Notes under the pieces: model-generated | What the model saw: only the letters and a program-made list of their open reading frames with translations | What the model was told of the DNA's origin: nothing | Database searches by the model: none | Assembly: GCF_000151315.2 (NCBI RefSeq) | Contig: NW_011887301.1 | Span: forward strand, 489,117-553,116 | From: Capsaspora owczarzaki ATCC 30864 | Lineage: Eukaryota > Opisthokonta > Filasterea | DNA length: 64,000 nt | Reading direction: 5' to 3' | Program-made: the position numbers and the translations under genes | Part shown: in pieces, positions 1-64,000 of the stretch | Layout: each line of letters starts with the position of its first letter | Numbering within the stretch: position 1 is the stretch's first letter

Positions 1-1655
1 AAAAGAAAAGGGCGGCAGGGTGAAGGCCTCGTCTCCAATCAAACAAAGTTCACGCAAACCGTCCCAGTTTCCGAATTTTCCGACATCAAGCATGCCAATG
101 GGCGCAGAAATGAAGGAAGTATTAACGGATGAATTGCTGATTGGAGGGCGAGCCTTGGGATTGGGTTGCGAGTTGTGGCGGAAATCGGCTGCGGGTTCGG
201 GGTCTTGATCCTCTTCCAGCCGCTCTTCTAACGTAAAAATAATCCCATCCATGTGCATGACGCGGATGTTGGACAAGTGTGCCGATGCGGCCTCGACAAA
301 GTAGTATGGAACGTGCGAGAGTTTGAGGGTATGTAGTCGAGAACACTGCGCGAGATGCGGAATCAAGGCCTCGAGATTGTCCGAGCGGGGGTCGTGCTCC
401 TGCCACGGGACAGCTTCCAAGGTTAATTGGAGGAGGGTGTTGACGACTCGATCTTTGAAGCGTTGCCAGCTGGTAACGCGAGTGTCCATCAGATTCAGAT
501 GAACGCGACGCCACTAGAGAGAGCAGGATGATGCGGAGTGATGGAAGAAGCGAGAGGATTGTGAGCAAAAGAAGGACGAAAGCAGAACGAGCTCACAGTT
601 TGATGCCGACTTACAAAAAACGGCTGCGAGCACAAATCTCGCCAGCTACGACATGTCTGTGCTGCTCGGCACAAATCCACAACAGACAAGAACGAAAATA
701 CTTGCATGAGGCAGTCCACGCCGAGGGCTTGGATGTGCGTCTTGAGTGGTTTCGGCGGTGGGTTGCATCGCAATGGAGCTGCCTCGGCCGAATCGGAGGG
801 CGGTCGAGTCCCTCGTTGTCGCTTCGTCCTCTTCCTCCTCCTCCTCTTCCTCCTGGTAGACGAGCTTCTTGAGGTCTTCTTCTTCCCGCCGCGTTGACGG
901 GTTTGGCTGTCGCTGAGGTCGAATAGTTGATTCCCTTTGTCTTCCTCCTCCTCCTCCTCCTCTTCTTCTTCTTCTTCTTCTTCTGCATCTTCATCGTCTT
1001 CATCATCGTCTTCATCATCGTCGTCCTCATCTTGATCGCACTCGTACTCGGAACTTTCGCTGTCCGCTTTGAGCAAATTCCTCGCTTCGTTCAACTTCTG
1101 ATACAGCACGATCGAGTACGAGTTTTCACGCAGCGATGGTCCTCGAGTATGGCATGGCGCCAAGTACTGCAGAAAGTTCTCGTCGTAGGCAATGCCAAAC
1201 TTGTCAAAGACCTGAATCCACGACAGCTCGGTGGTTGCCTTGTACTCGCGCGCCCAATTGCGCAGCACTGGCCATGGCGCCAACTGCTGCTGCGTCCGAT
1301 CTTGGTCTGCCGTCTCTTGTTCTTGCGCGGGATTGTGCTCGTCTGGGTCTGGGCGATCGTCTTGTTGGGCCGGGTCTGGGTGTGGGTCTGGGTCTGGGTC
1401 TGGGTGAGCTTTGAGCTTTGGGCGATTGGCAGCAGGATGACGATGGACTGGAGCTGGCTTGGCTGGGCTTTGCAATCTGCGCTCTCGTGGCGACGTCCGC
1501 CGTTGTGGGGCTACGGGTATCAGCAGCGCGGGACTGACGGTGGCATCCATGTCGTCAGTGCCGGGATTGCTGTGATCGCTGGTGAGCAGCCGCACATCGT
1601 CCAGGTCGTCCGATCCCAGTGGCGCCCCTTCCGCCATTCCGTCCTCTGGTTCCAT
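1..1655 (-). CDS. F-box/leucine-rich-repeat protein (3' end outside window)
   Basis: Probable substrate receptor of an SCF (Skp1-Cullin-F-box) ubiquitin ligase. ATG at 1655, directly preceded by a T-rich stretch ending in gcag, so a 5' UTR intron acceptor may lie just upstream. Exon 1 (1655-615) encodes a low-complexity N-terminus, a long Asp/Glu run of about 35 residues (near 940-1040), a Lys/Arg-rich nuclear-localisation-like patch, and an F-box with the core ALGVDCLMQVFSFLSVVDL. A GTAAGT donor at 614 and an acceptor at 514 join in phase 0 to exon 2 (513-1), which reads WRRVHLNLMDT and then LRR-like segments (LHTLKLSHVPYYF, LSNIRVMHMDGI). The protein continues beyond position 1. Family membership is clear from F-box followed by LRRs; the specific orthologue and substrate are unknown. 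Confidence 0.8.
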
Positions 1656-1935
1656 CCAACTGCAACAAAAAAAATCCAAACGCAGCGCGAGTCAAAGTAT
1701 GGAAAGTGGAGGATTATTGTGGAAACTCCAAGACCGAAAATTCGCGTTGTGTGCGCGAGCGTCAAAAAAAGCGCGCCAAAAATGAAAGGGGGACTGATGC
1801 TATGAACAATCTCCATCATCCAAGAACGTTTACCATTTTGCTGCCATACATAAATCATTCTATGCTGAGTGTTGCGAATGAGCTCAGTCGTCTTTATCAC
1901 AACTGTACTGTTTCGATTTGCTTCTTCAAACCACC
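1656..1935. promoter_or_regulatory. Divergent intergenic region between F-box and uridine phosphorylase genes
   Basis: These 280 bases separate two start codons pointing away from each other, so the promoters of both genes must lie here or overlap. No TATA box is convincing. The region is AT-richer than the flanking coding DNA. Confidence 0.4.
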
Positions 1936-3639
1936 ATGAATCCACTGCTTCGCAAGGACTCTGTGCTGCCCAACGCGCCGCTGCAACTCGCGTCCAACGC
2001 CACCGCCGTCGCCGCTGCTGCTGCGCACCATGCTGCCGGACTGACATCGTACGCACTCACTCCCATCATCCCACCCCGCACCGCCCTCATGAGAACTGAT
2101 CAGTGGGCTTACGTCTTCACACTATCTTTTTTTTTTTTTTTTTTTTTTTTTTTGGTTTTTGGGGATTTTGTCGTGTCTGACCAATGCCTCTGACTGGCTG
2201 TTCGCTGCAGGTCGATTGCACTGGACAATCCGCACGTCGTCAAGCTCGATGTCGATTTCCTGTACCACTTGGGCCTCGACACCAGCATGGACTTTAAGGC
2301 CATGTTTGGCGACGTCAAGGTAAGAACGAGGCTGTCCTTCATCGCGCACACAGCAAAAAAAGATTGTTGCGTATGATGACGATGATGATTGTGCATCAGC
2401 TGGACGACTATGATAAGGACATCGGAGGTTGTATCGGAGTGGTTGGGAGAGGGGGCAAAGGGGAAGGTGGCCTGACTTATCAGTTCCAGCTGTGCTCGCA
2501 TTCTCATCTTGTGCTCACCTTGAAACTGCTTCCTTTGACACTAGTTTGTGTGCATGGGTGGAAGCAACAACCGCATGCTGGAGTTTGCCAAGCGCGTCGC
2601 AGAGGAGCTGGGCATCACTCTGCCGGTGGGTGCAGCCATTGCCGACGTTTCGCGCACGGATCGGTACTGCCTGTACAAGGTTGGACCTGTGATTTCCGTC
2701 AGCGTAAGTGTGCGCGATGACTCCAAACCGTGGTACCACCCTGACGCATTCGAGTGGCTCACCTCGGCTGTGTGTACCAATGATTTTGTCTTCTTTTTCG
2801 TTCTTGTTTTACCAGCACGGAATGGGCATCCCATCCATTTCCATTTTGCTGCACGAAATCACAAAGCTGATGCACTACGCGGGTGCCACCGAAGTGATTT
2901 ACTTGCGCATTGGCAGCTCGGGTGGCATTGGCGTTCCTGCCGGCACGATTGTCATTACGGAAGAAGCGCTTGATGGCGAGCTCAACCCCTTCCACACGCT
3001 CAAGGTGCTGGGAAACAAGATCTACCGTGACGCCAAGTTCGATCGCGCTCTCCTTGACGAGATTGCTGCCTGCAAGACACCCGAAATGAACGTCCTTGTT
3101 GGCAAGACGATGTGCGCGGAGGACTTTTACGAAGGTGAGAGAGCACTGCGCGTTCGTGTTGGATTTTTTTTTGGTCGGGCGAATGCGTGATACTAACTTG
3201 TCACTTCTACAACCCCCCTTGCATCAACCAGGTCAAGCACGCCTTGACGGCGCCATTTGCGAGTATCCCCAGGACGCCAAGTTTGCCTTCTTTAGCAAAG
3301 CCCAAGCCAAGGGCGTGGTCAACATGGAGATGGAGTCTCTCGAGTTTGCCGCGTTCACTTGGCACTTGAAGGTGAGTGCAGAGGGGATGGCAACAGTTGT
3401 TTGACGAAATTGCAAGATTTGAGCATTTTCTCATTCTTTGATTTTCTTTTTCTGTTTTATTGAGATTGCAGATCCCAGCGGCCGTTCTTTGCGCCACCTA
3501 CCTCAACCGAATGGAGACTGACCAGGTGTCGTCGCCTCCGCACGTCATCCATGCTTATTCCGAAAACACGCAAAACTTGGCTCTTGCCTTCATGAAGAAG
3601 CGATTGGCCTCGTACGCGGCTCGCCCTGCTGCCAAGTAA
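1936..3639 (+). CDS. Uridine phosphorylase
   Basis: Pyrimidine salvage enzyme: uridine + phosphate gives uracil + ribose-1-phosphate, in the cytosol. Six exons join cleanly: 1936-2048, 2211-2319, 2545-2703, 2816-3134, 3232-3371, 3472-3639 (1008 nt, 335 aa, similar to animal UPP1/UPP2). ATG at 1936 has a strong CCACC context. Family motifs visible are FVCMGGSNNRM, HGMGIPSISILLHE with LRIGSSGGIG (phosphate and ribose binding), and GVVNMEMES, which contacts the ribose. All introns are GT-AG; intron 1 carries a 27-T homopolymer. The gene converges on the histidine kinase gene, 177 bp away. Could in principle act on other nucleosides, but the NMEMES and GSSGGIG signatures favour uridine. Confidence 0.93.
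2127..2153. repeat. 27-nt poly(T) tract in intron
   Basis: Uninterrupted T run inside intron 1 of the uridine phosphorylase gene, about 57 bases upstream of the acceptor. Probably an extended polypyrimidine tract. Confidence 0.9.
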
Positions 3640-3816
3640 ACCCGAGAGCGACTCTCGCTATGGTTTTTTGGGTGTGCGATATGTTATCGACCCTTTTTAT
3701 TTGCTGCTTGAGAGACAGAGACGGAAGGCAACGATGGCAAACCAATCTTGCAAGGTGATTTTTTTTTGTATTTTCCAACAATGGTCACTGAACTGCGAAA
3801 CAAACACAAAACCCCA

Positions 3817-6800
3817 TCATTCTTCCGGCAACTCGTGCATCCAATCGGCAAGTAGGCCCAAAAGACTGGCCTGATTGACGGGCTTTGGCAAGTAGTGGTC
3901 CATGCCCGCCGCGAGGCAGAGCTCGGCATCCTCTGGCACGTCGTTGGCTGTGACTGCAATGACGGTGATGTGACGATTCGTGCCATGCTCGCGCGCGCGC
4001 AACCGCCTTGTCGCTTCGTAGCCGTCGAGCACTGGCATCTGGCAATCCATCAACACGACATCGTACTCGTGTTCGTCCATCATGTCGAGCGCCTCTTGCC
4101 CATTGAATGCCGAGTGGGTTCGGAACCCCAGCTTGTCGAGGATGGTAACAACGACCTTTTGATTGACATTGTTGTCGTCAACGACCAAAATGCGAGCACG
4201 CTGCGGGGACGGTCCCATCTTTCGGAGTGCCCTCTGAATAGGATGAGCCGGGCTGGAGCAGGATGGACACTCGACGTCTGGATTTACAGCAGGGACAGGA
4301 ACAATAGTGCGGGAGGTGGATTCAGGCGGCAAAGAAGTCGATGCTGCCAAAGGCTGCGCTTCATCGGTGGGGTCGGGCGTGAGTGGACCGGAGACCAAGT
4401 GTGACCCAGGCTGCATTCCATTCGATGATTCGGCCTGGGCAGTGGCTGAAAAATCCATACTCGGCGCAGGAAGAGTGGTGGACAAACCCTCAGCAGCAGC
4501 TCCCTCGATCCGAACCGAATTGTCCTGAACCGCCGCAAGCGGTGATTTGGTGACCACCTCATCGGGCAGAGTCGGTGGTGATGGGAGCGCAAGGTTGAAG
4601 GGCAGCACGATCGAAATGGTCGTGCCTTGGTTTTCAACGCTCGAAGCTTGGATGGCACCGTTGAGAAGCTCGATCAACCCTTTGCAGATGGCCAAGCCGC
4701 TCCCCATCCCGCCGTACTTGCGATCAGCGGACGAGTCGGCCTGGAAGAAGCGCTCAAACACCCTCGACAACGTGAGCTCGCTCATGCCGATGCCAGTGTC
4801 TGTGACTTGTATCCGAATACTGGTCGGGATGGACACTTCAATTTTCGGAGCGGCAGCTTCTTGGGCAGGGTCCTTTGCAGGTTGGTGCGTCTGCTCCTGG
4901 GACTCGTCCATGGAATTATAGCGTGCATACGGGATGAACCCCGACGTGGAAGCTTGAGCAACGTCCTCCATTTGTGTTTTGGACGTCATGGGCTGCAGCA
5001 GCCGAGCACCTCCACTTTTACTGGCCGCATTCGAGTCCAGCTGTACGTGGACCTGCACCGAACCCTCCGAGGTGAACTTGATGGCGTTTCGCAGGATGCG
5101 AGACAGAATCTGCTCGATAAGAGAGCGATCGCTCACCACCATGTCTGGAACATTCTCATCGACTGAAAAGGGCAGAGGCAGCTGCTTGGCTTGTGCGCGC
5201 GGCCGAAGTTTGTCGAGTTGCTCCACGAGTACATCGCGCAGCGAAAACCGCGACATCTTGAGCTCGACCTCGTTGGAGTTGATCGTGGACAGGAGGAGAA
5301 TGTCGTTCACGTTTTCGACGAGCGAAGCGCCAGAGTCCATGAGCATTTGCAGCCATTCGATCTGTTGCTCATCTGTGATCACGTTCGAAAGGCATTGCGC
5401 CATGCCCATAATGCCATTGAGTGGGGTTTTCAGCTCGTGCGACATGTTGCACAAAAACCGGTTGTTGGCCACCTTCGCAGCGTTCAACGTCAAGATGGCT
5501 TCCTGCTCGACAATCTGTCGCTGTCGCTTGTCCGTTATGTCTTTGATAAATCCGATAAAGCAAAGATCGTTGTCTTGGCGAAAACGCTTAATGGAAATGC
5601 GCACCGGAAGCTTGCCAGAGTGCTTGCAAAGCGACTCGGTATCGACATGCGTGTGCAGGAATGGCCCGTCTCCCTCTCTAAGGCACTTGGTCATTCCGTT
5701 CCGGTGGCTTTCTCGAGCCTGCTCGGGAATGATGAGATCGCACAGCATGCGACCCACTGCTTCTTGACGGCTCCAACCAAGCATTGTTTCCGCGCTCGGG
5801 CTCCACTCGATGATGACCCTAACAAAAGGCCTTTTGTGTTATGATCAGAGATCCTTCCACGAAGATACGAGTAATGGGTTGATGATGAGAGTGATGATAG
5901 GGAAACAAGAGACTTCACTTATACAAAGCGACGAGTGAACACACTCCAAATACAGATACACATCAATCCATAACACTCCGCCTTTCTTTCCCCCCCTTTC
6001 GAGACATTCCCAAAGCACTAGCGCTTCTTGCGTTTGGCACTTTCCCGAGTAGGCTTGTTCGGGTTAGCCTTATGAAATGCCTCCGTCATTCGATGGTGTT
6101 CTCCAAACACCTCCCACGGCTCTACAATAGTCTTCGCTTTGGGCCTACTCTGTCCTTGCTCGCACCAACAACAAGCCAGCACCCATAACTCATTTGCACC
6201 ACCTTCAACTTACCCGTGCCTGTCGATTATCACGATGGCGTCAAGAGCCCCGGCCAGAACGGCATGGCGCCAGGCTTGGCATTCCAGGTGAATTCCGGGA
6301 TAGCTCCTGGGAGAGGCCGCCCAGGCTTGAGAGACCAATAGGATGCAGATAACATGTAGGACTGCGAATAAGATGACTAGGGGTGCCAGCAGGTGCATCG
6401 CGGCGGGGGCTGAGACGGAATGGGTGTCCTGCTCAAGATGAACGCTGCGCGCGAACCCTTCGGCGTTTATTTCGTCCTGCTGCGAATTGTCGCCGCGCAG
6501 CAGCGGACCCGGCGATTCGAGCATGGACTGAAAGAACAGAGATTGAATGGCAATACAAGCGAATGCATGCGCCGTTGCGGAGGCAGCCAGCACAACCGCC
6601 ACAAACAAGCGACTTTTGAGCATTTCGCAGCCAAAGTGACGCCTCGGAATTTTTACAGTTTGGCCGTCCGCTGCTATTCCTTCACTATAGAAATTGGTGT
6701 CGTTCATGGGGAACATGCGAAGCAGCGCGACGGTGAATCGGCGATAAATCGCATGGATGGTCGCTGGCACCGTTAGCAGCGCTGCCCAGATGGCCCACCT

Positions 6801-6824
6801 TTGCCGGTCGATCGTTTCCGCCAT
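3817..6824 (-). CDS. Membrane-anchored PAS hybrid histidine kinase
   Basis: Two-component phosphorelay sensor. Two exons (6824-6214 and 5818-3817) join in phase 2 to give about 870 aa. The N-terminus has two to three hydrophobic helices (WAIWAALLTVPATIHAIY; LFVAVVLAASATAHAFACIA; LLAPLVILFAVLHVICILLV). A PAS domain spans the splice junction (ALDAIVIIDRHG then VIIEWSPSAETMLGW). The HisKA H-box is SHELKTPLNG, His near residue 331. The ATPase domain has an N-box (LRNAIKFT), G1 (VTDTGIGMS), F-box (FERFFQADSS) and a G2 box reading GGMGSGLA. After a Pro/Ser-rich linker a receiver domain carries the phospho-acceptor Asp in VVLMDCQMPVLDGYEATRRL and the late Lys in YLPKPV. Animals lack such kinases. 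The ligand is unknown; no periplasmic-type sensor domain is seen. Confidence 0.92.
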
Positions 6825-6952
6825 TCAATGACGAGTGTCGCTGTTTTTGTTTTTGTTTTGTTTTTTGGTCAAGTGGAGAGTTTTCGTGTAAATTTTAAAT
6901 GGAGTGGTCTGGGAAAAAAAAAAACATCATTTGAATGGATTGTTGACAAGTT

Positions 6953-10885
<3,933 letters not shown>

Positions 10886-11671
10886 TCTGCTAAAAGCTGT
10901 GAATTTTGCTGTTTGGATGACGTAAAAGAATGAGTGTTGTCTGAGATTGAAAGCAAGTCAACAAACAAAATTAGAAAATGTAAAATATTACATTATTCAA
11001 AGTGAAAAGTGCACAGTGATTCATTGCAGAGATCACCAAGGTGCAAAAAGTGAAACGGAGCTTTGAAACACAAAGTGCGGTCTGAGGTCTTCATCATGCA
11101 CCTGGCTTGACGAGCAAAAGCATCTTCGGCGCACACTCAACGAGATGACATCCAAGGCATCAGACCTCGAGCTTGGTGGTTTGTCGGCTGTGCAGTTGAA
11201 TTCGCGATCGCTGACTTGACCGGGATACCAATCTTGTTCGTTCTGCGAGGACAGCTCGTTTTTCGCCCCACGATTATAGCACCCGTCAACCAGGACGAAT
11301 CCATCGAGTGTGGTTGCACCTCCCTTCCATCCTAGGCAGCTCGAGTGCGTGCTCGGTCCTGATCTTGCCAATCCAGATCCAACACCTTCAATGCCATTCC
11401 TGTTCGTCCGTCCTTCTTCCGTCCTTCTCCTCCCTCCGTGTCGGTCATTTTTCCATCATCATCATCGTCGTCGTGATCAAAATTCATTGTTCACGCCAAC
11501 CTTCCGTTTCCGTGATTGTGTTTACTGTTTTTTCCCCCCAAAACAAACTTACAATGATTGCGATCACGGAGGATTTTCTTCTATTAAAAAAACCGTCCCC
11601 CTTCAAAAAGGGCCAACGTTTCGCTTTTGGAATTGTCAGTCTTTTTGTATTGAACAAATAAGAATTCAACC
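10886..11671. promoter_or_regulatory. Divergent intergenic region, UBE3A-like / WrbA-like genes
   Basis: 786 bases between two start codons that point apart. It holds AT-rich stretches (10970-11000) and short open frames with no family resemblance. No confident promoter motif and no RNA gene recognised. Confidence 0.4.
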
Positions 11672-13180
11672 ATGGTCAAGGTGTTTGTGATTTACTACTC
11701 GACTTACGGCCACGTCGCCAAGGTACAGAGCTCTTACTAACTCTCTCTAACTCTCTTACTCTCTCTCTCTCTCTCTCGCTCGCTCTATTGCTCGCGATCG
11801 CTCGTCCTTGTCACAGTGTCATTTTTTTTTTTTTCGCTTTTTTCTTCTTCTACGTCTTCTTCTTCTTCTTCTTTTTTCCTTCCTTCTGCAACACTTCGCT
11901 CCCGCGTTTCAACCATCATCGTCATCTTCTTCATCTTCATCTTCATCTTTGTTTGGTTGCTGATTCGCACTGTGTCGCCATTCAAAAAAGCGTTCAAAAT
12001 CTTCACCAAAAAGAAACGGCGTTTTAAGATTGCGCCAACAAAACAAAAAACAGTTTGTTTTTCGCCAAATGCGGACGTCGAACAACAACAGTGCATTCAA
12101 ACAACAGCGCATTCAACTTTGCCAATGCTATTGAATGAATGGTGACTAACTTGAATGAAAGAAGGGGGAGGTGGGAGTGCGGAACTAGTCTGACTCGTCT
12201 GACTGCGTTTGCTCAGTTGAAGTCGCGACTGTGAAACAACCAAAAAAAAAAAAATCAAACTGTGATGCGAAAACCAAGAGCGAATGAGATTGCATTGCAA
12301 TGACTCGCTTTGAAAAAATACTATCATTAAAAAAAATATGTGCGTGATTGCGATCTCATTGCAGGATGTGAAAGATTTGAATGCACGATCTGTGAAAACC
12401 CACACACAAAAAAAAAAAAAAAAAAAAAAAAAAAATGCCTGTCCGTTGTTTACTCACCTGATCTCGTTGGTGTGCTTTTTGATTGAATCTCTAACAGCTC
12501 GCCGATACCATCGCCAAGAGTAAGTTTCTGACGACTATACTATTGCTTTGGTGTGCTTCAACCTGCTTGAAAATGTCAACTTACTGAGAATTGTTTTTTG
12601 TTTTTTGCACTTCTCCCCGTGTTCAGGCGCCGCCACTGTTGCTGGCGTCGACGTCAAGCTCTGGCAGGTCGCCGAGACCCTGTCGGACGATATCCTTGGC
12701 AAGATGCACGCTCCTGCCAAGAAGGCCGAGGTGCCCGTCATCCAGGCTGCCGACCTCGCCGAGGCGGACGCCTTCCTGATTGGCTTCCCCACTCGCTATG
12801 GCGCCTTCCCTTCGCAGGTCAAGGCTCTGTTCGACGCGACTGGCGGCCTCTGGTCTAAGGGTGCCCTCGTTGGCAAGCCCTTCGGCTTCTTCACCTCGAC
12901 TGGCAACCTCGGTGGTGGCCAGGAGACCACCATCCAGAGCGCCCTGAGCTTTGTCGTCCACCACGGCGGCATCTTTGTGCCCGTCGGCTACACTTCGCCC
13001 CTGCTCTTTGACAACTCTGAGCCCCGTGGTGGCAGCCCTTGGGGCCCCGGCACCTTCACCAACGGTGACGGCTCCCGCCAACCCTCCGAGAAGGAGCTCC
13101 AGATCACCACCGAGTTCGGCGTCCACTTTTCCAAGATTGCTCGTGACTTGGCTGCTGGCCGCGCTGCCAACAGCAAGTAA
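11672..13180 (+). CDS. WrbA-type NAD(P)H:quinone oxidoreductase (flavodoxin-like)
   Basis: FMN-dependent two-electron quinone reductase of the WrbA/Pst2/Ycp4 family, protecting against quinone redox stress, probably cytosolic or membrane-associated. Three exons: 11672-11722 (51 nt), 12498-12519 (22 nt) and 12627-13180; total 627 nt, 208 aa, the usual family length. Exon 1 gives MVKVFVIYYSTYGHVAK, containing the flavodoxin phosphate loop (YSTYGH). The 22-nt exon supplies LADTIAK. Exon 3 holds the WrbA signatures GFPTRYGAFPSQVKALFDAT, GKPFGFFTSTGNLGGGQETT and SEPRGGSPWGPGTF. The 775-bp first intron is unusually long for this window, with a CT-repeat and a 28-nt poly(A). Confidence 0.93.
11755..11785. 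repeat. CT-rich microsatellite in intron
   Basis: A run of CTCTCT with minor interruptions shortly after the first donor site of the WrbA-type gene. Confidence 0.7.
12408..12435. repeat. 28-nt poly(A) tract in intron
   Basis: Uninterrupted A run in the long first intron of the WrbA-type gene, about 62 bases before the 22-nt exon. Confidence 0.9.
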
Positions 13181-13454
13181 AAGCTCTAGCGGCGGTGCTT
13201 TTTTTTTTTTCCTTTCCTGAGAAGTTGCACAGGTTTTTGTTGCTCTTTGGGAGGAGGAAGGTCTACTGTGAATCATGAATATAACTTTTGCCTGCTCAGA
13301 TCCGTCCAAGGACGACAACGTTCTTGTAGTGTTTTTTTGGGTTGGTTGGTTGGTTGGGGGTTTACTCGCACAGTCATGCAATGATAAAAGAGTTGTATTC
13401 TCCAGTATATTTGACCGTTACCACAAGCCCCTCGCACATGAACGAAATGATTGA

Positions 13455-13899
13455 CTATTGTGTCGGTGGCGGAGGGTGCGCGGCTGAGGGTGGGGCTGCG
13501 GCTGAGGGCGCAGCTGCGGATGAGACTTGAGGCTGAGCTCCCTGTGCCGCAGCTGCAGACTGCTGCTGAGCTTGGTAGCTTTGGTAATATTGCGCGTACT
13601 GCTGCCAGTTTGGGTCGTTGGGGTAAATGTACACATACTGCTGGTCGGCACTTACGGTCGGCTGGCCCTGGTACGGGTAGGCAGGATATCCGGAACCAGA
13701 GTAAGCTGCAGCCGTCGGCATGGCATGGGTTGGAACAGAGGGTCGTTGCTCTTGGTACGCGGGTTGGGTTTGCATCGGCTCAACTTTGACAGAAACAGCA
13801 GGAGATGCTGTCGGGGCATAAGAAGGCGGTGGGATGGAACCCTGTTGTTGCTGCTGGTGTTGTTGCTGTTGCTGCTGCTGCTGTTGCTGCTGTTGTTGC

Positions 13900-13949
<50 letters not shown>

Positions 13950-16900
13950 TTGTTGTTGTTGGTGGTGGTGTGGAGGTGCTGGGCCGCGAATGGAGGAAAT
14001 GGCTTGTTCGAAGGCCTGCGCGAGCGACGGGGCTGCAACAGGCTGCACGCTTCCGGCCCAGACCATTTGGGACTTGCTCGATTCCGGCGGCGTTGACGAC
14101 AGAGTCCCACGACGCTGTGAGTTGACGGCCTCCAAGTTGGAAGCGGAGGCTTGAGCATCAACCCGACGGTTGTCTGGAGTGGAGCTGGAGCTTGGTACTC
14201 CGTCAGCCACTTTGGGCTTGGGACCAGGCTTTTGATGAGGCTTGCGCTCGCTCTTGACCGCATCAGGGCTCAAAGTAGAATCAGGCTCGAGGCTGGACTT
14301 GCGAGGAGTGGTCTCAGCCTTGATGCTGGGCTTGGGACCAGGCTTGGCACGCGGTCGCAACTCGCCCGTTTCGCGATCCACAACCATGTTGTTGGCGGCG
14401 GCATATTGTCGCTTTGCGGCCAACGTCTCGTCCTCGTTGCTTCGGCCTCGGCGACCACCTCGCCCACGTCCGCTGCCGCGACCACGTCCGCCACGGCCAC
14501 GACCTCGGCCACGACCACGGCCACGACCGCGGCCTGCACGCCGGGGTCGATCATCGTCGCTGTCAAAATCGTCATCCGAAATGGAAATGTCGTCATCGTC
14601 CAAGTCCATATCATCCACATGATGCGACTCGCCTGCGCTGTCAACTTCGCTTCCGCTGGCATAGTCTTCGTTTCGCCGCGAAACTTTGCGCATCTTGCGA
14701 CGCTGTTCCTCACGGCGCTCGGCGGCATCCAGTGCATCTTCGCCAGAGCTTCCCGCCTGCGACAACTGGTCGTCGTCCGAGCCACGGTCACACTTGACGC
14801 AGCACCACCCGTAGCCACGGCTCCGACGAGGCATGGTGGCGAGTGGAGGATCGAGGCAGAAAATGTGGTACCAGTTTTTGCATAAATCGCAGTGGGTGAG
14901 CTTGTGTGGCTCGGTGTCCTGGTCGCAGACGCAGCAACGTGGCGAGATTGAGAGAGCAAGGCTGCCCGCCGAAACATCGATCGCCTCAGTCGCGTCGCCA
15001 GAAGGCACAGTCTCGAGAGGAGCATCTTCAACTGGAGCGGTGGGCGCACGTGCGCGGCGCCCAGGCTTGCGACGTGCACGACCGTCCAGAGTCAGCATGA
15101 CGGAAGCGGACCCATCGGCAGACTCGGATGGTGGAGGGACCTCGTCCGAGCCCCAGATTTGACGCCGGAGCCTTGCGGCGTGCTCTTGCGGATCGCGCAG
15201 CTCTGCGCGCAGTCGCTTGTCTTGCTCGGTCCAGAACTTGAGCAAATCTTCGCCAACAAGCGAGTCCAAGTCAACGGTGCTGGACTGTGGAGGAGCTGCA
15301 GAAGCTTCAGCTTCCGAACCCGTCGCCGCTTGCGCCTCCTGCTGCAGCAATTTCTGCGCCGACCGAGACGCCTCCCGCTTCGCGGCGTCGATTTTGGCGG
15401 GAGTCAGCGCGTTCGTCTCGATGAACTGCGTCAGCTGCGTGATGCGAGGGTCAGCACCGTCTGGCTCTTGCACGGCAGTCATCAAGGTTACCAGCCCTGA
15501 GATGGTTTGCACCAACGGTTGGGTGTCTGTCAACAGTGTCGCGAAATCAGATTCGAGAGTCTTCAACTCGAGTCTGCTCGTCGCGTCTGCCTCGGAATGA
15601 CGAGTGCGCATGGCTTTCAGCCGATCAATGGCAACCTCCAGCTGCTGAATGCCAGTCTCGCGCTCTGAGAGCCAAAACAAATAATTGACACAAAACAAAA
15701 AGCACCCCAAAAGAAAGGTCAGATGTTGCGTTGTAGAACGAAAGCAAGGAGAAAAGGGCACATCACCGAGGGCGCATCACCAAGGGCAAAAAAAACCGAT
15801 TCCAAGAAGAGATGGCAAACGTACGTTGGAGGTATTCCATAAACGCGGGGTTGGGATCCACAGCAACAGAGCGCAGCCTGGTGGAAAAGTGGGTCCAAAT
15901 CGCGGTAGGGGCAAGGGTGGCAACATCCACGACTGCCGCAGTACCGCTGGTGGAAGGGTCGCCCGCACGGCTGGGAAGCGAGGCAGTGGGGAGTTGGCTG
16001 GCGTCAACATGGCGCTGCAATCGCTGAAGCTGGAGCTTTGAAAGCTTCCGCGCCTCATACTTGTCGCGGAAGTAGCGAATATACTGCAATCGAAGGACCT
16101 GGTGATGTTGCCTGGCTCGAACATCACGAGCACGGTTGTACTCGCTCACATTTTCAATCGAACGCCGCAGTCCAACTTGCGAAGCTTCGTACCGGCGCCA
16201 CTGAGCAATCTACGCCACCCCAAAATAGAATCCCAAAATAAGCAACAAAGAAAACGGTGAGCGGGGTGTGACCTGCCTGCCAGCAAAGCCTTCACGCATA
16301 CCTTTCGCGGTTGTAGGCCCTTATCAACATGCTGCATGCAGTTGGCATAGTAAGGATCGGCGACAACCTCGTCGCTTGGAGCTTCGCATAGCAGACCCTT
16401 TTTAACAGCGCTGACAAGATTCCAAATATGAAAATGAGGAGATTGTTTCATGTGCAAAGACCGGAGGGGGGGGGGAAAGAGAGAGAAACGACGTTCAACT
16501 CACCAAGATGCGTGGAAGAGCTGACGACATAATCCGGCGTCACATTGGACACAAACACCGACCGTGGAGGCTGCCGAGTCCTCGGGACACAACACGCAGG
16601 TCTGTTTTCGCATCCAGCATGACATTTCAGCATCAAAATCACGCAAAGATGGCAGTCAAAATGCTCTGCAGCTTCCAAGCAAACTTACATTGCCCCATGA
16701 AGTGGCTGGAATTTTGCTGAGGATGACGGGCTCCATGGTTCGGAGATTGCCAAATTCAGTTCCGGGAGTGTAGAGAGCACACAGCACGTGCACCCAGCCA
16801 CCAGTATCTGTCTCTTTAAACGCGCCACCAGTGTTGGGGCACAGCTCGCAAACCTGGCCAGGAAAAAGAAAAACAAGTGCGCGTCGCGAAATGAGCTTCT

Positions 16901-18292
16901 TCAAAGAATGATGCTCAGCGTTGAGCCACCAACATCGGAAAAGGGATGGCAACGTACCGGTTTGACATTGCTCAAACATGGATTGCAAAACCACAACTCG
17001 GTGACTTCGTCTTGATCTGCTTCTGGTGACTCCACCGATGCGCTCTCTTCTTGCGCTTTGCTGGCCGCAGCCGCTTGCCTTGCAGCTTGCTCTTCTGCCT
17101 TGCGCTCACGCTTTCTGGTGCGAACGGGAATGCCAAAAGTCTCCTCCAGCTGCGTCTCGACATCGTCTTCGTCGTCGGTTCCAAGAACACCGTAGCACGC
17201 TAAATGTTTTCAAAAAAAGCGTCGAGTGAGCTTGCAATGATTGCAACATGCCAGCCTGACTCAGCCACGAATGGAAGCCGAAGATCTGCCCTTACTTTCG
17301 TGAACTGTGAGTTGACAGTAATCGCACGTCACCAGCAGCGCTTCTGGCACGCCAGCTGATTCTGCTCGTGGACCCGTCAAGCAAACCGCGCAAACGGTCT
17401 GACGCAAAACCAAATTCCCAATGAGAAAAGGAATGTCGATTGAAACCAAAACCAAACCCCCACACCACGACGAAGAGTTTACCGGGGTTGTTGTGGTCGA
17501 ACGACGATGGTTGCGGATAAATTCGCTGTCTGCAGCACCGCCATCGTCCTCGTCGTCGCTGTCTTCTTGGTTGCTACGAGCAGAGCGCTTCTTGTGGAAG
17601 ACCTTCTTTTGCTGCTTGCTCTTTTGCTTGCTCTTTGCCTTTTTCTTGAGCTTGACAGCGAAATCCTCGTCGTCGTCGGACTCGTAGTTTTCATCGTAGT
17701 TGAACATGGTCTGTAGATCTGTTTCCTGGTCATCGTCGTCGTCGTCTTGGTCGTCGTCTTCGCCTTCTTCATCATCGTCGTTATCGTCGTTATCGTCGTC
17801 GTCGTCGTCGTCGTCATCATCATCATCATCATCATCGTTACCACCGTCGTCATCTGAGCCACGAGACCACCTGGCGCGCTTGTTGCGATGGCCTCGGTCT
17901 TCGTCGTCTTGGTGGTCGTCGTCGTCGTCGTCGTCGTCGTCGTTCTCATCGTCATCGTCACCCTGATCATCACCATCTTGATCATCATCATCAGCATCGT
18001 CATCCTGATCATCACCATCTTGATCATCATCATCGTCGTCATCGCCGTCGTCGCGCGATCGCTTCTGTGTTGGTCGGCCGCGTTGTCGCCGAACGGCGTC
18101 CTCTTTGGCCAGCTTGCGTGCAGCAGCCAGCGCGTCAAAGTCGCCGTCGCTCTCCTCGTCCGAGTCGCTCCAGCTCTCCATTTCGCTCAGCGCCGCGGCA
18201 GATGGCTTGATCTGGCGCTTGCCTGCAGCGCGACCTGTGCCCAGATCTGGTGGTTGCACAGCAGATGCAGCAGAAGAGTCAGTCTCACACAC
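13455..18292 (-). CDS. PHF14: PHF14-like multi-PHD-finger chromatin protein (5' end uncertain)
   Basis: Nuclear histone-tail reader. N-terminus GKRQIKPSAAALSEMESW followed by acidic SDSDEESDGD resembles the start of animal PHF14, then comes a long Asp tract with NLS patches. PHD1 (AVCLTG...VTCDYCQLTVHE, CYGVLG), the extended PHD knuckle (CELCPNTGGAFKETDTGGWV, VLCALYTPG, GVCVQCDAGLCRQLFHAS, YYANCMQHVDK), a coiled region (EYNRARDVRARQHH) and PHD3 (CCVCDQDTEPHKLTHCDLC, WYHIFCLDPPL) follow in PHF14 order. The last exon (15664-13455) adds an Arg/Gly repeat near 14430-14560, a Gln run near 13840-13965 and a Tyr/Pro/Gln tail. The open frame reaches 18292 without an ATG, so the first exon lies upstream and was not identified. 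The tail beyond PHD3 is larger and more repetitive than in animals. Confidence 0.88.
13840..13965 (-). repeat. CAG/CAA repeat coding poly-Gln
   Basis: Mixed CAA and CAG codons (read on the minus strand) encode about 40 near-continuous Gln, with His, in the PHF14-like protein. The codon mixture suggests selection for the Gln tract rather than pure slippage. Confidence 0.9.
17710..18055 (-). repeat. GAT/GAC repeat coding poly-Asp
   Basis: Interrupted runs of Asp codons, with Asn, Glu and Gln, form the acidic region of the PHF14-like protein. A subrepeat DQDGDDQ recurs at 17960-18040. Confidence 0.85.
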
Positions 18293-19343
18293 AGTTGAAC
18301 AAGAAGCTTTTTTTCAATGGCAACCAGCAAACCCTCAGTCCTGTCCACTTGGAACAGCTCATGTTCAAATCGAGTTTTCATATGCAGGGCAATAAGTGCC
18401 AGAGGTGCTGCAGACAGTCTGACGAGGCTTCAATGAGCCAGCAAACAAGTCGTTCAGTTTGCGTTTTTTGGCGGCTTTTTTTTTTTTTTTTTTTTTTTTT
18501 GAGCTCTTTGTTTTCCCGCCAAAATTTGGACGACAACTTCCGTTTCAGCCACCCTTGATCACTCGAATTCACTCAAAGGAAAAAATGTTTGGTATCAACA
18601 CTCAGATACTGCATGCTGGACAGTCGCGGGTTGAACAAACACACATACTTCCAGCCATTATTGGAGAATACAGCAGTAAAATTGGAAAAAAAAAAAAAAA
18701 AAAAAAAAGAGAGATCTCGATTGGGTGCATAGCGCTTGGCCAAATCGGCCGCCGCCACGCCAGGCGCTCAGAATCACCGAAGGGTGGTCGGGCACGGGCA
18801 TCTCAGCCCCGCCCTGAGGCCCAGAGCGCAGACAGTCGCACAGACGAATTTCCGCAAGTCGAAATCGCCGCTTCCTCGTGGAAATGGAATATATCATAAA
18901 ATAGTCGCTTCCAATACAAAAATCAATACAAGTCTTCATTTACCAGAAACCATTGTTTTTGGCGTTGTTCTTTGTATTTGTCTTGGTTTGGCAGAATTCG
19001 ATGTTTGTTTATCTGAGTTGTTGGAAAGAAAAAAAAAAGAAAAAAAAAAGTTGAGTGAGGAAAAAATCTAAATTGGGTTCAGAAATTTGGGAAAAAACAA
19101 AATAAAGGTAATGCTCACACATCAAACAATTGAACAAACACCACTCATCAGTCGCAATGGTGCTTCAGTGACCGAAATTGGGTTTGTATTTCGAAATCGA
19201 TGCTTGCTCAACTGGCAACAGTGCATGTACAACACTGTAAATGACTGAATTGTTAACAAAATGCAAAAAAACCAACAATGACTCGCAACAAGTACAACCC
19301 CCAACAACCACCGAATAATGCAAAGACAGCACAATCATGCAAC
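18293..19343. other. Intergenic region with T25 and A23 homopolymers
   Basis: About 1.05 kb between the upstream side of the PHF14-like gene and the stop of the MUN-DEP gene. It must hold the missing first exon and promoter of PHF14. Homopolymers: T at 18476-18500 and A at 18686-18708. No RNA gene or other coding region recognised. Confidence 0.5.
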
Positions 19344-21186
19344 TCAGTAGTAATTGCTGCGATCGCGAGAAGAAGGCGCCGGACTGAGCACCACTTGCTG
19401 ATGTTGCTGAGTCGTCTGATAGGCATGATTGTTGTGGGGATTGTTGCTGGTGTTGCTGCTGTGGTGATGGTGATGCTGCTGCTGTTGCTGGTGGTGGTGG
19501 TGGTGGTGATGGTGGGAATGCGGGGTTGGCGAAGTGGCTCCCGAGCTCGAACCCGATGTTCCACCAGAAGTGTTGGTCGCCGTCGACGTCACGCGTGGCG
19601 ATCGCAGGAATGTGCGTGCCTCCTTATCGTCCTTGCGACACATTAGCACTTGAATAATGTCGTCGGGAGTCACAAACGTCTCGTTCTCCGCGCACCAGGC
19701 CTTGACCAAAGACCAGTTGAGCTTGCGCTTGCCGCTTTCATCGTCACACGCAAATCGATAGAGATTGGACGCGTCGTCCTTGAAGGTGATGGCGCGTAAT
19801 GATACCATTTGCGACGAGCCATAGTTCAGTGGCGCGGCGGATGTCGTCGACTCGGCGGTAGGAGGGCTGGCGTTAATCACATCGACAATAATGTCGTGCT
19901 CGAGCAGCGTCTGGCCGAGCTTGACCGCCTCTTCGGTGCTGCGACAGTGATTCCGCTTGACAAGGTACTCGCAAAACTCGCTGCCGACAAAGCTCTGGGG
20001 GTACTTTTTGAGCAAATAAGGCCGACGGTCGCGAATCAGCGGGCCAGAGGCTGGGTCGTGCATCTCCTTGTAGAGAACCGAGCCGACGGTGAAGACGTCG
20101 GCCTCTTTACGGCTGCCAGCGGAAGCTGCCGACACTGCACCATTGGATGCTGCTGCAGGGAGCCCAGACAGCTGAACATGGCTGCTCGTGCGGTTCTGTT
20201 GCTGCCCTTTAGAATAGCCATTTGCCACGCTAGGGCTGCCAATGCCCGCACTGCCGTGGCTGCTGCTGCCGTTAAAGACAGGCGAAAACGTTCGCTCGTC
20301 AGATGCGGTCGGGTAGCGCACTCCGCTGCTGGCCGACTTTTTCACTGGAGTGGTGCGCTGGACGAGGCGCGCAACCGCGCTGAGCAGCACGCCAGAGCCA
20401 CCCACAAACACTGTCGGCGAGGCAACGCCCCACGGATCGGCAAGACCGCCATGCGGTGTGCTGGGCTCGGAGGGGTGCGTCGACCCAAGAGCGTCGGGCG
20501 ACATCGGGGACAAGGGATCTCTGGCATCCCCGCCATTCCGCTGATGGTCCATGCGCTTGAGACGAAGCCAAATGTCAATCAGAGTCGAAGTCGAAAGGGC
20601 ATGCACATCAAGCATCCGGATGACAAACCCGACAGATTCGTAGAGCGTGTGGTGCAAAAGCCCGCTGCCATCGGCGTGGAAGAAGGTCACCATCATGGCA
20701 ATCGCTTCCTCTAGCGTCTTGGCCTGGTCTCCAGGAATTTCACGCTGGCGGCGCATCGGAAGCACGGCATCTTCAAAGTTGTCCACGATCGCGTCCCACA
20801 CACTGGAGAGAACACGACGGAAGCTCGCTTCGTACATGACACTGCTTAGAATGGTAAACTGCGACTTGAGGTACGCCAGAATGGGCTCGAGGCGGCGTTC
20901 AATCGAGATATTTGGCAGCCGCAGATCGAACAGGAGCATTTCAAGTGCCGGCTTGACAAACGCGTTGATGCGGATGCAGACCGCTTCAATCTGGAAGAGA
21001 TACACGTGCTTGATGTAATGCAGAGTTTTGAGCAGCGAGGCGTTGGTCACAGTGCGAGGCGCGGATGCGGGAGTTCCAGAGCCGTCCTGGTGCAAGATGG
21101 CGCTCACACTTCGGTGCAGATCGCTGTGTGTTGAAAGGAACGACCCAGTCGAACCCCAGTTGGCCGTGTAGGGATCTTGCAGAGAC

Positions 21187-21238
<52 letters not shown>

Positions 21239-24200
21239 GTTGTCGCTGCATATCGAACGGCGACTGGTCATTGACAAAGCCCCCTCCGCACAACACTGAG
21301 ACGAGCTCGGGGAAAATGGCAATGAGCGCCTCCATGTTGTTAATCCGCAGACAAATTTCGTCAGTGATGGGATCAACGGGGATGCGACGCCCATGCACTT
21401 GATGGTAGTGCAACGTTCGCATGGTGGAGTGCTTGCGCTTTTGCTGCATGATGAGCGATCGAGCACGCGCGGGATCAATGCCCTTGACTGACGTGCTGGA
21501 TGCAAACATGCCGGGAGTCACAGAGCTTGAATTGCCGCCTACAGACGCGAGACCAGTGCGCTTGATGCGAATGACCGCCTCCAACAGGCTGCGCGTGTTT
21601 TGGCACAGCTGCTTGCTCACGAGCGTGTTGCGGGTGCTCCCGGCCAGCTGGACGGATGCTGCAAGGAAGGATCCACTCTTGGTCGAAAAGGACATGCTTT
21701 GAAGCCGCCCAGACAACGGACTTCCGAGCATCACGCCATTCGCGACCAGGCCGGCGTTGCCAGTACTTGCGAGCATTGCTCCGGTAAAGCTGCCGCGTGC
21801 AGACGGAGGTTGCGATGAAATGACCGACCCACGTCGGTGCGATTCGTACGGTGCTGATTGGTCGTGCTCATTCGGGAGGAGAGCAGAAATCAAAGGGTCG
21901 ATAGCACCATCGGGCAAGTCCAGCAAATCCGAGAAGAAAATTTTGCTGGCATACTGCAGCACCATGTTGCTGGTCATGTCAATGAGTCGTTCGGAGAAAA
22001 GAAGCACTTCGTCGTTGACCGACTGCGGCTGTGCCCCAGCCCCCGGTTCGACCAGGAACTGCAGCGACTTGACAAAGCGAATAGGTTGAGCAAGCGCGAA
22101 AATGGTGTCAATCAGCGAGCTTGAATTGGGCAATTCGACATGCTCTTCCTCAGTGTTGCTTTCTTGGTCGCTGCTCAACGAGACGGACGTCATGGTTGGT
22201 CGCAAGGGCGCGAGGCCCAGGAACGGGTCAAACTCGGTATTTGTGTCAAACACAGAAGCAAACACCTCGCTATCGATAAAGAAGGATTCCCACTGCCAGA
22301 ACCAACAAAGAAGAGAGCAGTCGAAAAGGAATGAAACAGATTTGGGTGAGCTCGCGCAAATCCCTGCACCATCGCCCGCAATGAGCACGAGAAAATCAAC
22401 AGCACGACATACATCGTCCAGATGGAAGGCCAAGTCGACAAACTGCATCAGTGCGGTCGCAATCGAGTCCATCCATTTGATCGAGATCGGCACGAAATAC
22501 TCTTTCCAGTTCGTGTGCCCCTCGCCTCTGACAATCAAATAAAAAAAAAAAAGGGCGGGGTCAGTCTTGTGCTCCTCCAACATCATGCCCAGGTGCACAC
22601 TTACGAAACTTTCAGATGAGGCCCCCAGATAGAGTCCAAATAGTTGAGCGCGTAGGAAAGTTGAATCAATGACGCGTCAAGGTCTTCGCTGTCGCCGGAC
22701 ACAAAACCACCTCGAGCGGACTTGTCGCAGAGCGAGCTCACATCGGCGCAAAGCATGCTGTAAAACTCGTCAATGGCGAGCTCGACAAGGTCGAAATGGT
22801 CGGTGAAGGCGTCCTGATAGTACGTTCGGTAGTACTCGACTTCATCCACCAGCTCTTCCACCAGCAAGGTCAGTTGAGACGCTGTAAACGGGCAGGTTAT
22901 TGTGGATAGCTTGTGTTGTGCGGTCTGGTGCTTGGCCAGGGGTGCAGACGGTTGACGAATCTCGTCCACGACGTCAGCAGCAATCGTCAGGAATCTGCGG
23001 TGAGCCAGAGAGAGAGAAATCATCAAAAGGTGTGGGTGTGAGAAAAAAGGACAAATATACAATCGGCGCGAAAAAAAATGCACGCCGTGAGGAAAGCGTA
23101 CCGCTGATAGGTAGTGCCAAAGGATTCCTTGAGATAACATGTCAGGACATAGTCCACATTGTACGCCGCATTGGACTTTCCACCTCCAACAAAGCGATCG
23201 GCTTGAATCAACGAGGACAAGAGCTGCACCAACCCTGCCACGCCGCCTTGGGGAGTGTTGAGCGGGAAAAGACGCTTGATTCGAGTCAAGCTGTTGCGGA
23301 CCTGCGCGTGGAGGAGCGCAACCGTCTGCCGAAGAACATCATTCTGGTGTGCATCCAGCAGAAACAAGTTAAGCACCAGGAGTCATCGACCAACACTATC
23401 AACACGCTTTGCACGTGGTGGCATACCTCAGAAATAGTAATGGTCATTCGGTTGTGGAGCTGGGGCAAGAGACGCAGAATGTCTTGAAGGACGGCGTTCG
23501 ACTCTTGGATGCTGAGAATGGTGTTTTCGAAATGTTTGGCTAGATAGTTCAGATGCATGATTTTGCGGTAGAGCTCGCCAATGCCGTATCGCAAGCTAAA
23601 CTCGAAAAGCAGCCGTGAAGCTGGTGGGCTCAGAGCGGCCGACTGCGCCTGCTGGGACTCGTCAAGGGATGTCGACGCCGCGTACCGCTCGTATTGCAAA
23701 AACTTTTCCAGCAAAGTGACATACAGCGCATGATAGAGACTGATACGATAGTTGCCAGGCGCATTGGAAGAGCTCGCAGAAGTATTGGCAGATCCCGCAG
23801 CAGTTGTAGAGGAACGGACGTGCGGCGAAGTTGGACTGGTGATTGAGTTTGCAAAGCCAGAACCTGGATGCGACGAGCCGCCAGAGCTGGATCCACCAGT
23901 ACTCGACAAATTCACAACGGGAATGGCGGAATCCCAAAAGAGTTCAATCAACTGTCGGATTTTGGTCTGCTCTTGCTGTCGCCAAAGATCATACGTGTTT
24001 TTGTTCTGGATGATTGAAAAAGGGGACAAAGCGAGAGGGGAGGTGGCTCGAAGGCGATGAGTGTTGAAGCAAACGAAGCGCAACACGCATCACCAAAAAC
24101 GCTCTCTCAAGCTTACAGCAAATGCCTGGGGATTGTAGAACGGGTTGGAGTTGCCCTCCAGGAAGCTGAGTTGCTTGGCAAGCTCGCGCACCAAAATCTT

Positions 24201-24640
24201 GCCAACCAAAAGATCAAGAGCAGTCCAAAAGTGTAAGTTTTTTTTTTGTCGGTTCGTGCAAGGATGAAGAACGCAACGAACTGTTGATCACCAGACGCAA
24301 GCAGCATACCTCGACGTCACGCTTCGAGCCGTGCGCTTCTTTGGTTTGCTTGAGATATTTGGCGTGGGTTTCAGGCGTCAGGTGGAAGACGTGCATGAGG
24401 TACTCGTTGAAAGCCGCAATCTCATTGGATGACTCGGCCTTGCCAGTGCCGTTTGCAAGAATCGCACAGTTGGCGCACAGCAACGCGCACTGGTAGAGGA
24501 ACAAATCCTCTCCAGCCAAGGTGACTGTTGCTGGATCCCGCGAATACAGCGGATGCTGCCGAGTCGAGGCTGCCGGTGCTGCGCGCGCAGGGCTGGCAAC
24601 AGCATCACCCGCTCGCGTCACAGCAGCAGAGCCCTAGTTG
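19344..24640 (-). CDS. Munc13-like MUN-domain protein with C-terminal DEP domain (5' end uncertain)
   Basis: Likely vesicle priming/tethering factor. The N-terminal exon near 24621-24320 (EYLMHVFHLTPETHAKYLKQ) and exons to about 22430 (FDLVELAIDEFYSMLCADV; VPISIKWMDSIATALMQFV) resemble the first Munc13 homology domain. The MHD2-like part (20560-21010) is clearest: LEPILAYLKSQFTILSS, FRRVLSSVWDAIVDNFEDAV, VTFFHADGSGLL and LDVHALSTSTLIDIWLRL align in order with MHD2 of Munc13-1/-4. No C2 domain was seen after it. Instead a DEP domain occupies about 20075-19780 (LLKKYPQSFVGSEFCEYLV, TEEAVKLGQTLLEHDII, LYRFACDDE), followed by a His/Gln-rich tail. Gln run at 21180-21240. A possible first coding exon near 24850-24735 could not be fixed to an ATG. 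MUN assignment is by eye; the DEP call is strong. Confidence 0.72.
21180..21240 (-). repeat. CAG/CAA repeat coding poly-Gln
   Basis: About 18 Gln codons inside the region linking the two Munc13 homology parts of the MUN-DEP gene. Confidence 0.85.
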
Positions 24641-25495
24641 CGTCGAGGTGGTGTAAACGCGAGTTTGCAAGGTCAGTTTCTACCCGGTATGCAGCAATCG
24701 CAAACGAAAAACGCACAAATCCTGAACCGACACTCTTCTTACAGGAACTTTGCGAGTGCGCCTTGGTCGTCGACGGCATGCGTAGCGATGGAAGAATGTG
24801 AAGATTTTCTCAATCAGCTTGCCATGTCTGTCAGAAGGTGAAACGTGAGGAAACTTTGACCAACAAGAACAAATTCGGTATGGGGGTTTTTTTCCCCCGT
24901 TTTCAACATGTTTGCGTCGTCGTGAATCTCAGAAACCATTGTCTCCACTTTCCCAATTCCAGCATATTTCGAATCCGATCGATCCACATCCGATAACTTG
25001 TCAAGTGTTCACATGTGACCGAAGCCGACTTTTGCCTTCTTTTTTTTTTTCTTTTTTTTTTTCCGTTGCATATTGTTTCGCATTGCATTGCATTGTCTTT
25101 GTTTTGTGCTTCAGGGCTGCTTTTCGTCCATCCCCCCCCCCAATCCCCACACTCACTCCCGTGGTCTCGACTTCTGTGAGTGCTTCTCTTCTGATGCTTC
25201 CTGCTGAATGATGTTTGCTGATGAATGGTCCTCCTGTCCCTACGCTTTTATCGTCTGTTCGCCTTGTGGCTCCAAATTTTGCCGATGCTCGGTCGTCTCA
25301 GATTGGCCATCCTTCTCATCGTTCTCCGGCCTCCCATGAAAGCCCGCCTCCTTTGTTCTACTCAATTCAGCTCAACAAAAGACCTTCCCTTCCCATCCCA
25401 GAAGACCCTTCCCCCCCCCCCCAACACAGAGCGAGTCCACTCACTCACAACGTACAAAAACCAGCATCAAAACGCCAATCACTTGAAAATTCGAT

Positions 25496-25558
<63 letters not shown>

Positions 25559-25580
25559 GCTTGTGTGTTGTTTTTTTAAT
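24641..25580. other. Intergenic region with 59-nt poly(T)
   Basis: Roughly 0.9 kb upstream of the MUN-DEP gene and downstream of the small Gln-rich gene. 24735-24850 is open in frame with the next MUN-DEP exon and may be its 5' exon. Otherwise it contains T/C-rich DNA, two short C runs (25131, 25412) and the long T tract at 25499-25557. No RNA gene recognised. Confidence 0.5.
25499..25557. repeat. 59-nt uninterrupted poly(T) tract
   Basis: Longest homopolymer in the window. On the minus strand it is poly(A) beginning about 23 bases after the stop codon of the gene ending at 25581. Confidence 0.95.
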
Positions 25581-26104
25581 TTACCGCATCATGAAGCACT
25601 CTGGGTCTTGGCCTGCCGCGCGGACGCCGTGCTCGCACTGGAGCTGGGAGCAGAGTGTGGTGGATGCAGTCGATGCAGGCAGCGGGCTGGGAGTCCCGGA
25701 AGATCCACCAGCAGCAGCAGCTCCAGCAGCAGCAGAGGAAGGAGCGGCGGAGGATCCAGCGAAAGGACTCGGCGCGCTGCTGCGACTCGTGCTGTGAGCA
25801 TCAGAGTACGACGATGCTGACAATGAGGATGTCGAGTGGCTGCTGTGGCTGGGCTGGTCCGCGACGAGGTAGTCAGAGAGCCACTCCACCGAAGGCAGCG
25901 ACAGGACAGCTTGAGAGGCGGCTTGGCCTGCGTCTGGCTTGGGGACTGCCGCGCCGTCGGGTCCGGTCGCCTGTGCCTGTGTCTGTGCTGGTGCTGGCGA
26001 CTGCTGCATCTGTGGCCAGCACAGCGACGCGTGGAACGGCCGCAGCGCGAGGAAGAGCTCGTCTGAGCGTTTGAGTGCGGTCGCATCAATCAGCATCGAC
26101 GGCG

Positions 26105-26150
<46 letters not shown>

Positions 26151-26222
26151 ATGTTGTTGTTGCTGTAGTTGTTGTGATGATGGGTGGTGCTGGTGGTATG
26201 GACCAGGCGACGGCGACGACAT
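25581..26222 (-). CDS. Small Gln/Ser/Ala-rich protein of unknown function
   Basis: Intronless frame of about 213 aa from an ATG at 26222 in an excellent Kozak context (GCCGCCATG). An upstream in-frame ATG at 26363 also exists, but a T/C-rich stretch ending in ttcag just before 26260 suggests a 5' UTR intron instead. Sequence: MSSPSPGPYHQHHPSSQQ, a Gln run of about 17, then MLIDATALKRSDELFLALRP, LPSVEWLSDYLVAD, Ser- and Ala-rich stretches, and a Cys-containing tail ending ECFMMR. The only non-repetitive segment is about 60 residues. No family recognised. It shares a 359-bp divergent promoter region with the sorting nexin gene. Low complexity weakens the call. Confidence 0.55.
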
Positions 26223-26581
26223 GGCGGCCACCCAGCGCAGCGAAAAGAGAAAGTAAGACTGAATGTGAATGCGAAATGGCATTACATACAAAGCTGGATC
26301 GTCCTGATGCTGCTGGGTTGATTGAGAGATGTAACCGCAGTGCACTTGCTCTTCTTTACTCATTCTATTATGAAATGATCACTTCTCTTTTTCCTTTGGT
26401 TTCTGAGATTTTTTCCCAAATCTTCGTTCATCCCTGCGTTGTCCTGTTTGTTGCATTTCAGCCTTTTTCTCTTTTTTTTCGGGCAGCACTTCAACACCCA
26501 GAGCTGAGCCCCCCTTGCTGAGCCCTTCTTGGAGCAGAGAGGAAACTCGGGCTTTTGTCGTCGTACTTTGGAGAGCAGCAG
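26223..26581. promoter_or_regulatory. Divergent intergenic region, Gln-rich gene / sorting nexin
   Basis: 359 bases between start codons pointing apart, so it should carry both promoters. No clear core element seen. Confidence 0.4.
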
Positions 26582-29500
26582 ATGTCGCTCGCTGGTGAGA
26601 CAACTCCTACAACGACGACCACGACGACCACGACGACGACGCGTTCTGCTGCAACGCCTGATTCTGCTGCAACTGCAGGTGCTGCTGCTCCGGCGTGGAA
26701 GGAGCTCGTTCTGCAGACGTACGCGGCACTCGCTGGGCAGCCTCAACCTCTTCAACCAGGTCAACCAGCAGCTCCAGCAACCGGACGCCTGACTCTCGCT
26801 GCAGCCATCGCCGCCGTTGCGTTTGCCATTCTGTTCGCTGGCATGGGTCCGCTTCGTCTACTGCTCTTCGGCTCGTCGCTCGCCGTCGCTGCAGCAGGCG
26901 GCTATGCGTTGGCCTGCGTTTCACTGCGAGTAAGCACTGAAGCCTGTTTTTTTTTTCAAATTTTGATATGTCGGGTGGCGCGTTGCAACAAGAAGGGCCA
27001 ACATATCAAAGTCTGAGCATCTGATTGCATTTTGAGAGAGCATCTGTATTGGGGGCGGGAGGTGGAACCCAACCGGAGACGAACAGGTCGAATGCGTTTC
27101 CAGTGAGATATTCCTACTAGATACATGTACTCACTTTTGGCAATAACTGAACTTCTAGGGGCGAAAACCAGCTCTCAAGCATCTCGAGCCAGAGCAAGCT
27201 GAACGCGAAAGGCTGGCCCTGAATGCGGCAGCGCAAGAGCTGCTGGACGGTTGCGATGCAGATGTGGTACGAAAGCTCTCTGATGTTCTGAAGGTGTGCG
27301 TCTGAGAAGCAACGAACGTGCTTGACTTGCTTTGCTCTCCATCCACTTGTAGAACGATGCACCGGGATCGGTGTTGGACATCTCCGAGTCTGTCATGTCT
27401 GAGCGATCGGCCGCCACAGCGCCCGCTGCGCTTTGCAGACGCTCGAGACAGCTGTCGCAGGTTGGGGATGGGCTTCAATCCACGCCCCAGCTCAATCTTT
27501 CCGTTCCGTTGCACGCTGCCATTTCCACACTGTGCGACTCGTTAGTGGCCAATTACGTGATGGGCTGGTATGGGTACTATATTGGCGACGACGATGCCTT
27601 CCTCAGCGACCTCAAGACGCTGATTGTGAGCGCGTTCTTCAAGTTCCGCGTGTACTCGCCACGATTCGACCTGCCCATGCTGACAGTGTACCGATTTGTG
27701 CACATGTTTATCGTGCACTTGCGTCAGTTCCGCGCAGCGGAGGAGTCCGGCATGGACGTGGCAGCCTACTTTGGGCCCGCAGGTCCGGGTCATCCCTACT
27801 TGCACTTTGCTGTGCGCAGCCGTGACAACGAGCTCCGCTATTTGCGCCAGGTCGCAGACGTGCTCATTCTCAAGCTGACGCCTCAACGAGAAAACCAGTC
27901 GCAAGTGTTTCGACACATGTTCCGCGAAATTATTGCTCAGCACTGCTTGCTCCCGACCGTGCGGTATCTGGCCGATCCGGACTATATTAATCAGATGGTG
28001 CTAACCATGCTATTGCGGCAGAGGTTGCGGCCGTACGATCGGGTGAAGCTGAAAGGTAACGAGCTGCGTTTGTTTGCCACTTTTGTTGGCGATGAGCTTT
28101 CGCTTATTTTGTCTCCCGTCGTGTCTGCGCGGTATGCTGATCTTGTTTATTTTCTCCGCAGTGGTACAAGCCAAAAGTATTCTTCACACCAATGTGAAAG
28201 GTATTACATGCGAGACAGCGCTCGTGATTCGTTTAGGGTCTTTTTTATTTCACATTGCAGCAGCTTACGACTTGGTTCTGATCATTCCTTCCTTTGTCTT
28301 CCGCTCGCACAGGTCTGTTGACATGTCAGATTGTACTGAAGACGAAGGCCGGCGAGCATTCGACACCCAAAACCCCGCCATCCTCTGGCTCACCCACCTG
28401 GAACGATGAGGCAATTGTGCCACTTGCTTCAGTTCAAGGTGACTTCCACATGACTGTATCACTGTACCATTGTCCAAACTCGAATCCCAGCAGCAACGGT
28501 AAGGAAATGAGACAAATTAAACTTGGAGTGGGAGGGCTTGCTCCATCTGACAACTTTGCGCCTCAAAATTCCTCACATGCTTACTTTTCCCGCTTTAGTC
28601 TTGTTGGGGACCCAACGAATCGATTTGGCAAAACTGCCACCTGGCAAGGCCAGCAAGCATTGGCACGCTCTCAACGACCCTGAAACTGGGGTTCAGAGCG
28701 GCCTGTTGATGCTTGAACTGACACTGCTGCTTCGAGAAGACCTTGCCTCCACTGCCAGCTCCACGCCTGCCACCGTGACGGACGATGCCACTGGACACGC
28801 TCCAAACAACGAAGCTGCGATGAGTAGTGCAACCGCTGCAACACCCTCGCCTGTCGCTGCTGCTGCTGCTGCTGCTCCCGCTGCCGCAAAGCCAGTTCCC
28901 CCGCCTCGTCCTCCGCGTCCAGCTGCGCTTGTTGCTGCTGCTCGGGCTGCACCGACGTCGGCGTCTGACTCTCCCGCTACTCAAACGTCCACGTCAAGCA
29001 CGGACACGCAAAGCACGGACACGACTCAATCCACGGATGTTACACAAAGCACGGATACGCTCATCTCCGATGCAGCCAACGAAGCGTCGCTGCAGTGGAT
29101 GGTGAAGCAACAGCCCCATGCATATGTCGACGCCAATGTGACGGCTGCTCAGCTCGCGCGATTGTCCGTTCCTGAGTCGACCATGATACTACAAGCCTCG
29201 CCTACCCTCACTCCCGTCCAGGCGGCTGTGCAGATGACCCGCTTGCTTCGAAGCAATGCCGCATTTGGCTGCTTGATGGACTACTTGACCTCTGTGAATG
29301 CCAAGGCACTGTTGCAGTTTTGGATTGACGCAGACCAGTTCCGTCAAGTGACGGCTGCTGCTGCAGGAGTGCATACCATTTCCACACCCGTTGTCAAAGC
29401 GGAAATGTGTCGTCAAGAGGCTCGGCACATTGTGCAGCAGCACCTCAAGCCTGACAGTCCCAGCCACATCCATGTGTCCAGGTATGCGGGCAAGGCGCGT

Positions 29501-32094
29501 CGTTTGCGTGCTTTTTTTGTTGTTGTTGTTGCTGCTGCTTTGTTTTTTGCTGAGGGTTTTTGCTGGGGGCTCTTTGTGAGAGAGGAGGGTGCCAAGTTCT
29601 GACCCGCAACGCTCTTTGCTGCTTTGGTAGTCGTGCATTGGCCATTGTGCTTTCAGCACTGGAAGACTCGACCGTGACGCCTGGACTGGAGCTGTTCCGC
29701 CCTATCGAGTCAGAGGTGTTTGCACGCTTGTGCGAACACCTGCCTGGATTCTTGGCCAGCTCTTTTTATGCGAATTTTATTGGTGAAGCTTCCTTCCCTG
29801 CTGCAGCAACCGGCAATTCCACGTCTGGAACAATCCCGTCGTCAGCCAGCCAGACCTCCGTTGCCGACATTGCGTCTTCCGTGAGCAGTGCTGCGACCGA
29901 GGCCGTTGTAGAAACACCGGTGAGCACATCAGCCGATGGTGCGCCGACTTCGCTGGCGCACACTCCCGGCGCACCTCCCTCGACGGCCAGTTCCGAAGCT
30001 CATATCGAAGCGCCCGCTGTCGCGGCTCCCGCCGATGGTGACAGCATCATTCCAACCACAGGATTGCCTCCGATCGCTCTCCCAGTGGTCGTGCAGCCAG
30101 TCACGCTCACTCCAAAGGAACACGATGACACCCCGGATGTCGATCTGGACGACGACGAACGTCTCAACCGCGACATCACACGCACAAAACAACACGATGG
30201 AACCAAATCGCACAAGCAGGCTCCAGCTGTGCCCCCGCGCCCTGCCCCCTCTGTGCTGGCTCACCGTCAGTCACAAGCCGCATCTCACGGTGTATCATTG
30301 GTCATTCCTGCAGCGGTGCACTATGCTCAGGTCAAATCGACTGGAGCTGATGCGCATCACGAAGAAACGAGCACTACCCGCCGCCTGTTGTCAAAGCTTG
30401 GTGTCAGAGACGACGCTGCAAGCACTGGCACTGCTGGAGCTTCTGGTCCTGGCTCGACATCTACGACCGCCGGGATCACTGAGCCGCAAGAAGGCGGCGT
30501 GAAGGAGGCCATCGCGACATTTGGCAACCTGATTGATCGCTTGCGCAGCAAGTCAAGGAGTGATGGCGCGCCAGAGCTAGACTTGCCCCGTGCATCTAGT
30601 GGCGGTGACAAGGCCTACAAGGCTCACATTATTGAAACCCAGCTCGATTCCAAGCAGCGAATTCAGTATGTCGTGACTGTGCAGCCTCTTGCACCGGCCC
30701 CTGCTGCTGCTGCTGCTGCTGCTGCTGGGAATGACAATACTGCCACTGGTGGTCACGACGCTGTCACGTTGGCCCCGCTTGCATCCACCAACGACCCGTC
30801 CACACTAGGCGCGCCAGACACGGCTCATTCCTCGTCCGAAAACGCGCAATATCCGTTGCCTGCTGTGCGAGAGACCGGATGGGTTATTGTTCGGTCCTTC
30901 CGCGACTTTTCGACCCTGCACACAGCACTCCAAAAGCTCCAGAAGGTGCGCAACATTGATTTCCCGAGCAGCACCCTGGAACGAACCAATCATGCAGCTG
31001 CTCGCGTGCAGCTCGATACCTTTTTGCAACAGCTTCTTGCCGACCCGCAAGCGAGCCAAACCGAAGCGGTGGCAAACTTTTTGAACATGGGTGAGGTGGT
31101 CTCGCACGCTGGAGCAAGCCACGGCGCGTCCCCAGCCCAGATCGACGCTGATAGCGACAGTGTGCTCGATCGAGTTTCTGCCAAATTCCGCTTGATCAAG
31201 GAGAAACTTGTCGATGACAAAGACCCCAAAGACGGGCCAAAGAAGGTTTCGGGCAAGCTGTTTTCGTCCTTTTTGCATGGCAGTGATGAAGACATCCAGG
31301 CTGCTGAGGCAACCGCTAGCGTGCATCCAACAGTGCCCGCTTCAGCAGAGGCTGCTCCGACAAGGTTGGCAAGCGTGGACTCGGATCTTGCTGCTTCGCC
31401 TCTCGATAGCCTTCATGGTGCCACTGCCAGTCGCAACAGTCCAGATGCCAGCGGAATTCCGAGTCGTGCTCGATCCACACCCGAGCCGCAAGCCGCACCA
31501 TCAGACAGCAGCTCTGTTGCCGCGGCGTCTACCACGACCGACGACAACGAGGATGTGTTTTCGGAATCGGAGCTGTCCTTCATTAGCGGGGAGGACGGCG
31601 ACCTGTTGATTGAAACTGGATTTGCGTTGATGGACGAGCTCTTCATGCTCAAAGACGAAGACAAGTGGCTGCGTCGCCAAGCCGTGTCTGTCCTCAAGCA
31701 AGTTTTGCTTCAGATGCACGGTGAAACAATCAATCGCCGCATCATCGAGTCGATGCACGCCATGACCAACGAAAAGCAGTGGGCCGTATTCTTTGAGCGC
31801 CTCAACCGTGATATGGCACCGCTTTCCGCCGCTGCTGGCACGTCGTCGGTGACGGCACTGTCACGCTCCAGCTCTGTGCGTTCTGAGGACGACAAGGCTC
31901 GCACTCGCGCAGATGCGCAAGCCGAGCTGCTCGCCTGCATCCCAGAAGCACTGCAGCATGTTGTCGGCCGATCCAACGCCATCAGCGGCGTGACGCGTGC
32001 GTTCGACATGTTGCAGCACGACATTTTGACCAAGCACCTGCTCTACACGATGCTCGATGCGACGCTCGTCGCGCTCTTCACCCCGGACTCTTAG
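26582..32094 (+). CDS. Mdm1/SNX13/SNX25-type sorting nexin with an added C2 domain
   Basis: Probable ER-anchored lipid-binding tether. Seven exons: 26582-26929, 27159-27293, 27353-28055, 28162-28200, 28313-28498, 28599-29481, 29631-32094 (4758 nt, 1585 aa, phases consistent). Order: Thr-rich leader; hydrophobic hairpin (LTLAAAIAAVAFAILFAGMG, then LLLFGSSLAVAAAGGYALA); PXA domain (LVANYVMGWYGYYIGDDDAF to YLADPDYINQMVL); C2-like domain over exons 4-6 (VQAKSILHTNVKGLLTCQIV, SGSPTWNDEAIVPL, LLGTQRIDLAKLPPG, SGLLMLELTLLL); RGS domain (AFGCLMDYLTSVNAKALLQF to EVFARLCEHLPGFLASSF); low-complexity linker; PX domain (GWVIVRSFRDFSTLHTALQ, RVQLDTFLQQLL); Nexin_C (DELFMLKDEDKWLRRQAV, LYTMLDATLVALF). Animal SNX13/14/19/25 and yeast Mdm1 have no C2 here. 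The exon-6 start ATG in use is at 26582; no nearer upstream ATG exists in frame. Confidence 0.9.
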
Positions 32095-32312
32095 AGCCAC
32101 GAAGAGTTGTTGGACCCCTTTTTTCTTTTTTTTCCTTTTTGTTCTTTTATTTGATGCGTAGCTGCTCCGAGACGGTCGGACCCGTACGCATTGTTGTTTC
32201 TGGTTGGTGTTGTTGCACGCTTTCTGTGTTGATCATGTGTGTGTGTGTGTGTGTGTCGCCTTTGTGTTTGTTCGCCTTTCCCAGTAAATATATCAAACCT
32301 TTGATTTTCCCA

Positions 32313-32354
<42 letters not shown>

Positions 32355-32362
32355 TGCTAACC
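32095..32362. other. Short intergenic spacer with T37 tract
   Basis: 268 bases between the sorting nexin stop and the zinc-finger ATG, same strand. Contains a (GT)n run at about 32237-32256 and T37 at 32317-32353, ending 9 bases before the ATG. Confidence 0.7.
32317..32353. repeat. 37-nt poly(T) tract just upstream of ATG
   Basis: Uninterrupted T run ending 9 bases before the zinc-finger start codon. It may lie in the 5' UTR or core promoter, or be a pyrimidine tract of a 5' UTR intron. Confidence 0.93.
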
Positions 32363-34594
32363 ATGGCCAGTCACGATCCCGCTTCATCGTCCTCGGCTGC
32401 TCGCCAGTCGCCCGCTCCAACAGCAGCATCAAGTGCATCCAGCTCCCTTCATGCACCAGCACCCTCAGTGCGAGGGGTTGGGCCTTCCAATCGCCGCCAT
32501 TCAGCTTCGGATTCAGCTTCTTCTTCCACTCCATCCTCAGCTTTGGATCACAACCCTCAGCAGTCGTCATCCTCGTCCTCATCGCCCGCATCGTTGAGCT
32601 TTGTGAGCCACAGCTACGCTCCGCCGGCCAACCGCACCCGGACAGCGTCAATCGACGCCTCGCCAGCTTACGCCCAAGCAACAGCAGCAGCAACAGCCCA
32701 GCCAACAACCGCGCCGACGACTCCTCATCCACCACGGCCTGCTCCTGCTGCCCCATTTGCATCCGTCGTAGCACAACAGCAGGCAAGCACGCCATCCGCC
32801 GCGACGACAGCCAGTGGCACCAGCATTAGCACGAGTAAGCCGCAGATGCTGCTCGAGGAGAGCCCTCAGCATGGCCAGATTGCAGCCGCGCTGCTGCGTC
32901 GGCAGTACGATCGCGTGCGAGACCGAGCCAGAATGCGCACCGACCGACTCCGCAAGTTCGTCCAAGGCAGCGCAGGCGGCGCAGGATTAGGCACAGGCGC
33001 AGGGTCAGGCCCAAAGCAGCGAAACCGGCTGTCGTGGTCGTCCGCCAATCGAGCTGGGTCCGAGTCGATGGCTGTGGACTCGGATGCAGGACATTCTGCT
33101 TTGAACGCTCATTCTGGTACTAGCACTGCTGCGGCGGCGGCTGCGGCTGCGGCGGCTGCGTTGGCGCGCACACCGACGAACTCTGCGGCTTCGAAGTTGG
33201 ACCATCGAGATCAACACGCCACCGCCGACGCTGCCGCATTCGACGATCAAGACGTTGGTGCCAACGTGCAGTACGCTCAGGACGAGTTTGACGAAATGAA
33301 CGAAGGCGAGGATATGCTCGAGGACGCAGAAGAGCCCATGAACGAGGATGATTTGGACGTCCACCCTGCAGACCTACGGCGACGCCAAGGCGTTCGCCAT
33401 CGCCGAATGGCGTGTCCTTATTGCAAGCGGCTCTACCGGACCGCTTGGTCATTAGAGCGACATGTCATCGCCGAACACCCCGGAGGCGCTGCATCTCTTA
33501 AACCCGTTCGCAGACCAAATCCGTGCTTCCGCTGCGGCAAAAAGTTTGCAACAGACTACCAGTTAGTGGCCCACTTGCAACAATCCCACGCTGGTGTCAC
33601 TGAATATGCTTGCCCGTTCTGCTTCAAGATCTTTAATGCACAACGAGGTGTCTCAGTCCATATCGGCATCATGCACCAAGGACTGCCAATACCAGACATT
33701 GGCGAAGCTGCGATGCCAGGCGAAGGCGCACCGACAGGGGTAGAACTTGTTTGTGACGCGTGCCATCTGTCGTTTTCAGATCAGCTCGCCTTTGATGAGC
33801 ATGACTGTCCGCCGGCGACCTCAATGCGAAGCACACTCCCCAGCGGTCCCAAAACTGAACTTGTCTACGAGGACGATTGGGCAGAGCCCCACTTGGCCGA
33901 CGAGGGCGGCGCCGAGCAGGAAGGCCATGATCAGCACTATGCCATGGATACCGAGAATGACGTTGTGGCTGAGGACAGCAACGGGGACGAGAACGATGGA
34001 GGCCATGCCGAAGATGAACACGGCGCTGATGAAGAGCACGACGCTGGTGAAGAGCACGAAGCTGGCGAAGAGCAGGACGCTGGCGAAGAGCACGATCATG
34101 ACGTAGCAGGCGACATTGAAGATACCAAGCCCAATGAAGAAGAAGCTGAAGACCTCGAAGATGATGAGGAGGACGAGGACGAGGACGATGATGGCGAGAT
34201 TGGCGGCGATGATGATGATGCAAGCGACTTTGACAATTACGCGGAACACGCTCGTCGATCCCCGCGAGCCCGTCGTCTTCGGCGGTCGTTTGACGGCGAC
34301 GCTCGCCCCGTGGATCCAAACACTGTTTGCCCAAAATGCCACACGTCATTCTCAAGCAACAACAGCATGATTCAGCATCATCGCACCCGGCATGAAGGAC
34401 TGAGATTCTTCTGCCCATTGTGCGACAAGCCCTCCACGCAATCGTCGAGTCTGCTAACACATTTGCGCACAGTGCATCCCAAGGACGAGAAACGGTGCCC
34501 AAAGTGTGACTTGCGATGGTCTGCCTCGAACGTTCTCGACTTCTGGCTTCACGTGCGGACAGCCCACCATGATGATTTTATTCGCCCGTTGTAG
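32363..34594 (+). CDS. C2H2 zinc-finger protein with acidic central region
   Basis: Probable nuclear DNA-binding regulator, single exon, 743 aa. ATG at 32363 in CTAACCATGG context. The N-terminal third is Ser/Ala/Pro-rich. C2H2 fingers: CPYCKRLYRTAWSLERHVIA, CFRCGKKFATDYQLVAHLQQ, CPFCFKIFNAQRGVSVHIG, and a degenerate CDACHLSFSDQLAFDEHDC, whose spacing to a final ligand is atypical. An acidic Glu/Asp region follows, with short repeats of HDAGEEHEAGEE type at about 34030-34100. A second cluster lies at the C-terminus: CPKCHTSFSSNNSMIQHHR, CPLCDKPSTQSSSLLTHLR and CPKCDLRWSASNVLDFWLHV. No specific orthologue recognised. The acidic stretch could be an activation or histone-interacting region (inference). 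Confidence 0.87.
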   Translation: MASHDPASSSSAARQSPAPTAASSASSSLHAPAPSVRGVGPSNRRHSASDSASSSTPSSALDHNPQQSSSSSSSPASLSFVSHSYAPPANRTRTASIDASPAYAQATAAATAQPTTAPTTPHPPRPAPAAPFASVVAQQQASTPSAATTASGTSISTSKPQMLLEESPQHGQIAAALLRRQYDRVRDRARMRTDRLRKFVQGSAGGAGLGTGAGSGPKQRNRLSWSSANRAGSESMAVDSDAGHSALNAHSGTSTAAAAAAAAAAALARTPTNSAASKLDHRDQHATADAAAFDDQDVGANVQYAQDEFDEMNEGEDMLEDAEEPMNEDDLDVHPADLRRRQGVRHRRMACPYCKRLYRTAWSLERHVIAEHPGGAASLKPVRRPNPCFRCGKKFATDYQLVAHLQQSHAGVTEYACPFCFKIFNAQRGVSVHIGIMHQGLPIPDIGEAAMPGEGAPTGVELVCDACHLSFSDQLAFDEHDCPPATSMRSTLPSGPKTELVYEDDWAEPHLADEGGAEQEGHDQHYAMDTENDVVAEDSNGDENDGGHAEDEHGADEEHDAGEEHEAGEEQDAGEEHDHDVAGDIEDTKPNEEEAEDLEDDEEDEDEDDDGEIGGDDDDASDFDNYAEHARRSPRARRLRRSFDGDARPVDPNTVCPKCHTSFSSNNSMIQHHRTRHEGLRFFCPLCDKPSTQSSSLLTHLRTVHPKDEKRCPKCDLRWSASNVLDFWLHVRTAHHDDFIRPL

Positions 34595-35442
34595 CGCAAT
34601 ACAGAGCTACCGTGCTGTGGCCGCGCATTGAGTTTTTGCTTTTTGCTTTTGGTGTCTTGTTTCTTGCGTGGCTTTTGTTTGTTGGCTTGTTATTTTTTCA
34701 ACCACAATTTATATTTTATTGCAAAGTCAGCGTTAAATGCCTGAACTTGTTGGGGAGTTGCGGGCATTGATTGATCCAAATGTGGATGGTCAACGACGGC
34801 CAACAGCGCCGAAACCCTAGAAAGCTCTATTGCACTTTGTCTGGTTGTCAACCACCCAGCATCCCTGATTTGACTGTAGAAACGACACTACCGACCTTTC
34901 CAAATTCGATGGAGTCCGTTTACGTTGCCGATGGTTGGTGAATCAGGAAGACGTCGGAAGATCATACCTCTTTTTTTTTTTCACTGCCAATTTCCGCGCA
35001 TACAAGTGCTCAAGAAACATCTCCACCCCTGTCAAAACAATCAGCACCATATTTAAGCCAAAGATAGTGTGTCTGTACGAGACTGCCAAGTCCCTACTGC
35101 GGCCACGAGGGGACACAAGTGGACACTTTGACAATTTCAGTTTTTCGCTTTCAATTTCTCACAATGATCTTTCACTCACCGCGCTGGCTCTTCCTCCCCG
35201 CCGTCGACACCCCTTCCACCATCTATCGGCATACTCTTCATGGCTGCCAATGGCACAAATACAACTGTCAATTTTTGCCACGGCCGTGCACGACTCGAAT
35301 CCCAAAATGCCCAACTCAATCAGTAACCGAGAATGCGCGATTGGTGCAGTAGTAGCATATCGCTCTCCGGAAGCGAAGACCGGCGTGCAAATCGCCGATT
35401 GCGCGCATACCAGCCTTGGCTACTTTTTTGGTACTTTTTCCG

Positions 35443-35474
<32 letters not shown>
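35443..35474. repeat. 32-nt poly(T) tract
   Basis: Uninterrupted T run about 230 bases upstream of the LMBR1-like start codon. Confidence 0.93.
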
Positions 35475-35475
<1 letters not shown>

Positions 35476-35626
35476 GTGTTTGGTCTGGAGTCCGTTCTCA
35501 TCATCTGAGATGGACAAACATTCCACAACAACACACCTACACACTGTCGTTTCGTTTCATGGAAACGCATCCGCTGAGAACGGTGAAAAACAAAAACAGC
35601 CAAATGACACCCAATAACAGTCGTCC

Positions 35627-35654
35627 TTTTTTTTTTTTTTTTTTTTTTTTTTTT
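35627..35654. repeat. 28-nt poly(T) tract
   Basis: Uninterrupted T run 48 bases upstream of the LMBR1-like start codon; a second tract of the same kind lies about 150 bases upstream. Confidence 0.93.
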
Positions 35655-35702
35655 GGTTTTCCCCATTTTGCTGTTCTGCTCCAAACAGCTGTGAGTGGCT
35701 CG

Positions 35703-35895
35703 ATGCGTGCAGCCAAGCGAGGGCCGCTACAATCACGACCGCTCGTTACAGCAGCCCTGCTGTCCTCGTTGGTGGTGGTGCTGTGCTGGTGTGCCGATGC
35801 TCAGCCTGACGCAGCCCTGATGACGGACGCCCACCTGCGCTCGTCCTCGGGTGCTGCAGCCACACCGACCACCGCAGCGAGGTCGCAGCAAGATC

Positions 35896-35937
<42 letters not shown>

Positions 35938-38639
35938 GCAATACCCAGAGCTCGATCGCATCATCTGTCGTGCCGCCGCTCGTGTCCATCCTCGCTCCGT
36001 CCACCACATCGCCCTCTGAGGAAGAGTTCAACGAGGCCGTCCGTCACTACGTGGCAAGTGTGCCCATTGTTGGGATTGTTGGGAACCAAGCTGTGGCACT
36101 TTTGACGCGGCTGTTGAGACTCATACACTGTTTGACTTGTGCAGATTGCCGGGCTCGTGTTTGCCTTCTTGTATGCAATGGCATTGCTAACAATTCGCGC
36201 CTTCTTGCGACCAGCGACGATCGGTGGCAGTGCACCGCCGACGCCGGCTGCAACGAGTGCAAGTGGTCTCGCACCGTTTCCAACATCGAGCACAAGCCAT
36301 GGGAGCTCAAGTATGGCCGATCTGCCATTGCCAGCGCAACCAGATCGTCCGGCACCAGTCCATGCTCGTCGCGGCTGGCTGCGCTCTTTCCCAGTTCGCG
36401 CACGGGGATCCATCACGCACAACGTGAACATGCTCAAGCCACAATCATTGAGCTACTGTAATGCCACGAATCGCAATGTACCTGGTGAATTTGTTGCGTC
36501 TGTGCCCTAACTCTCTGTGTCGTTGGTCTGATTCTAGCGCCAGAAGATGATGCCGTTGCCGAGAAAGTATCGTAAGAGAGCACTTGTGATGAGGGCTCGG
36601 TAGACATTGTTTGCAAACTCAACACTTTGCCACTTTGCTTTTGCAGAATTTGGCTTTGCACCTTCACTTTGGCCGTTAGTCTGGCTGCTATCTTGCTATT
36701 GCCCATCAGTATTGTATCAAACGAAGTCCTACTACGTTATCCTGATGGTGCCTACATCCAATGGCTGAATGGTCGCTTAATTTATTGTACGAAAGCAGCT
36801 GGAATCGAGATGTGCGTTTGTTTGCTTTTTTTTTTGTTCCTGTTGTTTTGTTTCTCACCACGCTCCACGACACAGTCTTCTGGGACTTTATCTTCCTGTC
36901 TTCAAATGCTGCTCTGTTTGTTTTGCTACCCTTCGCGTACTTTTTCATGGAGGCGGTCGGGCTCTTTGGACGGGTTTGTATTTTTTGGCACATTTGTCTT
37001 TCGTTGTGTGTGTGTGTGTGTGTGCCATTCTCTGCATACCTCCCTATTTGCTAATGCGAGGCAATTTTGCTGGATGCTTTCTTTTTTTTTTTTTGACAGG
37101 GCCTGCTGGCACGTGTGTACGAAACGTCCTTTCTTGTCGGACTGTTATCGCTGCTTTTTATAGGTAATTTCTCTGTTCTAAACGCTGGATCTTGCTCTCC
37201 TTCGTCTGACAACTCACGTCCGAGACGGCTGGCAACTCGCAGTCTTCGCGTATGTGATTCAAGCTACCTTTACCACCCAACCGCTGGCCAATTTTCTACA
37301 CTACTTTTTCTTTCTGTATTCTGGCGTCTCTCTTCTCGGCGCCGTCGTATCACTATGTAAATGCCCTTGAATTTCGATCAGTTTTGCGCAACAGATAGTC
37401 AGAGCGACTGACCTCGTTTCTGCTGAATTTGCAGGGTACACACCGCTCGGAGTTGCGCAGTTTGTGGCTCGCGCGTCCCACATTTCTCTCCCTCAGCCGG
37501 AAGCTCCAAAGACCATTGATTCCAAGTTGATTTCTTCTGCGGATCGACTGCAGGAAATTGCTTGGGAAGAGACCCGACTTCGGCTGGAATTAACGCGACA
37601 CCAGTCAGTCATGGCTCCTGCCGTCGAACGTGATCAAGTCCTGTCATCTCTTGCTGCACTGGACCGGGAGAAGCATCTCATCCACCAGCACGCCAAGCTC
37701 GGCCAGAGCTCCCACTGGCTGCGTCGGGTTTTTCGTTCCATCTCGTCCGTCTGCACCTCCTTGGCTGTACTCGCCTTGTCTGGGTACTTTATGCTGCAGA
37801 TGGCCTGGAATGTGCTCACTAGTATCCTTAAACCAGGAACCTGGCCTCTCGGTAGGCCAAATTTGAACATTTTGCGTGGATTTTTTTTTTTCGTTTTGGT
37901 TTGTGGTTCCTAGCTGATTTTCTTCGCTTGCTGGAATCGGACAGAGTATGCAACTGAATTTGCCTTTGGCGTGGCCAGCTCGTCGTCGATTTTAGGCACC
38001 GTTGGCGCTGTCTTGGACATTGTCTTGATGGGGTGCGTTCTGCGCGAGACAACTGTTCGTTGGTGGTTGTTCATTTCCTCGCACTGACACGGATGTTTTT
38101 TTTTCAAATCCTCAGTTACTTTCTTGGCTGCTCCATTCTCGGGATATTATCGTCTCCATGGTTTCGACGCATCCGACCTCAGCGCCACAATACGTCCATC
38201 GAGCTGATCATCTTAAATTGCGCCGGTTTTCTGTTGCTCAGCTCGTCATTGCCATTACTCTCGCGAATTCTTGGTGAGTAGTGTGCTCTCGCTTTGCTCT
38301 CCTCTGGCTGTCGTTCGAGCTTGAAGTTCATCATTCCATTTTCGCTTGTCCAGGTGTCACGAATTTCGACTTGCTTGGCCGCTACGCTCAATTCGACTGG
38401 CTGAAAAGTCGCCTGCTCCTTGTATTTTACAACATTATGTTTCTCAGCTGGACTGCTCATGGCATGTATGCAACGTTAACGCGAGCAATGTAACGAGCGT
38501 GATGCAGTTGCATTGTTTGAAATTATTTGTGTATTTAATAATATTCTTTGACAGCTTAATCTTGCCTTTCTCAGCTTTGCAATCGACGGAGGACTAGCAT
38601 TCCGAGCGAATTGGAGTCTGCCCTTGTACGGTTATTGAT
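35703..38639 (+). CDS. LMBR1/LMBR1L-like multipass membrane protein
   Basis: Polytopic protein of the LMBR1/lipocalin-interacting receptor family; in animals LMBR1L acts in lipocalin uptake and ER quality control of Wnt receptors. ATG at 35703 gives a signal-peptide-like leader (ALLSSLVVVLCWCADAQ) and a Ser-rich spacer with an (AGC)n run at about 35898-35938, not found in animal LMBR1. About ten short exons follow. Diagnostic segments: LCTFTLAVSLAAILLLPISI, VSNEVLLRYPDGAYIQWLNG, LPFAYFFMEAVGL, GLLARVYETSFLVGL, GYTPLGVAQF, then near the end LLSSSLPLLSRILG and FDLLGRYAQFDWLKSRLLLV. The 3' end is ambiguous: an unspliced reading stops at 38493; a final intron 38490-38574 would give a stop at 38639, preferred because the family has a short cytosolic tail. 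Exon 1 donor is also not fixed. Confidence 0.85.
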
Positions 38640-39075
38640 GTTTCAAGTCACTGCTGTTGGAACATGACTCACGATTTTCTACGTTTGGGTGAACTCTAAA
38701 AACTCCATTGGAACACTTGGCTTGCAGCAGCAATACAACAGAGCAAGCACAAACACTTGGGCTCCCCGTGAACGATCAGTGCGATGGCAGACAGGCTGCA
38801 ACATGAGCTACACTGGGCCCAACACCTGGGCCTGAACGCGGAAGAACCGCTGCAAACACTACCGTCGAGAACAATGTGACAGCAGGCTGGCACAACTCTG
38901 AAACACTCTTAGAAAACACTCTTGGAAAAACACTCTTGGAAAAACACTCTTGGAAAAACACTCTTGGAAAAAACTCTTGGAAAAACTCTTGGAAAACCTC
39001 CAGGAAAAACTCTTGGAAAAAACTCTCGGAGCGACAAACTCCAAATGGAAGACTTGCAGCAACACGAGTCATTGA
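38640..39075. other. Convergent intergenic region with minisatellite
   Basis: Lies between the 3' ends of the LMBR1-like and LRR-receptor genes. Besides the tandem repeat at 38900-39029, no coding or RNA feature recognised. Confidence 0.6.
38900..39029. repeat. Minisatellite of about 15 bp units
   Basis: Eight or so copies of a unit like ACACTCTTGGAAAAA, degenerating to shorter ACTCTTGGAAAAA variants toward the right. It sits within 50 bp of the LRR-receptor stop codon, so it is probably in the 3' UTR of that transcript. Confidence 0.88.
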
Positions 39076-41815
39076 TCACTCGTTGGTCGCGGTGCTGAGC
39101 GCAACGGTGCCAGTAATGGAGGCATAGTCGACGGTGGAAGCGATCGGTTCGCTTGGCTGAATGCGTCCAGCAGCGTGCGCCTCAACGTAGAGAACATCAG
39201 CGCTGTCGGCATTGGCACCTGAAGAGGAAATGTCAGAAGTTGCAAACTGACGATCAACGGGCAGAGGCGGCGGGGGAATGTTGAGGGCCTCGTAGGTAGG
39301 ATTGTTGTCCACAGTTTCGTAGGCGTTTTTGTTCGCTCCATCGTAGTGCATGCCGAACTTCTCTTCGTCAGAATTGGAATATGTAGTGTTGTTCATCATT
39401 CCAATTCGATGGCCGGATGTGGCCAGTTTCAACGACGCGCGGCGACGCCACAGAGCGACGAGAACAATCAGGGCCACCAGCACCACACCTCCGGCAGCAC
39501 CAACGGCAATCGGGAGCGTGTTTGACGACGCCTGGTTGGCAGCCGCAGCGGCCTTTACAGCTTCGATGGATGCGGCAATGACAGAGGCACTGGCGGCACT
39601 GACAGAGGCACTGGCGGCAGACATGCTGGCGGTCGACACGCAAGCACCTTCGATCATTTGGTAGCCATTGTAGCATGCAAGGCAGCGGTTGGTCTGGTTG
39701 CAACTCAAACAGTTGGAATCGCAGCAACTAGCGTCGCCAGCTCCGTAACATGTGCCGCAGGCGGGATGGCAGGCTGTGAGATAGAGGTCAATGGTGAGAA
39801 CCGAGGAAACCAGCCGAGTGCATGAATCGCTTTCATCTTACGCTGCAATTGATAGGTCATGTAAGTGCTTGGAGGCGGAGGAGCGGAAGCAAAGGTATTT
39901 CCAAACGTAAGTAGCAATAAAGGTGACAGGCCCGTGAACAGTCCGCCAGGCAAAGTGGTCAATGGAAGGCCGAACATGTTGCTGCATCAAATACATGTTA
40001 AAAGTTAGACGGATAAAGCTTTTTGCAACGTGAAGGAAAGCTATCAGAGGTCGAGAAAAAGCAGTTGAAGGTAAGTCTTATAGGCCTTACATAGAACGCA
40101 AGGACGAAAGACCATTGAACAGGCCAGCAGGAATTGACGTCAGTGACCCGATCAAAAGTCTGTCGAAAAACCCAGGTTGAGACTCCAATGAGCATGGCGT
40201 ATCGTTGAATGAAAATAGCATCGCGTTTCAAATCTTGCTCCCGTACATATTGGTAAGATCAGACAGCCCTTGAAAGATGCCAGCTGGAAGCGTAGTTGGC
40301 GTGTCGTAGAGATAACTATTCAGGAGCAGGGCCGTTGAGTCTCATTGCCAACAGCTCCCACAGCAATAAACGATGTCTCAGATGTCTCTACATTGACTGA
40401 ATGGCGGGCAACTTTGAGAAAGCATCAACCGGAAGATACTGGAATTCTGCCTGGTTGATGGACCTGCAGAAGAATGCATCGAGATGACATTCGAAAACAG
40501 CACTGAGCATTTCAAACATCCTCAAGTCGTTTTTAAGCGATCAATCGCTCACAGAGTTGTCAGGGACGAAAGATTTGTGAACGTGTTTGCGCTGAGAGTG
40601 GTGAGACCTGGAAATCCGATGCTCCTGACCAAACAAAGTCCAAAATCAGTTCCTATCACGGGAACACCACAGACAAGCAGAAGGGGCAAGCAATCAGTTC
40701 ATAAAAAAAACCTCACATCCAGATTAGTGAAGAGAGCGGCGCAAAGGCATTATCGGGAATGCTGAGGACCGAGTCGTCTGTCGAGGTTAAAGATCTGTGC
40801 CAGACGTCGTATGAGCACAAGATCAATGCCACAGTAGTCCAAGGAAATATAAACTTACAAAGAAGTCAACTTGGGGACCTGACTCAACGCACTCACAGGG
40901 AACGCGGTAAGGCCGGAGCTCATCATGTTCCTTCAATTCGGACACAATTCAGATTTGATTCCATTCAAGATTTCACGCGATGCAAGCTTTTTAACATGTA
41001 GCGGTACGTACAGAGTTAGCAACTCAGAAAGCCCACTGAAGGAGGCTGCCGACAACGACTGGATTGGGTTTGAGCTCAACACGCTGTTCAGCAGAAGGTG
41101 AGGGGGCTGGTTTGGCGCGAGTTCAAAGTACCAATGCTTACAGTTCTTTGAGACTAGAGAGGTGGCTCAGCGCATTGTCGGGAATTGAAGACAGGCGATT
41201 GTTGGCCAAGTACCTTTTTCATGATATGCAAGCAGAGAATCAGCCGAAGCCCTGTGACCCCCCACTTTTCACCCTCCACTGAAACTGAACGACGTACAAA
41301 GATTCGACCGTGTCAAGGCCAGTAAAGGCATCCGGGTGGATGGAACTGATTTGCATGTCCGCAAGCATGCTGAAGGGTCAATGGGAACGAATGGGTGAGC
41401 GTGGGGATTTTTTAACAGTACGGGAATGGCCGAAAGGAAACCTCACAGCATTTTCAGGTTGGTCAGGTTCATAGAGCCAAAGGCATTGGCTCCAATTGTC
41501 GTAATTCCAGTGTATGACAGGTCCCTGTACCAAAGCACGGTGAGATTTCCCAATACAACAAGTCACACCAAAGCAAGATAAAACAAACAAACAAAAAAGC
41601 GTGCGTTACAGCTTGTTGCCCAAGATGTCCAAGTCGTTCGGTATGACCAACCTCGAATCGTCGAGGGAGACGATTGACAATTGACACTCGGGCGTGGTGC
41701 AGCTTCCACAAACGTTGCAGTAGTTGTCTGCCTGAGCCGCAGTTGTCATCCAGCAGAGCACCAGGCAACCCAGGAGGGCAGCCTGACGCCAGTCTCTTGA
41801 TAGCAGGGCCTTCAT
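39076..41815 (-). CDS. Type I membrane LRR receptor with tyrosine-motif cytoplasmic tail
   Basis: Cell-surface receptor. ATG at 41815 encodes a signal peptide (LLGCLVLCWMTTAAQA) and a Cys cap (NYCNVCGSCTTPECQLSIV). About a dozen exons of 70-75 nt follow, nearly all splitting the repeat at the same point and each coding one LRR: DLSYTGITTIGANAFGSMNL, MLADMQISSIHPDAFTGLDT, YLANNRLSSIPDNALSHLSS, SGLTAFPVSALSQVPKLTS, IGFPGLTTLSANTFTNLSSL, YLYDTPTTLPAGIFQGLSDL, LLIGSLTSIPAGLFNGLSSL. A Cys-rich module comes next (ACHPACGTCYGAGDASCCDS), then an Ala/Ser stalk, one TM helix (GAAGGVVLVALIVLVALWRR) and a tail of about 110 residues with NAYETV, NNPTYEALN, PPPPLP, VLYVEAH and TVDYASI. No kinase or TIR domain. 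Some middle exon edges are approximate. Confidence 0.88.
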
Positions 41816-43362
41816 CGAAAACAAAAAAAAAAAAGAAACAAAAAAAGGGCCTGCGTGGGAATTTTGGTTGTAAACCACAAAAAGAGTCAATGTTTGTGTG
41901 CCATACAAGTCGATTCTCTCCCCTTCCCGCCGACTCCGATACAGGCAAAGCGCAAGTTGAACAAGACGTGTTTATGAGCGGCGTTCTTTGCCATCAATGT
42001 GAAGTGGACGAGCGTCCATGAGGAAGAACCAGCGAGAGAGCGAAAGGCAATAAAACCCGGTACGGAAAAAAACAAACAGAAGAAAGATAAACAATAACAA
42101 ACACAAAAACCCACTACAAACCGTGACACGCCGGTCGCGCATCCATTCGCGAATCCCCAACCCCAAGGGAAAATAACGCAAACCGTAACAACCAACCAGC
42201 GAACTGCGAAGCGAGTATATACGCGGCGGCGGAGCACAACGCCGAGCGACGCAAAACAACAAACTTGTAGCGTCCGTGCGCAACTTTTTGTTTTGTCGCT
42301 TTTGATCTTCGATTGTTCTTCTTCTCGCAGTTCGGGTGGTGTGTGACCAGCTGGCAAGGCGAGCGCGCCAGAGCGTGGCAGGGTGTGATGGATGACATGG
42401 TGGTGTGCTACAGAGAGATGAAACAAGAAAAAAAAAACCAAAAGAAAGAAAACCAAAAGAAAAAAAACAAAAACAAAAACCACCACAAAAACAAACTCGT
42501 ACCAAAACAGAAAAAAAAAAAAGAACGAATGGTCACAAGGTTGGGAAGGCGAATTCAACTCAACTCAAGTTTGAATCGAAGCCTTACAATGCAAGCACTC
42601 CAAAAGAAGGCAAACATCGCCAGAACTTGTAGGAGCAGAGAGCTGGAAGGCGACGGACGATGAGGTCGTGTCAAGAGTGCTTTGTTTTTCTTCATTTTTT
42701 TTTCAAACCAAAGTATTGTTTGGTTTCCCCATGTTCACACACTTCACAACAACCGATGCTTGTGCGTGATGAAGCTCGTTATCACTTCTGGCGAGCACAG
42801 TCTCACTCATGCACATCAGCAGCCAGGAGTGGGCATTGGGCATGTGAGCAAACACAAAACGCAACCAAAAGCGGTCCAACACTCATTGCCTTAGGGATTG
42901 AGCGTGTCTTCCAGCGCGGTCTAGGGTGCGTACGATGCCACGCGCGCGTTCTCTCCCTTCATCGATCATCGAGAAACACTCAAGGCTTTCCAGAATGGCA
43001 TGTCTGGTGAAAGGAGGCAAAACTCGCCATTGGATTGGGCTTTCCTCGCCTCTGCCCGTCTCATTCATGGCTGTAATGATTCCAGGGAGCGCATTCATCC
43101 ACTGCGCACTCATCCACTGCGCATTCCTTGTACCAGTGGTAAACATGCTCGACCATGTGCAGGTCGAAACGAAGCGAGCCCATTCGTTCCAATTTCGTTC
43201 TTTCCCTCCCCCCCCGTCACCCAAACCCGCCACTACCTCAACCGTTGCAATCATGCACGTTGGCCTCTCAAATGTCCAATAATATCCCAATTCCAATACC
43301 AAAGCGCGTCGCACTGCGCACTCTTATTTTTCATATTTCGGCCTTTTTGCTGGATTTGGAGG
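41816..43362. other. Intergenic region (divergent promoters), A-rich
   Basis: 1.5 kb between the start codons of the LRR receptor (-) and the bHLH gene (+). Contains A/C-rich simple sequence at 42420-42520 and a C run near 43207. Open frames are short or low-complexity. No RNA gene or element recognised. Confidence 0.5.
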
Positions 43363-44837
43363 ATGTCGCGCCAAAAGCCGGCCGCGCTCCAGCTGGACTC
43401 GTCGCTGGCAACCCCTGTCCGGGCCCACCCGAACAACCACAGCTTGCCTTCTCACATTGCCGCGCCTGCCGCTGCCGGCTTCGTGCTGGACGCCGCCTCG
43501 ATTGGCTTTGCTGACCAATCCCACTCTGCAGCCCACCGGCAGCGGCTGTACGGCTCAGGCCTCGACGCTGCCGTCCATGCACCCATCGCAATGGGCACAC
43601 TGGGCGCTGCGGAGCTGAGCCACCACAATGCGGCGGCGGCGGCGGCGGCACCCGTCGTCAACCTCGGCAGCACGCCTGCGAACCATTTGCAGCCAGCCAT
43701 CTCGACGCCCAGAGACTTTGCCATCGCCCTGGCTCATGTGAGAGGCACACAAGCAAAAACAAAAATCTCTCCAAATCCATACATCCAAGCCATTCAAAAC
43801 CCCTCCCCTCAGCAATCTCGCTCTGTGTCTCTGGTTTGTTTGAGCTGGAACGAGAGTCCTTTTTAAACTTTAAAATTGGGACCGGAAAGAAAGCCAAAAA
43901 AAAAAAAAAAAAAAAAAACTTGTGATTAAACGTTTCGCAAAATCACAAAAGAAGACGCGAAAGTTTGCTGGATTTGATGGTCGGTTGGAAATAGCAAGGA
44001 ATGCGATACGAGGCAAAGTTGGAACAAAGTTGGAAAGCTGGGAAGCAGACTAAAGTACTGACGGATGACTAACGTTGCAACGTTCTTGTTTGTTGCACAG
44101 ATTGACGCCGCCATGGCGGAAGGAATGTCAATGACACACAACCCAAGCTCAGAGTCGCATGGCACGCACAGATCAGGAATGGGTGCAGCCACTACCATGG
44201 ATCAGCACGGTAGCGCTTCCCGTCAAATTATGATGGAACAAGAGGTTCCACCATACATTGGCCATCAGCTGGTTCGTCGAGCGTCTCCTCAACCACCGTC
44301 GCAAGTATATCAGCAACCAGAACACGCGCAACCGATGCTCCGTCGAGCGTCTCCTCAGCCGCCGTCGCAAGTACATCAGCAACCAGAACACGCGCAGCCG
44401 ATGCTTCGCCGAGCGTCGCCACAGCCGCCAACACAGGAGCTGCTGCCGCAACCGTTCGCGCCCTACCAACCGCCGCTTTTGTACAGTCCGCCGCAGCAAA
44501 ACCTACACCACCCCACGCCGTTTCAATTCACCCAACCAAACGAGGAGCTCTCTACAGGCGCCGGATCAACCACCTCCACTCTGCATGCGAGCTCTAGTAG
44601 CGTCTTTGCTGGCTTGGATATCGCAGTGCTCGACGATGCTTCATCCGACCGGCCTCATTCTCCAAGGCCCGCGCGAGCCTCTTTGAATGAGGTGACCAAC
44701 ACGTTGGCCGAAATATCTGAAGAAGTTGAAAGAAAAGCGTCACCATTCTTGAATCCGCTCCATCCTCCGCAGCAGGACCAGCAACAACAGCAACTTGAAC
44801 AACAGCTTGTACTGCAGCAACAACAGCATCAATATCT

Positions 44838-44869
<32 letters not shown>

Positions 44870-45921
44870 CACTTCAGCAATCTCTTCACCATACACCGTA
44901 CCAAGAGCAACCGCAGTACCAACAGCCGCAGTACCAAGAGCAATCGCAATATCAACAGCAACCTCCTTATCAGCAGGTGCAATCTCAGTACCCTCAGCAA
45001 ATGCCTCACCAAGCTCTTCCTCTGCCACTCGTATCTCAAGACCAGCAACACGCATCTGAATCATTGCATGCTTATTCACAGACCAACTATCTGCCGGCTC
45101 AAACAATGTCCTTCGACTCAACACCTTCTCCACTTCTCAATGACCTCGACAACGCCTCGCAATCGGGCATATCTAGTACCAGTGCGAGCTCGTCTGCAAC
45201 CGCCCTCCCACCATCGTCGGTACTTGACGAGGAGGAGTACGGTGACAGCGACTTGGACGGCACTCCCTTTAACACAGTCCATGATCGGCGACAGCTGCAC
45301 CTGATATCCGAGCAGCGGCGGCGGAAAAACATGAAGGATTCCTTTGACGAGTTGACGCGGATGGTTCCTGGCTGCAAAGACCGAGCAAGCAAGGTACGCG
45401 GCCTTTCGTTGCTGTAGTTCTGTTTATTTTTTTTTGACGTGCTTGCGAAAACCAGCTTTTTTCAAATCTCATTGTCTGCACTGTCTGCGCTTGTGTGCTT
45501 GCCGCAGCTTGATATTCTGCTCAAGACGATCGATTTCTTGACCTTCCTCAGAAAGCAGAACGATCTCTTGCAGGCTGAGAATGCGGGTTTGAAGGACGCC
45601 CTGCTCCAATTCTCGCAATCACAGCAGCTGCAAGAGTACGGTCAAGGTGGCGAGGTCGAAAGGGTCATTCCTGAGCTGCCAGCTGTGTCAACAATCCCTA
45701 CAACGCGCGTGCCTAGCTCTAGTCGCAGTAGTAGCATTAGTAGCAGCAGTAGCAGTAGTAGTGGTGCGCCAGTGCAACGACAACCAGCAGCAGCCAAAGC
45801 CAAATCTGTTTTGCGCGAACGGATTCGCAAGCAACAGGAGCAACGGCAGCAGCAGCAACAAGAGATTCAAAACACGCATCAAGACCATGTTCGCAACGTG
45901 CTCTACTCGCTTGGGTTGTAA
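43363..45921 (+). CDS. bHLH (leucine-zipper-like) transcription factor
   Basis: Nuclear E-box-binding factor. Exons 43363-43737, 44101-45393 and 45508-45921 (2082 nt, 693 aa). The N-terminus is Ala/His/Pro-rich. Exon 2 carries a 22-residue tandem repeat (44275-44436), a Gln/Tyr/Pro-rich stretch with an uninterrupted Gln run, and at its end the basic region and helix 1: HDRRQLHLISEQRRRKNMKD then SFDELTRMVPGCKDRASK. The basic region has the His-x3-Glu-x2-Arg-Arg pattern expected for CACGTG-type sites. Exon 3 starts with helix 2 (LDILLKTIDFLTFLRKQND), continuing as a short heptad-like extension (LLQAENAGLKDALLQF). The intron splits the HLH loop. Helix 2 wording recalls Mlx/Mondo proteins, but no Mondo-conserved region was seen, so the subfamily is left open. 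Confidence 0.88.
43897..43918. repeat. About 22-nt poly(A) tract in intron
   Basis: Uninterrupted A run in intron 1 of the bHLH gene. Confidence 0.85.
44275..44436 (+). repeat. 66-bp coding tandem repeat
   Basis: Two full 66-bp copies (44275-44340, 44341-44406) and about half of a third. Each encodes RRASPQPPSQVxQQPEHAQP plus two residues; third copy RRASPQPPTQ. Copies 1 and 2 differ at only a few bases, so the expansion is recent. The RRAS core resembles a basophilic kinase site. Confidence 0.93.
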
Positions 45922-46037
45922 CAACGCAAATCAATTGTTTCAAGTGTTTTCAATTGTTTTCAATTGCTTCATTCTTTTTTTTTTTTTTTCTATTTTTCGT
46001 TTTTCGTTTTTTTTTTTTTTTTGGTCTCGCACACACA

Positions 46038-47707
<1,670 letters not shown>

Positions 47708-47915
47708 AGCCAAGCTTGTGCCCGCCTTTCGGTCTTTGAGAAACGACTTGTATTTTTGTTTGCCCTGTTTCGTTATTTTGTAGGAGGTGTTTTTTTGGTG
47801 TTTGCATGATGTCGTCAATGAACTGTTCGTCCGCTTTGTATCGCCTCCTATTTGCGTCCCCCCCCCTCTCAGTCTTCTCAATCTTAGAGCCTTTGTTTTG
47901 ACAGATTTTTGAAAC

Positions 47916-49375
47916 ATGAACGACGTGCCTCGCAAACGAGCTCACCTCGAATCGACCGCGAGCGACGCCTCAGTGGATGCATCATCATCCTCATCCTCAT
48001 CGCTGTCATCAGGCATCCAGCGTGATGGCGGCGCAACGGTGGTCCACTCTGATCAGCGGCACATGCAGCTGAATCCGAGCGACGATCTGCGCATCCGAGC
48101 CATCCACCCGCTGATTCCGCCGCAGATCCTGATGGAGGACATTCCCATGACGACGACTGCGCTGAGCACGGTGCAGAGGGCGCGCGTCGAGTGCCAGAAC
48201 GTCATCGCCCAGCGTGATGACCGACTCCTCGTCATTGTCGGACCGTGCTCCATCCACGACCCGGCAGCCGCGCGCGTGTATGCCCAGCGCCTGCGGGAGC
48301 AGATTGGAATCCACGCTGCCGATCTCGTCATTGTGATGCGCGTCTACTTTGAGAAGCCCAGGACGACCGTTGGCTGGAAAGGCCTCATCAACGATCCCTT
48401 CCTCGACGGCTCCTTCAAGATCAACAAGGGCCTCCACATTGCAAGGCAACTGCTGTGCGACGTCAACGAGATGGGCGTTCCGGCAGGCGTCGAGTTTCTA
48501 GACACAATCACGCCGCAGTTTCTCTGCGATTTCATTTCGTGGGGTACGTTCGGTTTTGTGCAGATTTGATGTTTGGGGTGTGGAATCGTGATTCTGTGAC
48601 CTTATGGCATGGAGGGGCGATGATGGTTGACGTTGTTGGATAATTGACGTTCTGAGCCTTTTGTGGTTGTGTACGACAGGTGCGATTGGCGCAAGAACCA
48701 CGGAGTCGCAGGTAAGAGAGTTGCATTGATTGCACCCGCACCGCAGAGCGCTGTATGACATGAAGGTGCTTACTGTGCTGCCCGTGTGAACCCATCCGTT
48801 GGTAGATCCATCGAGAACTCGCGTCTGGCTTGTCATGCCCGGTCGGCTACAAGAATGGCACATCGGGCTCGGTGGATATTGCCGTGGACGCAATCCGCGC
48901 ATCCAAGGCGCCACACCACTTCCTGGGTGTGAACAAGTATGGGCTTGCTGCTATTGTGACGACGGATGGAAACCCCAGCTGCCACCTGATTTTGCGCGGC
49001 GGAAAGAGCGGTCCCAACTATGGCCCGTCGCACATTGCCGAGTGCAGCGAGCGTCTTGAGAAGGCCAGCGTCAACACTGGCATCATGGTCGACTGCAGCC
49101 ACGGAAATTCCAACAAGGACTATCGGAACCAACCCAAGGTTGCTGCGGCTGTGGCAGAGCAGCTTGCCGCGGGCGCGCGCAACATTATTGGCGTCATGAT
49201 TGAAAGCAATCTGCACGAAGGCCGCCAAGACATCAACCCCGAAACGGGTCTACCTGGGCTTCAGTACGGTGTCAGTGTCACTGATGGTTGCATTCACTGG
49301 GACGACACTGTTGCCGTGCTCGAGACTTTGGCTGCGGCCGTTCGATCTCGCCGAAATGTCAGCATGGCTCAATGA
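47916..49375 (+). CDS. 3-deoxy-D-arabino-heptulosonate-7-phosphate (DAHP) synthase, class I
   Basis: First enzyme of the shikimate pathway: phosphoenolpyruvate + erythrose-4-phosphate gives DAHP. Exons 47916-48543, 48680-48711 (32 nt) and 48806-49375 (1230 nt, 409 aa). An N-terminal Ser-rich leader of about 50 residues precedes the AroF/G/H-type barrel. Motifs: LLVIVGPCSIHDPAAARVYA (PEP binding), VYFEKPRTTVGWKGLINDP, GAIGARTTESQ (the 32-nt exon), GLSCPVGYKNGTSGSVDIAV, ILRGGKSGPNY, VDCSHGNSNKDY (metal-binding Cys/His region) and IESNLHEGRQ. All catalytic motifs are present, so it looks functional. Closest type is yeast Aro3/Aro4 and E. coli AroG (feedback-regulated by aromatic amino acids). 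Animals lack this gene; it has normal introns here, which argues against recent bacterial transfer. Confidence 0.95.
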
Positions 49376-49681
49376 TCGAGCGATGTCGCGTTTTCAAGCC
49401 CGTTTCAGCGTCCACGCAGTGTGCAATCTCAACACCAGGAACCGAGATCTCAATGGGGGATGCATTCAGTCCCCGACAAAGTCCAAATGTGCATTGTTCT
49501 GCACTCTGCTATAATAAATCAAATTCATGTACAGTCCACAACGACCTCATTCCATCAGCATATCATCAATTCACTCTTTTATTTTATTTTCCCACTTGTA
49601 AGTCTCTTTTATCTCTGAATTGCTTGTCTGAGATTTTCGTTCGCTGACCAAACCTCAAAACGCTGCACTTTCCAGATTGAC
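49376..49681. other. Intergenic spacer between DAHP synthase and ZNF830-like genes
   Basis: 306 bases, same-strand neighbours. Holds a candidate polyadenylation signal at 49513 and a pyrimidine-rich stretch ending in cag six bases before the next ATG, which may be a 5' UTR intron acceptor. Confidence 0.5.
49513..49518 (+). terminator. Candidate polyadenylation signal AATAAA
   Basis: Canonical AATAAA 138 bases after the DAHP synthase stop codon, in AT-rich DNA. Position and context fit, but cleavage cannot be confirmed from sequence alone. Confidence 0.4.
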
Positions 49682-51170
49682 ATGCAAGAAGAGACGCGAC
49701 GACTCTTCCGCCAGCAACAACAAGCTCAAGCTGCTGCTGCTGCTGCTGCTGCTGCTTCGAGTGCCGGGTCGACGGCGGCAAAGCCAGCAATCGCAGCTGG
49801 GCTCAATGGCGGCCTTGCTTCAGGAGGAGCAACGAGCTCACTGCCGCGTTACGCAGTGTAAGCAAGCCTGGACTCTGGTGAAGATCATCAACATGAGACG
49901 CACTGGCCGATTTCGAGAGAGTCGATCGGGCTGCTGGACCGGGATGCAATGGTGATGGGCGGTTTGTATGGGACTTTGCATTGAGGCTGACAATCCGTTC
50001 GATAACTTTGTGGCTACCTTGGATGCAGACAAACAAGCTCTGGAACATTGTACTGCACGATCTGCGACATGTCTGTCAAGAGCGAGCTGCTATGGCCGGC
50101 ACATGCGAACGGGAAAAAGCACAAAGAAGTGAGTTATTTGGACAAGGCAATCGATCTCACGAACGAACGAAAAGAAGGGGGCTTCACTGAGAACTGTATC
50201 ACTCGCACATAGGCTATCGCATCGGCAAATCAAGCAACAGCAAGTAGCAATGCTGCACGATCGAAGCGACCCGCGGAACAGGAAGCAGACGAGGGTGGGC
50301 ACGACTCGAAGCGCTCTCGTTCAGGTATTGTGGTGAATGTTGGAGAGTCCGGGCGTGAACGAGACCTCTACCAGCTGAATGAAGCTGGGAGAGTGTTGAT
50401 GCTGGAAGAGTGTTGCTGCTGGGAGAGTGTTGCTGCTGGGAGAGTGTTGATGCTGGGAGAGTGTTGATGCTGGGAGAGTGATGCTGCGTTCGGCACCCGC
50501 GGGTCCCAAAATGCTAACTTGGAAATTTTGTGTGCACATTTCACAGCCCTTCCAGCAGACTTTTTCGGCTCTGGAAACGGAGCAAGCCATGGCACCGAGG
50601 TAAGCCATTGGCATTCCTTTTGACGACAACGCTTTTCAGATGCGGGTGCGCCTTCCCTGCACTCGCTTTTTGTTGCTCTACTTTATTTTTTTCTCACCGC
50701 CTTCTCCGTGGATTTTCGCTTTACAGGAACCTGCCGCTACCAAAACAGCCCTACCAACGGGCTTCTTTGACGATGCAGATCGCGATGCCAAGGCACACAA
50801 CGAACCGACTGCTGCCGACAAGTTTGAGGCTGAATGGGCCAGCTTCTCGAAAGCGATCGCGGAGGAGACCAGCCAAACGCCTGCTACCGACGAGCACCTT
50901 CATGCCGATGATGACAACGAGTGGCTGGAGCGGGAACGCGAGCGACTAACGGAGCAAGAGTGGAATATGAGGAAAGTGGCGCGATTTCGGGATCAGTACC
51001 AATCCCATGTCCAACGCCTGCAACAGCAGGGCAAGCAATCCGCCGCAGCACCACCGCAGGCCATGAGTGTTGACAACGGTGCCACAAACGAGGGCGATGA
51101 AAGCGATGACGATGACGAGGCGAATGACCCCGACGCGGTTCACAATTGGAGAATGAAGAGCAGTGTTTGA
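49682..51170 (+). CDS. ZNF830: ZNF830 (CCDC16)-like zinc-finger protein
   Basis: Nuclear protein; in animals it is a spliceosome-associated factor also linked to DNA repair. Five exons: 49682-49857, 50029-50128, 50213-50324, 50547-50599, 50727-51170 (885 nt, 294 aa). N-terminus EETRRLFRQQQQAQ with an Ala run, then the single U1-type C2H2 finger LYCTICDMSVKSELLWPAHA with HANGKKHKE; the SELLW core is characteristic of ZNF830. Later come ALPADFFGSGNG and ALPTGFFDDADRDAKAH (paired LPxxFFD motifs as in the family) and a coiled, acidic C-terminus (ERERERLTEQEWNMRKVARF). The fourth exon is 53 nt. Converges on the RCC1-repeat gene with 97 bp between stops. Confidence 0.9.
50384..50485. repeat. 17-bp minisatellite in intron
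   Basis: Six head-to-tail copies of a GCTGGGAGAGTGTTGAT-like unit with one or two substitutions each, in intron 3 of the ZNF830-like gene. Confidence 0.92.
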
Positions 51171-51267
51171 AAATTGGCTTTATCAAGAAATACAACGTTC
51201 AGCGCCATAAAGCATGAATGTACGAGATCGAACTGTACATGATAGCACACAGTCCAACAGGGGTCAA

Positions 51268-53174
51268 TCAAAACACGATCGCGAAGGCTGCACCGGCCGC
51301 AGCTTTGGTCAACGGCGCTTCGGCTCGCTGACATATTGCGTGCCACTCGTGATGTGGCAATGCCTCGGTCCCGAACGTGTCGTCGGTTGCAAACACCATC
51401 CCATTGCTGCTTACGGCAATCACCGAACCTGCAGCGCATGCAACATCCACGACGGTCGACTTATCCGGGAGAGGTGATAGCGGCACCAGATCTTGCTTTT
51501 CACGATCGCCATGCCGAGTGATTGATGCCAAGCGTCCCGATTCTGCAAATGTCGTGAAATTTAGTCAGTTTGGCCATCACGAACGCACTGAAATCGGACT
51601 CCCACTCCCCAATGTTGAAATTGCTCAAAACGACTCAACGCAACCATACCAAACAGCACAACGGTAAATCCGTTGCCAGAAGCGAGCCGACGGACTGGGC
51701 CCCAAACGGATGCGTCAACGGGAATGACGCGCGGCGTCAGACACTCTCGGTGCAAAACGCGGAGCTGGTCCAGGTAGGCAGAATCATACTTGGCCGTGGT
51801 GGCAGTGCTCTCAAGACGCAAGGAATCGTGCAGCGAATCCAGACCAGGTTCCTCAGCAAAAAGAGGTGCAATGGGAGCGCTCGAGAACACTTCCGGTGAT
51901 TCGCGCCCAAAGATGGCCAAATGTTGATTGGTCGCGTCGTTCGGGGCTGTGAGGACGAGCGCCGTGTGAGAGTGACCACATGCCGCATGAGAAACCTGCC
52001 ACGAAGCGTCCAGAGCAGTTACTCGCATCGGCGACACGGCTTTGAGCATTCGATGGGTGAGCTGGAAGCTTGCTGATGGTGAGGAAGTGCCGGGTTCGTT
52101 CGGGATGGGCAACGTTTTGGGAGAAGCAAGCCATCCCCAAAGGAAGATTCCAGCTGGACCCCAAGCAACAGTTTGGTAGCCACCAGCCGCCAGCAGACGC
52201 ATGCCAGGTGGCAGCCCACGAACAATACGCAGCGCGCCGTCGTTGAGGGCGTCGCCATGACCCAACAGGCCCGCTCCCCAGCATGCCACTCGCCCCGACG
52301 TCGACAAAAGAGCAGTGTGGAAAAATCCGGCTGAAACATCACGGAATAGCTTTGATGTAGCGGCTGCTGCTGTCGTCCGTGGGCTGTTTTCAAGCTCCGC
52401 TGTAGTAGTAGTAGTTGTCGTCGTAGTCGTGGTAGCAGCAGTTCTGGCATTGCTCGATTCGGTCGTTTCGGACAAGAGTTCAACGCGCAATGGCGTGGAT
52501 GTCAGTCGACGCGGAACTGGAAAATCCTCCTCGTCCTCGTCAAAGATGCTCGAGTGCTGATCGTCCGTTCCAAGCTGCGAATAGAAATTCGATCCCCTAT
52601 CCATGCAACGCAGTCGCAGTATGAATGAATGAGCTTGAGTACAAGAGCAACGAGACAACTCCACATGGTTGAGATGGAACCCCAAGCAGCAAACAATAAC
52701 AACAACCGCCATAATCTAAAACAAAGTACTTGCCAGCTGAACAGCGATTGCCGGGTGCTGTGAGGATGCGACTTGTCTAGCGGATTGAGCTCATCGACGA
52801 GCGCAACGGCGTGACCGAGCCCAGCCGCAACGGCTGCCACGCGGAACGCCGGCGCAGTCAGCACTGCAAGCGGCAATGGCGGGATTGCGTCGTGAGCCTC
52901 GCCCGAGCCGCACTGGCCAAAGCTGCCGTCGCCCCTGCTCCAAGGAGAGAAAGGTGAAAGAGTGAACGAGCGAGCCAAGAGCAGCGATCGTCGGGCTCAG
53001 TCTGCATTACCATGAGACGGCGACGGATGACGGATCGACAAGAGCAACAGCACGACGAGCAGCAGCAGGGGCGATGTGGCGAAGCAGTGGCGACGCGTGC
53101 TTGGATTGCGACTGGAGTATGGGCGTGGCGGCAGACTGCGCTCCGAACGACACGAGCCGCTGCCACAGTCCCAT
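51268..53174 (-). CDS. RCC1-repeat protein
   Basis: Beta-propeller protein with RCC1-like repeats; role unknown, the fold serves GEFs and scaffolds. ATG at 53174 opens MGLWQRLVSFGAQSAATP. A donor after 53011 joins to an acceptor at 52935, giving VAVSWGDGSFGQCGSGEA, a typical RCC1 blade start, with VAAVAAGLGHAVALVDE ending the blade. Further blades: SNFYSQLGTDDQHSSIFDED, VSAGFFHTALLSTSGRVACW, AAGGYQTVAWGPAGIFLWGW, ASWQVSHAACGHSHTALVL, RRLASGNGFTVVLF and VVDVACAAGSVIAVSSNG. Stop at 51268. A Thr repeat coded by ACN codons lies near 52400-52440. The junction between exons 2 and 3 (52740-52600) could not be placed in frame with confidence. Resembles RCCD1/RCC1L in size, but no orthology is claimed. 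Confidence 0.78.
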
Positions 53175-53838
53175 TGTTGACTGAGCAAAGATGGGGGACT
53201 GACCGTAGTAGCAATAAATAGTCGTCAAACATTGTCAGAGTGTCGAGGTGAGTTTGACGAAAAGGTGTGAAAATTGACCGGATTCGCATCGAATCGCAAA
53301 AAAGCGAAAATCGGTTGCGAGACATAGAAACAAGAGCGCAAAGCGAAGGTGAGTTGACGAGGCGAGTGACAAGTTGGGTTGACAAGGCGAGTGACAAGTT
53401 GGGTTGGCAAAGATGCGAAGTTGACCGCATCGCAGTGCAGGGCAAATGCGAATTTGGTTGCGCGCCTGGAAACAATCACGAAAGCGAGGTCTCGTTCGAT
53501 TGGACGACCATCCGTGCAATTGTAGCTGTTGTTACCGACAACAACCGATGTGTAGTTTGGTATTTGGTGACATCACCGTCTAAAATGCGTCATGACGCGA
53601 CAGTGATCAAACGCTCTTCTGCTTGGTGAGATGGTGAAACCACCACGACAAGCAGAGGCCTCCCCCCCCCCGCTGCAATACATCACAACAGCAAGCTAGC
53701 GCTGGTTTGCACGGAGAAGCGAACGGGAAGAGGGCGGGCGGAACGAGAACCGAGATTAGCATCCGCCCAGCAACAGGAACGCATCCCACGCAAGTCAAAG
53801 AAGCAGCAGTCTTTGATCTTGCTGTTTGGCTCACCACT

Positions 53839-53882
53839 CTGTGCGACATCTGAAGGTAGACTGTGCGACATCTGAAGGTAGA
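53839..53882. repeat. 22-bp perfect direct duplication
   Basis: Two adjacent identical copies of a unit beginning CTGTGCGACATCTGAAGG. Confidence 0.9.
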
Positions 53883-54084
53883 GAAGGACAAAAACCTGTA
53901 GCGAGTGAGTCAGTTTGGTTTGGCGAATTGAACCGAGAATAGCGTCCGCAACAACAAGAAGAAGATCAAAGCAGCGCTTTGTCTCGCCCCCCTTAACGAG
54001 TGATCCTTGTTTTCGGAGACCCGTCTGTGCGAATTGTGCAACCGTGGATTCGCATACAAAGGTATGCAATCCAAGCCCAAACAA

Positions 54085-54150
54085 CAACGACAACAACAAT
54101 AACAACAACAACAACAACAGCAACAACAACAACAACAACAACAACAACAC
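54085..54150. repeat. (AAC)n microsatellite
   Basis: About 22 trinucleotide units of AAC with a few AAT, GAC and AGC variants. Confidence 0.9.
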
Positions 54151-54986
54151 TTCTGCCAAAACAAACGGTTGTTGCTTGGGATGAACACTTGTACCATCAA
54201 GCCTCCGCGATGGGCAAAATGCTCAGAGACACTCGCTCTTCAATGTTGGTAGTTCCATCCCGGTTGGTACTGGGCTGTGTTGCACGTTGCCGCCGGTTGT
54301 TGTTGTGGTAGTGTCAAGGTCGAAAGCGGAACTTCGGACTTGCCATTTTCGTTCCTCCGCTTCGTTTCACGCTCTTGTTCCCTTTTCCTCGCCCTTTCTC
54401 TCCCTCTCTCTCGCAATCTCATTCCGCTCCTCCTTCTCTACGACTCGAACAGACAATCAGCGTAGCGAGATGATTAGTGGAATGTTGGCGGTTGTTATTA
54501 TTTTCGCAAAAAACTCCAATTTGTTCTTTTCATTATTTTTCCATTATTTAAACAATTAAAATCAGAGTATTGGGTTGTGGCTTGTGCTTCGCCCACTGGC
54601 TCAAAGACCCCCACTGCCGCCTTCCCAATTCGGTTGTCTATCATGTGGACTCGCTGTCGTGCTTGGTTGCTCGCTTTCGGTGCCGACAAAAACGATGAAT
54701 TCCCATACCAACCAGCCACAACACGCAACAAATCGAAACGCCAGTCTTTTTTTTTTTTTTTTTTTCTTGTCTTTTCACGTCCGCTCTCTTGCTTTCTTCC
54801 ACTCTACTTTTCGTGCCTCTCAGAGGATCTCTTTCCCTTTGGATTTCGATTCCCTTGTCGCTCCTATTCTCGTCTCCTTTCGCTCCTCAGCCACTCTTCA
54901 GTTTTGTGCCACAGATCAACACTGTTCATACTTTCTTCCCTTTTTTAATTTGTATTTTTGTTTTTGTTTATTTTTGAACTTTTTGT

Positions 54987-57900
54987 ATGTCGCGAACTTC
55001 TCGATTCGCGGCGACATTTTTTGTCGCTGTTTTGCTGGTCGTTGCTGCCGCTGATGCCGCCCCGCGCATTCACCAGGCGCAGCCCAATGCTGCCAACACG
55101 GACGGCACCAGCACCACTCTCTTGAATCTGAGTGGCGACTTTGGCGTGTCGGCTCCGGCTGCAGGCCAGTTCAAGTGCCTGTTTGGCTCCACCCAACAGC
55201 AGTCGGTGGCGGCGACCTGGATTTCTTCGACCACTGCCACCTGCGTCCTGCCGACGCGTGCGACCCTCGTCTCGAACGGCGTCGATGTGATCGTCCGCAA
55301 CTACCTCAACGTGCTGCTCCCAGCGCCGTTCGTCAAAATGAGCTTGACTTTGGACAATGGCGCGACTTTGATCGCCAACTGGCTTCCCATCTTCTTCCCT
55401 GTCGCTCCGGCACTCTCGACGCTTTCGCCCGACCGGTAAGTAGTTGCTGAACAGCAGCATCCCGTTTTGCGCACTCTCGCTCTTTCTTTCTTCCTTTGGC
55501 TGCTCCTCGGAGCGAGGGGAGGGGCTCGGAGGTGGAGGTGTTGACTTCTAATTTGTCACAACATTTTTTTTAAAGTTTGAACCGCCTGTTTTATTTTTCC
55601 TTTTTTTTTTTTTTTTTTTAACAACTCTTGGGGTTCTGTCCCTCAAGCAGTGGGCTGCTGCGAACATTGAAAACATGTCGGAAGGTGTGCGACTTTTGAT
55701 TGATTTGTTGCCGCCACTGAATGGCTCGCGAGTGGTGATGATGATGACGATGATTGCGCATCGAACCATGCAAAACAAACGGACCAGAAAAAACAAAACA
55801 AACCCGCGACGACGCAAAGGCAGGACAAAAGCAATCAACAACAATCATCAACAAAAGGGGGAAAGGAACAGCTGTTGGCAACAATAACGGCGAACAGGTA
55901 TTTTTGGTGTGATTTTATTTTGTTTTTGCGCTATTCGCATTTTGCCTTGACGACCGGATTTCTGTTTTTGGATGCCTTCGAAGTTTATTGTCAACCCGAT
56001 ATGACACACCCGCTCCTTATCATCCACTCACTCGACGATGCATCCTGCACAACTTGACTCTCGCAGCGGTCCGACGACTGGCAACACTGTTGTTAGTGTT
56101 CAAGGCGCAAAGTAAGTTGCTAATGCCACAATTCTCGCTTGTGGAGGAGTGTACGAAAATTCTAACGATGGAACACAACAGCATTCTTGACAGCCGCGAC
56201 CTTCGCTGCAAGTTCAATGGGCAAGAAACGGTCGGTGCTTACGTGGACAGCACTCACTTGCAATGCCCGACTGCTCCTCAAGGCTCGGCTGCAAACGTGA
56301 ACATCGAAGTCAAGTCAACTCCCAAGCACATTAGCATGGCCCACCTGTTTGACGGTGTCAACGACTTTAGCGTCGCGCCCATTCCAACTTCGCTCCTTCA
56401 GTTCAACTTGACTGTTGAGATTTGGTTCCGCCCTGCCACGCCCGTTGGCTTGATCCAGGCTCTGGTTGACAGCTGCGTGCCTGGCGAAACTCCAGAGACA
56501 AACTGCAACTTTTGGATTGAAACTGGCAAGGCTGTTGCAGACGGCATCCATGGCGAGATTGGCATTGGTCACGAGTTTGGGGCGGGCAGCAATCAGCAAT
56601 ATGTGTACTCGGGGATCTTGGACAACACTTACAAGAACAAGTGGACGCACATTGCGCTCGTGCGCGAAGTGTGGGACAACACTACCATCGAGTGCTCTGG
56701 ATCGTCGTGCCCCTTCGTTGGCGAGTACCGCACGTACGTCAACGGCGAGCTTCTGCTCCCCACCTACAAGTTTACCGTCAACACTGATTTTGGCGAGACC
56801 AACACGTACGTTGGCTCGCTTTACACGACGTCGTTCTACAACGGCGGCATGGATGATTTCCGCATCCTCAACTACCCCATGACTCAAGCGCAGGTTCAGC
56901 AGTCGATGGAGGAGGTTTACTCGGGCTTTGAGGATGGCGTGCTTGTTTCGTGGGATTTCGAGCCCAACAACCAACAGTTTACTGTCCTCACGTACAACGC
57001 CGATGGCGTGACACCCAACACGTACACCCTCTACGCCCTCACGCCCTCGAACGTGGACGTCAGCCGCCAGCTGAACATGGGTGGCGGGACGAATGTGTTC
57101 ATTCCGAGCATCATCCAGACCGTTGCTTTTGCTGACTACCCGAGCTCTGCCCCGACTCTGAACTTTTTGTACTACACGCCCGAGACTATTACCACCTTTG
57201 CGCCCATGCACGGTGTTGTGTCTGGCGGCACGGTGGTGACTATTCAAGGCACTGGCTTTTTGAACTCGACCTACCTGTACTGCCGCTTTGGTAGTGCCAC
57301 CGCAACTCCAGCAACCTTTATCGATGCAACCACTCTGGAGTGCACCGCACCCGCCTTCACGGCTTGCTCGCAGAGCTCTGACAGCTTGAGCATTCCCGTT
57401 TACGTGTCAAACAACAACCAACAGTTTGTCGTCTCGTCAACCAATTTTACCTACTACCAGGCACCGACAATCCAAAGCGTGGCTCCTTCGCAGGCACCAC
57501 TCGCTGGTAATGTGCCAGTTACCATCTATGGCTCCGGCTTTGTGAATACCCCCGAGTTCCGCTGTCTGTTTGGCGTTATTGCTGTCGTGCCTGTTAGCGT
57601 CACTGCAACCTCTGCAGTTTGCGTGACCCCAGACAATCTGCCCGAGGGTGCTGTTGTGGCAAGTGTGACGATCGACGGCCAGACAGCGACGACTTCGCAA
57701 GTGATTTTCACGGCATTCGACCAATGGTCACAGATCGAGTCGACGGCTGTTGGTATTGCCATCATTCTCGGCATTGGCTTTGTGATGGTCGTTTGCGTTC
57801 ACATCTGGCTATTTATCAATCGAAATCAGAAGATTGTCAAGGCATCTGCACCTCTGTTTGGTCAGTTTATTCTGTTCGGGGCGTACCTCGGCTTCGGCGC

Positions 57901-58954
57901 AGTTGCCGCCTTCTTCCCCACGCCGACAGACGCCTCTTGCACTGTCGGTATCTGGTTTGTCTTCCTCTCGTTCACCTTCATGTTTGCAAGCCTATTTATC
58001 AAGAACTGGCGCATCCAGCGCATCTTCACTGTACGTGGTTGAGTTTTTGCTTGAGTGGTCTTTGCTCATGCTGTTTGTATGCATCGCTAACCTGTGATGC
58101 TGTACAACAATTGTAGAACAAGAAGCTTGGAAAGAACGTTTCACGCAATCTCGGGGATTCTCGCCTTGTTTTGGTGCTGTTTGTGTTTGTCGCAATCATG
58201 GCCATCATTCTTGCTGTTTGGACGGGCACTTCGAACGACAAGGTGGAGGTTCAGGATGACGGCTTCTCCTCTTGCTACGTTAATCCTACTTTCCAAGGCA
58301 TCCTGTTCGCCTACATGGGTTTGATGTTGCTGTTCGGTATCGTTCTGGCCTTCCGTACCCGCAACATTCAGGACGAAGCGTTCAATGAAAGCAAGATGGT
58401 TTCGGTGGCCATCTACAATGTTGCTTTCGTCACCGTCATCATGATTCCGCTGGTCTCGTTCACCACAGATGTCCGTGCTCTCCTCGTGATGAAGGTACGA
58501 TTCGTTCTGCGGGTGATGTGAGAGTCAAGTACCACAGCTTGCCTCACAAATGTTCTTTGCAACCATCTTCCTTTTGCTTTCTCTTTGGTACGATAGAGCG
58601 TCGGTATCCTGTTTGCAGTCCTTGTTACTGTAGGATTGGTGTTCTTCCCCAAGATTTGGGCCGTTGCCTTGCATAAACGTCGCGCGTGAGTGCCACCATT
58701 CCTCGTGGTTGTTGCAACTGACGAATTGATTTTGTTGCTCACATGTCGCTGGTTCATTTCTTTTCTTGTCATTCAGTGCACGCAACCGCACCGACTCTAC
58801 CAACCCCGACACCTCCAAGCGCACCGGAGCTGCAAGCGCGTCCAACCGACGACCATCCCCACACTCAACCGAGACACACTCCGAGAAGCATCAAATGAGC
58901 GAGATGCACGCGTCAGACAACCCAGTGCCGGCCGAACCGCAAGTAGTTGTTTGA
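54987..58954 (+). CDS. IPT/TIG-LamG class C-type seven-helix receptor, copy 1
   Basis: Cell-surface receptor. Six exons: 54987-55435, 56067-56111 (45 nt), 56182-58030, 58117-58494, 58597-58685, 58777-58954 (2988 nt, 995 aa, phases consistent). Signal peptide (FFVAVLLVVAAADAA); IPT/TIG-like domain split by exons 1-3 (FKCLFGSTQQQ, GPTTGNTVVSVQGA, DLRCKFNGQ); LamG/ConA-like domain (HLFDGVNDFSVAP, LTVEIWFRPATP, WTHIALVREVW, YVNGELLLP, NGGMDDFRILNYPMTQAQVQ); two further IPT/TIG domains (MHGVVSGGTVVTIQGTGF, APLAGNVPVTIYGSGF). Then seven helices resembling the GABA-B/class C family (VGIAIILGIGFVMVVCVHI, KASAPLFGQFILFGAYLGFG, FIKNWRIQRIFT, then KKLGKNVSRNL). TM1-3 lie in exon 3, the rest in exons 4-5. 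Polar tail ends EPQVVV, a possible class II PDZ ligand. No Venus-flytrap ligand domain. Confidence 0.9.
56182..58030 (+). repeat. Near-identical exon block, copy 1
   Basis: The 1849-nt third exon of receptor copy 1, about 98.4% identical to 61912-63760 with no indels. Identity extends some 40 bases into the following intron and then decays. Confidence 0.95.
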
Positions 58955-60456
58955 GTTTGTTTCGTGCCAGTCGTTTTTGTTTGTTTTGTTTTGCATTTTC
59001 GTTTTGTTTTTGCTTAGCTTTCGTTTTGCTACCGCTGTTATTTGTGATGAATTGGGCTGAGCCACCGTTTGAGCTATTATATTTTGAGTAAACAATATTC
59101 TAGCATGCTTCGGTAGTTGTGCAGGCGAGGTTGCGACCGTTAAACTTGCAGAGCTGGTCCAACTCCATCCTTCGGCTCAAGCTGCTTAGTCCGCCTGCGT
59201 CGCGGACCATGGTGTTTTGCTACTGTTAATGCTACTGTTAATACTTGTGGTGATGCTTGTGGTGATGATGGCGCAGGTGAGTCGTTGCCAAAATCGCACA
59301 AGTGTTTCAAGTCGTGTTTCAATCAACTTTGCCACCCATTTCTCGCTGCTGTGAGGATTCTCTCGGCCTGTGCTCGAAACCTCTGCATTCACAGAGGTTT
59401 TTTTATTCGGAGACTGAGAAAAGCAGGTTTGGAAGATCAAGTGAGGGGGTGGTGTGAGTTTCAGGGTTGCTCGTTTTTGTCGTGACAATTCCAAGCTCAC
59501 AATCAGCACGCTTCGAAAAAACGACAGGCCCGGAGATAGTCCCGCATTGGGAACCGACAATTACACGAGATCACTGGCGCAAGGGGAAGGCACACGGAGG
59601 TCGGGAAGGCGTGTAACGGTGAGCAGGAAAGTGGGTCCTGGGGACATGTTTGTTTCATTCGTTTCGCTTGAGTAATTTCGGCTAATCCTGACGTCGAATA
59701 ATCGTTGTTTCATCCCGCAACTGCCCCGCAACTGCCCTGTGAGGCTATTGGCCGGTTTTTCGACAAATGGCGTGTCAGGTGTTTGTGTTTGATTCCGTTT
59801 TGTTGTTGGGGAGCAAACACAAACAACAAAACACATAACAAAATGACATGACAATCCAAACGCCACACCTGCTGGCTGATCTGCCGCCGCCGCTTGTTGA
59901 TTCATAGAGCACAGCGGCAGGCGTCGCCCGCGCCACCCCCCTCTCCCTCCCTCGGCAGAGCGCGTCGACGATGGTCCCACTCGCTGCGTTCTCTGCGTCC
60001 GGTGAGCGGCAGTGCGGGTCAATAGACTCCGACAATGGGGGGAAACAAACCAAGCCCCTCGTGGCGCAGAGCTGCGGTTTTTGTTGACCGTTTTTGGCAA
60101 ATCCCGCTCTTCGGACCAAAAGCCCACTCGCTGCCTCCGCTTCTCTCCGGCGGTGTTGGCCGTTCGTTGCTAGGATCCACTTGCTCTTGTTCCCTACGAC
60201 CGATGCCCACCAAAGCGAGCCAAACTGCACTGCTAACAACGATGACAAAATTGTTTTTGCATTCTGTTGTGGCGTCGTTTTTTTGTTTTTTTGTATTGTT
60301 TTGTATTTTTTGGATTTTTTGGAAAGATCGTCGTCGTTTTCACTCTTCTTTGTTTTCATTGTTTTTTTTTTTTTATTTTATTTGTTCTTGCCTTTTCTGT
60401 TTCTCTTTTCGACACTTTCTCCATCGTTTCTTTCACCTTGTCAACAAGTGACAACG
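58955..60456. other. Intergenic region between the tandem 7TM receptors
   Basis: 1.5 kb, same-strand neighbours. T-rich before the second ATG (60265-60440). Short open frames only, with no recognisable domain. No extended similarity to the region upstream of copy 1 was seen by eye. Confidence 0.5.
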
Positions 60457-63400
60457 ATGATGAAGGCTAACGCTTTGCATGCAACGCGCCGTGTTGCGAC
60501 CGCGTGGGCGAATCGCGCGATGGTGATGATGGCAGCTGTCTTGGTCTGCAATCTTGTTTTGTGCGCCGCTGCGCTTCGCCTCGACGTCGTGCAGCCCAAC
60601 TGCGCGTCCTCCACCACAACCACCTCACTGACACTCACTGGCAACTTTGGCGCCGTGTCTCCGAGTGCCGGCGATGTCAAGTGCCTGCTCGGATCCACCC
60701 GTCAGTTTGCCGTTTCCGCCGCATGGTCGTCCACCTCTGTGACGTGCACCATTCCCTCCCTCACCGCTCTTCTCAATGCCGGCGTCGACCTCGTCACTCG
60801 CGACTTTTTGTACCAGCCTCTGCGCGCCAACTATGCACAGTTGCGTGTCACACTTGACAACAATGCCACGGCCGTCGACTCCTGGGTCGCGGTCTTCTTC
60901 CCCACCACGTCCACGCTCGCCTCCCTCACTCCTGACCGGTAAGACTTTTCTCTCCTGTTGCTTCTGCTTCTGCATTTGCTTTGGAGCAACTCCCACCGTC
61001 ATGATTCCTCTTTGTTTCCACCACGATTGTTCGGTCGGATTTCCCATCATTGTCGGGATTCCAAAAAGTCGGAAAAAAAAAAAAAAAAAGAAAGTCGAAA
61101 AACAAAAAATCGCCAAAAAAAAAAAAAATCAAACTATGAAACGCCCATTTTTATTATCATTTTGCCTTTTCGCATTGCAAAGTGAAGGCGAGTGGGTCAA
61201 TCTTTCGATCCCTTTGATGGATGCTTTCATTGAGCAACGAAGCAAGATCAGATAATGATTGGGGATTTGTGAGAGAGTGGGAGTGTCTTTGACTGTCGCA
61301 TCCAATCTTCAACAAAAACAGACGGCGGAAAACAAAAGAACACAAACAAAAACAAAATCCTTGTTGTCAACAACTAAAGCAAAACCGCAGAAGCGGAGAA
61401 GGACAATTTAACACCCAGAACAAACAAAAGTCGTGGATGAATCATCCACTCGGAAGCGAGCAGAGAAAGAACAAACAGACGGAGACGCTGAAGAAACGAG
61501 CAGATGAATCAGACAGTGGGAACAAAAAACCGACCAAACAAAAACGCGTCAATCACCACAGTTCGCAGCCCACTTGAGATTGAGCTGCGAAATTCTAAAG
61601 GAGGAGCGGTGAAGAAGGAACATTATTGGAAGGAGGAACAAACGGAAACCAGTGTGCGAAAATGATGCGAAAAAACAAAATAAAATGCGAAACTGAAGAA
61701 CTCACGTCGTGTTTAATTTTCGACGCTATTTGATTTGACTGACTTACTTGTGGTTTGCTGCGACTCCTCGGATTCAAAGTGGCCCAACAACTGGCAACAC
61801 TGTCGTCACGATTGCCGGCACAAAGTAAGTATCCGCCTGAAGAGCTTGATGTTTTTTGTAACAGAATGCCCTCACCTGTTGACTGTTGACTCGCCACTTT
61901 GTTACTTGCAGTGTCCTCGACAGCCGCGACCTTCGCTGCAAGTTCAACGGGCAAGAAACGGTCGGTGCTTACGTGGACAGCACTCACTTGCAATGCCCGA
62001 CTGCTCCTCAAGGCTCGGCTGCAAACGTGAACATCGAAGTCAAGTCAACTCCCAAGCACATTAGCATGGCCCACCTGTTTGACGGTGTCAACGACTTTAG
62101 CGTCGCGCCCATTCCAACTTCGCTCCTTCAGTTCAACTTGACTGTTGAGATTTGGTTCCGCCCTGCCACGCCCGTTGGCTTGATCCAGGCTCTGGTTGAC
62201 AGCTGCGTGCCTGGCGAAACTCCAGAGACAAACTGCAACTTTTGGATTGAAACTGGCAAGGCTGTTGCAGACGGCATCCATGGCGAGATTGGCATTGGTC
62301 ACGAGTTTGGGGCGGGCAGCAATCAGCAATATGTGTACTCGGGGACCTTGGACAACACTTACAAGAACAAGTGGACGCACATTGCGCTCGTGCGCGAAGT
62401 GTGGGACAACACTACCATCGAGTGCTCTGGATCGTCTTGTCCCTTCGTTGGCGAGTACCGCACGTACGTCAACGGCGAGCTTCTGCTTCCCACCTACAAG
62501 TTTACCGTCAACACTGATTTTGGCGAGACCAACACGTACGTTGGCTCGCTTTACACGACGTCGTTCTACAACGGCGGCATGGATGATTTCCGCATCCTCA
62601 ACTACCCCATGACGCAAGCGCAAGTTCAGCAGTCGATGGAGGAGGTTTACTCGGGCTTTGAGGACGGCGTGCTTGTTTCGTGGGATTTCGAGCCCAACAA
62701 CCAAGATTTTGACGTCCTCACGTACAACGCCGATGGCGTGACACCCAACACGTACACCCTCTACGCCCTCACGCCCTCGAACGTGGACGTCAGCCGCCAG
62801 CTGAACATGGGTGGCGGGACGAATGTGTTCATTCCGAGCATCATCCAGACCGTTGCTTTTGCCGACTACCCGAGCTCTGCCCCGACTCTGAACTTTTTGT
62901 ACTACACGCCCGAGACTATTACCACCTTTGCACCCATGCACGGTGTTGTATCTGGCGGCACGGTGGTGACTATTCAAGGCACTGGCTTTTTGAACTCGAC
63001 CTACCTGTACTGCCGCTTTGGTAGTGCCACCGCAACTCCAGCAACCTTTATCGATGCAACCACTCTGGAGTGCACCGCACCCGCCTTCACGGCTTGCTCG
63101 CAGAGCTCTGACAGCTTGAGCATTCCCGTTTACGTGTCAAACAACAACCAACAGTTTGTCGTCTCGTCAACCAATTTTACCTACTACCAGGCACCGACAA
63201 TCCAAAGCGTGGCTCCTTCGCAGGCACCACTCGCTGGTAATGTGCCAGTTACCATCTATGGCTCCGGCTTTGTGAATACCCCCGAGTTCCGCTGTCTGTT
63301 TGGCGTTATTGCTGTTGTGCCTGTTAGCGTCACTGCAACCTCTGCAGTTTGCGTGACCCCAGACAATCTGCCTGAGGGTGCTGTTGTGGCAAGTGTGACG

Positions 63401-64000
63401 ATCGACGGCCAGACAGCGACGACTTCGCAAGTGATTTTCACGGCATTCGACCAATGGTCGCAGATCGAGTCGACGGCTGTTGGTATTGCCATCATTCTCG
63501 GCATTGGCTTTGTGATGGTCGTTTGCGTTCACATCTGGCTATTTATCAACCGAAATCACAAGATTGTCAAGGCATCTGCGCCTCTGTTTGGCCAGTTTAT
63601 TCTGTTCGGGGCGTACCTCGGCTTCGGCGCGGTTGCCGCCTTCTTCCCCACGCCGACAGACGCCTCTTGCACTGTCGGTATCTGGTTTGTCTTCCTCTCG
63701 TTCACCTTCATGTTTGCAAGTCTGTTTATCAAGAACTGGCGCATCCAGCGCATCTTCACTGTACGTGGTTGAGTTTTGCTTGAGTGGTCTTTGCTCATGC
63801 TGCTGTTCGCATCGCTCACCCCCTTCCCCTTGCGCCTGCCCCTTTGGTGATGCTTTACGACTGTCGTAGAACAAAAAGATTGGCAAAACTGCATCGCGCA
63901 ACCTTAGCGACGATCGCCTCGTCTTGTTCTTGTTCATGCTCGTGACTGGTATGGTTGCCATCCTCGCGGCTTGGACTGGCACGTCGAACGATAAGGTGGA
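60457..64000 (+). CDS. IPT/TIG-LamG class C-type seven-helix receptor, copy 2 (3' end outside window)
   Basis: Tandem paralogue of the receptor at 54987 with the same exon plan: 60457-60938, 61780-61824 (45 nt), 61912-63760, then an exon from about 63871 running off the window. Exon 1 has a signal peptide (MVMMAAVLVCNLVLCAAA) and the first half of an IPT-like domain (LTLTGNFGAVSPSAGDVKCL), only about 40% identical in protein to copy 1, but ending in the same SLTPDR-type junction. Exon 3 has exactly the same length as in copy 1 (1849 nt) with about 30 base differences by eye and about five amino-acid changes. Exon 4 (NKKIGKTASRNLSDDRLVLF) is clearly more diverged. Junction phases match copy 1, so the gene looks intact as far as visible. 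Confidence 0.9.
61912..63760 (+). repeat. Near-identical exon block, copy 2
   Basis: Partner of 56182-58030 in direct orientation, 5730 bases downstream. The first ten bases of the exon already differ at four positions, marking the left edge of the conserved block. Confidence 0.95.

Follow-up and report, generated by a model that had tools for sequence, protein, structure and literature searches.

Mosaic similarity between two tandem class C receptor genes of Capsaspora owczarzaki is best explained by recurrent gene conversion

How can two genes that lie side by side be almost identical over one long exon and far diverged on both sides of it? The question is raised by a tandem pair of class C (GABA-B/mGlu-like) receptor genes of Capsaspora owczarzaki, A and B, which have six exons each and lie on the same strand (+) at the end of the 64,000-nt stretch of DNA that was analysed (the window). 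The first-pass annotation had read the pair as an old tandem duplication followed by recent conversion limited to one exon. The duplication and the recent conversion are strongly supported here, both by silent divergence (dS) measured segment by segment and by a test on runs of silent identity. The limitation to one exon had to be given up: the newest tract runs on into intron 3, and there are further, older patches, one in the second half of exon 4 and one in exon 5.

The gene pair, a third copy and the receptor class

The window stops 131 nt into exon 4 of B, and the 3' part of that gene was read from the flanking contig sequence (Table 1). Splice sites were placed by eye from the consensus and from the concordance of three copies, without transcripts. 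The third copy, paralog C, lies on contig C1; its exons 2 to 5 measure 45, 1849, 378 and 89 nt, lengths that are identical in A, B and C, and the phase of exon 2 is also the same in all three. A search of the genome with the exon-3 protein gave 21 matches, of which three (A, B and C) span the entire exon; 17 of the remaining 18 are confined to the TM1-3 end and one is an internal piece. No N was found in 20 kb of the assembly flanking and including the A/B pair.

Table 1. Features of genes A and B and of the segments in which they are homogenised or private (window numbering, extended beyond the window end for B)
Feature	Position	Strand	Remarks
Gene A	54987-58954	+	
A exon 1	54987..55435	+	N-terminus, presumed signal peptide; diverged from B
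A exon 2 (45-nt microexon)	56067..56111	+	Presumably within an IPT domain; diverged from B
A exon 3 (1849 nt)	56182..58030	+	Rest of IPT region, laminin-G-like domain, IPT repeats, TM1-3, first half of intracellular loop 2
A exon 4	58117..58494	+	Mosaic, switch at ~58273
A exon 5	58597..58685	+	TM7
A exon 6	58777..58954	+	Cytoplasmic tail; diverged from B
Gene B	60457 to just beyond window end	+	
B exon 1	60457..60938	+	Diverged from A
B exon 2 (microexon)	61780..61824	+	Length and phase as in A and C
B exon 3 (1849 nt)	61912..63760	+	Near-identical to A exon 3
B exon 4	63870..64000 in window (131 nt)	+	Runs on to 64247 (extended numbering), contig position 553363
B exons 5 and 6	64339-64427, 64528-64714 (extended numbering)	+	Beyond window end
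Putative conversion tract 1 in A (recent)	56189..58073	+	From the 8th base of exon 3 to nt 43 of intron 3
Putative conversion tract 1 in B	61919..63802	+	Differs from A by a 1-nt indel in intron 3
First part of exon 4, unconverted	58117..58269	+	48/153 differences to B
Putative conversion patch 2 (older)	58273..58494	+	Rest of exon 4, TM5-6 region; from changepoint, dS 0.19
Putative conversion patch 3 (older)	58597..58696	+	Exon 5 and ~11 nt of intron 5; from dS 0.47 and alignment

In Pfam searches the gene A protein matched 7tm_3 (PF00003, E 1.9e-52), TIG over three stretches (E 1.3e-35), TIG_plexin and Laminin_G_3 (E 1.2e-9), and no ANF (Venus flytrap) domain was found in it at E up to 0.1. 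An ANF ectodomain is typical of the animal mGluR, CaSR and GABA-B members. The nearest solved structure to the 7TM region of A is that of GABA-B2 (7c7q_B, E 9e-27). From the 7TM region alone, A and B are predicted to be class C type receptors, and their ectodomains to consist of IPT and laminin-G domains. The loop and helix names given to segments of A and B are those that we take to apply.

Homogenised and private segments of A and B

Exon 3 carries 30 mismatches between A and B in 1849 nt (98.4% identity) and no indel, and 22 of the 29 differences in its 616 whole codons are silent and seven are replacements (NG86), in agreement with the first-pass count of about 30 mostly silent mismatches. 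By segment-wise NG86 with Jukes-Cantor correction, dS of exon 3 is 0.052 between A and B (22 silent changes in 437 sites) and 1.6-1.7 between either gene and C. At the 29 codon differences, C matches A at seven, B at 13 and neither at nine. The boundaries of the tract are sharp. At the beginning of the exon, mismatches at 56182, 56183, 56185 and 56188 are followed by the next at 56218, and at the other end similarity continues for 43 nt into intron 3, with a single 1-nt indel, after which the intron is private. On the question of one conversion event or several within the tract, a test of mismatch spacing on 28 of the 30 mismatches (56182 and 56183 left out) gave p 0.029 for the largest mismatch-free gap, or 0.070 once one cluster was collapsed, and p 0.007 for the two largest gaps jointly. 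A stop-to-stop antisense frame of 363 aa is open in both copies of the exon.

Exons 1, 2 and 6 are private to each gene. Between A and B, exon 1 has a dS of 1.98 over 146 aligned codons and a protein identity of 60/146 (41%, against about 40% claimed earlier), exon 2 has a dS of 1.11 over 16 codons with 75% protein identity, and exon 6, which aligns poorly, has a dS of 2.43 over 53 codons with eight of 53 residues (15%) identical. Exon 4 is divided. Its first part (58117-58269), which is also private, differs at 48 of 153 nt, with 67% protein identity and silent differences at 27 of 35.5 sites (proportion 0.76), so that dS is saturated, whereas the second part (58270-58494) differs at only 13 of 225 nt, with 71 of 75 residues (95%) identical and a dS of 0.19 (9/52.8). 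The best changepoint within the exon, 58273, was reached in none of 1000 permutations. Exon 5 differs at nine of 90 nt, with 29 of 30 residues (97%) identical; its dS is 0.47 (8/23) for A-B, 2.3 for A-C and 0.97 for B-C, the last being the lowest value for any comparison with C in any segment. Fourfold-degenerate sites give the same picture, with A-B differences at 26/42 in exon 1, 14/325 in exon 3, 10/16 and 6/36 in the first and second parts of exon 4, and 6/18 in exon 5. Two separate, older homogenised patches thus emerge, one in the second part of exon 4 and one in exon 5.

The first-pass annotation had held exon 4 to be strongly diverged and the exon for TM4-7 to have stayed distinct. This is true of the first 153 nt of exon 4 only, the one old piece within the 7TM region, and TM5-7 have been homogenised too, less recently; the window on which the earlier view was based ends 131 nt into exon 4 of B, just short of the rise in identity.

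The run test used the 281 codons that vary silently among A, B and C, after removal of any codon with a gap or a replacement change. A and B agree at 214 of these, and the longest run, of 62, was matched in none of 20,000 shuffles, the maximum being 44. The longest silent runs of A-C (2) and B-C (3) are ordinary, being reached by 8835 and 5909 of the 20,000 shuffles. By Fisher tests, silent differences contrast between exon 3 and the second part of exon 4 (p 0.003 with rounded silent sites, 0.009 at fourfold sites) and between the two parts of exon 4 (p 5e-8, rounded counts), and no significant difference was seen between the second part of exon 4 and exon 5 (p 0.13). The homogenisation of exon 3 is younger than that of the second part of exon 4, and the first of these contrasts therefore implies at least two ages of homogenisation.

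Introns were compared by z scores against single-base shuffles. Intron 2 is no more similar between A and B than shuffled sequence (z 1.0), and similarity is weak in introns 1 (z 3.9), 4 (z 2.0) and 5 (z 4.7), in the last case stemming from the ~11 nt that adjoin exon 5; intron 3, too, is similar over a short 3' stretch. The 3' flanks could not be distinguished from shuffles. The earlier statement that the introns cannot be aligned beyond about 40 bases is borne out by the 43 nt of intron 3 and by intron 2, and is slightly too strong for introns 1, 4 and 5 and for the 3' end of intron 3. We rejected a uniform recent tandem duplication: introns 1, 2 and 4 have weak similarity or none, silent divergence of exons 1 and 6 approaches saturation, and similarity in the 3' flanks is at the level of shuffles.

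Conversion and the alternatives to it

Recurrent interlocus gene conversion between tandem paralogs, limited by non-homologous introns, is in our judgement the best explanation, with a probability of about 0.9. A segment of low dS is flanked on both sides by high dS within A/B, the homogenised sequence reaches non-coding DNA in introns 3 and 5, and the outgroup copy C is free of silent-site constraint in exon 3. We propose that A and B go back to a tandem duplication so old that silent sites in the unconverted parts, introns and flanks have reached saturation or nearly so. Blocks of DNA would then have been copied between the two genes in at least two non-allelic conversion events, the newest spanning at least ~1.88 kb (exon 3 and the start of intron 3) and the older event or events spanning exon 5 and the rest of exon 4 beyond its private first part. 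The introns and the short diverged pieces of exon would have been retained because they offer too little homology for pairing, and the indel-free exon 3, the longest such stretch, may have served as the main pairing island. The data show the difference in timing, the sharp edges, a template of DNA and not of cDNA, and the occurrence of similar patches in further tandem families; the step of recombination or pairing, the direction of conversion and the limiting role of heterology are here what we infer. Selection on receptor function is not needed for the A/B pattern; selection for a shared ectodomain is possible.

It could be argued that conversion events fell at random and were favoured when the ectodomain and most helices were kept common and loop 2-TM4 and the tail distinct, which would give one ligand and two outputs. 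Indeed, alignment to GABA-B2 places the exon 3/4 junction inside intracellular loop 2 and makes the old piece of exon 4 the second half of that loop, TM4 and the start of the next loop, and it is the N-terminus, loop 2-TM4 and tail that are private. However, dN in the first part of exon 4 (0.20) is below the saturated dS, with no sign of positive selection, and, as set out below, clusters on C1 and C11 show the reverse layout and kinase genes are patchy too. A DNA-level mechanism without domain-specific selection is therefore enough, and we consider that such selection among conversions is unlikely.

Sanger and short reads are shorter than the 1849-nt exon 3, and the exon of one gene might have been filled during assembly with reads from the other. 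Given that the 30 differences are spread along the exon, that frames are open and splice phases match, that the surrounding 20 kb is free of N, that the shared stretch of intron 3 gives way to private intron, that A/B carries further patches of other ages and that similar patches occur in other clusters, we regard such an artefact as very improbable. Still less probable is cDNA-mediated (retro) conversion; the homogenised sequence is mostly exonic, as it would predict, but bases of intron 3 were copied, no intron was lost and the start of exon 4 stayed old though it adjoins exon 3 in any cDNA, and a spliced template is therefore ruled out in favour of DNA. Strong synonymous-site constraint in exon 3 (an overlapping antisense gene, RNA structure or codon use), to which the open antisense frame would lend itself, has almost no probability left, since the silent sites of the equally long exon 3 of C have diverged, which excludes it unless C lost the constraint, and since the shared 43 nt are intronic.

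Other tandem families and what the pair means

Searching the genome with Pfam 7tm_3 yielded 34 matches; four groups of separate genes within ~10 kb were counted among them by eye, and all four were compared: A/B, an array on C1 and pairs on C11 and C19. Homogenised patches recur in two of the three other class C clusters (one of them mild) and in at least one tandem kinase cluster. The C1 array consists of four genes, T1-T4 (C1:3.122-3.135 Mb). In its last open frame, dS is 1.06-2.66 in all six pairs over codons 1-95 and 0.02-0.24 over codons 95-380, where T1-T3 are identical in protein; the rise in similarity is sharp near codon 80 among T1-T3, and pairs with T4 attain the high level only near codon 120. 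Over the last 55 codons, T1/T2 against T3/T4 has a dS of 0.40-0.55, which makes the array a mosaic in its own right. The two C11 genes, which lie in opposite orientation, look like a milder and more gradual case (dS 0.55 in the upstream exon, 0.27 in codons 1-150 and 0.09 in codons 150-432). No homogenised patch was found in the C19 class C pair. At least five kinase clusters were seen by eye among the matches listed (at least 176 matches), and three were compared by nucleotide identity only. In the C13 cluster a run of 568 bp is identical while its flanks are diverged, and another patch measures ~1.9 kb; over most of 6 kb the C1 kinase cluster is ~95-99% alike, perhaps through simple recent duplication; and the C2 cluster showed no homogenised patch. 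A search for the cytochrome P450 family gave 14 matches.

Patchy conversion thus seems to recur among the tandem families of this genome, without affecting all of them. GC-biased conversion was rejected as a visible signature, there being no consistent GC3 signal: in A/B, exon 3 (0.67-0.68) is not above exon 1 (0.73), whereas in the C1 array the tract has 0.76-0.77 against 0.64-0.73 before it.

The process itself is known. The mammalian TLR1/TLR6 pair (PMC2077338), like A/B, consists of tandem receptor paralogs with one region near-identical through gene conversion and the rest diverged; the region comprises the C-terminal leucine-rich repeats, the TM and most of the TIR domain and recurs in nine species. 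In A/B it is the laminin-G/IPT/TM1-3 part, with the older TM5-7 patches, and one genome only is concerned. CCR2 and CCR5 are rhodopsin-class receptors, whereas A and B are class C receptors of six exons whose tracts end within introns or at their edges. The likeness lies in conversion between paralogous GPCR genes, which in bats has left extensive CCR2/CCR5 tracts that include extracellular parts (PMC8877049). A 2025 GPCR catalogue of animal relatives, filastereans among them, describes filasterean glutamate-family receptors with varied N-terminal domains, which like A/B join a 7tm_3 core to ectodomains absent from animals (PMC12716839); 'IPT', 'tandem' and 'gene conversion' are absent from its main text. 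Among the titles listed in our literature searches none deals with this locus, and a search for conversion tracts with diverged introns found no paper. The novelty is modest, the event being of the TLR1/TLR6 kind, and what A/B adds is a well-resolved mosaic.

The layouts are opposite: A/B share the ectodomain and keep loop 2-TM4 and the tail private, whereas the C1 array shares the 7TM region and has private ectodomains, as does the C11 pair to a lesser degree, and this reversal argues against a single general functional rule. We suggest, as a tentative and rather doubtful possibility, that tandem receptor families here evolve as modules through recurrent conversion, as a routine way of combining sensing and output parts. 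A/B illustrates segmental concerted evolution cleanly, in a unicellular organism that may be closely related to animals, and it is a warning that trees, ortholog calls and dates for the tandem class C receptors and kinases of this genome depend on the segment used. If the opposite layouts were selected, the link between conversion and receptor modularity would become testable in a single-celled organism.

Exon 3 and the microexon in genes A, B and C

The tandem class C receptor genes A and B share with paralog C, a third copy on contig C1, a microexon whose length and phase are kept in all three and which apparently lies within an IPT domain. Both exon 3 copies, in A and in B, carry an open antisense frame; since silent-site constraint is absent in paralog C, these frames are probably a chance product of codon use. 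Triplet repeats upstream of gene A (window 53909-54311), found in the list of open reading frames, are a simple repeat whose frames read as poly-Asn or poly-Thr.

Features in the window and elsewhere in the same genome (G000; L, fetched stretches; C, contigs)
Feature	Stretch position	Genome position	Strand or orientation
Antisense stop-to-stop frames, 363 aa	window 56315-57406 and 62045-63136		minus
45-nt microexon	window 56067-56111 (A), window 61780-61824 (B), L007:5267-5311 (C)
Class C pair	L025:3305-5201 + 8785-10675 (L025+L026 numbered as one stretch)	C11:453-461 kb	opposite
Four tandem class C receptors	L021:2722 to L022:6435	C1:3121.7-3135.4 kb	tandem
568-bp identical segments, kinase cluster	L027:1407-1974 and L027:7752-8319	C13:715-722 kb
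Kinase pair	L031/L032	C1:3487-3498 kb	tandem

Tandem kinase clusters

Tandem genes of the kinase cluster on C13 share the identical segments between strongly diverged flanks, and the cluster holds a second patch of ~1.9 kb (727.1-729.3 vs 732.2-734.3 kb). The C1 kinase pair is ~95-99% alike across most of 6 kb, which may reflect recent duplication or a long tract.

Other class C receptor groups

In the C11 pair, silent-site divergence (dS) is 0.09 in the 3' part (7TM and tail) but 0.55 in the upstream exon. The 7TM region is near-identical among the four C1 receptors (T1-T4), with codons 95-380 of the compared frame identical in protein among T1-T3, and codons upstream of it are saturated at silent sites; compared with the A/B pair, the layout of this array is reversed.
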